From contig JABHZE010000003.1 of the NCBI GenBank assembly GCA_018653485.1, positions 47,399 through 111,398 on the forward strand: a stretch of 64,000 bases of DNA, in the 5' to 3' direction. The position numbers and the translations under genes were made by a program. Shown here piece by piece: positions 1 through 64,000 of the stretch; the stretch's first letter is position 1; each line of letters opens with the position of its first letter. The notes below the pieces were generated by a model. The model did not search any database and was not told the DNA's origin. It worked only from the letters and a program-made list of their open reading frames with translations. The DNA comes from an archaeon. GTDB lineage: Archaea > Nanobdellota > Nanobdellia > Pacearchaeales > GW2011-AR1.

Positions 1-99
1 AGAATAAGACAGGCAAGAGAGTTTGGTGAGAAGTTTTTTGATTAATAGAAGTGTTTTTATAGTTATTTGATTTTTAATATCTATTATAGGAAAGAAAAG

Positions 100-954
100 A
101 TGGTGAAGAAAAAGAAAAAAAAGGTGATGGAAGAGAATTCTAAGAGTTCTAAAGATGCTCCTAAGATTATTGATGAAAAAAAATCTTTTATTGATAATGA
201 AAAGGGTAACTTATTTGGAAAGGAAGATACTTCTAAAAAAACATCTAAAAAGATTGAAAGAGAGGGTAGTGGGATTCATAATTTTGATAAATTAATTGAA
301 GGAGGATTTAAGAAAAATTCTACTAACCTTGTGATGGGTGGAACTGGAACTGGAAAAAGTATTTTTGGGATTCAATTTTTGATTGAAGGTATAAGAAAAA
401 AAGAGAAGTGCATCTTTATAACTTTTGAAGAAACTAAGAGAGAATTTTATTCAAATATGAGAAATCTTGGTTTTGATTTAGAAGAATTAGAAAAAAAGGG
501 GATGTTCTTTTTCTTAGAATATACTCCTGAAAAAGTTAAGAAGATGTTAGAAGAAGGTGGAGGTATAATTGAAAGTATTATTATAAGGGAAAAGATACAG
601 AGAATTGTTATTGATAGTATTACTTCATTTGGTTTACTTTTTGAAAGAGATTTAGATAAAAGAAGTTCTTCATTAGCTTTATTTAGAATGTTAAGAAAGT
701 GGGAGTGTACTACTCTTTTAACATTTCAAGGAGAAGCATCTAGGGATTATGATTTAGCATCTAGAATTTTAGAGTTTGAATCTGATGGAATCATTTTACT
801 TTATTTTGTGAGAAATAAAAGAGAAAGAGAAAGATATTTAGAAATTTTAAAAATGAGAGGAACAAATCATTCTACTAAAGTGCATAATTTTAAAATTGAT
901 AAAAAAGGAATTGGATTAGGAAATAAAAGTCTTCCATCTGGAATTGAGTTGTAA
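100..954 (+). CDS. KaiC/RadA-like RecA-superfamily ATPase (KaiC domain protein)
   Basis: GIHNFDKLIEGGFKKNSTNLVMGGTGTGKSIFGIQFLIEG Walker A and KaiC-type N-terminus; IVIDSITSF Walker B. ORF track start (67) is TTG; first ATG at 100. Confidence 0.85.
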   Translation: MVKKKKKKVMEENSKSSKDAPKIIDEKKSFIDNEKGNLFGKEDTSKKTSKKIEREGSGIHNFDKLIEGGFKKNSTNLVMGGTGTGKSIFGIQFLIEGIRKKEKCIFITFEETKREFYSNMRNLGFDLEELEKKGMFFFLEYTPEKVKKMLEEGGGIIESIIIREKIQRIVIDSITSFGLLFERDLDKRSSSLALFRMLRKWECTTLLTFQGEASRDYDLASRILEFESDGIILLYFVRNKRERERYLEILKMRGTNHSTKVHNFKIDKKGIGLGNKSLPSGIEL

Positions 955-1023
955 TTATTAGCCTGTTTAAATGTTATTTTATAATATAGTTATCTTTAAA
1001 AATAAAACAATCTAATCAAAACA

Positions 1024-1509
1024 ATGCCAAAAAAGACTTATGAATGTTTAGTGGGAGGAGAAGGTTATGATTCTAAAGATTTAGTTGTTAGACTTCCAGA
1101 GTTTTTTCAAAGAATTCCAATGAAAATTACGCATGGTTTAAATTCTATTAATGCCTCTTATCCTGATAATCTTCTTAGAGATAGGGCTGGAAATCTTAGA
1201 CCTGAGGGAGAAATAAGAAGTTTTGCTGAAAAACTTGCAAGATCAAGAATTGAAGCAATGGCTTTAGAAGTTGCAACACATCATCAAGTATGGTTTGCTA
1301 AGAAAAATGATGCAGGAAAGTTAGAGAAACCATTATCTGCTCATTTTGAAAAATATCTTGGTGGAAATGACCATAGTATTTTATCTCAAAGAATAGGATA
1401 TAAACCTGAAGATTCTTTTTTTTATTGTGTAAAATTAACAACTGACGGAGTATTACCTGATGGAGAAGTTAGAATAATTTCAAAGGGAAGTGAAAAAGAG
1501 GGGGGGTAG
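1024..1509 (+). CDS. hypothetical protein
   Basis: 161-aa ORF with ATG start; no family recognised. Confidence 0.6.
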   Translation: MPKKTYECLVGGEGYDSKDLVVRLPEFFQRIPMKITHGLNSINASYPDNLLRDRAGNLRPEGEIRSFAEKLARSRIEAMALEVATHHQVWFAKKNDAGKLEKPLSAHFEKYLGGNDHSILSQRIGYKPEDSFFYCVKLTTDGVLPDGEVRIISKGSEKEGG

Positions 1510-1638
1510 AAGGCAAAGTTTTGATATAGATAATAATTTAGGGAATGGATTAATACAGCTTGTAATGCCTGCAGAAGTAATTGACCCTATAGTTGAAAGA
1601 ATTCGAGCTAGATATGATTAATTTTGAGATTTTAATTT

Positions 1639-2535
1639 CTATAATATTCCTGTTAAAAATCTTTCTATGAATATTTGAGCAATAAAGAAAATTGTTATGC
1701 TTAAAACAAGAATTATAGGTAAGAACCTTAATCCTTCTTTTTCTTCTCCTTTACTTACTAATCCTAATATTAGTGATGCAAAAACATCTATAACTATCAT
1801 AAAAATTAATGAAAAATATTTTATGAAATTTACAGAAACACTTACTTTTGATAATGAAAATGGAAGACTTGCAGTTGATTCTATTTCTGGGAGTCCTGAA
1901 AGAATACTTGTTAAAACTTTCACTAATATTACTGAAAGTGAAAATAATGCTGGAGCAAAAATAGATACTGCTAAGAAAATAAAAATAACATACATTAAAA
2001 CATTTGAAGCTGCCTTTTTTTCAACAAAGCCTCTTTCCCTCATGCTAACTGCTGTTTCTTCTAGAAGAATAGCTATATCTCCTCCTGCTTTAATTCCTGA
2101 AATTATTAATAAAATAGTTTTATTTATTTTTGGAGAATTAATCCTTTTAGACATTGCCATTAATGAGGAACCGATATCTTTTCCTGTTGCAATATCTTTT
2201 CCTGTTTGAATAATTTCTGCATCTAATGGTGCAAATTCTGGACGAGAACTTAACAACATTGCCCTATCAATAGTCATTCCAGCTCTTAAATTACTAGACA
2301 TTAATTGAAGAAAATCAGGGAAAATCCCTTCAATTTTTTTAATTCTCTCTGTTTTTTTAAGTATATCTTTTATATAAAAATAAATAAAAAATAATATTGG
2401 GATTGCTATTAATGCTATTCCAAAAGAAATCAAGTTAGAATAAATAAAATAAATTATTGTGCTTAAAAAAATAGTTATTATAAATGCTATTGAAATTCTT
2501 TTCTTGTTTAAAGGTTTTCTTTTTTTTCTTATCAT
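1639..2535 (-). CDS. type II/IV secretion system F-family membrane protein (TadC/GspF-like)
   Basis: LMSSNLRAGMTIDRAMLL, GIKAGGDIAILLEETA and multiple TM segments; next to the TadA-like ATPase. Confidence 0.8.
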   Translation of the reverse strand: MIRKKRKPLNKKRISIAFIITIFLSTIIYFIYSNLISFGIALIAIPILFFIYFYIKDILKKTERIKKIEGIFPDFLQLMSSNLRAGMTIDRAMLLSSRPEFAPLDAEIIQTGKDIATGKDIGSSLMAMSKRINSPKINKTILLIISGIKAGGDIAILLEETAVSMRERGFVEKKAASNVLMYVIFIFLAVSIFAPALFSLSVILVKVLTSILSGLPEIESTASLPFSLSKVSVSVNFIKYFSLIFMIVIDVFASLILGLVSKGEEKEGLRFLPIILVLSITIFFIAQIFIERFLTGIL

Positions 2536-2536
2536 T

Positions 2537-3418
2537 TTATAATAAACTTGGCCTCCTTGATTTTATTAATCCTAAAAACATTATTTGTGCAAATATTACA
2601 AATATCCCTAATGAAATAAATAATAGTGTTGCAGAATTTTTTTCTATATCTATCATAGAAGTTATTATTGTTAAAAAGGTTATTGATAGTGTTGGGATAA
2701 TCACTGTTATAAGCATATACATAACAATTAATGGATTAAGTCTATTTCCATAATTCTGAATTTGAATAAGTTGTTCTTCATTTAATGCTTTTATACTATC
2801 CTTGATAACAATGGACATGTCACTTCCTGCCATCATACCATTACTAATTTGCCATAATACTCTTCTAAAATAAAGTGAAGGATTCTTTTTTCCAAGATTG
2901 TTTAAAACTTCTGCCTCTGGTTCTCCAGCATTAATTCTCTTAACTGCTTTTTTGAATTCTAAACTTAGCACTCCGTAATCTGAATAAGATATATTAGTCA
3001 TAATACTAAACAAAGGGATTCCAGAATTTAATTGAATTAAAATATCTTCTAATGCCGGAAGTAAATCTTTTTCTATCTTTTTTTGTTTTCTTGAAACATA
3101 AATTTTTGGGTAGACTCTTTGACTAAAAAATATAAACAATGAAAAAATTGAGGATAATCCTAAACTGATTAGATAAAATTTATTTAATTCTAGCATCATA
3201 GAAATTGTTGTAGAAATTACAAGGAGAAAAAAGAAATTAATAAACAAAGATCTAAAACATATCCCAAGAAATTCTTCCCTTGTTAGTTGAATATCGCAAG
3301 CATTTAAGGTTTCTTCTAATTTTGATTTTTTTTTATGTTTAAATCTTGAGGAAAAAAATTTAGCTCTTTTTTTTAATTTTTCTAATCTTGAGAATGTGAA
3401 GGGTATTTTAAATCTCAT
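2537..3418 (-). CDS. type II/IV secretion system F-family membrane protein (TadB/C-like)
   Basis: LEDILIQLNSGIPLFSIMTNISYSDYG, NGMMAGSDMSIVIKDSIKAL, TM segments; operonic with ATPase. Confidence 0.8.
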   Translation of the reverse strand: MRFKIPFTFSRLEKLKKRAKFFSSRFKHKKKSKLEETLNACDIQLTREEFLGICFRSLFINFFFLLVISTTISMMLELNKFYLISLGLSSIFSLFIFFSQRVYPKIYVSRKQKKIEKDLLPALEDILIQLNSGIPLFSIMTNISYSDYGVLSLEFKKAVKRINAGEPEAEVLNNLGKKNPSLYFRRVLWQISNGMMAGSDMSIVIKDSIKALNEEQLIQIQNYGNRLNPLIVMYMLITVIIPTLSITFLTIITSMIDIEKNSATLLFISLGIFVIFAQIMFLGLIKSRRPSLL

Positions 3419-3421
3419 TAG

Positions 3422-5176
3422 TTACTCCTTCAAAATTTTTCTAATAGATTTGGTTGAAATATGTCTTAATAATTCTTCTTTATCTATATAATAAAGATTC
3501 ATAACTTTTCCAAAATCTTTTAAACTTCTAATTTTATTTTTTATTAAATAACTCATTATTCTCTTTTTTTCTTCTATATTTTGTGCAATTTCATTTTGAG
3601 ACATTCCAGTATTTCTAGTTATATCTTCAAAAAATCTTGAATTTTCACTATGTTTAATTATTCTATCTTCTTCTGGAATCCATCTATATAATATATTTGC
3701 ATAAGCTTTTTCATCTCCTGCTTCAAATTCTGCTACTTGTAATACTCTTCTTATTCCTCTTCTTCTATCTCTAAAAACTACTAAATTAAGATTTACTGCA
3801 TTAAGTAAATTTGGAGGAACACTTAAGGGCGGATTTGTTAATCTAGAAACTGTTTCTGCTGCAGAATCTGCATGAACTGTCGCATATACACTATGGCCTG
3901 TATGCATTGCTTCAAATAAAACCATTGCTTCTTCTTTTCTTCTCATTTCACCCAAAACAATTCTGTCTGGCCTCATTCTTAATGAGTTAATTAATAAATC
4001 AAGCATGCTTACTTCTCCTTTTCCTTCAGGATTTGGAGAACGTGTTACTAATGGACACCAATAAAGAAAATCAGGAAGCATTAATTCTCTTGTATCTTCT
4101 ACACTAATTATTCTATGATTTGGAGGAATAAACGGCATGCAGGCGTTTAGTAAAGAAGTTTTTCCTGATGCTGTTCCACCAGAGATAAGAACATTCATTT
4201 CATATTCTATTGCTAACCATAATAATGATGCAACCTCTATGTCTAGGGTTTTATTATTGATTAAATCTATTATTGTGTATGGGTCTCTTGCAAACTTTCG
4301 GATAGTTATTGTATTTCCTTTAGTAGATATTGGATAAAGTATTGAATTAATTCTGTCTCCAGTTATTAAGTGTGCATCTAATAATGGTGCAAGAACATTT
4401 ATTTGTCTTCCAACTCTTCTTGCAATTATATTTGAATAATTAACTATTTTATCTTCTCTATCAATTTTTAAATTAGATTTTAACCAACCGTATTTTTTAT
4501 GATAAACTCTAATTGATTCTTTTGCAGAAGTTATAACTACTTCTTCTAAATTAACATCATTTACTAAAAATTCTATTTCTCCTAATCCTAACATATCTTG
4601 CATAAGTTTTCCTACTAAGAATTCTTTCATATTTTTTTCAATATTTGGTAATTTTTCTTTTAAAATCTTTTCGGCTTGAATCATAAATCTTTTTTTAATT
4701 TTTAAAAAGGCATTAGGGTCTGTTATCTCATTCATTCCTACTGTTGTAGCGGTTACTAGCTCATTTCTTACTTCATCTAATAAAGAGGCTGTAGCAATAT
4801 TTATTTGAGGAACTTCTAAATTATAAACTGGGCCTGAAGTTGATTTTTGAATTCTTACAACTACCTTTACATTATCTAATAAGATATCATAACTTTCTAA
4901 GGTGCTTCCTTTTTTTTCAATTGGTTTTTCTTTTTGAGGGTGTTTATGATTTGAATTATGTTTTTGTTTATGATTTATATGATTGTTTTTTTGATGGTGT
5001 TTATGATTTGAATTATGTTTTTGTTTATGATTTATATGATTGTTTTTTTGATGATTGTTTTTCTTATTTTGAATCTGTTTGTTCTTCTCATTATTTTGTT
5101 TAGAATCCTCTTTAGGATTTTTATCTTCTTTTTTATTTCTAAATCTAAAAAATCTTTTCTTTTTTTTGTTTGCCAT
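3422..5176 (-). CDS. type II/IV secretion ATPase (TadA/VirB11-like) with a His/Asn/Lys-rich N-terminal repeat
   Basis: NVLISGGTASGKTSLLNACMPFIP Walker A; ISVEDTREL; MRPDRIVLGEMR; HTGHSVYATVHADSA. Confidence 0.92.
   Translation of the reverse strand: MANKKKKRFFRFRNKKEDKNPKEDSKQNNEKNKQIQNKKNNHQKNNHINHKQKHNSNHKHHQKNNHINHKQKHNSNHKHPQKEKPIEKKGSTLESYDILLDNVKVVVRIQKSTSGPVYNLEVPQINIATASLLDEVRNELVTATTVGMNEITDPNAFLKIKKRFMIQAEKILKEKLPNIEKNMKEFLVGKLMQDMLGLGEIEFLVNDVNLEEVVITSAKESIRVYHKKYGWLKSNLKIDREDKIVNYSNIIARRVGRQINVLAPLLDAHLITGDRINSILYPISTKGNTITIRKFARDPYTIIDLINNKTLDIEVASLLWLAIEYEMNVLISGGTASGKTSLLNACMPFIPPNHRIISVEDTRELMLPDFLYWCPLVTRSPNPEGKGEVSMLDLLINSLRMRPDRIVLGEMRRKEEAMVLFEAMHTGHSVYATVHADSAAETVSRLTNPPLSVPPNLLNAVNLNLVVFRDRRRGIRRVLQVAEFEAGDEKAYANILYRWIPEEDRIIKHSENSRFFEDITRNTGMSQNEIAQNIEEKKRIMSYLIKNKIRSLKDFGKVMNLYYIDKEELLRHISTKSIRKILKE
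4941..5054 (-). repeat. 57-bp in-frame tandem duplication encoding KNNHINHKQKHNSNHKH(H/P)Q
   Basis: tgtttatgatttgaattatgtttttgtttatgatttatatgattg occurs at 4941 and again at 4998. Confidence 0.85.
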
Positions 5177-5185
5177 ATTACTTTA

Positions 5186-6043
5186 TTATTTTTTCCTCTT
5201 TTTCTTAGTTCTCTTTTTATTAGAGTTTTCCTTCATTGTTTTTTTAACAATTTTATCTGCTTTTTTCTCAATCTTTCTATTTTCCCTTGTTTTTTTCTTT
5301 TTCTCTTTTGTTCTTATTTTTTCTTGTTTTTTGTTTTCTCTAGTTTGTTTTTTTGTTTGTTTTTTGTTTTGTTTTTCTTTCTTCTTTGGCAAGGGGCTTT
5401 GCCCCTTCCGTAACCCCTTCATAAGATTCCTTTCTTTTCTAGATGGTTTTTTTAGAGATTTGCTTGTTTCTTCTTTATCTCCCTCTAATTTATTTTTTAG
5501 TTGTTTTTTATTAATTATTTTTTCTCCTTTATTTACTATCTTAGATTTTTTTTCAACTAATTTTAAGATTGGTTTTCTCATAATCGGGTAATCAATAATT
5601 GCTAGATTTGCTGATTCTAGTATCTTACACCATTCCATTGCAGCTTCCTCATCTACCTTAAAGGCTTTAGATATTGTAGATATTTTTATTATTTTTGTTT
5701 TTTGTAATATTTCATAAAGAATATCTAAATCAGTTTTTTCCTTATTTGAAGAGTGTTTAATATTAAATGAATGAATTTCTTTTGCTTCTTTTGTTACTTT
5801 TCTATCAAGCATAGCAACTCTTACTAAAAGAAATATTAAGATTATCCAAGGAATTACTAAAAATATTTTTGAAAAACCACTCATAGAGGTATAAATTTCT
5901 CTAGCATCATCTACTACTGAAAATCCTGTTAGTCCTCCATGAAAGCTTTCATTACTATAAAATAATGCGCTAGCATTGGCTAGAAATAATATTGTTATTA
6001 CTCCAAGTACTCTGAAAAATAATAATTTCTCCCCTTTTACCAT
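5186..6043 (-). CDS. membrane protein with HTH-like segment and long Lys/Arg-rich C-terminal tail
   Basis: Two hydrophobic segments near the N-terminus, then ILQKTKIIKISTISKAFKVDEEAAMEWCKILESANLAI (winged-helix-like), then ~70 residues mostly K/R/E/Q/N. Confidence 0.6.
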   Translation of the reverse strand: MVKGEKLLFFRVLGVITILFLANASALFYSNESFHGGLTGFSVVDDAREIYTSMSGFSKIFLVIPWIILIFLLVRVAMLDRKVTKEAKEIHSFNIKHSSNKEKTDLDILYEILQKTKIIKISTISKAFKVDEEAAMEWCKILESANLAIIDYPIMRKPILKLVEKKSKIVNKGEKIINKKQLKNKLEGDKEETSKSLKKPSRKERNLMKGLRKGQSPLPKKKEKQNKKQTKKQTRENKKQEKIRTKEKKKKTRENRKIEKKADKIVKKTMKENSNKKRTKKKRKK

Positions 6044-6151
6044 GTTATTATTATATGAGTTTTATAAATTTTATAAAGGTATTGATTGGTATGAAATAAA
6101 ATAAATTTTCAGTGGAGATAGTTTTATTAAGATAACATTATATCTTAGTTA

Positions 6152-6565
6152 ATGAAAGGAAGAAGAGGTCAAATTAGCTTTGAGTATCTTGTAATTATGG
6201 GCTTTGTTATGTTTGTAATAATTAGTATTTTGGGTGTTGCATTTATCTATAGTGGAAGTATAAAAGATAGAATCAAAGTAACTCAGGTAAATAATTGTGC
6301 TAACAAAGTTATTTCAAGTGCTGAATCAATTTTTTATACTGGTTTTCCTTCTAGAACAGTTATTGATTGTTATCTTCCTGAAAATCTTTTAGATATTGAA
6401 ATTTTGGAAAATCGTTTGTTTGTTTCTGTTCAAACAAGTACTGGAATTGTAAAGACAGGTTTTTCAAGTGATGTTCCAATTACCGGGGATATTACTTCTG
6501 GTTCAGGCATTAAAAGAATAAGAGTGATTGCTCAGGAAAATAATGTTTTGTTGAGTGATTATTAG
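6152..6565 (+). CDS. class III signal peptide (type IV pilin-like) protein
   Basis: N-terminus MKGRRGQISFEYLVIMGFVMFVIISILGVAF typical of archaeal QXSXEXXXL class III signal peptides. Confidence 0.85.
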   Translation: MKGRRGQISFEYLVIMGFVMFVIISILGVAFIYSGSIKDRIKVTQVNNCANKVISSAESIFYTGFPSRTVIDCYLPENLLDIEILENRLFVSVQTSTGIVKTGFSSDVPITGDITSGSGIKRIRVIAQENNVLLSDY

Positions 6566-6636
6566 GTAGAGGCATTGTTAATAGTGAAATATGGTGGGGG
6601 ATATTAAAAGTGTTTGAAAATTGAATAAATTAAAAA

Positions 6637-7029
6637 ATGGAGAATAAAAAAGCTCAATCAGGTATAGAATTTTTAGTCTTAGTAGGTGTTGTGTTTTTTT
6701 TATTTATAGGTTACTTGGCTTTTATTCAAGAAGGTATGTCTGATAAAATTGATAGAAATGTTGATGCTAAAGTAAAGGAAACTGCTCTTACTGTTCAGAA
6801 TGAGATTAACTTAGCTGTAGAGTCTAGTGAAGGTTATTATCGAGAGTTTATTATTCCCTCAGATATTAATGGGCTTATTTATTCTGCTTCAATAAATGAT
6901 AGTCTTATTTATGTAAGAACTGATGATGGAAGGCACGCAATTGCTCTTCCTGTTAAAAATATTACTGGAGATGTGATTATTGGAGGTAATGTGATAAGAA
7001 AGGAAGATGGCATTGTTAAGCTTAATTGA
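6637..7029 (+). CDS. class III signal peptide (type IV pilin-like) protein
   Basis: MENKKAQSGIEFLVLVGVVFFLFIGYLAF. Confidence 0.8.
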   Translation: MENKKAQSGIEFLVLVGVVFFLFIGYLAFIQEGMSDKIDRNVDAKVKETALTVQNEINLAVESSEGYYREFIIPSDINGLIYSASINDSLIYVRTDDGRHAIALPVKNITGDVIIGGNVIRKEDGIVKLN

Positions 7030-7627
7030 AGGTATTTTTTTAACGAAGTTAAAAAAGGAGAGAAATGGGGGGAATGCGAAAAAAAATTTCGTTACTGATA
7101 AATCTGGGAAGGTATCTTTTAGCTCCGCTAAAAAGGGGCAGGCATGGAGTGTGGATTTAATTGTAGCGTTAGGTTTATTTTCAATTGGAATTGTTGTTTT
7201 TCTTATTTATTCAATTGATTTTACAGACCATAATAGAGATGTTTATGAAAATCTGTTTTATGATGCTGAATTTATGAGTAATATATTATTATCTGAAGGT
7301 TATCCTGTGGATTGGGATCAAGGAAATGTTGTGCAGTTAGGAATTTTAAGTGAAGGTAAAATTAATGGGAGTAAATTAGATGAATTTCATAATATTATAG
7401 GAAATGGAGATTATGAAAGCACAAAAATTCTTTTTAATACAAAATATAATTATTATTTTTTCTTTAGTGAAGAAATGGTGCTTCATGAAGGTGGTGTTCC
7501 TGTTGATGGTTTAGGTCAACCTGGATTTGACATTAATAATATAACTGAGGATAATCTTATAAAAATAACTAGGTTTAGTATCTATAATGATAAACCTGTG
7601 AGTGTTTATTTATATGTGTTTGATTGA
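7007..7627 (+). CDS. pilin-like/minor pilin-like protein
   Basis: KKGQAWSVDLIVALGLFSIGIVVFLIYSIDF single N-proximal TM, within pilin cluster; true start uncertain. Confidence 0.6.
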   Translation: MALLSLIEGIFLTKLKKERNGGNAKKNFVTDKSGKVSFSSAKKGQAWSVDLIVALGLFSIGIVVFLIYSIDFTDHNRDVYENLFYDAEFMSNILLSEGYPVDWDQGNVVQLGILSEGKINGSKLDEFHNIIGNGDYESTKILFNTKYNYYFFFSEEMVLHEGGVPVDGLGQPGFDINNITEDNLIKITRFSIYNDKPVSVYLYVFD

Positions 7628-7637
7628 ATGGTGAAAA

Positions 7638-7973
7638 TTAATACTTAAAAGTCCTTTCATAAGCTTTATGGTCCATCCAATCTAGAATAATTGATACCAC
7701 TAATATTTCTTGATTTTCAATAGAATATAATAATCTCCAAGCATTTGGTAAATTATATTTCCAAAGATTGTTTATTTGATATTTATGTAAATAAGATTTT
7801 GGAATTAATCTCTTTGGTATTTGGATTCCACAAAAGGCATTTTCTTCAATATCTTGAAATGCACGAATTAACCAATCATGTATCTTTTTTTGATTTTTGT
7901 GAGAGTTTATTAATTCTTCAAATGCTTTTTGAATCTTTTTATCAGCAAATCTAACTTTGGAGGGTAATTTCAT
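7638..7973 (-). CDS. RelE/ParE-superfamily toxin-like protein
   Basis: NLWKYNLPNAWRLLYSIENQEILVVSIILDWMDHKAYERTF C-terminal RelE-like motif; overlaps upstream small ORF by 4 nt. Confidence 0.7.
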   Translation of the reverse strand: MKLPSKVRFADKKIQKAFEELINSHKNQKKIHDWLIRAFQDIEENAFCGIQIPKRLIPKSYLHKYQINNLWKYNLPNAWRLLYSIENQEILVVSIILDWMDHKAYERTFKY

Positions 7974-8251
7974 TTTTTTGATTTTGACCAGAATAATTCT
8001 TTATTCTTAATATTATCATCCCTATTTTCTGGATAATAAATCCATCCAATTTTTCCTTCAGAATCAATTGAGATTTTTCTAGAATATAATAAATAATCAA
8101 TTGTAACACAGAATGTTTGATACATCATTTTTTTTGGAAGATTTTCCCATAAGGCTCTTTTTTTAAATTCTCCATCAAATTTTTGGATAGCTTTTTCTAC
8201 CATTAAAACAGTATCTAGTCTCGGATATCTTCGAATTTGTTTTATTTCCAT
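7970..8251 (-). CDS. putative antitoxin partner (winged-helix-like) of the RelE-like toxin
   Basis: Small ORF immediately upstream of and overlapping the toxin ORF; compact helical/wing-like sequence. Confidence 0.5.
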   Translation of the reverse strand: MEIKQIRRYPRLDTVLMVEKAIQKFDGEFKKRALWENLPKKMMYQTFCVTIDYLLYSRKISIDSEGKIGWIYYPENRDDNIKNKELFWSKSKK

Positions 8252-8368
8252 GTTATATCAATGGATATAACAATATTTAAATGTTTTTGTGTCTCAATAA
8301 CCTAATTTTAAAAAGTATGGTTTCTTCTTTATCTCTAGAGAATTGGGATATTTTAATTGAGGTGAAAA

Positions 8369-10909
8369 ATGATATGTAAAAAAGGAGTGTTTTTTAGTAC
8401 AGATGCGTTAATAGCTCTGATTATAATATTCTTAAGTATCTTAGTTCTTGTTCCATTTGTTAAATATGCTCATAGAGATAGTTTTATTCAATCAGATGTT
8501 AAAGATGTTTTGACTTCTCTTAAAATTGGGGAGATTGATAATGTTTATGTGCAAGAATTAATTGCTCAAGGTAGAATTAGTGATTTAAATAAATCTGTTT
8601 TAGAACAGATTGGAGAATTTTATATAACTGATTTAGATGTTGCTAAAAATTTGGGAGATGAAGTCTTAGATAGTCTTGAAAGTAATGAAAATATTGGGAT
8701 TTGGTATGAAAATACTTTAATTGTTGCTAAAAATACTAGTCCTATTGAAGATGCACAAAATATAGAAGTTGATAGTCAGATAATTAGTGGTATTCAAGAA
8801 GGGGAGAGTGTTACTGGATTTTCAGGAAGAGCTTTTCTCTTAAATAGTGTTCCTAAAAAATATTTTTATTTTGGTGGTTATGTTGGTGATGGTAATATTT
8901 CTATTAATATAAATGGTAGTGGGGAGGTGGAGGGTTTGGATTTAGAAGTGGCGATTAATAAGGATTTTGATATTTATCTTAATGATATTTTTTCAGGGCA
9001 TTATGAAAATGCTTCTTCTAATTTTGTTCCTGCTAATTATGATTTAAGTGCTTATGTTGGTAATATGAATCCTGGTGAAAATACAATTGAATTTAGAGGG
9101 GATAATTTACATATTGCAGGAGGTTATGTTAAAGTAACTTATAGTAATTCTAGTTTAACAAATGGGAATGGAAAATATCATTTTCCAGGTATTGAAGGAT
9201 TGATTAATATTTATGATGGGCTTTATGTTCCTGGAAATCTAACTGATATGGAAATATTTTTACATTTTAATAATAATTTAACTACTTTTTTAAATATTGG
9301 AAATGTTACTGTTTTTAATGGTTCTACCTCTGGAGAAGAGAGTTTTACTATAAATAATTCTTATTTGTCTTCGCGGTTAGATTACGATTCTTTATCTGAA
9401 ACAACTATTCCTTTAAGATTAGGATTAGAAGGTGCGAATTATACTGTTAGTGGAGAGAAAGATGCTGATGTTTTTTCTGTAACTGATATTTCTGGGAGTA
9501 TGGGTGGTGCTTGTTCTGGATATTCTCCTTGGTATTGTTGTTGGTGGGGGGCTGATTGTGGAACTCAATCTGGTTGTGAGGATACTTGTGGTGGAACTTA
9601 TGATGGAGGGCCTTTAGAAGATGCTAAAGAAGCTAACAAAGTTTTTATTAATGCTATTTTAAATAATTCAAATAATCGTGTTGGTTTAGTTGCTTACCAG
9701 ACAGATGCTTATGCTGATGATTTTCATGAATTATCAAATGATAATGAATCATTGATTGATGAGGTAGAAGAATGGGAATCTGGAGGTGGAACTTGTATTT
9801 GTTGTGGTATAAATGAGGCTGTTGAAGATTTAGTTGATAATTCTGATCCTAGTAAATTTAGATCTATTGTTGTTATGAGTGATGGAGAGGCGACTAGAGA
9901 ATGTAATGAGCAAGGAAATACTCCTGATTTAAATGGTAATGGGCAGGCAGATGATGCAGGAGATGATGCTATTCAGGCTGCTTGTGATGCTTATAATGAT
10001 CATGATATGCGTATTTATGCTGTTGGTTTTGGGGGTGGTGCTGATGAAGATACCCTCGAGGGGATTGCTAATTGTGGTAATGGGACTTATCATTATGGGG
10101 ATGTAGATAGTTTGATAGATATTTATAAATTAATTGCAGAAGAAATTATTGATGTGGCTTTTTCTGAGCAGACCACTATAGTTTCTTCAAATTTGTTTAG
10201 TAAATTATATCCTGATTCTTATATTAGTTTTGATTATGAAGCTCCTGATAATGAGTATGGTTTAATTACAATTAATGAGGAAGGATTTTCAGATAGTTAT
10301 GAAGGTTATTTTGAAGTTCCTGATAATTCAAGTGTTTCTGAGGCAAGAGTTATTTCTTATTCTGGTTCAAGATGGACAGATAATGTTGATTTAAATGGTA
10401 ATTCTATTTATGATTTGTCTAATTATGGGAGTGATTATGTTCAGTTTGGTGATCCTTATGCAATTAATTTGCCGTCGGGTTTAGTTGAAAGTAATAATAC
10501 TGTGAGAGTTACTACTGGTTTGTCTCCTGATAATTCTAGTGAAGGTTCTATACATAATAAAATAATTTATAATTTAGTTAGAAATTTTGTTGCTTATTCA
10601 AGTATTTCATCTTTTTCAGAGGGGTGTTCATGGTATTTAGAATTTGAGGATGATAGTAATCTTACTGTTAGTATTCCTTTAAATTATTCTGGAAGTAATT
10701 CTTGCGAGTATAGTGAAAGTGTAAGGGCGTATGATGTGAATGATGCCATACAATCAGCTGTTTATAACTTGTTAGAATTATTAGATTTTTATAATGATGG
10801 TAAATTAGATGTTAAATTTACAGAACAAGATTTTGCAATAAGTTCTTCTCAAATAATTGGGATTCCTTATGGATGGAGTAGTGAAATTCAAATTAGGAGG
10901 TGGTATTGA
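8369..10909 (+). CDS. pilus-associated VWA-domain protein (putative tip adhesin)
   Basis: Pilin-like N-terminus KKGVFFSTDALIALIIIFLSILV; MIDAS DISGSMG ... VGLVAYQTDA ... IVVMSDGEA; within pilus locus. Confidence 0.8.
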   Translation: MICKKGVFFSTDALIALIIIFLSILVLVPFVKYAHRDSFIQSDVKDVLTSLKIGEIDNVYVQELIAQGRISDLNKSVLEQIGEFYITDLDVAKNLGDEVLDSLESNENIGIWYENTLIVAKNTSPIEDAQNIEVDSQIISGIQEGESVTGFSGRAFLLNSVPKKYFYFGGYVGDGNISININGSGEVEGLDLEVAINKDFDIYLNDIFSGHYENASSNFVPANYDLSAYVGNMNPGENTIEFRGDNLHIAGGYVKVTYSNSSLTNGNGKYHFPGIEGLINIYDGLYVPGNLTDMEIFLHFNNNLTTFLNIGNVTVFNGSTSGEESFTINNSYLSSRLDYDSLSETTIPLRLGLEGANYTVSGEKDADVFSVTDISGSMGGACSGYSPWYCCWWGADCGTQSGCEDTCGGTYDGGPLEDAKEANKVFINAILNNSNNRVGLVAYQTDAYADDFHELSNDNESLIDEVEEWESGGGTCICCGINEAVEDLVDNSDPSKFRSIVVMSDGEATRECNEQGNTPDLNGNGQADDAGDDAIQAACDAYNDHDMRIYAVGFGGGADEDTLEGIANCGNGTYHYGDVDSLIDIYKLIAEEIIDVAFSEQTTIVSSNLFSKLYPDSYISFDYEAPDNEYGLITINEEGFSDSYEGYFEVPDNSSVSEARVISYSGSRWTDNVDLNGNSIYDLSNYGSDYVQFGDPYAINLPSGLVESNNTVRVTTGLSPDNSSEGSIHNKIIYNLVRNFVAYSSISSFSEGCSWYLEFEDDSNLTVSIPLNYSGSNSCEYSESVRAYDVNDAIQSAVYNLLELLDFYNDGKLDVKFTEQDFAISSSQIIGIPYGWSSEIQIRRWY

Positions 10910-10911
10910 GA

Positions 10912-11814
10912 ATGAATAAAAAAGGTATGTTTTTTACTGCTTTAGCAATTAGTATCTTATCTGTTTTTGTTTTAGGTTATGGAATTTATTTAATTAATGA
11001 TGAAAGAGTTTCTATAAATAAAAGAGTTGATACAATGAATAATTTTGTTTCTATGATTGAAGATGATTTGCCTAGAAAATTATATATTTCTGGATTTAGA
11101 AGTGTTTTTTTATTTGAAAAAAGAATTGTAGAGAGTGGAAGTTATATTGATGATGTTGAAAATAGGTTTAATGAATTATTTTTTAATGGAACTTTATATG
11201 GTTCTGATGAAGGGCTAATGAATGGAATTATTTTTTCTGATATAGAGAGTAATTATAATGATGCTGGAAACAGGATAAATGTTGATGTTAATTTTTCAAA
11301 TCCTGTTGTGAATATTAGTCAAGAAGATTCTTGGAGAATTAAAATTAGTATTGTTATGGATGTTTTGATTAATGATAAAAGTGGTTTAGCCTTATGGAAT
11401 AGGACTTACACTGGGGAAAATTATGTTTCTGTTCAAGGTTTTGAGGATCCTCTTTATTTAATTAAGAGTAATGGATTAATTGTGCATCCTATAAATAAAA
11501 CAGTGTATACTACATTTGTAACTGGAGGGAATGCTAGTAATTTGTTGAGTCATACTCGAAATGGTTATTATAAAAATTCAACTAGTGCCCCTAGTTTTTT
11601 GCAGAGATTAGAAGGTGATTTAAGTGCTAATGAAAATGGAATTGAGTCATTAGTTTATCTTCCTGATTTGTCTACTCAAGGAATTAGTACAAAAGAAAAA
11701 TCAGTTGTTGATTATATTTATTTTTCTACTGATAATCCTGCTTTTAGTAGTGTTGCTGGAATGCCTTCTTGGTTTAGATTAGATAATGAGCATTTAGATG
11801 ATTATGGGTTGTGA
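10912..11814 (+). CDS. pilus-locus membrane-anchored protein
   Basis: MNKKGMFFTALAISILSVFVLGYGIYLI N-terminal TM; follows VWA gene; ATG at 10912 preferred over GTG at 10900. Confidence 0.6.
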   Translation: MNKKGMFFTALAISILSVFVLGYGIYLINDERVSINKRVDTMNNFVSMIEDDLPRKLYISGFRSVFLFEKRIVESGSYIDDVENRFNELFFNGTLYGSDEGLMNGIIFSDIESNYNDAGNRINVDVNFSNPVVNISQEDSWRIKISIVMDVLINDKSGLALWNRTYTGENYVSVQGFEDPLYLIKSNGLIVHPINKTVYTTFVTGGNASNLLSHTRNGYYKNSTSAPSFLQRLEGDLSANENGIESLVYLPDLSTQGISTKEKSVVDYIYFSTDNPAFSSVAGMPSWFRLDNEHLDDYGL

Positions 11815-11857
11815 AATTTTTCAATAAGTTTTTATAGTTTTATTCTCTAGTTGAATT

Positions 11858-12241
11858 ATGGAAAGAGGGATATTGATTTTTTTTATTGCATTAGTGATAG
11901 GAGTAGGTTTGGGTATGTTTTTTTATTCTAATGAAATTGATAATTTTTTTGAGAGTGATGGAGGCTCTTCAAATAGAGAGGGGTTAGATGATCCAAGTGA
12001 TTTAAGTGATGGTTCTGGTTTAGACGGAGATTCTAGTTTAGGAGGTGGTTTAGGTATTGATTCTGAAGGGGGTTCTGATAGTGGTGGAGGTATTGGAAGT
12101 AATCTTCCAGATGGATTGGATTTAAGTATGATTGAAGAAAGTTCGTGTGGGTTTTATTTTGATGAATATGATATTTGCGGAGGGGTTTGTGAAGAAGGTG
12201 AATGTGTTAGTGAAGGTAGGAGTTGTTATTGCAAAAAGTGA
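11858..12241 (+). CDS. small secreted/membrane protein, Gly/Ser/Asp-rich with C-terminal Cys cluster
   Basis: N-terminal TM, GSDSGGGIGSNLPDG linker, CGFYFDEYDICGGVCEEGECVSEGRSCYCKK. Confidence 0.6.
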   Translation: MERGILIFFIALVIGVGLGMFFYSNEIDNFFESDGGSSNREGLDDPSDLSDGSGLDGDSSLGGGLGIDSEGGSDSGGGIGSNLPDGLDLSMIEESSCGFYFDEYDICGGVCEEGECVSEGRSCYCKK

Positions 12242-12277
12242 TTTTTTCTAAGATTTATTCTTTTTTTTTGGGAAAGG

Positions 12278-12286
12278 TATATAAAG
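12278..12286 (+). promoter_or_regulatory. archaeal TATA box for the ncRNA gene at 12308
   Basis: gggaaaggTATATAAAG with BRE-like purine tract, ~26 nt upstream of the first base of the closing helix. Confidence 0.6.
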
Positions 12287-12307
12287 GAGTGATGGTTAAT
12301 AATTATT

Positions 12308-12530
12308 AGATCGGTAATCCGGTTGCTCTGAAAAGAGTGTGTGATGACAGCCTCTATTAAGGTTCAATAATTAATTTAAAGAACGGGCGAAATCTTTAAA
12401 TGAAATATATCCTTGTTAAGCTATGTTACTATACGAAAAAAAACTTTAAAACAAAATTGGAAAATTAGTTTTGAATCAATTAGTTTAAGTTATTTTTCAA
12501 CTGTGCCCAATTACTGATTACCGATCTACT
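12308..12530 (+). ncRNA. putative structured non-coding RNA of unknown family
   Basis: Perfect 12-bp terminal helix AGATCGGTAATC (12308-12319)/GATTACCGATCT (12516-12527), inner GGTTG/CAGCC and CTCT-GAAA-AGAG helices, GGGC/GCCC pairing, upstream TATA box, downstream T7 tract, no ORF. Confidence 0.6.
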
Positions 12531-12742
12531 TTTTTTATTAATTGATTGATGATTAGTGGGGAGATATATTTGAGAGAGATGGATGAGAGTGAGTGGGAGA
12601 TATATTTAAGATGAATTGTTGAGAGGATTTTGGTTAGTGGAGATTATTTATATTGATGTTGAAAGAGTTTTATTGAGGGGGATTTGTAAATATTTATTAA
12701 GTCTTAATTATTAGTATTTAATAATTAGATTATGAAATATAG

Positions 12743-13633
12743 GTGAAAATGGAAAAAAATAATATTGGAAAGATTAGTGAAGATTTGAAAAATGGGGTTA
12801 AAATGATTGCTATGATTGCTCCTAGTTTTGTTGTTGATTTTAGTTATCCTTCTATATTGAATAGGTTGGATGATTTGGGATTTGATAAATCTGTTGAATT
12901 AACTTTTGGTGCTAAGATGATTAATAGAGAGTATCATAAGAAACTTAAGAAGGCTAAGGGATTGGTTATTTCAAGTCCTTGTCCGGGGATTGTTAGTACT
13001 ATTAAAACTAGATATCCTCAATATGTTAAGAATTTGATTTTGGTTGATAGTCCTTTGGTTGCTACTGCTAAGATTTGTAAGAAAACTTATCCAACACATA
13101 AGACTTGTTTTATTAGTCCTTGTGATTTTAAGAAGATTGAATGTGAGGCTTGTAAGTATGTAGATTATGTAATTGATTATGAGCAACTTAAGGAAATGTT
13201 TAGGAAGAGAAAAATAGGGAAAGATAATAAGTGTGTTTTATTTGATAGGTTTTATAATGATTATACCAAGGTTTATCCTCTTTCAGGTGGGTTGGCTAAG
13301 ACTGCCCATATTAAAGGTTTGATTAAAGAAGATGAGTTTTTAGATATTGATGGGATTAAGAATGTTATGAAATTTTTAGATAATCCTGATCCTAAAATAA
13401 AGTTTTTAGATGTTTTATTTTGTAATGGTGGATGTATTGGAGGGCCTCATACAAATCAGAAGTTGAGTATTAAACAAAAGAGAGAGAAGGTTATGAAGTA
13501 TTTAGAGAAGTCAAAAGATGAAGATATTCCTGAAGATAGGAAGGGGTTGATTGTAAAGGCTAAAGGGTTGAAGTTTAGTGGGGATGTTTGGTGGGTGAAG
13601 AAAGGTAGTAAGGGTTTGATTGAGAAGAAATAA
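12743..13633 (+). CDS. stand-alone [FeFe]-hydrogenase large-subunit-like H-cluster domain protein
   Basis: L1-like ISSPCPGIVSTIKTRYPQYVKN, L2-like FISPCDFKKIECE, L3-like FLDVLFCNGGCIGGPHTN, YPLSGGLAKTA; no N-terminal ferredoxin-type Cys clusters. Confidence 0.75.
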   Translation: MKMEKNNIGKISEDLKNGVKMIAMIAPSFVVDFSYPSILNRLDDLGFDKSVELTFGAKMINREYHKKLKKAKGLVISSPCPGIVSTIKTRYPQYVKNLILVDSPLVATAKICKKTYPTHKTCFISPCDFKKIECEACKYVDYVIDYEQLKEMFRKRKIGKDNKCVLFDRFYNDYTKVYPLSGGLAKTAHIKGLIKEDEFLDIDGIKNVMKFLDNPDPKIKFLDVLFCNGGCIGGPHTNQKLSIKQKREKVMKYLEKSKDEDIPEDRKGLIVKAKGLKFSGDVWWVKKGSKGLIEKK

Positions 13634-13645
13634 ATTTTATTTAGA

Positions 13646-14521
13646 TTAATAAACAATAACCAAAATAGCACCTGCAGTCATTATTGCTGTGGCAATTGCT
13701 TTTGTGATTAAATTATGTTCTTTGAATAATCTTCCTCCGATTATTACTGCGAAGAAGACTGAGATTCTTTTAATTGAAAGAACTAGTGCTACTGGGGCTA
13801 TTTTAACTGCATGTATTTGAGTGTATCTATAGATTATTGTTAAGATTGAGATTGTTAAGATTATTTTCCAAGAATGTTTTATTGAATGTTTTAGGTCTTT
13901 GGTTTTTCTTGTTGAGAGAAGGAATGTTATAAAAATTATTGCTAGGAAAAGGTGTTGGAATGCCATGAATCCATTTACTGGAACTTTGAAATTTTTAAGA
14001 AGTGCTTTGTCTAGAATAGATGTTGTTGTGAAAAGTATTAATGCTATTATGATGTAATAATATCCTTTTGATTTGAATAGACTCTTTATTGGGTCAATGA
14101 ATTTTTGATTTTGTTTTAATTGTAAGACATAGGTTCCTGCTAATAAAAGAAACATTCCTAAAATTTCAAATTGTGTTAGAGATTCTTGTAAAAATATTAA
14201 TGCCCCTAGTGCAACTAATCCTGGAGTTAGGACTAATAGGGGGAGGGCGTTGCTTAGTTCTAGGTTTTTAATTCCTAACATTACACAAAGAAATGCTAAT
14301 GCTCCTAAGAATGATTTAATGAAAAGAACTAGGAGTCCTGAAGTTGTTAGTGTTGAGAAATCTGTGAAAAAGAAAAAAGGGATTGCTAAGATAAGATTAA
14401 ATATTGCAAAGAGTGTTGAGAAGGATAGTGCGTTTTCTTTGAATAATGCTTTTTTTTCAAAGATTGCTGCTGTTGCTGAAAATAATGCTGATGTTAATGC
14501 TAGGAAATACCATTGAATCAT
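13646..14521 (-). CDS. EamA/DMT-superfamily transporter
   Basis: About 10 TM helices; ALTSALFSATAAIFEKKAL start and LLAGTYVLQLKQNQ repeat typical of EamA. Confidence 0.75.
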   Translation of the reverse strand: MIQWYFLALTSALFSATAAIFEKKALFKENALSFSTLFAIFNLILAIPFFFFTDFSTLTTSGLLVLFIKSFLGALAFLCVMLGIKNLELSNALPLLVLTPGLVALGALIFLQESLTQFEILGMFLLLAGTYVLQLKQNQKFIDPIKSLFKSKGYYYIIIALILFTTTSILDKALLKNFKVPVNGFMAFQHLFLAIIFITFLLSTRKTKDLKHSIKHSWKIILTISILTIIYRYTQIHAVKIAPVALVLSIKRISVFFAVIIGGRLFKEHNLITKAIATAIMTAGAILVIVY

Positions 14522-15339
14522 TTTTCAATATTTGTTGTCCTCTTATATGTTAATCCTAAATCTTCTATGGTATTTATTACTTGTTGTCTTTGTTCTGATT
14601 TTCCACATCCTTTCCAATCAATAAGAACTTCTTTTATTTGTTCCTTGGTTTTTTCTTCTGCTTGTTGTAGCATTGATGGGGTGATTGGTAAGGCGTGCTG
14701 AGGAATTATATGTGAGATTGCATAGTTAGAGTTGAGTTGGATTTTGTTAAATACTGGTGCATAATGAGGGCCTCCGATTCCTATTGCTGTAATGGTATTT
14801 ACAAAATTTTTTTTGTCAAAATTTTGCAAGGAGAGAATAGTTTTAGCTACAATTTTTGCTGCATTTTCATCTAACCATTCTGGTTCTTGACTTCCTAATT
14901 CAATAAATATGCAAGGGATTTCTGTTAAAGGTCCGTGATGAGTTACTTCTAATGTAATGTTATATTCTTTTGTTAGTGTTTTTTTGTCTTTTTCATAATT
15001 TTTGTTTAATTGTTGGAAAAGATATTTAAGAACATATGCAGAGGTTGGGCAGATTTTTCCTGGTTGCCCTCCTAAATCTGCTGAACGCCAATTTCCAGGA
15101 GCATGGAGGCAGAGTGAGGGATTTCCTTTTTCTGATTTATGAGTTGATGCAAAAACTAAGAGGTCTATGTTTTTGAATTCAGGAAATGTTTTTGAATTAA
15201 GATTTTCTGAGAAGATTGTTTCTTTTTTTAATTTTATAATTGGGGTTTGAGGTGTGAATGCTAGTTTTTGAAATTGTTGAACTATGTTATTTCCTGCTTG
15301 GTTTTTTTCATGATACGCTATTGCAAATCTTATTGGCAT
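14518..15339 (-). CDS. dtdA: D-aminoacyl-tRNA deacylase (Dtd2/GEK1 family)
   Basis: EVTHHGPLTEIPCIFIELGSQEPEW, AIGIGGPHYAPVF, ISHIIPQHAL. Confidence 0.88.
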   Translation of the reverse strand: MPIRFAIAYHEKNQAGNNIVQQFQKLAFTPQTPIIKLKKETIFSENLNSKTFPEFKNIDLLVFASTHKSEKGNPSLCLHAPGNWRSADLGGQPGKICPTSAYVLKYLFQQLNKNYEKDKKTLTKEYNITLEVTHHGPLTEIPCIFIELGSQEPEWLDENAAKIVAKTILSLQNFDKKNFVNTITAIGIGGPHYAPVFNKIQLNSNYAISHIIPQHALPITPSMLQQAEEKTKEQIKEVLIDWKGCGKSEQRQQVINTIEDLGLTYKRTTNIEK

Positions 15340-15340
15340 T

Positions 15341-15760
15341 TTATCTTTTGATTATTTTATTGTTTATTATATCTTTAGTTGTTAAGACTTTAACTTTATT
15401 TTGTTTTTGAAAGTGTTTATCATCAGACCAAATAGGACAATTAAAAGTTAGTGCAGTTGCTATAAAAATTACATCATTAGGATCTATTTTTTCAATAATC
15501 TTTTTTGCTTCTTCTCTATTTTCAATTATTCTTTTAGTTCTTATAATCTTAACTTTTTTTAATAATCTTAATAAAAGTATATTAAATTCATAATCTGTTA
15601 ATTTGGATTTTCTTAATATTTCTTTTTTATGATTAAATATCTCTTCAAACTCAAATTCTGGGAATAATAAATTATATTTAAAATTAAAAATTAATTCTCT
15701 TGTGAGATTATCTCTGATTAATGCAGATATGAAAATATTTGTATCAATTACTATATCCAT
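15341..15760 (-). CDS. PIN-domain toxin (VapC-like)
   Basis: MDIVIDTNIFISALIRD, DPNDVIFIATAL, CPIWSDDKHF acidic PIN residues. Confidence 0.85.
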   Translation of the reverse strand: MDIVIDTNIFISALIRDNLTRELIFNFKYNLLFPEFEFEEIFNHKKEILRKSKLTDYEFNILLLRLLKKVKIIRTKRIIENREEAKKIIEKIDPNDVIFIATALTFNCPIWSDDKHFQKQNKVKVLTTKDIINNKIIKR

Positions 15761-16016
15761 TAAATCTTAAACCTGCTCTAGTTTTTATTTTTTTGCTTAT
15801 TTCATCTACATCTTTTTGTGTTAATTTGCTTTTAGAAGCAATCCGATTCATTTCTTCTAGATCATTTATTCTTTGTTCTATTGCTCTTCTTGCAATTTCG
15901 CTCCACCTAATTTCAGTTATTTGTTTCATTTTTTTATGAAGTTCTTCAGGAATTGAAAGTGTTATGTTTGGCATTTTGTTTGTTTTTATTTTACACATAT
16001 ATATGTGATTACACAT
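15744..16016 (-). CDS. RHH antitoxin (VapB-like)
   Basis: ITLSIPEELHKKMKQITEIRWSEIARRAIEQRI; overlaps vapC-like ORF. Confidence 0.8.
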   Translation of the reverse strand: MCNHIYMCKIKTNKMPNITLSIPEELHKKMKQITEIRWSEIARRAIEQRINDLEEMNRIASKSKLTQKDVDEISKKIKTRAGLRFNGYSN

Positions 16017-16031
16017 ATATAAGGTTTTTGG

Positions 16032-16586
16032 TTATCTCCTAACCTCCTTACCCTCAATAATTAATGTTGAAGGTTTTCCTGTTAATGGGCCTTGGTTTAT
16101 GATTATGTCTACTTGTTTTTCTATTTTTTTAGGGATTTCATTTATGTTTATTATTGGGGGTTGTCCTGCTAGATTTACTGAAGTAGTGATGAATGGTTTT
16201 TCTGATTTTTGGATTTGTTTTGTTAGAGGGTTTTTTGGGATTCTTATTCCTATTGTTTCTGTTTTTGAAATATGTGTTAAGAATTTGGGATTTTGTTTTT
16301 TTAGGATTAATGTGTAAGGGCCTGGGAGATATTTGTTTAACTTCATAGTTGAGGGAATTTGGCAGTTTTCTTTTATCCATTTAATTGATGGAGCAATTAT
16401 TGAAATAGGTTTATCTTTATCTCTTGATTTTATTGATTTTATTTTGCTTACTGCTTTTTTGTTTTCTGCATCACAACCTAATCCATAAATTGTATCTGTT
16501 GGATAGATAAATATTTTTCCTTGTTGGATTTTTTGGATTAATGTTTTGGTAGGTATTTTTGATATGGTTTTTTCTTGTTTTTCCAT
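16032..16586 (-). CDS. Sua5/YciO/YrdC threonylcarbamoyl-AMP synthase
   Basis: GKIFIYPTDTIYGLGCDA, KSRDKDKPISI, GPYTLIL, GIRIPKN, ITTSVNLAGQPP. Confidence 0.9.
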   Translation of the reverse strand: MEKQEKTISKIPTKTLIQKIQQGKIFIYPTDTIYGLGCDAENKKAVSKIKSIKSRDKDKPISIIAPSIKWIKENCQIPSTMKLNKYLPGPYTLILKKQNPKFLTHISKTETIGIRIPKNPLTKQIQKSEKPFITTSVNLAGQPPIININEIPKKIEKQVDIIINQGPLTGKPSTLIIEGKEVRR

Positions 16587-16619
16587 AGGTTTTAAAAGTT
16601 AGATTTGTTTAATAAGTTT

Positions 16620-16871
16620 ATGATGGAAGGAGTAATTAAATGGGTATTATATTTGTTAGTATTTGCTACAAGTTATCCAGTTGGAATTTGGTTGAAAAAA
16701 GTTTGTAGTGATGAAGTTAAAAGTTGGGAGAGTAGATTGAAAGGCATGATTGTTATTAGTATTGTTTTAATTGGAGTTATTTTGTTTTTAGATTTTGCTT
16801 ATAAAGTTGAAGTTGTTTTGAGTTTATTGTATGTTATTCTTGTTAATCTAGTTGTTTTAAGGAAGAAATAA
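16620..16871 (+). CDS. small membrane protein
   Basis: Two to three TM segments; ORF only. Confidence 0.45.
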   Translation: MMEGVIKWVLYLLVFATSYPVGIWLKKVCSDEVKSWESRLKGMIVISIVLIGVILFLDFAYKVEVVLSLLYVILVNLVVLRKK

Positions 16872-16910
16872 AACCTAAACATATTTATATGAAAAAAGAT
16901 AATTAATTCT

Positions 16911-17066
16911 ATGTATAATATTGATTTTTTACCTCAAATTGAAGCATTTAGAAGAGATCTTGAGAGTGGAAATAAAAGTTATTCATTACCTGAGGTTTTA
17001 GAATGTCATGAGGATGTAAATGGTGAATATGTTCCGAATCCTGTTGAATCTGGTTCTAATAAATAA
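16911..17066 (+). CDS. small hypothetical protein (51 aa)
   Basis: ATG ORF MYNIDFLPQIEAFRRDLESGNKSYSLPEVLECHEDVNGEYVPNPVESGSNK with TATA-like atatttatat upstream. Confidence 0.4.
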   Translation: MYNIDFLPQIEAFRRDLESGNKSYSLPEVLECHEDVNGEYVPNPVESGSNK

Positions 17067-17164
17067 TTTTAGAAACAATTTGTTTTTATATAAATTTCAA
17101 TTACTCTCTCAACGATTTTAATTTGTTCTCTCTTATAAATAGGGGGAGAAAAATAAAAATCACT

Positions 17165-17408
17165 TTAAGTTTCTTCAAAGACAATTTATTAAAATCCATT
17201 TTAGAAACTCTTAAACTTAGAGAAATCCCCTTTCTTTAGAAAGGGGTTGGAAGGGAATTTCTCTAGCATCAAAAACCGAAACAAGCCCCTGCATTAGAGA
17301 ATTAAAATTCTCTAATTCTTCAACTCTCTTTTTGATAACGAGTTGAAGCCTTTAGGCAGGGGTAATAAACCGAAGGTTTTTGACAAGTGCATTTTTATTG
17401 TATGTTTT
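17165..17408 (+). ncRNA. structured RNA region including a three-way junction (dphB leader or independent RNA)
   Basis: TAGAGAAAT/ATTTCTCTA enclosing CCCCTTTCT-tt-AGAAAGGGG; CCCCTGC (17286-17292)/GCAGGGG (17356-17362) enclosing ATTAGAGAAT/ATTCTCTAAT and TTCAACTC/GAGTTGAA. Confidence 0.55.
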
Positions 17409-17513
17409 ATCAAAAAAACAATGTGCTACGCACTTGTTTTTAGGATGTTCAAAGATAGGAATTAAATTATCTAGCCACACTTTTTTAAAGTGTGGTTTCC
17501 TATCTTTGACATG
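17409..17513 (+). promoter_or_regulatory. structured leader element copy A (ends at dphB ATG)
   Basis: About 105 nt sequence repeated at 38749-38854 with compensatory changes; ATG at 17511-17513 forms the 3' end. Confidence 0.6.
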
Positions 17514-18230
17514 TTATATATAATAGGATTAGGATTAAATGAGAAAGGAATTTCCCTTGAAGGTTGTGAGGCTCTTAAGAGATGTAAAAAGGTTTACTTA
17601 GAAGGATATACCGTGAATTTTCCTTATTCTGTTAAGGAATTACAAAGAATTGTAGGTGAAAATAGGAAGATCTCTGTTTTAGGTAGGGATGGTGTTGAGG
17701 ATAGTAAGTTGGTTAAGGAAGGGAAGAAAGATGATATATGTTTACTAGTTTATGGAAGTCCTTTATTTGCTACAACTCATATGACTTTGATTTCTGATTG
17801 TAAAAAGGCGAAAGTTAAGGTGAAGATTGTTTATGGTGCTAGTATTTTTGATGCACTTGGTTCTACTGGTTTGCAATTATATAAATTTGGAAAGATTTCA
17901 TCAATGCCTAAATGGCAAAAGAGTTTTACTCCTGATAGTTTTTTAGATTTTGTTATTGAAAATAAAAAGATTGAAGCTCATAGTTTGATTTTAGTTGATA
18001 TTGGATTAGAGTTTAAAGATGCTTTAGAAGAGTTAAAGGTTGCTGGGAAAAATAAAAAGGTGAAATTAGGGAAGATAGTTGTTTGTTCGAGTTTAGGAAG
18101 TGATAAAGGTAAAATTTATTATGGTGAAATTGAGGATTTAATAAAGAAGAAAGTTAAGATGCCTTATTGTTTTATAATTCCTGGAAAGATGCACTTTTTT
18201 GAGGAAGATGTTTTGAAGGGGTTTGAATAA
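17511..18230 (+). CDS. dphB: diphthine synthase
   Basis: MLYIIGLGLNEKGISLEG, YGSPLFATTHMTLI, GLQLYKFGKISSMP; ATG at 17511 fits family N-terminus better than GTG at 17490. Confidence 0.92.
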   Translation: MLYIIGLGLNEKGISLEGCEALKRCKKVYLEGYTVNFPYSVKELQRIVGENRKISVLGRDGVEDSKLVKEGKKDDICLLVYGSPLFATTHMTLISDCKKAKVKVKIVYGASIFDALGSTGLQLYKFGKISSMPKWQKSFTPDSFLDFVIENKKIEAHSLILVDIGLEFKDALEELKVAGKNKKVKLGKIVVCSSLGSDKGKIYYGEIEDLIKKKVKMPYCFIIPGKMHFFEEDVLKGFE

Positions 18231-18261
18231 GTTTAAAAAAGATAAAATAGAATAAAGTAAT

Positions 18262-19593
18262 ATGAAAACTTTAATTAAAAATACTACTGCATATGTTGGA
18301 AAAGATTTTGATCGATATGATGATATTGATATCTTGATTGAGGGTGATAAAATAATTGATATTAGTGAAGGAATAAATGAAAAAAATGCTGAAATTATTG
18401 ATGGAAGTGATTTTTTTGTAACTCCGGGTTTTATTAATGCTCATTTTCATCCAAGCCAACAATTAAATCGTGCATTAGGAATTGGTTTAAGTCATGATGA
18501 GCAAATGGATTTATTGCATGCAACAGATAATATTAAGAAAAAAGAGGATAAATATTGGATGTCGTTTATTGCAATTTTAGAGAGTTTAAAATCTGGAACA
18601 ACTTGTTTCCAAAGTGTTGGAAGTGAAATTGATTCTCAAGTTCCAGTATTTGATAAAATGGGTGTTCGAGCTGTTTGTGTCTTAGTTCCAAAAGATATTC
18701 TTGCTGAAAGTAAAAAAGAAAAAATAAGGGCAAAGGTCTGGGATACTGAAGAAAGAATAGAAAAGGCAGAAGAGAGTTATAAAAAATATAATTCTGATTT
18801 ATTAAAAGTTCACTTTGGTGTTGTTAATGTAAGGTATGCTTCAGATAATTTGATTAAAGGGATGTTAGGGTTAGCTGAAAAATATAATACTGGATTTCAT
18901 ATGCATGCTAGTGAAGGAAATATTTATGTAAATAAAGTAAAAGAAAGAACAGGTAATCGGCCTATTGAACATTTACATAAAAAGGGATTTTTGAATAATA
19001 GGTTTTCTTTAGCACACATGACTAAATTAAACAAAAAAGAGATAGATTATTTGAGTAAAGCTGGAGCCAGTGTTGTTCATTGTCCAAGGGCAAACTCTTA
19101 TGTGGCAGTGGGTGTATGCCCTGTTAAAGAATTACTTGATTCTGGAGTTAATGTCTGTCTTGGAAGTGATGCGGCGATTAATAATAATTCAAATGAAGTG
19201 AGAGGAGAAGCTAGAAGTGCTTTTGATAAAATTTCTGATAAATATGAAAAAGCAGATTTAATTGATTATAAAACATTATTTAAAATGCTTACAATAAATG
19301 GGGCTAAAGCTATAATGCTTGAAAAAGAAATAGGGAGTATTGAAAAGGGTAAAAGGGCTGATTTAGTTTTATGGAGTAAAAATGATTTACCGTTTATTCC
19401 AGGTTTTAACCATATTGCGGATTTAATATTCACTGAAAGTTGTATGGCCCATACGGTGATTATTAATGGAAAAAAGGTTTTAGATAAATATAAATTAGTT
19501 AATATGGATGAAGAAACATTAAAGAAAAAGGCAAGAGAGATTTCAGAGAGATATTACAATTCATTTAAAGAAAAAGTTGCTAAGCATTTGTGA
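18262..19593 (+). CDS. amidohydrolase (SAH/MTA deaminase-like, COG0402 type)
   Basis: VTPGFINAHFHPSQ, HMHASEGNIY, LAHMTKLNKKEIDYL, HCPRANSYVAVGVCPVKELLDSGVNVCLGSDAA. Confidence 0.85.
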   Translation: MKTLIKNTTAYVGKDFDRYDDIDILIEGDKIIDISEGINEKNAEIIDGSDFFVTPGFINAHFHPSQQLNRALGIGLSHDEQMDLLHATDNIKKKEDKYWMSFIAILESLKSGTTCFQSVGSEIDSQVPVFDKMGVRAVCVLVPKDILAESKKEKIRAKVWDTEERIEKAEESYKKYNSDLLKVHFGVVNVRYASDNLIKGMLGLAEKYNTGFHMHASEGNIYVNKVKERTGNRPIEHLHKKGFLNNRFSLAHMTKLNKKEIDYLSKAGASVVHCPRANSYVAVGVCPVKELLDSGVNVCLGSDAAINNNSNEVRGEARSAFDKISDKYEKADLIDYKTLFKMLTINGAKAIMLEKEIGSIEKGKRADLVLWSKNDLPFIPGFNHIADLIFTESCMAHTVIINGKKVLDKYKLVNMDEETLKKKAREISERYYNSFKEKVAKHL

Positions 19594-19645
19594 TATCCTG
19601 AATACCCATAAACTTTAAAAATAGTATATTCTTGTGGTTTTTACA

Positions 19646-19714
19646 ATGGCTATGAATATGATAAGTGAGATTGGAATTATTTCTATCATAGCTAGTATTA
19701 TAATTATTATTTGA
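19646..19714 (+). CDS. possible hydrophobic micropeptide (22 aa)
   Basis: MAMNMISEIGIISIIASIIIII with upstream actttaaaaat TATA-like element; followed by GCAAGC/GCTTGC hairpin. Confidence 0.25.
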   Translation: MAMNMISEIGIISIIASIIIII

Positions 19715-19752
19715 TTGCAAGCTGTTAATTCTGGCTTGCGTGGATTCTTAAA

Positions 19753-20028
19753 ATGAGTTTAGACACTACTACATTAACTATTGAAAAACCAAAAACAAAA
19801 GAAAAACCTAATCTTAGATCTGATTTAGTAATGCTCCAATTATTAAAACCTGAAAATGTTTCTGAATTTTGTGTTTGTGATAGGGCTGGAAATTGTGAAT
19901 TATATGATCCTAAAGATTGGTATTGTAATATTCTAGGTGGTTTTCATTATGGGACTGATGTAAGGGGGGATGGAAAAGGGAATAGTGGGTGTTTTAGCCC
20001 TCTTTTCTTAGAAAGAAAAGAGCCCTAG
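19753..20028 (+). CDS. small Cys-containing hypothetical protein
   Basis: FCVCDRAGNCELYDPKDWYCNILGGFHYGTD; ORF only. Confidence 0.5.
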   Translation: MSLDTTTLTIEKPKTKEKPNLRSDLVMLQLLKPENVSEFCVCDRAGNCELYDPKDWYCNILGGFHYGTDVRGDGKGNSGCFSPLFLERKEP

Positions 20029-20087
20029 GGGAGAAAAGAACTTGGTTAGAACAATACATTTTAAAACATCAAAGAATAACTAATAAC

Positions 20088-22889
20088 ATGGCTTACAATT
20101 TTAAAGAAATAGAAGAAAAATCAAGAAAAGTTTGGAAAAAGAAAGAAAAGAAAATTAAAAAAGCAATTAGTGAAGATTCTATTAAAGATAAGAAAAAACT
20201 TTTTTCATTTTTAGAAGGACCTCCTACTGCAAATGCTCCTCCTGCATTACATCATCTTGAGGTTAGAACATTTAAAGATGTTGTTTGCAAATATAAATTT
20301 ATGAATGGGTTTGCGGTTCCAAGAAAAGGTGGATGGGATACTCATGGTTTGCCTGTTGAAGTTCAAGTTGAGAAAAAATTAGGGTTAAAATCTAAAAAAG
20401 AGGTTGTTAAATATGGAATGGATAAATTCATTAAACAATGCAGAGAAAGTGTATTCACAAATATTGAAGACTGGAATAAATCAACACAAGAATTAGGTTA
20501 TTGGGTAGATTTAGAAAAACCATACATAACTCTAGATAATAATTATATTGAAAGTGTTTGGTGGAGTTTAAAGGAATTATATAATAAAGATTTATTGTAT
20601 GAAGGATTTAAAGTAGTTCCTTATTGTCCAAGATGCGGAACATCATTATCAAGCCATGAAGTTTCTCAAGGATATAAGGATGTTAAAGAAGATTCAGTAT
20701 ATATTGCTTTTAAATTAAAAGAAAAAGGAAATTATATATTAGCATGGACAACAACTCCTTGGACTTTGCCAGGAAACGTTGCATTAGCAGTTGGAAAAGA
20801 TATTGATTATGTTAAAGTTAAACTACCAGATGGAGACAATCTTATATTAGGAAAAGATAGATTAGAAATTTTACAAGGAGATTATAAAATAATAGAAAAA
20901 TTAAAAGGAAAAGATTTAGTTGGATTAGAATATGAACCATTATTTGATATTAAAGAATTACAAAATGAAAACTCCCATAAAGTAATCTTAGCAGATTTTG
21001 TTACAACAGAAGATGGAACAGGAGTGGTTCACACTGCAGGAATGTATGGTGAGGATGATTATGAACTTTGTAAAAACAATAACATCCCATTAGTTCACAC
21101 AGTAGGAGAAGATGGTAAATTTAATGAATTAGTTCCACAATGGGAAGGGAAATTTGTTAAGGGTGCTGAAAAAGAAATTATTGAAGATTTAAAAACAAGG
21201 CATTTATTATTGAAAAAAGAAAAATTTGAACATAGTTATCCTTTTTGTTGGAGATGCGACTCCCCATTACTATATTATGCAATTGATTCATGGTTTATTG
21301 CAGTTACAAAAGTAAAAGAAAATATGATTAAAAATAATAAAAAAATTAATTGGTATCCAAACCATATCAAAGAAGGGAGATTTGGAAAATGGTTAGAAAA
21401 TATTAAGGATTGGAATCTTTCAAGAACAAAATTCTGGGGAACCCCATTACCTGTATGGAGATGTGAATGTGGTGAAGAAAAAATAATCGGAAGTGTTAAA
21501 GAGTTAAAAGAAAATTCTACTAAAAAATTCAAAGAATATGATTTACACAGGCCTTGGGTAGATAATATTAAATTTAAATGTAAATGTGGAAAAGAAATGT
21601 CTAGAATCCCAGACTTAATCGATGTTTGGTATGATTCAGGAAGTGCAAGTTTTGCACAATTTCATTATCCTTTTGAAAATAAAGAATTATTTGAAAAAAG
21701 ATTCTCCTATGATTTCATAAGCGAAGCTATTGACCAAACAAGAGGATGGTTTTACACACTTCATGCAATCTCTACAATGTTATTCAATAAACCAGCATTC
21801 AAAAATGTAATTTGTGCAGGACATTTAGTTGATGAAAAAGGAGAAAAAATGTCAAAATCTAAGGGAAATGTAATAAAACCTGGAGAGATGATTGATCAAG
21901 TTGGTATTGATGCTATAAGATTGCAATTTTGTAGTTCAGATCCTGGAAATCAGAAAAGATTTTCTTTTGCATTAGTTAAGGAATCTGTTTTACCTTTTTT
22001 GAATGTTCTTTATAATTGTAAAACTTTTTATGAGCAAAGTGGTTCTGAATCTAAGGATTCTGAAAATTCTAGTCTAGATAAATGGATTTTAAGTAGATTA
22101 AATAGTGTGGTTAAAGAAGTTACAGAAGATTTAGAAGATTATGGATTGGATAAGGCTGTTGAGAAAATAATGAAATTTGTTGTTTATGATTTTTCAAGGA
22201 CCTATATTAAAATGACAAGAGATAGAAATGATACTAAAGAAATTTTGGGAGAAGTTTTGAAAAAGGTTTCATTATTACTTGCCCCTTTTGCTCCACATAT
22301 TAGTGAAAATATTTATCAGTGTTTTGATAAAGAGTCAGTGCATTTCTCTAAATGGCCTGAATTTGATAAAAAATTAATAAATAAAAAATTAGAAAAAGAA
22401 TTTGAGATAATGTTAGAGGTTATTGAAAAAGGTTTAGCTGAAAGAGATAAAAATCAAATTGGTTTAAAATGGCCATTAAATAAAGCAAGTGTAAAAATTG
22501 AAGGAGTGGTTTCTAAAAATCTTCAAGAAATTATTAAAGAACAATTAAATATCAAAAATATTGAAATTAAGAAAGGTAAAAGTATTGAAGTAAAACTTGA
22601 TACGAAATTAACTCCGGAATTAGAAGCAGAAGGCTATGCTAGAGTTATTAGTAGGATGATCCAAGCATTAAGAAAAAAAGAAGGTTTGGTTAAAGAAAAT
22701 AAGATTGAACTTGGAATAATTCTCTCTGATGAACTAAGTGATTTAGTTAATGGACAACTTGATTCTATAAAAGAAAGAGTAAATGCAGTTGAGATTATAC
22801 TGAATAATCTCGACGAGAAAAGATATAATGTTAGCTCTGACGAAAAAATAAAGGGTAATGAGCTAAAGATTTTTCTTAAAAAAATCTAA
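20088..22889 (+). CDS. ileS: isoleucyl-tRNA synthetase
   Basis: FLEGPPTANAPPALHH HIGH-equivalent, WDTHGLPVE, KMSKSKGNVIKP. Confidence 0.95.
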   Translation: MAYNFKEIEEKSRKVWKKKEKKIKKAISEDSIKDKKKLFSFLEGPPTANAPPALHHLEVRTFKDVVCKYKFMNGFAVPRKGGWDTHGLPVEVQVEKKLGLKSKKEVVKYGMDKFIKQCRESVFTNIEDWNKSTQELGYWVDLEKPYITLDNNYIESVWWSLKELYNKDLLYEGFKVVPYCPRCGTSLSSHEVSQGYKDVKEDSVYIAFKLKEKGNYILAWTTTPWTLPGNVALAVGKDIDYVKVKLPDGDNLILGKDRLEILQGDYKIIEKLKGKDLVGLEYEPLFDIKELQNENSHKVILADFVTTEDGTGVVHTAGMYGEDDYELCKNNNIPLVHTVGEDGKFNELVPQWEGKFVKGAEKEIIEDLKTRHLLLKKEKFEHSYPFCWRCDSPLLYYAIDSWFIAVTKVKENMIKNNKKINWYPNHIKEGRFGKWLENIKDWNLSRTKFWGTPLPVWRCECGEEKIIGSVKELKENSTKKFKEYDLHRPWVDNIKFKCKCGKEMSRIPDLIDVWYDSGSASFAQFHYPFENKELFEKRFSYDFISEAIDQTRGWFYTLHAISTMLFNKPAFKNVICAGHLVDEKGEKMSKSKGNVIKPGEMIDQVGIDAIRLQFCSSDPGNQKRFSFALVKESVLPFLNVLYNCKTFYEQSGSESKDSENSSLDKWILSRLNSVVKEVTEDLEDYGLDKAVEKIMKFVVYDFSRTYIKMTRDRNDTKEILGEVLKKVSLLLAPFAPHISENIYQCFDKESVHFSKWPEFDKKLINKKLEKEFEIMLEVIEKGLAERDKNQIGLKWPLNKASVKIEGVVSKNLQEIIKEQLNIKNIEIKKGKSIEVKLDTKLTPELEAEGYARVISRMIQALRKKEGLVKENKIELGIILSDELSDLVNGQLDSIKERVNAVEIILNNLDEKRYNVSSDEKIKGNELKIFLKKI

Positions 22890-23015
22890 GATATTCTTAA
22901 AATAGGTATGGTTTTATCTATGTTAAGGGATAAATATTTTAATACCATCTTTAAATGACAAAAACATTTAAATACTGGGTTTCAATTATTAGGATATGAG
23001 AAAGAGGATTACAAT

Positions 23016-23819
23016 ATGATAGTGAAAGAGGAATTTTTAAGCAGACTGAGAAAGATATTTGACCTTAATTTATATGAGGTAAAGGTTTGGACAGCGTTGT
23101 TATCTAGAGGTATAAGTACTGCTGGAGAACTAAGTAATATTTCTGATGTTCCAAGAAGTAGAACCTATGATATTTTAGAAACCCTTGAAAAAAAAGGATT
23201 TATTGTTATGAAGATTGGAAAGCCAATTAAGTTTGTTGCACTAAAACCTCAAGAAGTTATTGAAAGAGTAAAAAAGAATTTAATTAAAAGTGCTGATGAA
23301 AAAAGCAAGAGATTAGATAAATTAAAGGGTGAAGAAATACTTGAAGAGTTAGATACCTTATTTACCCAAGGTGTAAAATTTGTTGAACCTTCTGACTTAT
23401 CTGGAAGTGTTAAAGGAAGACAAAATGTTTATAATCATTTAGATATGATGATTAGAGAAGCTCAAACTTCTATAACTATTGTTACAACTGCTCCTGGATT
23501 AAATAGAAAAATGGAAGCATTAATGCCTTCATTAGAAAAAGCAAAGAAAAGAGGAGTGACAATTAGAATAGCAACTCAATTAAATGAATTTAATAAAGAT
23601 ATTATAAAATCACTATCTGTTGTTGCAGAAATAAAAGAAATGCCTAAAATGAGAGCAAGGTTTGCAATTGTTGATGGTGAACAATTATTATTTATGGTTT
23701 TAGATGATGAAAAAGTTCATCCTAATTATGATGTAGCTATTTGGTTAAGCACAGACTTTTTTGCAAGTGCTATGGAACAATTATTTGAATCTTCTTGGAA
23801 AGGATTTAAGAAATTGTAA
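23016..23819 (+). CDS. TrmB-family transcriptional regulator
   Basis: LYEVKVWTALLSRGISTAGELSNISDVPRSRTYDILETLEKKGFIV. Confidence 0.9.
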   Translation: MIVKEEFLSRLRKIFDLNLYEVKVWTALLSRGISTAGELSNISDVPRSRTYDILETLEKKGFIVMKIGKPIKFVALKPQEVIERVKKNLIKSADEKSKRLDKLKGEEILEELDTLFTQGVKFVEPSDLSGSVKGRQNVYNHLDMMIREAQTSITIVTTAPGLNRKMEALMPSLEKAKKRGVTIRIATQLNEFNKDIIKSLSVVAEIKEMPKMRARFAIVDGEQLLFMVLDDEKVHPNYDVAIWLSTDFFASAMEQLFESSWKGFKKL

Positions 23820-23992
23820 GTTGTGTTTGGTTTCTAGAGAATATAGAAGTTTTTTATTGAGGGTGTTTGGAGTTATATTTGATTAATGATATTCCTCCCT
23901 TAATCTTAAAAATTTTTAGTAATTTCAAAAAAAATTAGCAAGAGTTTAGACAGAGTCAAACTCGAGCCATAAAATTGTGAGCAAAGCGAACG

Positions 23993-24014
23993 TAATAATA
24001 ATAATAATAATAAT
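23993..24014. repeat. (TAA)n microsatellite
   Basis: taataataataataataataat. Confidence 0.9.
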
Positions 24015-24029
24015 CACACAAAAAATTAA

Positions 24030-24260
24030 TCAACTACTATATTTTTCAATCTTTCTTGTAACATCTTCTACAGATAATCCTCTTAATTCTGCCTCTAACA
24101 CAACTGCTTCTTGAAAATGATTACAACAATTACCAATTAATCTATAAGCTGATTTAGAAAGAGGATGTTGGGCTATATATTCTGCACAAGATTTTGCGCT
24201 CATTTGTCCAACCTCTCCTATATCTAATCTCCCTGTTAATGTTCCTGTTGATTCTGCCAT
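24030..24260 (-). CDS. small hypothetical protein
   Basis: 76-aa ORF MAESTGTLTGRLDIGEVGQ... Confidence 0.45.
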   Translation of the reverse strand: MAESTGTLTGRLDIGEVGQMSAKSCAEYIAQHPLSKSAYRLIGNCCNHFQEAVVLEAELRGLSVEDVTRKIEKYSS

Positions 24261-24361
24261 TTTGTAATCTCTTGTGTTTAGTTGTTGTTATTTATTTATA
24301 AATATTGTTGTGTAAAGGAGAGTATAATAATGCTTTTAAAGTTTTGAAAATTGTTTTTGAG

Positions 24362-24700
24362 ATGGGACAAGAATATTATTTAGCATATCATGCAGTAAAA
24401 GAATTTTTACCTAGATTTAGAGGAATACTTGAAGAAGCTGTTGAGAGTGGGGGGATTTCAGATAGAGTTGAATTAGATTCTCAAGAAAATATATTTGTAG
24501 ACCATGGTCAAAATCCCCTAGCAGATTGTGATTTAAGGCCTTATATTATAGTAAGTAGGGGTGGTGAAAGAGTTTTCCCAGAGCCAGATGATTTTCAAAT
24601 AAAACTAGTTCCTTGTAATATGGATGCTCCTCGATATGTAGATCAAGTTGTAAGAGTTATTCAAGCAGATATTGAAAAGAATGAAGGTGTTGGGGTTTAG
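24362..24700 (+). CDS. hypothetical protein
   Basis: ATG at 24362 (track start 24305 is TTG); MGQEYYLAYHAVKEFLPRF. Confidence 0.5.
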   Translation: MGQEYYLAYHAVKEFLPRFRGILEEAVESGGISDRVELDSQENIFVDHGQNPLADCDLRPYIIVSRGGERVFPEPDDFQIKLVPCNMDAPRYVDQVVRVIQADIEKNEGVGV

Positions 24701-24766
24701 GGTTGTTAGTAAAGGAATATTAGTTTCATAAAACTTTATAAAATCTAATTGTGTTGATTTGTTAAT

Positions 24767-26266
24767 ATGGAAAGAGGTAGTGTTTGGAAGATAATTGGAT
24801 TTATTTTATTAGTGATTATTGTGATTGGAATAGCTTTAAGTTTATTTGCTGTAAGAGAGTTAGATGAAGAAGGGGAGAGAACAGGTTTAGGAAGTTTTTT
24901 GGAGAATATTGGATTGTTAAGTGAGGGGGAAGGAGTTGGGATATTTAATCAATTTGCACCTGCTACTGATTCTAGAATTTATAGTGGTGCAAAAACTTCA
25001 GGACCTGATGCATATGGTTATGGTTGTGGATATGGTTATGGAAAAGGAGATGTGTGTGAGGGTGGAGATTGTAAAAAATGTTTGTATTGTAAAGGGAAGG
25101 AATATTCTTATGAATTTAGTAATGATGAAGATAGAAATTCAATAATAGAAGGAGAAAATTTAAATGGTCAAAAAGTAAGGCAATCGATAACTGTTTATGG
25201 TAATGAGGTGTATCATACGTTTTACAGATTTAGTATAGTTGAAGTAAAGGGCGACCTTCAAGTAGAATTTGAGAATTCAGATATAACTATCCCTTCAAGC
25301 AATCCTAGAAAATCTACAGAAGTATTTTTTACTATTCAGGGGACAGAGGGAGAAGTGAAGATTTTGAGAAAGGATTGGTATCAAGGACCTACAGATACTG
25401 ATTGGCAAGAATGGGGTGAAAGTTATGTTACAATAAAAATGACAAAATCTGATGATGATTCTTCAGGTGTGTGTACTTTGGATCCTAATCAGGAAGGAGC
25501 TACTTCGCAAGTAGATCATGATGGAGATACTAATACTCCTAAGGTGAATCGGACTTGTAGGGATGGAAAATGTGTTGCTGGGGAAAGTTGTCCAGGTACA
25601 TGCCGCCCTCCAACTCCGGATGGAACCGGCCAAAGTTTTTGTCCATTAACTCATGATCAAGATGAGGCTATTGAAGCAACAGTTAAGATGAAAGTAAGAG
25701 ATAATACTGGAACAAGTTATGGGAGTGGAACCATAATTGGTTATGCAGATTATGATAGTGTTGAATATGCAATTGTTTTAACTGCCGCACATGTTGTTAA
25801 GACGATTCCAATAGATGGAATGGTAGAAATGGATATGGATGCGGATGATGCCCAAACAGATATAAGGGGTGTTCAAAAATTATATAATGATAGTTCCTGT
25901 GACGTAGCTATTCTAAGGGTCTTAAAAGATAGTATAGAAGATCAACATAAGGTGAAGGTAAATTGCGATGCAGAACAAAAAGATGGTGATTCTGTATTCA
26001 GTGTTGGGCATGGATTAGGTAGTGAAACTGCAAACCTTTTTTGTGCTAAAGTAACTACAGAGATAGTATTCACAAAGAAATGGATTGTTATAGATAAAGA
26101 GCAGGTTGTAGGGAGAAGTGGCGGTGGATTATTTAATGAATGCGGTGAATTAATTGGGGTTATAAGTGCAACAAGTAAAGAAACTGGAGGATTACATGGA
26201 AATACTCAATGTGTAAAGGATGCTTTAACTGCTGCTGGATTAGGATTTATATGTGATCAGGTTTAG
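24767..26266 (+). CDS. membrane-anchored trypsin-like serine protease
   Basis: N-terminal TM; catalytic triad motifs VLTAAHVV, SSCDVAILRV, VVGRSGGGLFNECGELIGVIS. Confidence 0.85.
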   Translation: MERGSVWKIIGFILLVIIVIGIALSLFAVRELDEEGERTGLGSFLENIGLLSEGEGVGIFNQFAPATDSRIYSGAKTSGPDAYGYGCGYGYGKGDVCEGGDCKKCLYCKGKEYSYEFSNDEDRNSIIEGENLNGQKVRQSITVYGNEVYHTFYRFSIVEVKGDLQVEFENSDITIPSSNPRKSTEVFFTIQGTEGEVKILRKDWYQGPTDTDWQEWGESYVTIKMTKSDDDSSGVCTLDPNQEGATSQVDHDGDTNTPKVNRTCRDGKCVAGESCPGTCRPPTPDGTGQSFCPLTHDQDEAIEATVKMKVRDNTGTSYGSGTIIGYADYDSVEYAIVLTAAHVVKTIPIDGMVEMDMDADDAQTDIRGVQKLYNDSSCDVAILRVLKDSIEDQHKVKVNCDAEQKDGDSVFSVGHGLGSETANLFCAKVTTEIVFTKKWIVIDKEQVVGRSGGGLFNECGELIGVISATSKETGGLHGNTQCVKDALTAAGLGFICDQV

Positions 26267-26281
26267 AGATTTATTGGCAAA

Positions 26282-27700
26282 TTATCCCTCAACAACTTCA
26301 CCAACCATATGATGAACGCCTGCACTCTTTATTTTAACTTGTATGGTTTTGCCTAATAATTCTTTGTTTCCTTTGATTAAAATTATATTATAATTTTCAT
26401 CTCTTGCTTCTAATAAATCTCCATCTAGCTTTTTGTTGATGAAGACTTTAATATTTTTGTTGATAAATTTCTCCTTATTTTCAAGTGCTGTTTCTCTATG
26501 TAACTGCATTATCTTTGTTGTTCTTTTATTAATTGTTTCAATAGGAACTTGTTTAGCTTTGTTTTGTTTAATTGTGTTGTATATTTCAGTGCCTTTATGT
26601 AATGAGAATTTTGATAGGTTGAAGACATCGGGTTTGAATTCTTTTATGAAATTTATGTTTTCTTGAAAATCTTTGGGTGTTTCATTGGGATAGCCTATTA
26701 TTATATCTGTGGCTATAGTAATGTTAGGAATTTCTTTTTTAAATTTTTTAATTATTTTTTCAGCTATTTCCATTTTATAATGTCTTTTCATATTTTTTAG
26801 TATGTTATTTGATGCTGATTGTATGGGGATATGAAGAAATTTATACATTTTAGGATGTTTATAGATTTCAATCATTTGATCTAAAATTGGGTAAAGATTG
26901 TTTGGGTTCATCATTCCTAATCTTAATTTAAAATTATGTTTTAGGTTTAAGATTTCTGTTAATAGTTCTGGTAATTGAGATTGTTGTGAGGTGATGGTTT
27001 TAGAGTGTTGGGATGTTTGTTGTATTGTATTGATTTTTTGATGTTTGGATTGTTGTTTTTTAAGAATTGTATTTTTTATTCTATCTAAACCATAAGAGGC
27101 ATTATCTTGGCTAGTAATCCAAACTTCTTTTGCTTTATTTTGTAAATCAGATTCTATTGATTTGATTATTTTTTCTTTATTGTATGAAAACAATTTTCCT
27201 TTGGCTAATTTTGTTTTACAATATGTGCAACTACCTTTACAACCTTCTGAAATTTGAATTATTGAAATTAGTTTATTATTTGGAATTTTTGGTAAAAGTA
27301 TTTTTTCTTCATTTGTTTTAGGAAGATATTCTTTTTCTTGTTTTAAGTTTGAATTTTTATAATCATTTAGAAGTTTAATTATTGATTTTATATTATGAGT
27401 TCCTAAAACAAGTGCTTTTGGATTTAGTTTTTTAATCGCTGTTAAATCTGTTTCAGGCATGCAACCAGTTATTATCACCATCTTATCTGAATAAGCTTCT
27501 CTGCCCATATCTTGAATTCTTCTTTTAATTTTATTTTCTGTTTTTTGTTTGACAATGCAAGTGTTTAAGATAATTATCTCTGCTATTTCTTGGTTGTTTG
27601 TTATATTGTAACCTGACTGAGTCAGGATACCTTTCATAATTTCTGAGTTGTTCTGATTTGCAGAACATCCGTATGTTTCAATAAAAATGTAATTTTTCAT
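26282..27700 (-). CDS. MiaB/MtaB-family tRNA methylthiotransferase (t6A type, archaeal)
   Basis: IFIETYGCSANQNNSEIM, ILNTCIVKQKTENK, SEGCKGSCTYCKTKLAKG radical SAM, C-terminal TRAM-like. Confidence 0.9.
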   Translation of the reverse strand: MKNYIFIETYGCSANQNNSEIMKGILTQSGYNITNNQEIAEIIILNTCIVKQKTENKIKRRIQDMGREAYSDKMVIITGCMPETDLTAIKKLNPKALVLGTHNIKSIIKLLNDYKNSNLKQEKEYLPKTNEEKILLPKIPNNKLISIIQISEGCKGSCTYCKTKLAKGKLFSYNKEKIIKSIESDLQNKAKEVWITSQDNASYGLDRIKNTILKKQQSKHQKINTIQQTSQHSKTITSQQSQLPELLTEILNLKHNFKLRLGMMNPNNLYPILDQMIEIYKHPKMYKFLHIPIQSASNNILKNMKRHYKMEIAEKIIKKFKKEIPNITIATDIIIGYPNETPKDFQENINFIKEFKPDVFNLSKFSLHKGTEIYNTIKQNKAKQVPIETINKRTTKIMQLHRETALENKEKFINKNIKVFINKKLDGDLLEARDENYNIILIKGNKELLGKTIQVKIKSAGVHHMVGEVVEG

Positions 27701-27803
27701 ATAATTTTTGAGAAAAAAGAGTTTAAGAGGTTTTGTGTTGATTAAAAATATAGTAAATTATTACAACATAACTTAAATATCCTTAAAACCCTAAATTTTT
27801 AAT

Positions 27804-28985
27804 ATGATTGCGAGAATAGACTCACATGTTCATTGCAGAGATTGGTTTCAAGAAGATAAAGAAACAATTGCTCATGCATTAAGAGTTGCAGAAAGAAATG
27901 GACTTGATGGAATCTTTGATATGCCTAATTGTGATCCAGCAATAACTACAAAGGATTTAGCAAGATTAAGATTAAGAGAAGCTGAAAAAGCTCAAAGCAA
28001 TGTTTTCTATGGATTATATTTAGGATTAAGTTCAGACCCTAATCAAATTAAGGAAATGGTAGAAACCTATAAAGAATTCTTTCCTAAAGAAGATTCAAAA
28101 GTTGGGGTAGTTGGATTAAAAATGTATGCAGGACATTCTGTTGGAGATTTAACAGTTGCAGATTTAAAAGGACAAAAAAGAGTTTATGAAACATTAAGTA
28201 ATTTAGGATATGATGGAGTTTTGACTGTTCATTGTGAAAAAGAAGAATTAATGAGGGATGATTTATGGGAGTTTGAAAAACCTATTACTCATTCCTATGC
28301 AAGGCCTGAAAAGGCTGAAGTAGAATCAGTAAGAGATCAAATTATTCTTGCAGAAAGAACAGGTTATGCAATTTCAGAGGGAACAGGGAAATTACACATA
28401 GCCCATGTTTCAACACCAAAATCAATAGATTTAATTAATAATGCAAAAGGTGATTTAAATATAACTTCAGAGGTAGCGCCACATCATCTTCTTTTAGATA
28501 ATGGTATAATGACTCTAGAAAATGAAGGAATTGCATACAAGGTTAATCCCCCTCTAAGAAAACCAGAAACAAGAAGATTATTATTTGAAAGATTTATAGA
28601 TGGAGAAATAGATACCTTAGCATCAGACCATGCACCTCATACAAGAAAACAAAAATTTAAACATCCTTATATGTCTGGAATTCCTGCACTTGCTTTTTGG
28701 CCTCAATATTTAGAGGCTTTAGAAGATGAAATAGTTAGAGTTAAACTACAAAGAGAAAATCAACAGGTTGATGTTATGGGAGTATTAAGAACTCATGCTA
28801 GAAATATGTTAGAAAGAATGATGGGGACTGAAGTTGATAGAATATTTGGAACAAATATTAAATCAATTGAAGAAAGAGGATTAAAAAGAGAATTTCAAGC
28901 ACCTGATGAAAATGATAGAGATTCTTATGCTTTTGATCCAACTGAACACTTGCCTTCAAGTAAATCATCTCCAGAACAAAAATGA
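27804..28985 (+). CDS. pyrC: dihydroorotase
   Basis: IDSHVHCRDW, GLKMYAGHS, LTVHCEKEE, AHVSTPKS, LASDHAPHT. Confidence 0.88.
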   Translation: MIARIDSHVHCRDWFQEDKETIAHALRVAERNGLDGIFDMPNCDPAITTKDLARLRLREAEKAQSNVFYGLYLGLSSDPNQIKEMVETYKEFFPKEDSKVGVVGLKMYAGHSVGDLTVADLKGQKRVYETLSNLGYDGVLTVHCEKEELMRDDLWEFEKPITHSYARPEKAEVESVRDQIILAERTGYAISEGTGKLHIAHVSTPKSIDLINNAKGDLNITSEVAPHHLLLDNGIMTLENEGIAYKVNPPLRKPETRRLLFERFIDGEIDTLASDHAPHTRKQKFKHPYMSGIPALAFWPQYLEALEDEIVRVKLQRENQQVDVMGVLRTHARNMLERMMGTEVDRIFGTNIKSIEERGLKREFQAPDENDRDSYAFDPTEHLPSSKSSPEQK

Positions 28986-30046
28986 ATTTTTTAAGAAGTG
29001 TTTTTGACCATTCTTATGATGTAACCAAGCCTTTAATTTTCTTATTAACAAATGATGACCCTGAAATAGCACATTCATTATTTACAATAATGTCTAAAAC
29101 ATTATATCATACAGGGTTAGCAAAAGCAGTTTTAGATAATTCTTCAAATGAATCAACACCTAATGTTCCAAATTATTTTCCAATTTCAAATGCAGCAGGA
29201 TTAAATAAAAATGGAAGAATTCCTCCAACAGTTTTAAAATATCTGGGTTTTGATAGAAATGTTGTTGGAACAGTTACAGGAGATGCTTGGGAAGGTAATC
29301 CTAGGCCTCGGGCAAAAAGATTTCCAAAAACAAAATCTATTGTAAATTGGATGGGACTTCCAGGAGTAGGTGCAAAAAGAGTTGCAAAAATAATGGAAAG
29401 TTATGGGGATTATGAAATGCCTACAACAATTAATTTAATGACAACACCTGGAAAAACAGGAGATGATGTTTTATGGGATTTAAAAGACACTCTAGCTTAT
29501 ACTAGAATCTTAGATTATGTTGATAGATTTGAATTAAATATTTCTTGTCCAAATACACATTCAGGCTCTGGAGAATTAGATGCAAGAAGAGAAAATCTTG
29601 CTCAATTAAGATCTATGTTAGGAGTAGTATTTGATATGATATCTGATGACCAAGATCTTTACTTAAAAGTTTCACCTGATTTAACAGAAGAAGATGTTGA
29701 GGGTATTTTAGATGTAACTCATGATTTTAGAGTAGCAGGATATACTACTACAAATACAACTACAAATCATGACCCATATTATATTCCAGAATCTCTTGAA
29801 AAAGGTGGAGGAAGCGGAGATGTTGTTGAAAAACCTTCATTAAGGGTTCAAAAATTATTTTGTGAAAAACTCAAAGAAAATCAACATACAAATCCAACAA
29901 TAATAGCATGCGGAGGAATTAGTAGTATTGCAAGTTTAGAATATAGAATGCATTATGGAGCAAGTGAAATACAATTATATACTCCATTAATTTTTGAAGG
30001 TCCTAAATTATTAAGAGAATTTAGAGATTATTTTGGAAATAGGTGA
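28982..30046 (+). CDS. pyrD: dihydroorotate dehydrogenase (class 2-like)
   Basis: ISNAAGLNKNG, TVTGDAWEGNPRPRAKRFP, FELNISCPNTHSGSGEL, YTTTNTT, ACGGISS; overlaps pyrC by 4 nt. Confidence 0.85.
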   Translation: MNFLRSVFDHSYDVTKPLIFLLTNDDPEIAHSLFTIMSKTLYHTGLAKAVLDNSSNESTPNVPNYFPISNAAGLNKNGRIPPTVLKYLGFDRNVVGTVTGDAWEGNPRPRAKRFPKTKSIVNWMGLPGVGAKRVAKIMESYGDYEMPTTINLMTTPGKTGDDVLWDLKDTLAYTRILDYVDRFELNISCPNTHSGSGELDARRENLAQLRSMLGVVFDMISDDQDLYLKVSPDLTEEDVEGILDVTHDFRVAGYTTTNTTTNHDPYYIPESLEKGGGSGDVVEKPSLRVQKLFCEKLKENQHTNPTIIACGGISSIASLEYRMHYGASEIQLYTPLIFEGPKLLREFRDYFGNR

Positions 30047-30116
30047 AATAGCAAAGGTTGATTTGAGGAATATAAATTTTTAAAAACTCTTGAAAGTTAT
30101 AATCAGAATATCAAAA

Positions 30117-30293
30117 ATGACATATCCAACAGGAAGAGATTTATATGATAATATTGAACAATTTTTTGCAGATGGAAAACCTACAACAATTCAACAAGAT
30201 ATTCAACAAGCTCTTTTAGAAGAAAATGAAAGGCCAATTACTCAATCAGAAATTTTAAGAGGTGTGGGATTTTCTGGAAAAGCGTTTTATTGA
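30117..30293 (+). CDS. small hypothetical protein
   Basis: MTYPTGRDLYDNIEQFFADGKPTTIQQDIQQALLEENERPITQSEILRGVGFSGKAFY; tataaattttt upstream. Confidence 0.4.
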   Translation: MTYPTGRDLYDNIEQFFADGKPTTIQQDIQQALLEENERPITQSEILRGVGFSGKAFY

Positions 30294-30412
30294 TTACATC
30301 TCATCCATAACTTCAATTCCAAATGTATGAAACCAAGGTCCTAGAAAATTATAGATTTTCTGGAACTTCAACTCTTACGAGATTGAAGTTTTCCTAACAT
30401 GTCACCTTCCTT

Positions 30413-32113
30413 TTACATTTCGGGCATAGTCTCTATGCCCAATAGATGAAGTGCATTATGCAAAGTCGTTCTAAAACTATCAATCAATCTTAACCTTAAA
30501 GCCTCATTCTCATCACCAAGAACTTTACAATTATGATAAAACTCACTAAACTGCTTTGCTAAATCATAAGAATAATTTGCAATCAAACTAGGGTTTTGAT
30601 TTTCTCCTGCTTTTTCAACTATTTCTGGAAACTTTGAAATTGTTTTAATTAGTTCTATTTCATGTTTTTCAAGCTTACCAACCTTAACATTTCCTTTATT
30701 AAAATTCCCAGCCTTCTTTAAAATAGAACTAGCACGAGCATAACTATATTGCAAATAAGGTGCTGTGTTTCCTTCAAATGAAAGTGCGTTTTCCCAAGTA
30801 AAACTAACATCTCTTTGAGGTTCATTTTTTAGAACTATGTATTTGATTGCTCCTACTCCTACTTTTTTAGCATCACCTTTTGTTTTTCTTTTCTTAATTC
30901 CTTGTTCTGCTTTTTGGATTGTCTTTTTTAGGACATCATCTAATAATATGACCTTACCTTTTCTTGTAGCCATAATTTCTTTTCCAAACTTAATTGTTCC
31001 AAAACCTAGATGATGAAGATTATCTGCAAAATCATAACCTATTAATTTCAAAGCCATAAATAAACTAATAAAATGATCATGCTGTCTAAAGTCTGTAACA
31101 TAAATCATTTTATTGAATTTATATTTTTCAAATCTTTCAACTGCTGCTCCGATATCATAAGTAATATAAGATGCTGTTTGATTACTTCTTAAAACATATT
31201 TTTTTTGCATCTTGCCGCCCATTTCTATTTCAATATATAATGCTCCATCATCTTCTCTTTTTACAACTCCTTTTTCAAGTGCATTTGTTAAAATATCTTT
31301 TCCCCTATCTCCAAATTGGCTTTGTCCTGCTGTTTCAGTAAAATCTATATTTAACATATCATAAACTTTATCAAAACCTTTTCCAGAATATTTATGAATA
31401 TCATCCCAAATCTTTTTAGTTTTTTTATCTTCTAATTCTAATAACTTTAACTTTTCTTTAGCTTTATTTGTCCATTCATTATCTTGCATTTCTTCTTCCA
31501 TGCCTTCTTTTATTTCTGTTTTTTCTTTTCCACAAAATTTAACATATAATCTTAAAAGTTCTGCAACAGGGCCTTTTTTCAAAGCATCCTTATCTAACCA
31601 CATTTCATAAGCAACAATTAATTTCCCAATATGCAAACCAACATCCCCTAAATAATTTACGCCAATTGGATTATATCCTAAATAATCATAAATCCTCATT
31701 AAAGAATCTCCAATAATTGTAGAACGGATGTGTCCAATATGCATTGGTTTCCCAATATTGGGTCCTGAAAAATCAATAAGGATTTTCTTTTTCTTACCCA
31801 AATTCACCTTACCAAAATTAGAATTAATCTTAATAATCTTTTTTGTTAATTCTTTTTTATTGATGAAGAAGTTTAGATAAGGGCCTACTGCAATAACTTT
31901 CTCTATATTTTTTGAAAGATTTTTAGATAATTTTTTTGTTAAGTCTTCTGCTATTTGATTAGGAGCTTTCTTTTTCTTTTTAGATAAAACAAAACAAGGA
32001 AAAGCATAATCTCCCATTTCAGAATTTGGGGGAGTTTCAATTAAGTTAAGAATTTCTTCTTGTTTAAGACTTGTAGGTTCTTCTAATAGTTTGATTATAT
32101 CTTGTTTAAACAT
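30413..32113 (-). CDS. argS: arginyl-tRNA synthetase
   Basis: IDFSGPNIGKPMHIGHIRSTIIGDSLMRIYDYLGY, QMRSNQTASY-like region, PYLQYSYARASSIL. Confidence 0.95.
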   Translation of the reverse strand: MFKQDIIKLLEEPTSLKQEEILNLIETPPNSEMGDYAFPCFVLSKKKKKAPNQIAEDLTKKLSKNLSKNIEKVIAVGPYLNFFINKKELTKKIIKINSNFGKVNLGKKKKILIDFSGPNIGKPMHIGHIRSTIIGDSLMRIYDYLGYNPIGVNYLGDVGLHIGKLIVAYEMWLDKDALKKGPVAELLRLYVKFCGKEKTEIKEGMEEEMQDNEWTNKAKEKLKLLELEDKKTKKIWDDIHKYSGKGFDKVYDMLNIDFTETAGQSQFGDRGKDILTNALEKGVVKREDDGALYIEIEMGGKMQKKYVLRSNQTASYITYDIGAAVERFEKYKFNKMIYVTDFRQHDHFISLFMALKLIGYDFADNLHHLGFGTIKFGKEIMATRKGKVILLDDVLKKTIQKAEQGIKKRKTKGDAKKVGVGAIKYIVLKNEPQRDVSFTWENALSFEGNTAPYLQYSYARASSILKKAGNFNKGNVKVGKLEKHEIELIKTISKFPEIVEKAGENQNPSLIANYSYDLAKQFSEFYHNCKVLGDENEALRLRLIDSFRTTLHNALHLLGIETMPEM

Positions 32114-32215
32114 AAATTGAGTAATATAATCATATTTATAAATTATTGGAATCTTATTGTAGAAAGAGTTATTAATATTAGAATCTTATTAATAAATAAT
32201 AAGGATTAATTTAGT

Positions 32216-32398
32216 ATGGCAAAACAAAAAATAAACTGCATATTATGTAATGAAAAAATTGAAGAAGAGTATGGAAAATTAAAAGGAAGTATTGTTAAGG
32301 CAGTAGATGAAAATAAAAAAAATCAAATGATTTATGTTTGTTCTGAATGTCAGAAAAAAGAAGATTGGGTTAATGAAGCAAAAATTAAGGGCGCTTGA
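32216..32398 (+). CDS. small zinc-ribbon-like protein
   Basis: INCILCNEKIEEEYG...YVCSECQKKED: two CxxC pairs. Confidence 0.6.
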   Translation: MAKQKINCILCNEKIEEEYGKLKGSIVKAVDENKKNQMIYVCSECQKKEDWVNEAKIKGA

Positions 32399-32470
32399 TT
32401 GAAACAGCGACGGTGTTATTTCTAGTAAGGTATTAAATAAATATAGAATTAACTTGTGAAATAAATAAAA

Positions 32471-32646
32471 AAATTATTTTTGAAATAATTTTAGTCTTTT
32501 CAAATCTAAACTACGAGACATTAAACAAAGATTTGAAAATAAAAAAAGGAGAATAAAAACCGAAGTTTAAATTCTCCTACACTAACCGAAGTCAGTGAAA
32601 GCAAGAAAAAACCGAAGTCAATCCTTGCTATCTACCGAAGTAGATA
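32471..32646 (+). ncRNA. putative structured RNA with four ACCGAAGT motifs in hairpin loops/linkers
   Basis: TTTTCAAATCT/AGATTTGAAAA 11-bp helix, GGAGAAT/ATTCTCC, AGCAAG/CTTGCT, ATCTAC-CGAA-GTAGAT; ACCGAAGT at 32559, 32585, 32611, 32634. Confidence 0.5.
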
Positions 32647-32752
32647 ATTATTATAAAACTTTAGAGTATTTAAATGTTGTTTTTTACTTAGAGGGAGAAA
32701 ATTGTTTGAATGAATTAGGAACCTTTATTTATCTTAAAAACTGCCCATTTAT

Positions 32753-33490
32753 ATGAAAATTGATGAAGACATAGCAGAACTCCTTGGAATCCATATAGGT
32801 GATGGGTGCATAAGCGAAAATAGTAGATACTCAGAATATTATCTTGGAGGAGATATAATTGAAGAAAAAGAATATCATGATGATTGGGTTGGACCTCTTT
32901 TTAATAAAAAAATAATGAATCCTTTATTTGGAATAAATGTAAATTATAAAGAACATCCCAAGGTTGGAATTTATGGTTTTCATATTTTTAATAAAGAGTT
33001 AGTTGATTTTTTCAAAAAATTTGGGATTGTATCTGGCTCTAAAATAAATATGGGCATCCCTATAGAAATAAAAAATGATAAAAATTTGCTTAAAAGATTT
33101 TTAAGAGGCATATTTGATACTGATGGTAGTTTATATTTCAATAAAAATTATTCAATTAAAAATCATAAAAATTTAATAAATAATAACCCTATAATTCAAT
33201 TAAGTGGAGTATCAAAAACATTGATTCAAGATGTATCAGATTCTCTGAAAGAATTAGGATTCTTCCCAAGATTAAAAAAACCTTACAAAGGTAAAAGGGA
33301 TAAAAATAAAGTTTATTCAGTTAGAGTATACAAGAGGAAGGATATTGAGGAATTTATTAAAATAATCGGATTCAAAAATCCTAAACATTATACAAAATGG
33401 CAAGTTTATAAAAAACTTGGATATTGTCCTTCATATACCAAATTAAAAGAAAGAAAAAACCTCTTAATAGACGATTCAAAAGATTTATAA
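32753..33490 (+). CDS. LAGLIDADG homing-endonuclease-like protein (free-standing)
   Basis: IAELLGIHIGDGCI and KRFLRGIFDTDGSLYF are two LAGLIDADG motifs. Confidence 0.85.
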   Translation: MKIDEDIAELLGIHIGDGCISENSRYSEYYLGGDIIEEKEYHDDWVGPLFNKKIMNPLFGINVNYKEHPKVGIYGFHIFNKELVDFFKKFGIVSGSKINMGIPIEIKNDKNLLKRFLRGIFDTDGSLYFNKNYSIKNHKNLINNNPIIQLSGVSKTLIQDVSDSLKELGFFPRLKKPYKGKRDKNKVYSVRVYKRKDIEEFIKIIGFKNPKHYTKWQVYKKLGYCPSYTKLKERKNLLIDDSKDL

Positions 33491-33514
33491 GTTTAGATAT
33501 TTAGGTAGATTTAT

Positions 33515-33598
33515 GCGAGGGTTGCAGAGTGGTCAAATGCGCAGGACTTAAGATCCTGTGGCTTAGTGCCTTCGTAGGTTCGACTCCTACCCCTCGCA
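33515..33598 (+). tRNA. tRNA-Leu (anticodon TAA)
   Basis: GCGAGGG...CCCTCGC acceptor, long variable arm gtggcttagtgccttcg, GGTTCGACTCC T-arm, anticodon arm ggactTAAgatcc. Confidence 0.93.
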
Positions 33599-33680
33599 TT
33601 AGATTTTTTATTTCAAAACTTAATAAAGAATATTCTGAAGAACGTAATTAATTTTAAATAAAGCAATTCTATTTTATTGT

Positions 33681-33881
33681 ATGGATTATTTTCCCTCTTC
33701 AGCCTTAGATGAATTACAAAGATTAAATTATAACTTAAGAGGGCTAAACGTATCTATTGCTAAAGCTTCTAAATCTTCAGATAAACTCCAAGAAAAACTT
33801 ATTTTCTGGACAAAAATAATGGCTGGAGCTATTATATCTCAAATTATAGCTTTAGTTATGATAACTTTTTTAGAAATTTAA
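33681..33881 (+). CDS. small membrane protein
   Basis: 66-aa ORF with C-terminal TM MAGAIISQIIALVMITFLEI. Confidence 0.4.
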   Translation: MDYFPSSALDELQRLNYNLRGLNVSIAKASKSSDKLQEKLIFWTKIMAGAIISQIIALVMITFLEI

Positions 33882-33940
33882 TCTGTTAGTTCTAATAGCA
33901 ATCAAAAACCTTAAAAACCCTCATTTCTTATCGAAATTGC

Positions 33941-34201
33941 AGACTAGGCTGGCGGGTTAGCTCTCCGCTGATTGCAAGTGAGCTTTAAGCAGGCTGTGAG
34001 AGGGGGAGTGATATTTGGCTTAAAAAGTCTTATTACAAACGTTGACGTTTTGTCCTCTTTGATCTTGCTTCTGCGAATTGGGTCAGACCTTGATCGGAGC
34101 AGCCCTAAACATAAGTTAAGATGCTTAGTGGGTAGCAAAACCGAGAATGTATTAAGGTTGCTTTTTAATACAAGTTGAGCAAACCCTCGGGTTTGCACTA
34201 G
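33941..34201 (+). ncRNA. signal recognition particle (7S) RNA
   Basis: Helix 8 signature GGGTCAGACCTTGATCGGAGCAGCCC; 5' domain ggctggcgggttag...gtgagctttaagcagg; TATA-like ttaaaaa ~28 nt upstream. Confidence 0.85.
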
Positions 34202-34248
34202 AAAAGTGCTAATAAATAAGGTGTGAAATAAATTTAGAGGATATTAAA

Positions 34249-34446
34249 ATGACTGAAGAAAATCAACCACAAACTAATCCTGAAATGAGTAAAGAAGAAG
34301 AAATTGGTTATCATAAGGGTGCTTTAAGTACATTAATCAATGAGAGAAATGAATTAGCTAAAATGGTTCAAACTGTTGAAGTTATAATGCAAGCTCATAT
34401 TAAGAAATTAGAAGAACTAGGTGTTCAAATTAATTCACAGCAATAG
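34249..34446 (+). CDS. small coiled-coil hypothetical protein
   Basis: 65-aa ORF ATG start MTEENQPQTNPEMSKEEEIGYHKGALSTLINERNELAKMVQTVEVIMQAHIKKLEELG. Confidence 0.5.
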   Translation: MTEENQPQTNPEMSKEEEIGYHKGALSTLINERNELAKMVQTVEVIMQAHIKKLEELGVQINSQQ

Positions 34447-34496
34447 AACTAATAGTAAAACATCAGATTTATTAAGTAATAAAACTATTTTTCTTT

Positions 34497-35021
34497 ATGG
34501 ATAAGAGAGGTCAATTTTATATTGTTGCTGCAGTTGTAATTGTAATGGCTATTGTTGGATTAACAAGTGTTACAAGTTATGCAATTACTCAGTCAAAACC
34601 GAGAAGTTTGGAGAACTTAGGTAGTGATTTAAATGAAGAAGGTTATAGGGTTGTTGAGCATGGAATTCATGAAAATGATGTTGATATTTTAGATAGATTT
34701 GCAGGAGATCATTTTGCACCTTATTTTTTACAGAAATCTGGGAATTCGAGTATTGTGTTTATTTACGGAGATAAAACAAATTTAAAGGCAGTTAGTTATA
34801 AAGAACAAAATGCAGGAAGTGTAACTGCAACACTTGGTGGGGGAATAGTTTGGAATAATGTTGTGGGGCTTACTGGAGAGGTTGAAATTAATGTTGTTGG
34901 GGATGAAGTAATAGTTAATATTGTTGATAAGGATTTTATATTTGATTTACAAGAAAATGAAATGTTTTACTTTGTAATGGTTCAAGAAAGGGATGGTGAA
35001 TTACATGTTGAAAGAAATTAA
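34497..35021 (+). CDS. pilin-like protein
   Basis: MDKRGQFYIVAAVVIVMAIVGLTSVTSYAI. Confidence 0.65.
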   Translation: MDKRGQFYIVAAVVIVMAIVGLTSVTSYAITQSKPRSLENLGSDLNEEGYRVVEHGIHENDVDILDRFAGDHFAPYFLQKSGNSSIVFIYGDKTNLKAVSYKEQNAGSVTATLGGGIVWNNVVGLTGEVEINVVGDEVIVNIVDKDFIFDLQENEMFYFVMVQERDGELHVERN

Positions 35022-35538
35022 AGTTAAAAAAAGAATAAATAAACGTGGTGTAAGTTTAATGGTATCTTATGTAATCTTGATTTCAATTGTTTTAGGATTA
35101 GCTGTTGGAACTTATGCTGTTCTTAAATATATTACTAGTGATATAGAACCTGAAATAGATTGTAATATTGGGAGTTCTTTGATTCTTGAGGAGTATGTAT
35201 GTTCTTCAAATAGTTTAAAATTAAATTTGAAAAATAATGGGAGATTTAATGTTAATGGTGTTTTAGTTAGTATAAGTAATGAAACCCAAAGAGAGGCTAT
35301 AAAACAATTGGTTCCTAGTGTTGGAGTAAATACTGGTGGAAATTATGAGTTTACTAGTGAATTAGGTCCTGGAGAAGATATTGAGATTGAATATACAAAG
35401 AGTATTGTTGGTGGGGGAAGTACAAGTGTTATTGAAAAAATAAAATTGCAACCTTATATTTTCGATGAGGGTGGAAATAGAGTTTATTGTAGGGACGCTG
35501 TAATAAGGCAAGATGTTAGTGGGTGTAATTTATTGTAA
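35005..35538 (+). CDS. pilin-like protein
   Basis: KRGVSLMVSYVILISIVLGLAVGTYAVLKYI. Confidence 0.65.
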   Translation: MLKEIKVKKRINKRGVSLMVSYVILISIVLGLAVGTYAVLKYITSDIEPEIDCNIGSSLILEEYVCSSNSLKLNLKNNGRFNVNGVLVSISNETQREAIKQLVPSVGVNTGGNYEFTSELGPGEDIEIEYTKSIVGGGSTSVIEKIKLQPYIFDEGGNRVYCRDAVIRQDVSGCNLL

Positions 35539-35592
35539 AATTAAATTATAACCTTTAAATTTATAAGTAATGAAAACATAAAATAATTGGAA

Positions 35593-36057
35593 ATGAAAAA
35601 CAAAAAAGGGGTTAGTCCGGTGATAGCAACAGTATTATTAGTTATGATTGTAGTTATTCTTGCAATTATTATTCTTGTTTGGTCTCAAGGATTTATTAAG
35701 GAAACTATTTTAAAAGAAATAAATGGAGAAAGTAAAAGGGCTGAAGCATATTGTAGAGAAATAAGAATGATTCCAATAATTAATGAAGATGATAGTTTTG
35801 GTTTTGAGAATACTGGAAATGTTCCAATTTATGAAATTCAATTAAAAACCTCTGGAGATGGAAGTTCTGAATTAGAAACAATTGAGGAACCTGTTAATCC
35901 TGGTTTTGCAACAATATTAACAAGTCCTCAAGGAGGAGATTATCAATTATCTGCTTATGAAGAAGTAAAGGTTATCCCAGTAATATTAGGAACTACTGAA
36001 TCAGGAGATAACCAACCATTCACTTGTCCTGAAATAAATGCCCTTAAAATAAAGTAA
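35593..36057 (+). CDS. archaeal type IV pilin
   Basis: MKNKKGVSPVIATVLLVMIVVILAIIILVWSQGF classic archaeal pilin N-terminus. Confidence 0.88.
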   Translation: MKNKKGVSPVIATVLLVMIVVILAIIILVWSQGFIKETILKEINGESKRAEAYCREIRMIPIINEDDSFGFENTGNVPIYEIQLKTSGDGSSELETIEEPVNPGFATILTSPQGGDYQLSAYEEVKVIPVILGTTESGDNQPFTCPEINALKIK

Positions 36058-36064
36058 TTTTAAG

Positions 36065-36562
36065 ATGGTTTTTAAAAAATCTCAATCCCAAGTTATTGCT
36101 ACTGTTCTTTTAATTTTGTTAGTTATTGTTTCGATATCAATTATTATGGCATTTGTTATTCCTTTTGTAATAGATATTCTTCCAAATGAGGAGTGTATTG
36201 ATTTTGGAGGAAATATTGAAATCACGAATAGTATAACCTATAGTTGTTATGATAATGTTAATGATGTTATGAATGTTCAAGTTCATTTAGGGGATGTTGA
36301 AATAAAACCAAGTGGTTTTAAGATTGTTTTAGATATTTCTGGTTCAAGTCAGAGTTATGAGTTTAATAATGGAGAAATTGTTCCAGGAATTGAGTTATAT
36401 AATGGTACTACAAAACTTAATATTCCTGAAGCTAATGAAGAGAGGACCTATAAAATCACTGCAGTTAATACAAAACCTTCTGCAGTTAGAATTAAACCTT
36501 TATTGGAAGATTGTGAAGAAGGTTATTTTGCTGAATTAAATATTGTAAAGGAGTGTATTTAA
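36065..36562 (+). CDS. archaeal type IV pilin-like protein
   Basis: KKSQSQVIATVLLILLVIVSISIIMAFVIPF. Confidence 0.8.
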   Translation: MVFKKSQSQVIATVLLILLVIVSISIIMAFVIPFVIDILPNEECIDFGGNIEITNSITYSCYDNVNDVMNVQVHLGDVEIKPSGFKIVLDISGSSQSYEFNNGEIVPGIELYNGTTKLNIPEANEERTYKITAVNTKPSAVRIKPLLEDCEEGYFAELNIVKECI

Positions 36563-36571
36563 TAAATTATA

Positions 36572-37102
36572 ATGGTAAAAGAGAAATCTCAAATCTGGGT
36601 TGAAACTGCTATTTATACTTTAATTGGATTAACAATAATTGCAATATTATTATCTATTGCATATCCTCAAATTGAAAAAGCAAAAGATAGAAATGTTGTT
36701 GATCAAATGTTTAATGTTTTGACTGAAATTGATAAAAAAGTTTCAGAAATTGAACAATCTCCTGCAAGTATTGCTTATATGGATATTAAAATAGGTGAAG
36801 GGAGTTTGTTGATAGATTCTGCTGGTGATACTTTAATTTATACATTAGAAAATACTAATCTAGAATTAAGTGAAGTTGGAGTAGATGTTCCTGAGGGAAA
36901 AATAATACTTAGGACTGAAGAACATGGAGCTAATTTTAAAATAAGTTTGAAATTAGATTATACTAGTGAGATTGATATGACTTATGGTGGAGACATTGCA
37001 GGAGAAAGAATTTTGCAAGCAGGAACAGCGCCTTACAAATTAAAAATAGAAAATTTAGCCAGTAATACTGGAACAACTAAAATTGATTTAGATGTTTCCT
37101 AA
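36572..37102 (+). CDS. pilin-like protein
   Basis: KEKSQIWVETAIYTLIGLTIIAILLSIAYPQIEKAKD. Confidence 0.7.
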   Translation: MVKEKSQIWVETAIYTLIGLTIIAILLSIAYPQIEKAKDRNVVDQMFNVLTEIDKKVSEIEQSPASIAYMDIKIGEGSLLIDSAGDTLIYTLENTNLELSEVGVDVPEGKIILRTEEHGANFKISLKLDYTSEIDMTYGGDIAGERILQAGTAPYKLKIENLASNTGTTKIDLDVS

Positions 37103-37161
37103 TATTTAAAAGGAAAGTATTCTTTTGGTTTATACAAAGACGAGAAAAAATGAGGTAAAAA

Positions 37162-38694
37162 ATGGATAAAATAGAAATAAGTCTTAATCCGAGTGTTCCG
37201 GCACTTCCTAAAATTGAAGATAAAACAAAAATTAATGTTAGATATACTTTGATTTCTCCGTATGTTAGTGTTCATATTTATTGGGATAAAAAATTAGGAG
37301 AATTAATGTATGAAGTTGAAGAGCCGATTTTAGATGAAAATGAAAAAGGATTATTAGATACTATTGAGGTTAGTTTGGGGGAGATGATTAATGTTAATGT
37401 TCTAATTCAGAAAACAAATGAGGCTATGATTGATTATATTAACAAAACTGCTAGATTACTTATTGAAGAACTTGCATTAAAAGTAAGTGATGAGAGTTAT
37501 AAAAAAATATTTTATTATTTGTATCGAGATTTTGTTGGATTAAATGAGGCAGAACCTTTAATAAAAGATTATTTTATTGAAGATATTGAGTGTAATGGTG
37601 CAAATACTCCTGTCTATATTGTTCATAGAATTTATAGAAATATGAGGACAAATGTTATTTATAATTCTATGGATAAATTAGCAAGTTTTGTTGAAAAACT
37701 TGCACAAAGGACTGGGAAATATATTTCATATGCAAGTCCCTTATTAGATGGTAGTTTGCCTGATGGTTCAAGGGTTAATGCAACTTATACAACTGATGTA
37801 ACTAGTAAAGGTCCTACATTTACTATAAGAAAGTTTACAAAAATTCCTTGGACACCTATTCAATTATTAAATATGGGAACTGTTTGTCCTGAAATGCTTG
37901 CATATTTTTGGATTTTATTAGAAAATAAATCTAATATACTTATTGCAGGTGGAACTGCTTCTGGAAAAACAACTCTTTTGAATGCTATTGCTTTTTTTAT
38001 TCCTCCTGAGGCCAGAGTAGTAAGTATTGAGGATACTAGAGAATTAAATTTACCTAGAGAAAATTGGTTGCCCAGTGTTGCAAGAACCTCAATGGGGCAA
38101 TCTAAAACTGGAGAAGTAGACTTATTCATGTTACTAAAAAGTTCATTTAGACAAAATCCAGATTATGTAATTGTTGGTGAGGTAAGAGGTAAAGAAGCGT
38201 TTGTTTTATTTCAGGGAATGGCTTCAGGACACTCTTCAATAAGTACTATGCATGCAGATTCTGTAAATACTTTAATTAAAAGATTAGAAACTCCTCCAAT
38301 AGAATTATCCCCTACTCTTCTTAATACATTAGATGTTGTTGCTATTATGACTCATGCTATTGTAGGTTCTCAGGAAACAAGAAAATTAAGAGAAGTTGTA
38401 GAAGTAGTTAATGTTGAAAATAGTGGGATTGCGTTAACAAATACTCCTTTTAGTTGGAATGCTCGTGATGATGTTTTTTATTTTAAAAAAGATAGTAAAG
38501 CATTTGAAAAAATTGCTAAAAAATATGGTTATACTATTGAAGAATTAAATAAAGATTTTGAATTAAGGGCCAAATTACTTCATGAACTTCAAAATAGAAA
38601 GATTTTTGATTTTAATCAAACTCAAAAGATTGTTAATGAATATCATAAAAATCCTAAAGCTGTTTTAAGTGCATTTGGAATTAAAAGTGATTAA
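37162..38694 (+). CDS. type II/IV secretion ATPase (TadA-like)
   Basis: NILIAGGTASGKTTLLNAIAFFIPPEARVVSIEDTREL, NPDYVIVGEVRGKEAFVLFQGMASGHSSISTMHADS. Confidence 0.94.
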   Translation: MDKIEISLNPSVPALPKIEDKTKINVRYTLISPYVSVHIYWDKKLGELMYEVEEPILDENEKGLLDTIEVSLGEMINVNVLIQKTNEAMIDYINKTARLLIEELALKVSDESYKKIFYYLYRDFVGLNEAEPLIKDYFIEDIECNGANTPVYIVHRIYRNMRTNVIYNSMDKLASFVEKLAQRTGKYISYASPLLDGSLPDGSRVNATYTTDVTSKGPTFTIRKFTKIPWTPIQLLNMGTVCPEMLAYFWILLENKSNILIAGGTASGKTTLLNAIAFFIPPEARVVSIEDTRELNLPRENWLPSVARTSMGQSKTGEVDLFMLLKSSFRQNPDYVIVGEVRGKEAFVLFQGMASGHSSISTMHADSVNTLIKRLETPPIELSPTLLNTLDVVAIMTHAIVGSQETRKLREVVEVVNVENSGIALTNTPFSWNARDDVFYFKKDSKAFEKIAKKYGYTIEELNKDFELRAKLLHELQNRKIFDFNQTQKIVNEYHKNPKAVLSAFGIKSD

Positions 38695-38748
38695 ACATAA
38701 CTTTAATAAACTTTGATTGAGTTTTCTTTTAAATATAAGAGGTGAAAA

Positions 38749-38854
38749 ATCAAAAAAACAATGTGCCTTAGGCACTTGTTTTTAGGATGTTCAAGGATAG
38801 AATTAAGTAATCTATCCACACTTTTAAAAAGTTTAGATTCTTATCCTTGACATG
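38749..38854 (+). promoter_or_regulatory. structured leader element copy B (ends at ATG of the 38852 ORF)
   Basis: Near-identical 5' half to 17409-17513; terminal helix caaGgatag/ctatcCttg-type covariation; ATG at 38852-38854 at its 3' end. Confidence 0.6.
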
Positions 38855-39019
38855 ATAGACTTAGAACAAATCCAGATTTTATCGCAATTAATTGAAAATA
38901 CAGAAGTATTATCAAAAAAACTTGAAAAGGCTTATAGTTCCAAAAATTCTGAGAAATTTGAACAAGCTAAAAGGGAAATTATTGAAAATCAGAAAAAAAT
39001 TGAGGGGTTAATAAAATGA
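38852..39019 (+). CDS. small coiled-coil protein (55 aa) in pilus operon
   Basis: MIDLEQIQILSQLIENTEVLSKKLEKAYSSKNSEKFEQAKREIIENQKKIEGLIK, overlaps next gene start (ATGA). Confidence 0.6.
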   Translation: MIDLEQIQILSQLIENTEVLSKKLEKAYSSKNSEKFEQAKREIIENQKKIEGLIK

Positions 39020-40383
39020 GTTTTAATGCGTTAATGGAAAATATTATTCATATGAAAGAGATAGTAAGAGAGTTATATGTTTTTGCAAAACAATTAGATA
39101 CTATGAAAAATCTTGAAACTCAAGGGCAGTATGGGATGGTTGCAGAAACAAGAGAAAAAAGATTATTAGAAGAAGCTATTTCAGGGTTAAGTAATCAATT
39201 AAGAATATTAAATAATTCTACTCCTCAATTAATAAAAGATATAAAATTTTTCAAAGAACTTGAAAGTGGAAAAGGTGTTAAAAGTCAAGAGAAATTTGTT
39301 CAATTAAAATACCATCCTGGAGGAGATAAGGAGAAAGTATCTTTGACTATCTCTGATAAAGATAAAAAAGAATTTTTAGAAAATTTAAGTAAGAGTAATT
39401 TATCTGTGAATAAATTAAAGAAAAAATATTCTGTTGAAAAAAATGCAAAATCAGAGTTTGGAAAACCTAATTATTATGCTAAATTCTCCAATCAATTTTT
39501 TAGAAATTTTTCAAATTCATTGATTGCTAAAGGGTATTTTAAAAAACTTAATAAGGATTTAAGAGAAATAAATTCCCCTTTTGTTGTTGGAACTTATGTT
39601 TCTATGAGTCTGATGAGTATTATTATTATGTTTATTCTAAGTTTATTTGTTTTGTTAACATTATCTTTTTTTGAAATAAGTTTGTTATGGCCTAATTTTT
39701 TTACATTTTCTGAAGAAAATCCTTTTCTTAGATTTTTCAAATTTTTATGGATTCCAGTTATGTTCCCAATTATTGTAGGGGTTATAGCTTATTTTTATCC
39801 TCAGGGAGAAGCTAAAACTCTTGGTGCAAGAATCAATCAAGAACTTCCTTTTGTTGCAATTCATATGTCAGCAATTGCTACTTCTGGAATAGTTCCATTA
39901 AATATTTTTAAAATTATATTAAGAAGTTCAGAATATAAATATTCAAATATTGAATTTAGAAAATTAATGAACCTTGTTAATTTTCATGGGCATGATTTTG
40001 TAACTGCATTAAAGAAAACTGCTAAATCAAGTCCTTCTGTTAAATTGAAAAATCTTTTAAATGGTATGGCTACTGCAATAACTTCTGGAGGAGATTTACA
40101 TAATTTTTTAGATAAACATTCAGAGAGTTTATTATTTGATTATAAATTAGAAAGAGAAAAAAATACAAAGAATTCAGAAACTTTTATGGACATTTATATT
40201 AGTGTTGCGATTGCTGCTCCAATGATTTTTTTAATGTTGTTTGTTATTATGGGAAGCTCAGGTTTTCTTACTGCGTTTATTAATTTAGAAGTTCAGCAAG
40301 TTGGATTGTTAATTATCATGCTCTTAGGATTATTAAATGTGGGTTTCCTTGTGTTTTTGAAACTTAAACAACCTGTTATATAA
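39016..40383 (+). CDS. type II/IV secretion F-family membrane protein (TadC/GspF-like)
   Basis: Follows ATPase; ATSGIVPLNIFKIILRSSEY, MATAITSGGDLHNFLDKHSESLL, TM segments. Confidence 0.85.
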   Translation: MSFNALMENIIHMKEIVRELYVFAKQLDTMKNLETQGQYGMVAETREKRLLEEAISGLSNQLRILNNSTPQLIKDIKFFKELESGKGVKSQEKFVQLKYHPGGDKEKVSLTISDKDKKEFLENLSKSNLSVNKLKKKYSVEKNAKSEFGKPNYYAKFSNQFFRNFSNSLIAKGYFKKLNKDLREINSPFVVGTYVSMSLMSIIIMFILSLFVLLTLSFFEISLLWPNFFTFSEENPFLRFFKFLWIPVMFPIIVGVIAYFYPQGEAKTLGARINQELPFVAIHMSAIATSGIVPLNIFKIILRSSEYKYSNIEFRKLMNLVNFHGHDFVTALKKTAKSSPSVKLKNLLNGMATAITSGGDLHNFLDKHSESLLFDYKLEREKNTKNSETFMDIYISVAIAAPMIFLMLFVIMGSSGFLTAFINLEVQQVGLLIIMLLGLLNVGFLVFLKLKQPVI

Positions 40384-40384
40384 A

Positions 40385-41275
40385 ATGGCATTATTAAAAT
40401 TATTTAGAAAAGTAAAAAAGTCTTACTTAATTGGATTAATAAGCGCGTTTGTTATAATTATATTTTCTATTTTATTCTGGGTTTTAAAATTAATTGAAAA
40501 TGATTTGCTTTATTTTATTTTAGGAATTAGTTTTGTTATAGGTGGATTACCTTTTTTTATATCTTTAATAATAGAATCAAATATTACTAGGGAAAAAGAG
40601 GAAATGTTTTTAGAATTTGCAAGAAATTTAGTAGAAAGTGTAAAGGCGGGAACTCCTATTAGTCGAAGTATATTAAATGTTAAAAATAAAGATTATGGTG
40701 TTTTGAATCCTTATGTTGAAAAACTTGCAAATCAGATTTCATTAGGTATTCCAATAAAAGTTGCTTTTGAAACATTTGCAAGAGATGTTCGAAGTAAAAC
40801 AATAAGTAGAGCTGTGACTATAATTAGTGAATCAGAAAAAGCAGGAGGACAAATAGAAGATATTTTAGAATCTGTTGCAAAGTCTGTTTCACAAGTTGAA
40901 AAACTTAGAAAAGAAAGAAGAGCTTCTATGTCTACTTTAGTTGTTCAAGGTTATATTATATTCTTAATTTTTATTGTTATAATGTTAGTAATGGAATTTA
41001 CTGTTCTTCCAATTGCACAAGGATTAGGTGAAGGTGTAACTAGTATTGATACTGGTATGAGTGGAGGATTAGGGGGGTTTGTTGGAGGGCAGGAAGCAGC
41101 GTCTCCTGAAGAATTAGCAAAACCTTTTTTCTGGCTATTAATTGTTCAGGGACTTTTTGTTGGATTAGTTATTGGAAAATTATCTGAAGGGAAAGTTAAA
41201 GCAGGAATAAAACATTCATTTATATTAATTGTATTAGCATTACTAATAAATACTGGTGCGAGGTTATTCTTATAA
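40385..41275 (+). CDS. type II/IV secretion F-family membrane protein
   Basis: FARNLVESVKAGTPISRSILNVKNKDYG, ISESEKAGGQIEDILESVAKSV. Confidence 0.88.
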   Translation: MALLKLFRKVKKSYLIGLISAFVIIIFSILFWVLKLIENDLLYFILGISFVIGGLPFFISLIIESNITREKEEMFLEFARNLVESVKAGTPISRSILNVKNKDYGVLNPYVEKLANQISLGIPIKVAFETFARDVRSKTISRAVTIISESEKAGGQIEDILESVAKSVSQVEKLRKERRASMSTLVVQGYIIFLIFIVIMLVMEFTVLPIAQGLGEGVTSIDTGMSGGLGGFVGGQEAASPEELAKPFFWLLIVQGLFVGLVIGKLSEGKVKAGIKHSFILIVLALLINTGARLFL

Positions 41276-41931
41276 TGATTTTAAAAAGAGGTAAGAGTAT
41301 TAAGGCTCAAGGGCATGTAGAGATTATAATCTCTTTGATTTTATTTGTAGGAGTTATTTTATTTTTCTTAACTGTTATGAATCCTTTTGCAAAACCTAAA
41401 CAAAGTTTTGCTCTTATTGGAGATGTTGAAGATAAAATTATTAATGAAATAAATTATAAATTTGGAAGAAGTTCTGTTATTGTTGGTGAGTTAAGTTTAA
41501 TTAAATGTTATGATATTGATTTTCCTGTTGGAAAAAGAGTTTATGAAGTTGCAAAGGGAAGAAAATATGATTTGTATTTTTCAGATGATGTAGACAATGT
41601 AATGATTAACAAAGTTCCCAATAATGTTCCTGGATGTGGAGAAGTTTACAAACAAGGAATTTATTTTGAAGAAGATATAATTGTTTATGAGAAAATTGAG
41701 AATCTGAAAACTACTTATGAAACAGATTATTCTTTGTTGAAGAATAATCTTGGAGTTATTAGTGATTTTTCATTTAGTTTAATGGATTTGAATAGGAATT
41801 TAATTGTAGGATTAAGTGTGGATAAAGAGCCTCCTGTTGGAGTTAATGTTGAATCTAAAGAACTTCCAATTATTGTTATTGATGCAAATGGAGGTATTAG
41901 TGAGTTGATAATAAATATCCGAGCTTGGTGA
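41275..41931 (+). CDS. pilin-like protein
   Basis: GKSIKAQGHVEIIISLILFVGVILFFLTVMNPF. Confidence 0.65.
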   Translation: MILKRGKSIKAQGHVEIIISLILFVGVILFFLTVMNPFAKPKQSFALIGDVEDKIINEINYKFGRSSVIVGELSLIKCYDIDFPVGKRVYEVAKGRKYDLYFSDDVDNVMINKVPNNVPGCGEVYKQGIYFEEDIIVYEKIENLKTTYETDYSLLKNNLGVISDFSFSLMDLNRNLIVGLSVDKEPPVGVNVESKELPIIVIDANGGISELIINIRAW

Positions 41932-42030
41932 GAGCCTTCTTTTCTTGTAAGAAAAGAAAACTTCGGAAAAGAAAAAACTAAGAATGAAAAAGGCTTGACC
42001 CAAACCTGGAGAAAAGAACTTTGTTAAAAA

Positions 42031-42438
42031 ATGAGACATAAAGAAAAAAAGGCGTGGTTGAGAATTGTAGAAGCTGTAATTGCAATTATGATAGTGATAA
42101 GTGCTGTTACAATAATTATCTCTAGACAAAATACTTCTGTGGATATTTCTGATGTTGTTTATGATAGGCAAGAACAAATATTGAATGTTATAAGTAAGAA
42201 CGATGTTTTAAGGACTGAGATTCTTGCAGAGAATAATGCAGGTGTTGATAATTATATTACTCAGGTGATTCCTCCAAGTTGGGAATTTTCAACAAATATT
42301 TGTGAGCCTAATGCTATTTGTAGTAATCCAGACCAAACTGTTATTGATAAGGATGTTTATACCTCTGAAATTTTAGTTGCTTCTAATCTTACTGATTATA
42401 CTCCAAAAAAACTAAGGTTGTTTAGTTGGGGAAAATAA
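42031..42438 (+). CDS. pilin-like protein
   Basis: KEKKAWLRIVEAVIAIMIVISAVTIIISRQN. Confidence 0.6.
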   Translation: MRHKEKKAWLRIVEAVIAIMIVISAVTIIISRQNTSVDISDVVYDRQEQILNVISKNDVLRTEILAENNAGVDNYITQVIPPSWEFSTNICEPNAICSNPDQTVIDKDVYTSEILVASNLTDYTPKKLRLFSWGK

Positions 42439-42482
42439 AATTAGAAGAATGTTTATAAACTTGATTCTCCTTAAAAAATAAA

Positions 42483-45400
42483 ATGAGGTTGGGAAAAAAA
42501 TCTTTAATTGTATTGGTAACTTTAGTGTTTTTAGTTAATTTTGTTAGTGCTCAGGTTCCTGGTGATTCAGTTTATTTTGTTCATACTCAAACTGGAAATT
42601 TTGATAAAACATTAGATGAAATTATTGGAAGTTCTCATGAATTTGCTGATGTGAATTTTAAGGAAGTAGAATTTAAAGTATACACTGATGCGAGATTATT
42701 ATCTCGTATGAATTATGTTGTTAATGTTGGCGGACAACTAACTGTTCGTCAGAGTTATGAACCTTATGACATTACAGTGGATCAGGACCCAGATAGTTTT
42801 GCACGTATTGTTAATATTGATAGGCAGAGTAGGGAATCAACTGCAAATCCTGTTGTTCCAGATAGTGTTTTTGAAGAAAACTTAATTAATGAAGCTACAT
42901 TGCTTAGTGGAGGTAGTTTCTTAGATTTTTCTTCTGAATCTGGAGATACTTATGTTTTTAAAAATGAGCAAAGAGATAGGTGGGTAGTTGAAGGTTCAGG
43001 TGCAGGTACTATGCATTCTAGTAGGGCAGAATCTTGGAATAGTTTAGTGGATGCTCCTACTTTTACAGGATATCCTTGGGCTAGTGATGGATATGAGAAT
43101 ACTTATGGAAATGGAGTGTATATTTATGTGGATGATGATGGGGAATTGCATGTGAGATATGAAACTAGAACTTCTCCTTCGAGAGCAATATTTGCAGTTG
43201 GAATTATGATTGGAAATAGTGTTGTTAGTTGTGGAGATGGAACCTGCAATAGCATGGAAGATTGTAGTAATTGTGCTGTAGATTGTGGTACTTGTGCTAC
43301 AGGGTTACCTGAATTACCTGCAGGAGCTATACCTATTTCAACATGTGATGAATTACAAAATAAAATTGAAGATGATAGTTGTGCAAGTGGAAATTATTAT
43401 TATTTAACTCAAGATATTGAGTGTGCAGGATATGATTCTGGTGATGGGAAAGGATTTATGCCTATTTGTTTTGATTCCACATATCCTCTTGATTTAAATA
43501 CTTATTTTCAAGGAACTTTAGATGGTAGAGGGAATTTAATCAAAGATTTATCTTTTGATAGGCCTAGTTTAGAATTCGGAGGGGTTTTTGGAACTATTGG
43601 AAGTAATGGGGTAGTTCAGTATTTAGGTTTTGAAAATATTGATTTAAGTGTAAATAGTGCTGAAAGAAGTTTGGGAGGGGTAGTTCATTTGTTATCTAGT
43701 GGAACAATTAGAGAAGTGTTTGTTAAAGGGAATATAAATGGAGGGTATAGAACTCAATCAGGTGGGAGATATTCTCATGTTGGAGGGATTGTTGCACATT
43801 GTAGTGGTTTAATTGAAAATGCTTATACTGAAGTTGATTTAGAATCTAATTGTAATCAAGCTATTTTATATAATAATGATTTTACAGGAGGTGTTGCGGG
43901 AACAATTCTTGGAGGATGTCAATTAACAAATGTATATTCTTCTTCTGATGTATGTGGATACTATAATGTTGGAGGAATTTATGGGACTAACACTAATTTT
44001 GGAGGGGTTTTTGGAACTACATCTAGTACTTATTACAATGATGATATGGAATTAATTGGAAATAATCTTCGTCAAACAGGTGATGCAAGAAGTGATAGTG
44101 AAATGAAACAGGAGGCTACTTTTGTTGGATGGGATTTTACTGATGTTTGGAAAATTGATGAGAGTAATGACTATCCTAGATTTAGGTGGGAAACAACTAT
44201 TCCAGTAGGGCCTGTTTGTGGGAATAGTAATTGTGAATCTCCTAGTGAAAATTCTGATAATTGTGAAAATGATTGTCCTGTTGATTGTGGTGATGGTTAT
44301 TGTGATCTTGATGATGAAGATTGTAGTAGTTGTGAAGCTGATTGTGGTGCTTGTGCTCCTTATGTGGAACCATGTGGAACTGCTGAAAATACAATTTTAA
44401 AACTTTTTTCAGTATCTAATTCACATGCAGAAATTTATACTGAATCCAATTATAATGAAGGAATTTGTTTTAATGAAATTTTTGTAGACCCAATCCCAAC
44501 TACACCTCATCCAACATGTGATGCAAGTAATGCAATGTTATGGTTGTCTGCAAATACTAATACTCAGGTTTCAACAACTTCTGATGCAACTTATAACATT
44601 CCTGTTTGTTATTCTGATTTAATTTGTCATTCTGCTGATGAAAATAGTGGAGAGAGTTGTGATGCTGATGAAGAGATTGTTGCAAGATTATCTCAACCTA
44701 CAAATTCTCATATTTCAAAGGCAAGTGATACTAATGCTCCAATTTTAATTTGTTGTGAATATAGTACTGCCCCCCCAATTGTTCCTAATGATTTATATTG
44801 GGCAAATATGGATGGTGTTCCTATTGATGAGGCTGATTTAGAAGATAGTGTTTTCTTAGTAGCAAATGTTCCTGATTTTGCTGGAAAGAGTATTAGTTAT
44901 GAAATTTATCAAAAAGAATATTTATTAGGCCTCCCATTAAGATGGAACTTGTTAGACTTGCTTAATCCTGATTCTCAGATTGCAAGCGGAGTAGGTGTTG
45001 GGAAAACTATTTGGAAGGCTGGTGATGGGGGGGGTGAGTTTAGTGAAGGAGAGTATTATTTTATTGCTACATCAGAAGATGGAGATAGTTATTCTTCAAA
45101 GGATGCAGATGATTATGGGATTTTAGATGTTTCTGCAGATAGAGATAATAGTTATCCAAATACTGAAATTATAAAACCAATTGCAGAGAGTGATTTTATT
45201 ATTGAAAATACAGGTAGTACTGTTGATATTGATTTTGAACAAATAAGTTTAGATGAAGATGATGATTTAAGACTTACTTGGGATTTTGATGATGGAAATC
45301 AAGAAGTTTTTGAAGATGTTAAAATTAATAATATTGGGAATACTACTCATGCCTATACTAGTTCTGGAACTAAGATTGTTACATTAAATGCTGAAGAAAT

Positions 45401-45794
45401 GGATAGGGGGCAGAGTGTAAATGATGCTTCAAGAATTTATATTCATAAACCTGGTATGCATATTTTTGCAATAATTGATAGTCCTGATTATGATGCTCTT
45501 GTTGGAGCCGGATTATATGAATTAAATGGTACGAGTAGTTATGTTGAAGAGTGTTTTGTTAATCAACTTGCTTGCCCTCCTCTTGGGGTGAATAAGCCTT
45601 GTTATGAAGTAACTGATATTCAAACAGGGAATAAACTTTATTGTTATAATGTTGTTGATTCAAGTGGATTAACTTTTGAATGGAAGATTGATGGTGTTGT
45701 TGAAGCAGGCGTTACAAATAATGCTGTATTTGAACATTTGTTTTATGAACCTAGACAACATAATATTGATTTAAAGGTGGTGTATGATTATTAA
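42483..45794 (+). CDS. large secreted protein with GLUG-like repeats, Cys-rich CGDGxC motifs and PKD-like region
   Basis: Signal peptide; GGVFGTIGSNG/GGVVHLLSSGTI/GGIVAHCSGLIENAY GLUG-like; CGDGTCNSMEDCSNCAVDCGTC; LRLTWDFDDGNQEVFEDVKINNIGNTTHAYTSSGTKIVTLNA. Confidence 0.75.
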   Translation: MRLGKKSLIVLVTLVFLVNFVSAQVPGDSVYFVHTQTGNFDKTLDEIIGSSHEFADVNFKEVEFKVYTDARLLSRMNYVVNVGGQLTVRQSYEPYDITVDQDPDSFARIVNIDRQSRESTANPVVPDSVFEENLINEATLLSGGSFLDFSSESGDTYVFKNEQRDRWVVEGSGAGTMHSSRAESWNSLVDAPTFTGYPWASDGYENTYGNGVYIYVDDDGELHVRYETRTSPSRAIFAVGIMIGNSVVSCGDGTCNSMEDCSNCAVDCGTCATGLPELPAGAIPISTCDELQNKIEDDSCASGNYYYLTQDIECAGYDSGDGKGFMPICFDSTYPLDLNTYFQGTLDGRGNLIKDLSFDRPSLEFGGVFGTIGSNGVVQYLGFENIDLSVNSAERSLGGVVHLLSSGTIREVFVKGNINGGYRTQSGGRYSHVGGIVAHCSGLIENAYTEVDLESNCNQAILYNNDFTGGVAGTILGGCQLTNVYSSSDVCGYYNVGGIYGTNTNFGGVFGTTSSTYYNDDMELIGNNLRQTGDARSDSEMKQEATFVGWDFTDVWKIDESNDYPRFRWETTIPVGPVCGNSNCESPSENSDNCENDCPVDCGDGYCDLDDEDCSSCEADCGACAPYVEPCGTAENTILKLFSVSNSHAEIYTESNYNEGICFNEIFVDPIPTTPHPTCDASNAMLWLSANTNTQVSTTSDATYNIPVCYSDLICHSADENSGESCDADEEIVARLSQPTNSHISKASDTNAPILICCEYSTAPPIVPNDLYWANMDGVPIDEADLEDSVFLVANVPDFAGKSISYEIYQKEYLLGLPLRWNLLDLLNPDSQIASGVGVGKTIWKAGDGGGEFSEGEYYFIATSEDGDSYSSKDADDYGILDVSADRDNSYPNTEIIKPIAESDFIIENTGSTVDIDFEQISLDEDDDLRLTWDFDDGNQEVFEDVKINNIGNTTHAYTSSGTKIVTLNAEEMDRGQSVNDASRIYIHKPGMHIFAIIDSPDYDALVGAGLYELNGTSSYVEECFVNQLACPPLGVNKPCYEVTDIQTGNKLYCYNVVDSSGLTFEWKIDGVVEAGVTNNAVFEHLFYEPRQHNIDLKVVYDY

Positions 45795-46647
45795 AATGAA
45801 ATCAAAAATAATGTTAATGTTAGTATTTTTAGTATTTGGGATTTTTTTAATTAATTTAATTGTTGCTCCTCAGATTTCTGATGAAACTAATGCTAATCTT
45901 TTTATTGAGGGTGGATTGGTTTGCTCTGATAATGGATTTAATTGGACTGATACAACTGTTTCTCCAATTATTAAAAAACCTACATTAGGAGAAGGTAATT
46001 GTTATGAGGTGGATGGGATTCCTACAACTAAATGTTGTCCTCAAGGATTTGAATGTGAATCTCAAGGAATGGTAGGAGTATATAAATGTGAAAGAAGTCC
46101 TACTAATTTTTGTTATCAATTAGAACAAGCAGATTGTGAAAATAATGAGTATACTTCTTGGATTGCTAATAACACTCTTCATCCTATTTTAAGTGTTCAA
46201 GTTCCATCTAATTATTGCGGTAAGGAATTAAGTTATAGTGTTGCTGGAAATGATGTTTGTGTTGAACAAACTCATTGTGATTGTGAATGGGAAGCAGGAA
46301 GTTGTGTTGCTAAATCAAGTGTTGTAGAAACTTGCAGTAATAATAATTTTGTTCCGGTTCCTTTGCCAGACGCTTGTTCATGGACTGTAGATTCTGTTGA
46401 TGATGATTGTGGTGGAAGTGGATTTTTCACAATCTCTTATACTGGAAATCTTGCATCTTGTGGTGACCCAGTTATATCTTATCCTTGCCAAGATATTGTT
46501 AAATTAGGATTTTTTAATTTCTTAAATGTTTTATCTGTAATTGTTGTTTTGTTTTTAGTTTATTATGTTTATTTTATTCTTCGAGCTAATAAAAGTAAGA
46601 AAGTTTCTGAAAAGAAAAAAACTAAAAAAGGGAAGAAGAAAAAATGA
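45784..46647 (+). CDS. secreted/membrane-anchored Cys-rich protein
   Basis: N-terminal signal, many Cys, C-terminal TM and Lys-rich tail. Confidence 0.6.
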   Translation: MIIKMKSKIMLMLVFLVFGIFLINLIVAPQISDETNANLFIEGGLVCSDNGFNWTDTTVSPIIKKPTLGEGNCYEVDGIPTTKCCPQGFECESQGMVGVYKCERSPTNFCYQLEQADCENNEYTSWIANNTLHPILSVQVPSNYCGKELSYSVAGNDVCVEQTHCDCEWEAGSCVAKSSVVETCSNNNFVPVPLPDACSWTVDSVDDDCGGSGFFTISYTGNLASCGDPVISYPCQDIVKLGFFNFLNVLSVIVVLFLVYYVYFILRANKSKKVSEKKKTKKGKKKK

Positions 46648-49337
46648 AGTTTAAATCTTATTTTTTTTTAATGTTTTTTGGGATTGTTTTATTTAGTTTG
46701 TCTGGATTTGTTTTAGGAGAATTTACTCAAGGAGATGAAGTTTATGATATTAAGAGTAGTTATGGGCCTGGTGCTGAATTAAGTGGGTGGATAAATATTA
46801 GTTTAAATAATGAGGGTGCAGATTCTAAAATAACTGGATTTAGTAGTGAGATAAGTATTCATGATTTTTTAATAAATAATATTGCTGATTTTGATTGTGT
46901 TCCTGTGGATTGTGAGAGTAGTTATAGTTCTTCTGGAAGTGGAAGTGTTTCTAAAGAAACTTCTCTTGAGTTTTTAGAAACTGGGGTTTTGGGTGTTAGA
47001 TTAACTGGAAGTGTAGACGATGTTAGTAGTTTTTCATTTAAAATAAATAGTGATTCAGGTAATGCTTGTTTGCATCCATTACAAATAGATATTTTGAATG
47101 ATGGAAGTTTTGAATGGAAAAGTGTTGAAGTAGGTAATGATTTTACTTGTATTATGGAAGATTCTTATGCATGTTTTAATGAAGATGATATTAAAGGGGA
47201 ATTTAGATTAACTACGAATACTTATTGTAATAAAGTTGATTTATTACCTCCTAGTAAAATATTTCAAATTGGTGCAGAGATTTTAAAGGATGAATCAACT
47301 GGTGATGAAAATGTATTTTTTAAATTAGAATTAAGTGTTGCTGGAAATTATGAAGAGTGTAGTGTTTCTGCAAATAGTGCAGGACAAATAAGTTGTAATG
47401 TAGAGATTGATAGTGCATTAGAAGAAAGTTCTGAGGCAGAGATTTGTATAAGTGTAGAGGATGCTTCTGATGATGGGAAATATAATATTAAGTATGAAGA
47501 TGTTTCACCTTGTGGATTTTTTGAAAGTAATGACTATGATTTTCCTATTTTTATAAAACCAGGGAAGTATTCTGGAGTAAGTGAGGTTATTTTTAGTGAA
47601 GCTGAATTAGAGATTGATGTTTCAGGAGATATTGAAAATTATATTTTTGATAAATATGAGGGGAATTGTGATCCTGAATGTATTGTTCCATTAGGTTTTT
47701 ATGCAGGAGTTGCACAGACAATTAGTTTATCTGATTTAAGATTAACTTATAATTCTGGTTCTAAGGAAGAAACTAAGATTTATGAAATAGAAGAAAGTAA
47801 TGCAATGATTAGTGCTGATTTTCAAGAACTAGATTTAGATTATGCAAACATAATTGTTCCTTCTGACTTGGGTAGTGAGAGTCTTGATTTAAAATTAGGT
47901 GGAAGAACCATATTTACAGAAAATATTGAGATTGTTGCTATTCCTCAAATAGAAAATATAATTCCTGCAGAAGCCCCTTCATTAGTTGATGTTAATTTTA
48001 AGGTTTTATTAGATGGTTCTACAGATGATTTAAGTTATAGTTGGGATTTTGGTGATGGAAGTGAAACAGAGACAAGTGAGAATAATACTATTAGTCATCT
48101 TTATGAAAATACTGGAACTTATACTCTTAGTGTTGAAATTTCTAATGATGAAGGTAGTGCATCTAAAGCTATTAGTGTGAATATTGTATCTCCAAAAAAT
48201 TTAATAAATAAAACTATTAGGAATTATAGAAATGATTTGGATAATATTGAAGAAAGTATTAATTTTCTTCCTGAATGGGTTGGTGATAAGGTTAGCGAAG
48301 AAATTGGATTAGAAGATTTAGGAGGAGATTTAGATGGATTAGAGGGAAGGTATGACGAGGGTTTTTTAAGTGATGATGAGAGTGTTGAAATTATGAGGGA
48401 ATTAAATGCATTAGAAATCCCTTATCAATTAAATATAAGTGTTAATATAGATGAGATAAGATTTGTTCCTGAAGAATCTCAAATTGATTTAGAAATTTTA
48501 AAACAATTAGGAGCAGGAGATTATGATGATAGAGATGCCTATATTAATGGAATTAATTTATGGTTGAGAGATAATTTAGATGTTAATTTTGAATCAAAAA
48601 CTTATTCTATCTATTTTAGAAATGGAGATAGTATGGACTTGTTAAGTTTTGCAAAAATAATTCTAAAACCTAAGGAGAATCTTGATGAGTTTTATGTTGT
48701 GATAAATGGTGATGCAAATGAGATTTTTGTTAATAGTGATGTGAATAGTAATGAATTTGAGGAGAGTAATGCTCTAGGAATTACTTTTTCAGATTTAAGT
48801 GAGGATTTTACAATAGAGTTTACACATCCTGAGAGTATTAGTTTAACAGATGTTCCAGTGTATATTTCTGCAGAATTTAAGGAATTAGAAATAAGCTATG
48901 ATGCTGGAATTTGTAATAATGATGGTAAATGTAATGGAGATGAAGATTATAAAAATTGTAGGGCTGATTGTAAACCTTGGTTATGGGTAATAATTTTCTT
49001 AATAATATTATTTTTTGTTGCTCTTGCAGTTTATATTGCATTACAAGAATGGTATAAAAGGAATTATGAGAATAGTTTGTTTAAGAATAAAAATCAATTG
49101 TTTAATTTAATTAGTTTTATGAATAATGCATCTATTCAAGGAATGCAAAAGGCAAGTATCTTTAAGCAACTAAAGGAAAAGGGTTGGAAAAGTGAACAAC
49201 TAAATTATGCTTGGGGTAAATTTAAAGGTAAAAGAACAGGTATGTGGGAAATACCTGTGTTTAAATGGGCTGAGAATAAGAAAGTTAAAAATGAGATTGC
49301 AAAGAGAAAGAATGTTACTTCTCCAGTCAAATTCTAA
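46644..49337 (+). CDS. PKD-domain membrane-anchored surface protein
   Basis: Signal peptide; YSWDFGDGSETETSENNTISHLYENTGTYTLSVEISNDEGS; CNNDGKCNGDEDYKNCRADC; C-terminal TM plus cytoplasmic domain. Confidence 0.8.
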   Translation: MKFKSYFFLMFFGIVLFSLSGFVLGEFTQGDEVYDIKSSYGPGAELSGWINISLNNEGADSKITGFSSEISIHDFLINNIADFDCVPVDCESSYSSSGSGSVSKETSLEFLETGVLGVRLTGSVDDVSSFSFKINSDSGNACLHPLQIDILNDGSFEWKSVEVGNDFTCIMEDSYACFNEDDIKGEFRLTTNTYCNKVDLLPPSKIFQIGAEILKDESTGDENVFFKLELSVAGNYEECSVSANSAGQISCNVEIDSALEESSEAEICISVEDASDDGKYNIKYEDVSPCGFFESNDYDFPIFIKPGKYSGVSEVIFSEAELEIDVSGDIENYIFDKYEGNCDPECIVPLGFYAGVAQTISLSDLRLTYNSGSKEETKIYEIEESNAMISADFQELDLDYANIIVPSDLGSESLDLKLGGRTIFTENIEIVAIPQIENIIPAEAPSLVDVNFKVLLDGSTDDLSYSWDFGDGSETETSENNTISHLYENTGTYTLSVEISNDEGSASKAISVNIVSPKNLINKTIRNYRNDLDNIEESINFLPEWVGDKVSEEIGLEDLGGDLDGLEGRYDEGFLSDDESVEIMRELNALEIPYQLNISVNIDEIRFVPEESQIDLEILKQLGAGDYDDRDAYINGINLWLRDNLDVNFESKTYSIYFRNGDSMDLLSFAKIILKPKENLDEFYVVINGDANEIFVNSDVNSNEFEESNALGITFSDLSEDFTIEFTHPESISLTDVPVYISAEFKELEISYDAGICNNDGKCNGDEDYKNCRADCKPWLWVIIFLIILFFVALAVYIALQEWYKRNYENSLFKNKNQLFNLISFMNNASIQGMQKASIFKQLKEKGWKSEQLNYAWGKFKGKRTGMWEIPVFKWAENKKVKNEIAKRKNVTSPVKF

Positions 49338-49390
49338 TCATTGTTTCAGATTATAGAAACATTAATAAATAAAATTTCAAGTATATTACT

Positions 49391-50026
49391 ATGAAGATAT
49401 TAAGGAATTTTACAAAGAGGATGTTTGGTCTTTTCTTTAAACAAAGAAAAGATATTAGTCTTGGTTTTTATGGTCCTCCTAATGCTGGTAAAACTAGTTT
49501 AGCAAATAGGATTTGTAAAGATTGGACTGAGGAAGAGATGGGAAATGTTAGTTCTATGCCTCATGAAACAAGAAATGTTCAATTTAAAGAAGAAGTTGAA
49601 ATAAAATATAAGGAAAAAACTTTGAAATTTAAATTAGTGGATACTCCTGGAATTGCTACTAAGATTGATTATGAGGATTTTATGAAACATAAAATGAAGA
49701 AGAAAGCTGCTCAAAATAGGGCTAAAGAAGCTACTCAGGGTATTGTAGACTCAATAAAATGGTTAGATGATATGGATGCTGTTGTAGTTGTTGTAGATGC
49801 CACTCAAAACCCTTATTCTCAAGTTAATGTTACTATTGTAGGTAATTTAGTTGCTAGAAAAATTCCAGTATTAGTTGTTGCAAATAAAGTTGATTTAAAA
49901 AAAGCAGATATTAAAAAAGTTGAAGCTGCTTTTCCAGAATATGATGTTGTTGGAATTAGTGCTAAATATGGAAAAAATATGGATGAGTTTTATGAATCTG
50001 TATTTAAATTAGCAAAACAAGCATAG
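49391..50026 (+). CDS. Era-like GTP-binding protein
   Basis: GFYGPPNAGKTSLANRI (G1), LVDTPGIATK (G3), VANKVDL (G4), ISAKYG (G5). Confidence 0.9.
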   Translation: MKILRNFTKRMFGLFFKQRKDISLGFYGPPNAGKTSLANRICKDWTEEEMGNVSSMPHETRNVQFKEEVEIKYKEKTLKFKLVDTPGIATKIDYEDFMKHKMKKKAAQNRAKEATQGIVDSIKWLDDMDAVVVVVDATQNPYSQVNVTIVGNLVARKIPVLVVANKVDLKKADIKKVEAAFPEYDVVGISAKYGKNMDEFYESVFKLAKQA

Positions 50027-50114
50027 CATTTAAAAATATAGTTAAGTATTATATAATATAAACTATATATTAGAAAGATGAAAATAGAATATATTTTATA
50101 ATAAAAAAGAGAAA

Positions 50115-50516
50115 ATGGCAAAGAAAAAAACTAAAAAAAAGGCAGATGGTTTAACATTGCAGTTTATGCCTTATTCTGAAATCTCAACTTTAGATAGTGT
50201 TGAGAGAATTAAAAAATTATTAAAAATTATTTTAAATAATAAAGTTGTAATTCTTCAAGGTAGATTAAAACCTGAAGAGGAAAGTCGTTTAATTGAAGAT
50301 ACAATGATTATGATTGGAAATATTCCTGGATTTAAAGGTGTTGAATTAGCAGTTATTTCAAATGATTCTGAAGAAAAAACTTTCTTTAAGAAAGTTAAAT
50401 TTGGTATAGCTAAAGTTTTAGTTGGACAGCAAGATGCTATTACAATTATAGGGCCTGCGTCTATTGTTAAGGAGATGAAAAGAGATCCTAAGAAATTGGA
50501 AGTTATGATGAGGTAG
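50115..50516 (+). CDS. DUF2073-like protein
   Basis: LQFMPYSEISTLDSVERIKKLLKIILNNKVVILQGRLKPEEESRLIEDTMIMIG; downstream of Era-like GTPase as in other archaea. Confidence 0.75.
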   Translation: MAKKKTKKKADGLTLQFMPYSEISTLDSVERIKKLLKIILNNKVVILQGRLKPEEESRLIEDTMIMIGNIPGFKGVELAVISNDSEEKTFFKKVKFGIAKVLVGQQDAITIIGPASIVKEMKRDPKKLEVMMR

Positions 50517-50579
50517 ATATTGAATAAAAATTAGCAAATTGATTGTGATAAAATTGTTAGAGTATCACTAAATTTCATT

Positions 50580-50675
50580 TTATATAATAAAAATTCTTGT
50601 TATTTGAATTAAGAGTAAAATAATTGCTAAAACCCCTGCAAAAATTAATATTTTCTGAAATGATTTAAGTTTCAT
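50580..50675 (-). CDS. possible membrane micropeptide (31 aa)
   Basis: MKLKSFQKILIFAGVLAIILLLIQITRIFII. Confidence 0.3.
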   Translation of the reverse strand: MKLKSFQKILIFAGVLAIILLLIQITRIFII

Positions 50676-50776
50676 TTTATTATTTGTCCTTTATTGGATT
50701 AAGTTTTTGAAATATATAAATTATCTGATTATCCCACTCCCATAATGTTTATTAAGAATGTTTGTTTCTGTATTTT

Positions 50777-51361
50777 ATGCCTCATCAATGCACTAAATGT
50801 GGGAAAGTTTATGAAGATGGCTGTAAGGAGCTATTAGAAGGATGTAGTTGTAGTAGTAGATTTTTTTATTATATTAGGCAGGAAAAGCTGAATCAGATTA
50901 ATGAAGATGCTATGAAGGCTATGAGAGAACTTGAGAAAGCTGATAAAGTTCAAATAGAGAAAGATATTAGAGAGATAACTGGGATGGAGGAAGAACCTGA
51001 TAAACCTGTGATTCTTGATTTAGAGAGTGTTAAAGTTATTGAACCTGGAAAGTTTGAGATTGATATTGTTAATTTATTTCAGAAAAGGCGTCCATTGATT
51101 TACAAATTAGAAGAAGGAAAGTATATTATTGATTTAGCTTCTTCATTTAAACAGAGTGATGAGGTGAGTAGGATGATTGTAGATCCTAATAGGGGGGGAA
51201 GTGTTTCTGAAGGGAGTGGTTCAGAATCAAAAGATTCTGAAGGTGGCGCGGGTTCAGAAGATTTGAAGAATGATGATGAAGGGGAATTAATTAGTGATGA
51301 AGAAGATGGTGAAGATGAATTAGATATTGATGATTTAGACGAGGCAGGGGATAAGAAATAA
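50777..51361 (+). CDS. Zn-ribbon protein (DUF2072/COG3364-like)
   Basis: MPHQCTKCGKVYEDGCKELLEGCSCSSRFFYYIRQ; acidic C-terminus. Confidence 0.75.
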   Translation: MPHQCTKCGKVYEDGCKELLEGCSCSSRFFYYIRQEKLNQINEDAMKAMRELEKADKVQIEKDIREITGMEEEPDKPVILDLESVKVIEPGKFEIDIVNLFQKRRPLIYKLEEGKYIIDLASSFKQSDEVSRMIVDPNRGGSVSEGSGSESKDSEGGAGSEDLKNDDEGELISDEEDGEDELDIDDLDEAGDKK

Positions 51362-51621
51362 TGAGTAAAACTGCTTATTTAACTGGAGTTGAAGTTGGTG
51401 ATGGAATGTTTTCAAATGAAAGTTTAGTATGTGTTGTTGACCATAAAGATAATAAATTTTCTGGATTTTTTGATAAGGGTATGATTGTTGAAGGTGCTTT
51501 AGAGGTTCAAGTTTTGCATACTGATGGAAAATTAGCACTGATTAGACCGACTAGGAGTCAGGAATTTTTTGAGGCTAGGGGAGTTACTGTTCCTAAAAGT
51601 AGGATTAGGTATGTTGATTAG
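51361..51621 (+). CDS. hypothetical protein
   Basis: 86-aa ORF, ATG overlaps stop of upstream gene. Confidence 0.55.
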   Translation: MSKTAYLTGVEVGDGMFSNESLVCVVDHKDNKFSGFFDKGMIVEGALEVQVLHTDGKLALIRPTRSQEFFEARGVTVPKSRIRYVD

Positions 51622-52454
51622 AATTGCTTAATTATCTGTTTTTGAATTTCATTTGCTAATGTGGGATCCTTATTTATTATAACTTTTATCGAAGACTTTT
51701 TTTCTAATGCTTTTTGTAAAAGTTCGATTGTGTCTTTCTTTTTTAAAGATTTTTTAATTTGTTTGTTTATTTCTCCGGGTATGAATATTTGTATAAAGAA
51801 GTTGTTGAAGACTAGAAGGTCATTTGTTAATTTTTTATTTGTTAGTTTGAACTTGGCTCCTAATGATTGATAAAATTCTTTTGATTCTTTTTCTATATCT
51901 GAGTTTCCTGAGCAGAGGAAATAGATTTTATGTCCTTTATTTAACAGTTTTTTTATATAATTATATTCTGCTCTAAGATAAAATAATCTTTTCCATTCAT
52001 AATTAATCTCATAACAAATAGTTTGATTTGATTTTTTGGTTAATTCATTTTTAATAAAATAATAAAGATATTTTTCTGCATCAAAAAGAGTTTCAAAATT
52101 TAAAATTATTATATCCTCTCCTTGTTTTGAATCTTTAACCCCTGAAATATTTCTTATTTTATCTTTTGCATAATAATTCGTTTCTATAATATCTGTAAAG
52201 GATTGTAATTGTTTTATCCATTGAACATTGATTTCATATTTTTTATCTTTACTTTTGAGAACTTTTAATTTTGTTAATTCTTTAACTCCTTTGTATACTG
52301 ATTGATAACTTGAAGAATAGTTGTAATGTTTTTTTATTTTATGGTATATTTGTTTTAGTGTTAATGGCCATTCTATCGTAAGTATATTGATTATTGCATC
52401 CTTGCTATTTTTTGGTTTATTATTTAGTTCTGGAATAAGAATGTTAAATGCCAT
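51618..52454 (-). CDS. winged-HTH transcriptional regulator-like protein
   Basis: ILTIEWPLTLKQIYHKIKKHYNYSSSYQSVYKGVKELTKLKVLKSKDKKYEI. Confidence 0.65.
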   Translation of the reverse strand: MAFNILIPELNNKPKNSKDAIINILTIEWPLTLKQIYHKIKKHYNYSSSYQSVYKGVKELTKLKVLKSKDKKYEINVQWIKQLQSFTDIIETNYYAKDKIRNISGVKDSKQGEDIIILNFETLFDAEKYLYYFIKNELTKKSNQTICYEINYEWKRLFYLRAEYNYIKKLLNKGHKIYFLCSGNSDIEKESKEFYQSLGAKFKLTNKKLTNDLLVFNNFFIQIFIPGEINKQIKKSLKKKDTIELLQKALEKKSSIKVIINKDPTLANEIQKQIIKQF

Positions 52455-52567
52455 AGTGTTTTTAGGAGGGTTTTTATTATAAACTTTTTGGTTTATTTTT
52501 TTTAAACCAAAGATTAATAAGGTATTTTTGGGATTATAATTTTACTTTAGATAAGGGTGATTAAAAA

Positions 52568-53428
52568 ATGAAATTTGCATGGGAAAAATATGAGGAACTT
52601 CCAATAGGGAGAAGGAATACACTTCAAGTGTTTATTACAAATAAATGTAATTTAAATTGTGAAGGATGTTTTGCTAAAAATATTATGAAAGGGGAGGGAA
52701 TTCATATTTCTATTGATGAATATAAAGGGGTTATTGATGAATTTTTAGAAAAAGGTGGGGAACAAATTACTCTTTTAGGTGGAGAGCCATTACTTCATCC
52801 AGAATTAAAAGAAATGCTTGCAATAAATAAAGAAAAAGGAATTAAAACTACTATTTACACTAATGGATATTTTTTAAATAAATTTGATAAATTGGATTTT
52901 GAGGGCGTTAAATTAAGAATTTCTTTGTATTGTAAATCAGGGCATACTAAGAGTATTGATGAATTACCTAAGACAAATATTCCCTTTGATGTTTGTTTTA
53001 TGGTTTCAAAAAATACTAGTGTTGATGAATTACTTGAAACAGCAAAAATTCTTGAAGAAGAACATAATTGTAATGTATTTTTTATATCAAGCATAAGGGA
53101 ATTAGATAATGCAAGAAAAGAATTTTTTGATGATACTGCTATAACTATGAATCTTTTGAAATATAAAGAACTTATTAATGATTTTTTAAACAAATACATT
53201 GGAGATATGGAAATCCATATATCTAAAAGGGGGGTTTTTGAAAGCACAAAAACTCTTCCGGATAATAAATGCAGGTTTGCGAATTATTTTATTAGTGGAA
53301 AAATAATTCAATGTCCTTATGATGTTGTTAACAAAGTGTTTCAAAAAGATTATACGTTTAATTGTAGAAATTGTCAGCAAAATAATACTTGTTTAATGTC
53401 AAAGATAGTTGTTAAAAGAAAACTATAA
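52568..53428 (+). CDS. radical SAM protein with C-terminal Cys cluster
   Basis: VFITNKCNLNCEGCFAKN (CxxxCxxC), LLGGEPLLHPEL; C-terminal CRFANYFISGKIIQCPYDVV...CRNCQQNNTC. Confidence 0.85.
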   Translation: MKFAWEKYEELPIGRRNTLQVFITNKCNLNCEGCFAKNIMKGEGIHISIDEYKGVIDEFLEKGGEQITLLGGEPLLHPELKEMLAINKEKGIKTTIYTNGYFLNKFDKLDFEGVKLRISLYCKSGHTKSIDELPKTNIPFDVCFMVSKNTSVDELLETAKILEEEHNCNVFFISSIRELDNARKEFFDDTAITMNLLKYKELINDFLNKYIGDMEIHISKRGVFESTKTLPDNKCRFANYFISGKIIQCPYDVVNKVFQKDYTFNCRNCQQNNTCLMSKIVVKRKL

Positions 53429-53477
53429 TGAACTCATTAAGAAAACTTAAATAGTTTGATTTGTTTTTTATTTTAAG

Positions 53478-54386
53478 ATGGTAGATTATGATTTAATTAT
53501 TGTTGGAGCAGGGCCTGCTGGAATGACTGCAGGAATTTATGCAGCTAGATATAAAATGAGTGTTTTAATTTTATCTAAAGATTTAGGTGGAATGGCTTCT
53601 ACTGCCCATAAGGTTGTTAATTATCCTGGTTTTAATGAGATAACTGGTTTGGAATTGATGCAAAAGTTTGAAAAACAAGCTAAAGATTTAGGTGTTAAAT
53701 TTGCTTATCAAGAAGTTTTAAAGATTAAACCAGATAAAACAAGTGGTGGATTTGTTGTTGAAACAAAAAAAGGGAATTATGCTTGTAAGAAAATAATTTA
53801 TGCAGGAGGAAGTAAGAGAATTGAATTAGGGGCAAAGGGTGAGAAAGAATTTCTTGGAAAAGGTGTAAGTTATTGTTCTACTTGTGATGCTGGATTTTAT
53901 AAAAATAAAAATGTGTCTGTTATTGGTGGAAGTAATGCTGCTTTAACTAGTGCGTTATTAGTTAGTAAATATGCAAAAAAAGTTTATTTGATTCATAGGG
54001 GAAGTGATTTTCAAAAAGCAGAACCTAGCTGGATTGAAGAGGTTGAAAAGAATAAGAAAATTGAAGTGAAGTTTAATGAAGAAGTTGTAGAGATTTATGG
54101 AAGTAAATTTGTTGAAGGGGTTAAATTAAAATCTGGTAATGGGCTTGATTGTGAGGGAGTCTTTATTGAGATTGGAGGAGTTCCTCAAAGTTATGTTCTT
54201 GAAAGCTTAGGATTAAAGATGAATAAGTCTGGATTTATTATTACAGATAAAGAACAGAGAACTAATATTAATGGATTTTATTCTGCAGGAGATGTCACTG
54301 ATAATGTTTTAAAGCAAATAATAACTGCTTGTGGTGAGGGAAGTGTTGCAGTTCTAAGTGCTTATAGAGATTTGAAAAAGAAATGA
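53478..54386 (+). CDS. trxB: thioredoxin reductase
   Basis: LIIVGAGPAGMTAGIYAARY, YCSTCDAGFY, GFYSAGDVTDNVLKQIITACGEGSVA. Confidence 0.9.
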   Translation: MVDYDLIIVGAGPAGMTAGIYAARYKMSVLILSKDLGGMASTAHKVVNYPGFNEITGLELMQKFEKQAKDLGVKFAYQEVLKIKPDKTSGGFVVETKKGNYACKKIIYAGGSKRIELGAKGEKEFLGKGVSYCSTCDAGFYKNKNVSVIGGSNAALTSALLVSKYAKKVYLIHRGSDFQKAEPSWIEEVEKNKKIEVKFNEEVVEIYGSKFVEGVKLKSGNGLDCEGVFIEIGGVPQSYVLESLGLKMNKSGFIITDKEQRTNINGFYSAGDVTDNVLKQIITACGEGSVAVLSAYRDLKKK

Positions 54387-54387
54387 T

Positions 54388-55386
54388 TTAAAGAAAAATA
54401 TTCCAATAACTTCGAATCATTTCCTCTGAACCAAATTTAATTAAATTAGAATAATTATTAATATCTAACTTAAATAGATCAGATTTATCTGCATTCCTCA
54501 TAGAATCTAAATATTTTTTTCTGTTTTTGTTTTTGATTATTAAGGGAGGGTAATGGTTTTTCATTAGAATATAATTTAATAACATTCTTCCGGTTCTCCC
54601 ATTTCCATCCATGAACGGATGAATTTTTTCAAATTTATGATGAAATGTAATTGCTAAAACTAAAGGATGTAAATTGCCCTTATTTTGTTTATACCATTTT
54701 AATAACAAATCCATGTCTGTTTTAATATATGGTGCAGGAGTAGCCTTAAAATTTGATTTTATAACTCGAACCTCTTGAGCCCTATAACCAATTCTTTTAT
54801 CAATATTTTCTAATAATTTTTTATGAGTTTCTATAATCAAATCATGAGTTAATTCATTTTTAGAATCAATAAATTCATTAAATACATTCTTAGTATTTTT
54901 TAAATCATAAACTTCCCTCAGAGTTTTATCTTTAGGCGTCTTTTCATTTTCTAATAATTCTTTTGCTTCTGCTAAATTAATTGTGTTGCCCTCTATTGAA
55001 GTAGTATTAAAAGCAAATTCTATAACAAAATTCTTCCAAATTTCTTGTTTAGTTAAATAATTTTGTTTTTTAAATTCTTTGATAAAATGCAATTGACAAG
55101 CCTCAATTTCTATTAAATTTTGTTTTAAAAATTTATCTTTCTTGGGTTTTAATTTTTTTATTTTTTCTATATATCTATTTGATTCAAGAAAGTTATTAAT
55201 TGTTTTATAGGTTTTTTTAATCTCATTTTTATAATTGGGTATTTCTTGGATTGTTTTTTTTATTTCGTCTAAAGTGCTACCTAAGTATGCTATGTCTTTT
55301 ACTATTATCTTTCCATTTTTCCTCTTAGACACTCTAAGATAATAATAATTTTTGTTTCCGATTTTCTTTTTGTAAATATATACCAT
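54388..55386 (-). CDS. Fic-domain protein
   Basis: KIHPFMDGNGRTGRMLLNYIL Fic motif; TTSIEGN inhibitory-like motif. Confidence 0.9.
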   Translation of the reverse strand: MVYIYKKKIGNKNYYYLRVSKRKNGKIIVKDIAYLGSTLDEIKKTIQEIPNYKNEIKKTYKTINNFLESNRYIEKIKKLKPKKDKFLKQNLIEIEACQLHFIKEFKKQNYLTKQEIWKNFVIEFAFNTTSIEGNTINLAEAKELLENEKTPKDKTLREVYDLKNTKNVFNEFIDSKNELTHDLIIETHKKLLENIDKRIGYRAQEVRVIKSNFKATPAPYIKTDMDLLLKWYKQNKGNLHPLVLAITFHHKFEKIHPFMDGNGRTGRMLLNYILMKNHYPPLIIKNKNRKKYLDSMRNADKSDLFKLDINNYSNLIKFGSEEMIRSYWNIFL

Positions 55387-55416
55387 AATAATTATACTAA
55401 ATAAGAGTATTTAAAT

Positions 55417-55456
55417 CTTACCCTTTACAAATTAAAAATAGATTGTAAAGGGTAAG
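55417..55456. repeat. perfect 14-bp inverted repeat
   Basis: CTTACCCTTTACAA-attaaaaataga-TTGTAAAGGGTAAG. Confidence 0.85.
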
Positions 55457-55509
55457 ACTGCAAAAAATGCTATGTTTTTCATAATATATAATTTTATAAA
55501 TCTAGGAGG

Positions 55510-55535
55510 ATAGCTAACGACGTGTCGTTAGCTAT
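55510..55535. repeat. perfect 12-bp inverted repeat (2-nt spacer)
   Basis: ATAGCTAACGAC-gt-GTCGTTAGCTAT. Confidence 0.85.
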
Positions 55536-55600
55536 TTCTATTTGGATAATTATGTTTTATTTTTGGTTAATATTATAAACTTGTTTTTTCTTTTAGTTTA

Positions 55601-56848
55601 ATGAATAAACCAAATAATATTTTTGCAGAAGTATTGAATGATGTTAGACCTAGTTCTGAAACTCTTGAGAAAATTAATAGAATTGCTAAGGATTTTGTAG
55701 GGGAGTTGGTTCTTAAGCTTAAGAAGAGGAGGATAAAGGCAGATGTTTTTGTTGGAGGTAGTTTAGCAAAAGATACTCTTGTTAAAAAAGATAAATATGA
55801 TATTGATATTTTTGTTAGATTTGGAAATGTGAAAGGAGATATTTCTGATGTTTTAGGGAAATTTGTTGATGGGAAAAGAGTTCATGGTTCTAGGGATTAT
55901 TTTCAAATTTTTATTGAAGATATCTTAATTGAAATAATTCCTGTTAAAAAAATAAAAAAACCTTCAGAGGCAGAAAATATAACTGATTTAAGTTTTTTTC
56001 ATGTTGAATATTTACTTGGTAAATTAAAGAAAAATCCAAAATTAGGTGATGAAATTAGATTAGCAAAGGTATTTTGTTATGCACAAAATGCTTATGGTGC
56101 TGAAAGTTATATTCATGGTTTTTCTGGTTATGCTTTGGAGTTATTAATTTGTCATTATGGAAGTTTTTTGAAGTTTTGTAAAAGTGCGGAGGAAATTGCT
56201 AAAAATGGGGGAATAGTGATAGATTCTGAAAAACTTTATAAAAATAATAAAGAAGTTTTTGAAAAAATGAATAAATCTAAACTTAGTTCTCCAATAATTT
56301 TAATAGATCCTACATTTAAGGAAAGAAATGCATTAGCTGGTTTAAGTATGGAAACTTTTTTAGAGTTTAAAGAAAATTGTAAAAAGTTTTTGAAAAACCC
56401 TTCTAAAGAATTTTTTGTTAGAAAAAATATTTCTGAGAAGTTTGAGAAAGTTAAAGAGGTTAAAACTTTGATTGTTAAAACTTCTAAACAAGGCGGAGAT
56501 ATAGCTGGAACAAAATTAAGAAAGTTTTTTGATTTCTTTTTGAGGCAAGCTTCTAAGGAGTTTGAGATTCGGAAGAAAGGGTTTGATTATAATGAAGATA
56601 AAAATTTGGCGAAATATTATATTGTCATTAGTAAAAAGAAAGATGAATTAAGAAAAGGGCCTCAGGTAAATAATTGTGCCCATTTTGATAAATTTAGAAA
56701 ACAACATCCGGATTCAATAGTGAGGGGGAAATATGTTTATATTAAACTTCAACATAATTTAAGTTTTGAAGAATGGTTGAAAGTATTCTTAAAGAAAGAT
56801 AAGAAAATTGTTGAAGAGATGAGTATTAGTGGTGTGAAGTTGTCTTAA
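55601..56848 (+). CDS. cca: archaeal CCA-adding enzyme (tRNA nucleotidyltransferase)
   Basis: ADVFVGGSLAKDTLVKKDKYDIDIFVRF; KVFCYAQNAYGAESYIHGFSGYALELLICHYGSF. Confidence 0.93.
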   Translation: MNKPNNIFAEVLNDVRPSSETLEKINRIAKDFVGELVLKLKKRRIKADVFVGGSLAKDTLVKKDKYDIDIFVRFGNVKGDISDVLGKFVDGKRVHGSRDYFQIFIEDILIEIIPVKKIKKPSEAENITDLSFFHVEYLLGKLKKNPKLGDEIRLAKVFCYAQNAYGAESYIHGFSGYALELLICHYGSFLKFCKSAEEIAKNGGIVIDSEKLYKNNKEVFEKMNKSKLSSPIILIDPTFKERNALAGLSMETFLEFKENCKKFLKNPSKEFFVRKNISEKFEKVKEVKTLIVKTSKQGGDIAGTKLRKFFDFFLRQASKEFEIRKKGFDYNEDKNLAKYYIVISKKKDELRKGPQVNNCAHFDKFRKQHPDSIVRGKYVYIKLQHNLSFEEWLKVFLKKDKKIVEEMSISGVKLS

Positions 56849-56874
56849 TGAAAATTAGATTAGAAAGAAAAAGT

Positions 56875-57657
56875 CTACTTAACCTTTGTTGCTTGTTCAA
56901 ACATAAATGCTAATGAGTTAGCAAAGAAAGGTGTGTTTAACCAAATAGCTATTTCTTCCTCAGATGTGTTTCCTCTTGAAATTAAAAATAAAACTTGTTC
57001 ATTATCTGCAATAAAGAATCTTGATTCTATATCTATTTGTTTAGCTTTTATTTTAAATTTAGTATTAATTTTTTTAATTTCTTTTTCTTCACCTGATAAG
57101 GCTATTTTTAGTTTAGTTCCCGCATTATTTAATCTTTCAAATAATAGTGAGAAGAATCTTGATTTTAATTTTATTTCATTAACTGTTGTACAGATTATTA
57201 CTTCCTTCTTAGCATTTTCTAAAATTTCTCTAATATGATTGTAAACTGTTGATTTTCCTTTAATTGCACCTGAAATATCTTCATGTCTAACTGGTTCAAT
57301 TCCTGTTTTATAAAGTTCTTCTAATTCTGCATATTCTGGTGTATCTTTAAGTTTTAATAAAGTATTAATTTTTTCTTCTGCTGATTTTTGAGCATTTGTT
57401 TTTAATTTTTCAATAATTATTTTTGGTTTAACTGCAATATATTTAACTGGTTTACCTATTTTCATTATTGCAAATCCTCTCTTTTCTAAGCTTTCTAAAA
57501 CATCATAAGTTCTTGATCTTGGGACTCTTGAGATCTCTGCGATTTCTCCAGCACTAGCCACACCTTTACCAAGCAAAGCTACCCAAACTTTTGTTTCATA
57601 AATATTAAGGTTAAAATAGTCCTTAATTTGTTTAACTAATTCGTTTTTAATTATCAT
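56875..57657 (-). CDS. TrmB-family transcriptional regulator (paralogue)
   Basis: IYETKVWVALLGKGVASAGEIAEISRVPRSRTYDVLESLEKRGFAIMKIGKPVKYIAVKP. Confidence 0.9.
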   Translation of the reverse strand: MIIKNELVKQIKDYFNLNIYETKVWVALLGKGVASAGEIAEISRVPRSRTYDVLESLEKRGFAIMKIGKPVKYIAVKPKIIIEKLKTNAQKSAEEKINTLLKLKDTPEYAELEELYKTGIEPVRHEDISGAIKGKSTVYNHIREILENAKKEVIICTTVNEIKLKSRFFSLLFERLNNAGTKLKIALSGEEKEIKKINTKFKIKAKQIDIESRFFIADNEQVLFLISRGNTSEEEIAIWLNTPFFANSLAFMFEQATKVK

Positions 57658-57768
57658 TTTCTATAGTTTCCACATCATTTTAGGGTTTATAAATCTTCTT
57701 ATTTTGTTGTTACTATACAATTAGAACAAATGGGAAAGGTTTATAAGTTGTGATGGTGATTGTTTTAA

Positions 57769-58257
57769 ATGGAAATTACAGGCGTGTTAAAGGTATGTAT
57801 AATCTTTTTATTGGGTTTTCTTAGTGCAAACTTAATTGGTTATTTTTTTGTTAGTGGAATGGAAGTTCCTTTTGGGTTAGGATTAAATGGAAATAACAAT
57901 AGTGATGCTCCGTTTGATTTTATTAGTGAGGAAAATATTAAGATATATGATGATAAAATTGTTTTAGATATCAAAGGGGCTAGTTTAAGTAGGTATGCTC
58001 CAACAGGAAGTATGAGGCCTGTTTTGGATGAAGGTTCGAATGGTATTCGTATTGTTCCTAAATCTGAGATGGAGATTTATGTGGGAGATATTGTTACCTT
58101 TGAACAAGAAGATCTCTTAATTGTTCATAGAGTTATTGAAAAAGGAATTGATAATAAGGGTATTTATTTTATAACTAAAGGGGATAATAATTCTATTAGT
58201 GATGGGAAAATTAGATTTAAAGATATTAAATATAAAACAATAGGGGTTATTTGGTAA
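57769..58257 (+). CDS. S26-family signal peptidase I-like protein
   Basis: YAPTGSMRPVLDEGS, VGDIVTFEQEDLLIVHRVIEKG, TKGDNN. Confidence 0.85.
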   Translation: MEITGVLKVCIIFLLGFLSANLIGYFFVSGMEVPFGLGLNGNNNSDAPFDFISEENIKIYDDKIVLDIKGASLSRYAPTGSMRPVLDEGSNGIRIVPKSEMEIYVGDIVTFEQEDLLIVHRVIEKGIDNKGIYFITKGDNNSISDGKIRFKDIKYKTIGVIW

Positions 58258-58258
58258 A

Positions 58259-58822
58259 ATGAATGGAGATGTTGAATTTTTAAGAGATAAATTAGAAGAT
58301 GTTTTAAATAGATTAGAACCTCAAAGGTTTGAGGCAATGGTTTATACTGCTAAGGCTTGTGGGAAAAATCCTATGGAGCCAAAGGTTGCAAAACCTGGGG
58401 AATTATTAAGTAAAGATGATATGTTGGCAAATATATTTAGTGAGGTAGATTATGATGATGCTGTTTTATTAGCAATGGTTTTAGGTTATGCTGGTTTGAA
58501 AAATTTTAATATTGATTGTTTAGATAATGGAAGTGATATTGGGAATGCAGAAGGGCGGAGAAATGTTGAGTGGATTATAAGAAGGGCTTGTTTAAGAATT
58601 AGTCCTATTGTAAAAAAGAATAGAGGATTGTTAGGAAGGTATGAGGAGTTTGTTAGAGAAGAAACTTTGAAAAGAGTTGGAAGTAAACAAAGGCCTGCAA
58701 AAGCTTATTTATTAGATTCTTTAAGATTAGGTTTTGGAAATGAAACTCAATCTCATTATACTACTACTTTATCTGAAGTTGATTCTGAATTATTAGGGCT
58801 TGGAGGAGTTTTGGGTTGGTGA
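58259..58822 (+). CDS. hypothetical protein
   Basis: 187-aa ORF. Confidence 0.5.
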   Translation: MNGDVEFLRDKLEDVLNRLEPQRFEAMVYTAKACGKNPMEPKVAKPGELLSKDDMLANIFSEVDYDDAVLLAMVLGYAGLKNFNIDCLDNGSDIGNAEGRRNVEWIIRRACLRISPIVKKNRGLLGRYEEFVREETLKRVGSKQRPAKAYLLDSLRLGFGNETQSHYTTTLSEVDSELLGLGGVLGW

Positions 58823-58876
58823 TATTAAGATGGATAATAGGGTTAGATATTTGGAGAGTAAAATAAAATAATTAAA

Positions 58877-59347
58877 ATGACAAAACATGATTGTCCTAAA
58901 AATTTGAGAGAATTGCTTTTGTTTTTAGATAGAAAAGAGTATGATAAACTGAAAAAGATTTTTCCAGATACTAAAAATATTAAGGTTAAAATGGGAGCTT
59001 GGGGAATAAACTTTACTGATGAAACTAATCGGCTTGCTCATGAAAGAAGAGTTGAGGTTTGGGAAAGAAGACAAAGAGTTGCTGTTGAATTTGAAGAATT
59101 TGGTAACCATTATACTGGTGTTTTTTTAGGATTAAGAAGCCATGTTTCAGAATGTCCTGAATGTGCTAAAGATTATATGGGTACATTAATTGATTGGGCA
59201 ATTGAAAAAAGAAAACTTGCTCAAGATTTAGATTATCAAGGAAAACAAAGAAGTCATCCACTTTATAGGTATATGAAACAGATTGATGGAGAGTTATTAA
59301 GATTTTTTGAAGAAAATGGTATGAAAGGGTTAGATATTTTAGACTAA
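58877..59347 (+). CDS. hypothetical protein
   Basis: 156-aa ORF, ATG start. Confidence 0.5.
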   Translation: MTKHDCPKNLRELLLFLDRKEYDKLKKIFPDTKNIKVKMGAWGINFTDETNRLAHERRVEVWERRQRVAVEFEEFGNHYTGVFLGLRSHVSECPECAKDYMGTLIDWAIEKRKLAQDLDYQGKQRSHPLYRYMKQIDGELLRFFEENGMKGLDILD

Positions 59348-60241
59348 TAACCAATTAACTATCATTCCTAAATAAATTCCAATTGTTATAAACGGCATAG
59401 CTGGATAGAATTTCCCTTTTCTTGCTAAGATAAATAAAAATGCTAATGCTAATGTTGCTGATATTGCTATTATAAATGAAGGTAATAATGTTTGATATGT
59501 TTTGTAAAATATTCCTGCTGTTATTATTGGAAAGATAATATCTCCACCACCTAAAATTGCTAAATGAACTTTTATTTTTGCTTTCTTAAATGCTTTTTCA
59601 ATTGTTTTCTCTGATTTATTTTTATATTTTTCTTTAAGTTGTTTTATTTTTGCTTTTGTTTTTTTATCTGCATAAGGTATAAAAAATCCTGTGAAGAATT
59701 TTAAATTATTAATTTGATAATTAGCCATTTTTTGCATAAGCTTTGATTGCCATACTGCCCACATATCATAAAGTGAAATAAGGAGAAGAATAATTATTAT
59801 TCCTAAAACATTTAATAATGGAATAAAAACTGCGGCTATTCCGGGGTAAATTAAAAGTTCTGTTGTATTATGGATAGTGAGGTTTCGTTTGTAAATTTTA
59901 AAGAAGGCTAATGGAAGTGCAAGTAATAATGCGATTAAGGGTATTTGATTTGAATAATTAAAATCAGTAATGGAAATCCATGGGGAGGAGATTATAGCAG
60001 TTAATGCTAAACCTAATGCAATTGTAGTAACAATAAAGAACCAGACTCTAATTACCTTTTCTGCCTTTAATTTTGTTAAAAGGAAAAATAAAGTGATTGC
60101 AATTAATAGTGAGATTATAAAATAAATTGGAGAAAATTCTTGTTGAACTTCTTGAGGGGGCTCCATTCCATAAGGTAAACTTAATCCATTTGCATAAGAT
60201 GATGTAATCCATATTCCAATTAATTGTGTTACTAAAAACAT
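59339..60241 (-). CDS. presenilin/signal-peptide-peptidase-like intramembrane aspartyl protease
   Basis: LISLYDMWAVWQS (YD), AILGGGDIIFPIITAGIFY (GxGD), YPAMPFITIGIYLG (PAL-like); multi-TM. Confidence 0.85.
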   Translation of the reverse strand: MFLVTQLIGIWITSSYANGLSLPYGMEPPQEVQQEFSPIYFIISLLIAITLFFLLTKLKAEKVIRVWFFIVTTIALGLALTAIISSPWISITDFNYSNQIPLIALLLALPLAFFKIYKRNLTIHNTTELLIYPGIAAVFIPLLNVLGIIIILLLISLYDMWAVWQSKLMQKMANYQINNLKFFTGFFIPYADKKTKAKIKQLKEKYKNKSEKTIEKAFKKAKIKVHLAILGGGDIIFPIITAGIFYKTYQTLLPSFIIAISATLALAFLFILARKGKFYPAMPFITIGIYLGMIVNWLLV

Positions 60242-60339
60242 TATTATTAGAATTATTGTTACTTTTGTATTGTGTTTGATTTTGTTTCACCTGTTTTTAG
60301 TATTAGGATGAGAAGATTTATAAATGATGTGTATTATGG

Positions 60340-60711
60340 GTGAGAATGGTATTTGTGAGGAAAATTGATTGGGAGAGAACATGGGAGAGACTAAGAATAG
60401 ATGCGAATAATGTAATTGATGATTTAGAGATAGAAGGAATTGCCCCATTAGTGATAGTTGGAGAATCTAATACTCCAAGTATGAATATTTTAATTCCCTA
60501 TGCTCCTTTTGAAAGTGAACCTTTGGGTGAAATGGTTATTGGAGAAGTTAATAGAGAGATTCAAAGAGTTGAAGAGATTGCTCAAAATTATGGTTTTCAT
60601 AAATATAGCACAAAGCTTCGTGGAAACAGGGGATTTAAATTATTTAGAAATGGTGTAAATATCCATTTTATTTATCAGCCTAGAGTTTTGCTAGAAGGTT
60701 GTTTGGCATAA
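60340..60711 (+). CDS. hypothetical protein
   Basis: ORF beginning MRMVFVRKIDWERTWERL; likely start ATG at 60349. Confidence 0.5.
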   Translation: MRMVFVRKIDWERTWERLRIDANNVIDDLEIEGIAPLVIVGESNTPSMNILIPYAPFESEPLGEMVIGEVNREIQRVEEIAQNYGFHKYSTKLRGNRGFKLFRNGVNIHFIYQPRVLLEGCLA

Positions 60712-60827
60712 ATTGTTATTATAAATTGTATGAATATTATGATATTTGTTAAGGTTATGACATAATGATGTCATTTGAAAGTAGTTAAAATAGTAAGGTT
60801 TATATAGTAGTTCTGCCTCTATATAAT

Positions 60828-61169
60828 ATGAAAGATATACAACTTGAGGCGAGATTAAAAGGTGAAAAATTGTCTGTAAATGGGCAAGAAATGAGTCTAG
60901 ATTCATCTTTATTTTCTGCTAGAATTTTAAAAATTTCAGATTCTAATGATTCTGAAAATTCTGAGCCTGAAGGAGAGTATCCTGTTGCATTAGAGTTAGG
61001 TTATAGAAATGATAGAGAAGGTTTTATTTATGGTGAAGCTACAGATATTCATTCATATTTACAAAGACAAGGTTTAAATGATGATAGAATTCAGGTTAAT
61101 TCTAGTGAAGAAGGAGAATATCCTGTAATTAATTTAGTTGGAGATATTAGAGCGAGGGTTTTTGATTAA
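60828..61169 (+). CDS. hypothetical protein
   Basis: 113-aa acidic ORF with TATA-like gtttatatag upstream. Confidence 0.5.
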   Translation: MKDIQLEARLKGEKLSVNGQEMSLDSSLFSARILKISDSNDSENSEPEGEYPVALELGYRNDREGFIYGEATDIHSYLQRQGLNDDRIQVNSSEEGEYPVINLVGDIRARVFD

Positions 61170-61209
61170 ATAAATTGGGAAGATAAAATAAACCAAATAA
61201 AAAAATAAA

Positions 61210-61635
61210 ATGGAAAATAAAAAAATTGGTAAAGCTTATGCATTTTTTGATAGTGATGCTTCCTATGAAGAATTAGAAAGAGATATGCCTGAGATAAGAG
61301 ATTATGCTCAAACTTCTGAGGGTTTGCAATTATTATTACATAGAGGAAGTTCAAGATTGCAAGTTAGTGATAGGCCTGATACTTTGACAAAAGAACCTAA
61401 AGATTATAGGGTGTTATCTAGTAGATTATCTGGGGGCGTGGCTAGAGAAAGAAAATCTCTTGAGAGAATGGACTATGTATTGGAAGCAAGTTGTGAAGGG
61501 ATGAGTAATGAAAGAGTTGCAGGTGAATTAGGAGATGTTCTGAATACTATTTATAGAATGTATGATGAAGATTCTGGACAATTTAATGGTGCTGTTGTTT
61601 ATGAAGATAATGGTGAATTTGTTTTTAGAAGATGA
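61210..61635 (+). CDS. hypothetical protein
   Basis: 141-aa ORF. Confidence 0.5.
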   Translation: MENKKIGKAYAFFDSDASYEELERDMPEIRDYAQTSEGLQLLLHRGSSRLQVSDRPDTLTKEPKDYRVLSSRLSGGVARERKSLERMDYVLEASCEGMSNERVAGELGDVLNTIYRMYDEDSGQFNGAVVYEDNGEFVFRR

Positions 61636-61716
61636 TTTTGTTAGTTAATTAGTTTGTTTTAAATGTTGGTTGTTGAAAATATAAATATTTTTAAAGTTTG
61701 ATTAATTAATTGTTTT

Positions 61717-62085
61717 ATGAATACAAGTTATAGGGAACCAAGTGCAAAAGAAAGACAAGTTGAGGAATTCTGGAGAAGTAGAGTTGATTCTTTTGATTTT
61801 GAGGATGAAAGAAGAATCTGTGATGCTTATATGGAACATATAATCGGTACTGATGATTATGAAGAAATGGGGTTGGTTCATGCAGGAGTTAGAGAAGGTA
61901 AGGGAGATTATTCTGGTTTTTATGATGCTATTTCTGATGTTATTCATCCTAGTGTAGATGAATTAGAAGTTTTGGTTTCAGAGGGTTTTGAATGGGCTGG
62001 ATTTATGTTTATGCTGACAAAAGATTGTGAGAAAACTGCTCCTTATGCTTGGGAGATTATTGGGAATATGGTTGTGTTTAAGTGA
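61717..62085 (+). CDS. hypothetical protein
   Basis: 122-aa ORF, TATA-like tataaatattttta upstream. Confidence 0.5.
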   Translation: MNTSYREPSAKERQVEEFWRSRVDSFDFEDERRICDAYMEHIIGTDDYEEMGLVHAGVREGKGDYSGFYDAISDVIHPSVDELEVLVSEGFEWAGFMFMLTKDCEKTAPYAWEIIGNMVVFK

Positions 62086-62101
62086 TTAGGTATAAATATT
62101 T

Positions 62102-62494
62102 TTATCTTTCTTGAAAAAATTCTCTTGCTAAACCCATTTCAAGCATTACTCCTTCATCTGTATCTGCACTATTACCAACTAGGATAGTATCTGTAGAAAA
62201 TTTATTTGGTGTAACATCATCAAAATCTAAATCTGTTTTAAGGTCTAATTTTATTCCAACTAAAGAATCTAATTTTTCTCTTTGAATTCTTGCAATATAT
62301 GAATCTTGAACAGAGTCTGATAAAGAAATAGTTGATTCTTTGTAAGAAGATATTAATTCTTCTTGGGCATTAATTGCTTGTCTATGAAAATAATTTTGAA
62401 CACCTTGGTGAAAATTAAAATATCCTGAAGCTGTTAAAAGGCATATTCCTAATCCTCTGATTAAATTCTTTTTTAAATTTGGTCTTTGTGTCAT
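62102..62494 (-). CDS. hypothetical membrane-anchored protein
   Basis: N-terminal TM LIRGLGICLLTASGYFNF. Confidence 0.45.
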   Translation of the reverse strand: MTQRPNLKKNLIRGLGICLLTASGYFNFHQGVQNYFHRQAINAQEELISSYKESTISLSDSVQDSYIARIQREKLDSLVGIKLDLKTDLDFDDVTPNKFSTDTILVGNSADTDEGVMLEMGLAREFFQER

Positions 62495-62526
62495 CTTAAT
62501 TAGGTAGTTAATTAGTTTAAAAAGAT

Positions 62527-62904
62527 TTATGTGGTTGATTGGTTTTGTTGAAAAAATTCTTCAAAAGCTTCAAAATAATCATCTGGAAGGGGTCCACCCA
62601 TTAAATTTTCTGCAATACAATCTTCACATCTCCTTATAATTTCATCAGAGTCAGGATCTGACCAGAATAATTGTTGAAGAGTGTCATAGGCTGAAATAAT
62701 ATGCCATTGTCCTACAGTTGAATGAACATGTTCTAGAAATCTCCCATATTTTTCGCGAAAATATTCTTGTTGTTGTTTGATATAGTCAGTGTTTGTTGCA
62801 TGTCCTGCATGAGCAATAACATGTAATGTGCCTTCTAATTCATCTGCAAGTTCTCTTAAGAAAGGCATTTCAGGCATTGTTGGATAGTCAAATATTTCTA
62901 CCAT
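62527..62904 (-). CDS. hypothetical protein
   Basis: 125-aa ORF. Confidence 0.5.
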   Translation of the reverse strand: MVEIFDYPTMPEMPFLRELADELEGTLHVIAHAGHATNTDYIKQQQEYFREKYGRFLEHVHSTVGQWHIISAYDTLQQLFWSDPDSDEIIRRCEDCIAENLMGGPLPDDYFEAFEEFFQQNQSTT

Positions 62905-63259
62905 ATTTGTGGGGGTTTATATAGTAATTTAGAAATAAAAGAAAGATATCCTGCATCAATAAAAACAATAGTAGATTTCATTTTAAAAGGCATCAGGAAA
63001 CCCTTTCGAATCACCTGGGATTATGTTAATATGTTAAGTTTTGGGATGTTTATAAGATTATTGGTTAGAGAAAATCTTTGATTTTTGAGATAAGTTAATA
63101 ATTTCGCAAGCAAAATTCAAGAGGGGCAGGCTTGGGCTTGGGCAGTGAATTGGATTTTGTGTGAGTGAGTGTAAAAATGTAGAGTTTCTAATTCGTTAGT
63201 TAGTTTGAAAATCTCTGGGGGAATTAAGAACTAATGATTATTTACTAAATATCCTAGTC

Positions 63260-63556
63260 TTAATCTCCTCTATAATTTGGATAGTATTTTTTGATTACTT
63301 CTTCTCTAGTCATATCACGTGGTTCAGCAAAACAATCTGCACATATATTATGCGATTGTGAAACTAAAACACTTATCCCTTTTGCCCCATATCTTTCTAC
63401 TGCCTGAAGTACTCCCATAAAATCAACACCATCAATTTTTCCAGAATCATAAATCTCATCAACTACATAAATGTGATCATGCGGATTAGTTGTGCTACCC
63501 ATACAAGGATGTAAATCAATTCTTATAATTTTTCCTTCAGGTTTTTCAGGGCTCAT
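63260..63556 (-). CDS. hypothetical protein
   Basis: 98-aa ORF. Confidence 0.45.
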   Translation of the reverse strand: MSPEKPEGKIIRIDLHPCMGSTTNPHDHIYVVDEIYDSGKIDGVDFMGVLQAVERYGAKGISVLVSQSHNICADCFAEPRDMTREEVIKKYYPNYRGD

Positions 63557-63700
63557 TTTAATTTCCTATCACAGAACTCTTCTTCCTTTTGGGTAAAAAA
63601 GAGATGATATACTCCTTTTTAAACTTTAACCCCCTCCCCCTCTTACTACTACTGAAGCCTCGCTTGGGGGTGGGAAACTGACAGATAGGATTGCGTTGAA

Positions 63701-64000
63701 CGTACGATATTAAAAGAAGTGCTTTAGTATTTGGGAGAATAAGAAGAATATCTTATGAACCTTTTAATATCTGCTCAAAGAAGTTTTTGCTGGGGGTGGG
63801 AAAAATACATTGAGGACTAAAAAATTGGGGGAAGCAAAAATTTGGGCGAAGCCTTTGAGCGTACGATATTAAAAGAAGTGCTTTAGTATTTGGGAGAATA
63901 AGAAGAATATCTTATGAACCTTTTAATATCTGCTCAAAGAAGTTTTTGCTGGGGGTGGGTTAAACCTAATTGCGGACTAAAAAATTGGGGGAAGCAAAAA
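63701..64000. repeat. 159-bp tandem direct repeat (two units, second truncated by window end)
   Basis: cgtacgatattaaaag...gctgggggtggg identical over 100 bp at 63701 and 63860; variable 13/14-nt block; conserved ggactaaaaaattgggggaagcaaaaa tail. Confidence 0.9.

Follow-up and report, generated by a model that had tools for sequence, protein, structure and literature searches.

What kind of sequence ends exactly at the first codon of two different genes in one archaeal genome? In the window, the whole stretch of 64,000 nt of DNA that was analysed, from a Pacearchaeota-like DPANN archaeon (G000), a repeat of 104 nt (copy A, 17409..17512) abuts a dphB-like gene (TP_methylase, diphthine synthase; 17511..18230, plus strand), and a related repeat of 105 nt (copy B, 38749..38853) precedes an ORF of 55 aa (38852..39019, plus strand). 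Both repeats are functionally read on the minus strand. On the plus strand copy A runs ATC...CAT, and its last AT together with the G at 17513 forms the dphB start codon (ATG, 17511-17513); the ATG of the small ORF (38852-38854) likewise takes its AT from the last two bases of copy B. The copies are 86% identical, and a DNA search of the window's genome matched copy B to copy A with an E value of 7e-29. The initial annotation had described a duplicated, structured repeat with an ATG at the end of each copy, and this description was accurate, as were the stems that it quoted (GTGC-tac-GCAC in A, GTGCC-tta-GGCAC in B). Both copies fold strongly and well beyond chance, copy A at -41.4 kcal/mol with a z score of -9.3 and copy B at -29.1 kcal/mol (z -4.0). 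The A-U to G-C change between the closing helices of A and B was also correctly reported; a further change in this lower helix, G-C to G-U, went unmentioned. No Rfam family matches either repeat, and a tRNA is the sole Rfam match in the window.

The repeat belongs to a family that extends well beyond this locus. We searched the genome and its relatives with a covariance model built from 18 copies and found seven copies in G000 (930 kb in 6 contigs, estimated completeness 85.6%; E at most 1.3e-7) and matches in 38 of the 132 genomes of the order. The model also matched some genomes outside the order but within the class. When about 85,000 species genomes were scanned for an exact pattern, the only matches were in metagenome-assembled genomes (MAGs) carrying the label Pacearchaeota or Nanoarchaeota and in one called simply "bacterium". 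The exact pattern is absent from IMG/VR, and thus there is no sign of a viral carrier. Elements range in size from about 60 to 190 nt, and one related genome, G080, carries at least 35 near-identical full-length copies. Our literature searches found no description of this element family.

Two readings had been offered for the repeat, a translational cis-regulatory element and a mobile structured leader. Under the first, plus-strand RNA would hold the AUG in the left-end stem (P2), and the leader would have been duplicated and selected before several genes, which is consistent with the strong RNA fold and with both window copies ending exactly on a start codon. The wider family is distributed differently. 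In the set of about 160 distinct copies, a few of which have their last base set one too early (corrected for the guide test below), a G follows the terminal AT in only 13 of 160 and the other 147 do not end on an ATG. In nine of those 13 copies the ATG does begin an ORF of 55 aa or more. Neighboring genes are arranged co-directionally (36), oppositely (25), divergently (23) or convergently (18) around the copies, and there is no significant orientation bias toward either the right-hand gene (67 same, 49 opposite) or the left-hand gene (63 and 56). Many copies are not upstream of genes, some lie inside genes and interrupt them, and the element is absent from all 14 upstream regions of dphB genes compared from relatives. 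Copies A and B, described initially as heading two genes, are two of seven copies in the genome, and most members of the family have no start codon after them. Genome-wide copies without a relation to start codons, which the initial annotation had named as evidence against regulation, are largely what we observed. The "mobile structured" part of its proposal is retained, and the view that the element is by nature a translational regulator, given the 13 of 160 copies with an ATG and the lack of orientation bias, is highly improbable.

The borders of the element are consistent with movement. The 35 copies in G080 share the borders ATC...CAT and are followed on the right by AA in 35 of 35 cases, whereas the left flank is unconstrained; across the family, the second flank base is A on the plus strand in 139 of 151 copies. 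Deleting a copy in silico while leaving one AT behind yields an ORF of 120 aa or longer across the junction for 21 of 150 copies; the two remaining frames of the reconstructed empty sites give 7 and 5. Pfam domains cross the restored junction in trpD, ADP-ribosylglycohydrolase, GNAT acetyltransferase, HEPN and Y1_Tnp genes. The empty sites therefore restore genes, as precise excision would predict. Judged from these comparisons, the family is mobile and non-autonomous, with exact borders. A DDE-transposon MITE that duplicates a 2-bp AT target would account for the AT on both sides and the single AT kept in the empty sites; however, the ends do not form terminal inverted repeats (ATCAAAAA versus ATGYCAAG), the target is constrained on one side only, and internal guide bases covary with the flank, and we see almost no chance that this explanation is correct. 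In G080, one element copy (L173) was found inserted into the Y1 transposase gene of another insertion sequence.

On the plus strand the order of the element's parts is ATC-AA, stem 1, bulge, hairpin, an 8-nt loop, the return of stem 1, AG, GATG, YTC, stem 2, hairpin, the return of stem 2 and RCAT. Both termini have a potential partner in the central GATG, whose GAT could pair with the initial ATC and whose ATG could pair with the final CAT. Across 84 distinct aligned copies, stem positions are paired in 95.8% of cells, two-sided changes occur in 37 of 40 pairs, and double-change cells number 625, compared to 159 when shuffled; sliding the partners by one base reduces pairing to below 50%. With one pair excepted, G-U makes up about 1% of paired cells, as counted from the covariation table. 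The scarcity of G-U pairs is a further point against an RNA leader: it is low for RNA and fits selection on DNA, which is suggestive only. Full copies read on the minus strand contain AAACC...CTTTAG...GG twice, forming two subterminal hairpins in the same orientation. The complete minus-strand arrangement is a host TNAT (the left cleavage site CL, usually TTAT), a left hairpin preceded by its guide GL, a right hairpin preceded by the guide GR (CAAA), and the end TGAT (the right cleavage site CR).

Several copies depart from this plan. In L130, L136 and L147 (G011), L220 and L222 (G137), L043 (G035) and L105 (G121), extra hairpin modules lie between the stems, all at one point (GGATGC^CTC), giving multi-hairpin elements; these modules are possibly nested insertions of other small elements. 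Four copies of G011 (L140, L142, L146 and L147) carry a further palindromic insert (GGTTTTTTGCCACAGCTAAAAAATCGCCTGCTGGCGA) at the tip of the right-end hairpin. In L032 (G013) and L046 (G012), which are nearly identical between the two genomes, the second stem is quite different (GGATACCAAGCTAAAAAAGA...) and its GGAT start is kept.

The layout of hairpins and short guides allows a direct comparison with IS608, which inserts 3' of TTAC and has the guide AAAG 5' of its left hairpin; in the IS608 structure, guide base 1 pairs with target position -3 and base 2 with -4 (PMC5934647). From the published IS608 pairs TTAC/AAAG and TCAA/GAAT we infer that guide base 4 matches target position -1. Used without adjustment, the IS608 rule predicts the guide CAAA at the right end (TGAT) and, among the left targets, AAAA for TTAT, TAAA for TAAT, GAAA for TCAT and CAAA for TGAT. 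Among copies with a scorable right-end hairpin, the predicted guide base is present in 101 of 106, and the plus strand begins with ATCA in 104 of 106. At the left end, complementarity between the first base of GL and the flank base holds in 50 of 62 distinct copies, where permutation gives 31.6 on average; a value of 50 was reached in 0 of 100,000 permutations and, when permutation was confined within genomes, in 4 of 20,000. Mutual information with the flank base has its maximum exactly at the guide base (0.51, with 0.30 the next highest value). The plan and the match of guide to target recur in four copies from other orders of the class. Some of the 12 copies of 62 that break the rule may reflect decay after insertion or detection errors, of which one is evident (L030). 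Sites for a different recombinase, either integron attC-like or of an IS607-type serine transposase with an AT core, would also be expected to form bulged folded structures, and the 2-bp AT at both borders is compatible with them. However, the data fit the rule predicted from IS608, and neither integron attC sites nor the IS607 class are known to use a 4-nt guide beside a hairpin, so this explanation is extremely unlikely.

We consider it very probable that the repeat is an IS200/IS605-type element that is non-autonomous and MITE-like, works as single-stranded DNA of the minus strand and is guide-targeted, with a putative Y1 mobilizer. Mobility, borders, gene restoration, the one-sided target, the stems and the covariation of guide with target can be read from the sequences compared, and we infer a single-strand intermediate and a Y1 transposase. 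In such a cycle, guide bases would pair with the cleavage sites CL and CR, a Y1-type TnpA supplied in trans would cleave 3' of both TNAT and TGAT, the donor would be sealed precisely, and the resulting circle would be inserted 3' of a new TNAT chosen by GL.

Much of this plan is shared with IS608 and ISDra2, members of the IS200/IS605 group that encode a Y1 HUH transposase, TnpA. These elements also insert 3' of a retained tetra- or pentanucleotide without a long target duplication, and have subterminal hairpins in the same orientation with a guide tetranucleotide 5' of each. The repeat family differs in lacking an internal tnpA, in being only 60-190 nt long, and in its targets (TNAT) and right end (TGAT). 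In addition, each of its hairpins is nested in a long covarying outer stem, and the central GATG can pair with both termini. Archaea are known to harbor PATE-type palindromic elements, which are non-autonomous and related to IS200/IS605. REPs and REPINs, spread by a domesticated TnpA-REP (RAYT) instead of an IS200/IS605 transposase, are another point of comparison: they too are short, high-copy, palindromic repeats with bulged stems that are thought to move as single-stranded DNA, and guide-like bases are believed to take part in REP cleavage as well (PMC8266576). In contrast, REPs have GTAG/CGTC-type tags, units of 20-40 nt that are often in inverted pairs, and C|T cleavage, whereas the repeats studied here lack a GTAG-type tag, use the guides AAAA, TAAA or GAAA together with CAAA, have a precise 4-nt target motif, and are two-domain elements of 60-190 nt whose two hairpins share one orientation. 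A REP/REPIN-like origin is accordingly improbable.

If the repeats are IS200/IS605-type elements, their transposase would act in trans. We detected no Y1 gene in G000 or in several element-rich genomes, all incomplete MAGs in which repeated IS genes assemble poorly. Y1_Tnp was found in some element-bearing genomes and not in others, and its presence does not track that of the element. When G080 was searched for separated ends or for a longer, autonomous version, only full-length copies of 117 nt and short, weak matches were found, and a search of 18 genomes for the TnpB zinc ribbon gave nothing above the cut-off. Autonomous Y1 insertion sequences do occur in these archaea (L150, L158 and L148). 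Of their right ends, 8 of 9 conform to the guide rule, the CTTTAG-type hairpin tip recurs in several of them, and CL of the L148 class reads TTAT by eye, as in the repeat family. They differ in encoding TnpA and in their end pairs, TTAA/TCAT or TTAT/TCAC rather than TTAT/TGAT. The ends of the G080 Y1 element also differ from those of the repeat family; in IS608, however, it is the guide rather than the protein that reads the cleavage sequence, so this difference leaves the G080 element eligible as a mobilizer.

These features can be recognized in the two window copies. In copy A, CR is at 17409..17412 (minus TGAT, plus ATCA). The right-end stem P1 (17409..17446) was assigned by comparison with full copies such as L085 and retains only the GTGC-tac-GCAC hairpin; the apical right hairpin (IPR) and the right guide have been lost. 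The left-end stem P2 (17445..17512), with the outer helix CAAAGATAG.../...CTATCTTTG, contains the left hairpin IPL (17475..17495, CCACACTTTTTTAAAGTGTGG) and the guide GL (17496..17499; plus TTTC, minus GAAA). By the IS608 rule this guide predicts C at target position -3, and the left flank (17511..17514; minus ACAT, plus ATGT), which overlaps the dphB start codon, has C at -3 as predicted and A rather than the usual T at -4. Copy B has also lost its right hairpin and guide, and its left hairpin is decayed (IPL at 38816-38836 and guide at 38837-38840, together 38816..38840). The fourth base of its guide as written on the plus strand (ATTC) is C, predicting G in the flank, and the observed flank is ATGA. 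Because the right-end hairpin and guide are gone, both copies are probably immobile relics.

The guide also offers an explanation for the position of these copies at start codons. The guide of copy A is GAAA, and the decayed guide of copy B has the same first base; since a guide beginning with G specifies TCAT (ATGA when read on the plus strand), A and B end on start codons. Copy B has exactly ATGA, and copy A has ATGT. The start codon survives because one AT is kept on each side of the element, and insertions elsewhere in genes were presumably removed by selection. Copy A may affect translation of dphB incidentally. A stronger proposal is that selection has favored subfamilies whose GAAA guide directs them to TCAT, and thus to ATGA start codons of the opposite strand, adding a structured leader while the 2-bp overlap keeps the start codon. 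We regard this as unlikely, though conceivable; if true, one guide base would pick a harmless landing site, and translation of the following gene might be affected.

Copy B lies in a secretion/pilus-type gene cluster, between the gene for a secretion ATPase of the FlaI/PilB type (37162..38694, plus strand; type assigned from the sequence rather than by a family scan) and, beyond the 55-aa ORF, a gene for a T2SSF/TadC-like membrane protein (39016..40383, plus strand). In relatives, the small ORF is conserved beside the ATPase gene or the membrane-protein gene. Other repeats were observed in the window. Directly upstream of copy A is a second, different putative IS200/IS605-type element (17215..17384, plus strand) with the flank TTAA, the guide AAAT, the right guide CAAG and the right end TGAC. 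Its guides are complementary to its cleavage sites at 4 of 4 tested positions, and no further copy was present among the loci fetched. Repeat units about 160 nt apart (GGACTAAAAAATTGGGGGAAGCAAAAA...) occupy 63696-64000, at the contig end, and imperfect direct repeats of 57 nt and 24 nt occur at 4926-5063.

The IS200/IS605 plan is known, and the family is new in its nested covarying outer stems, its shared central GATG and its own set of guides and targets. The family shows that single-strand elements using guides are widespread among DPANN archaea, whose mobile elements have been little described. The family constitutes a natural experiment, across many archaeal genomes, on the DNA-guided targeting derived from laboratory work on IS608: a change of guide base is accompanied by a change of landing site, also within single genomes. 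It supplies natural guide variants already paired with their targets. It also provides a plain explanation for structured leaders that resemble regulators.
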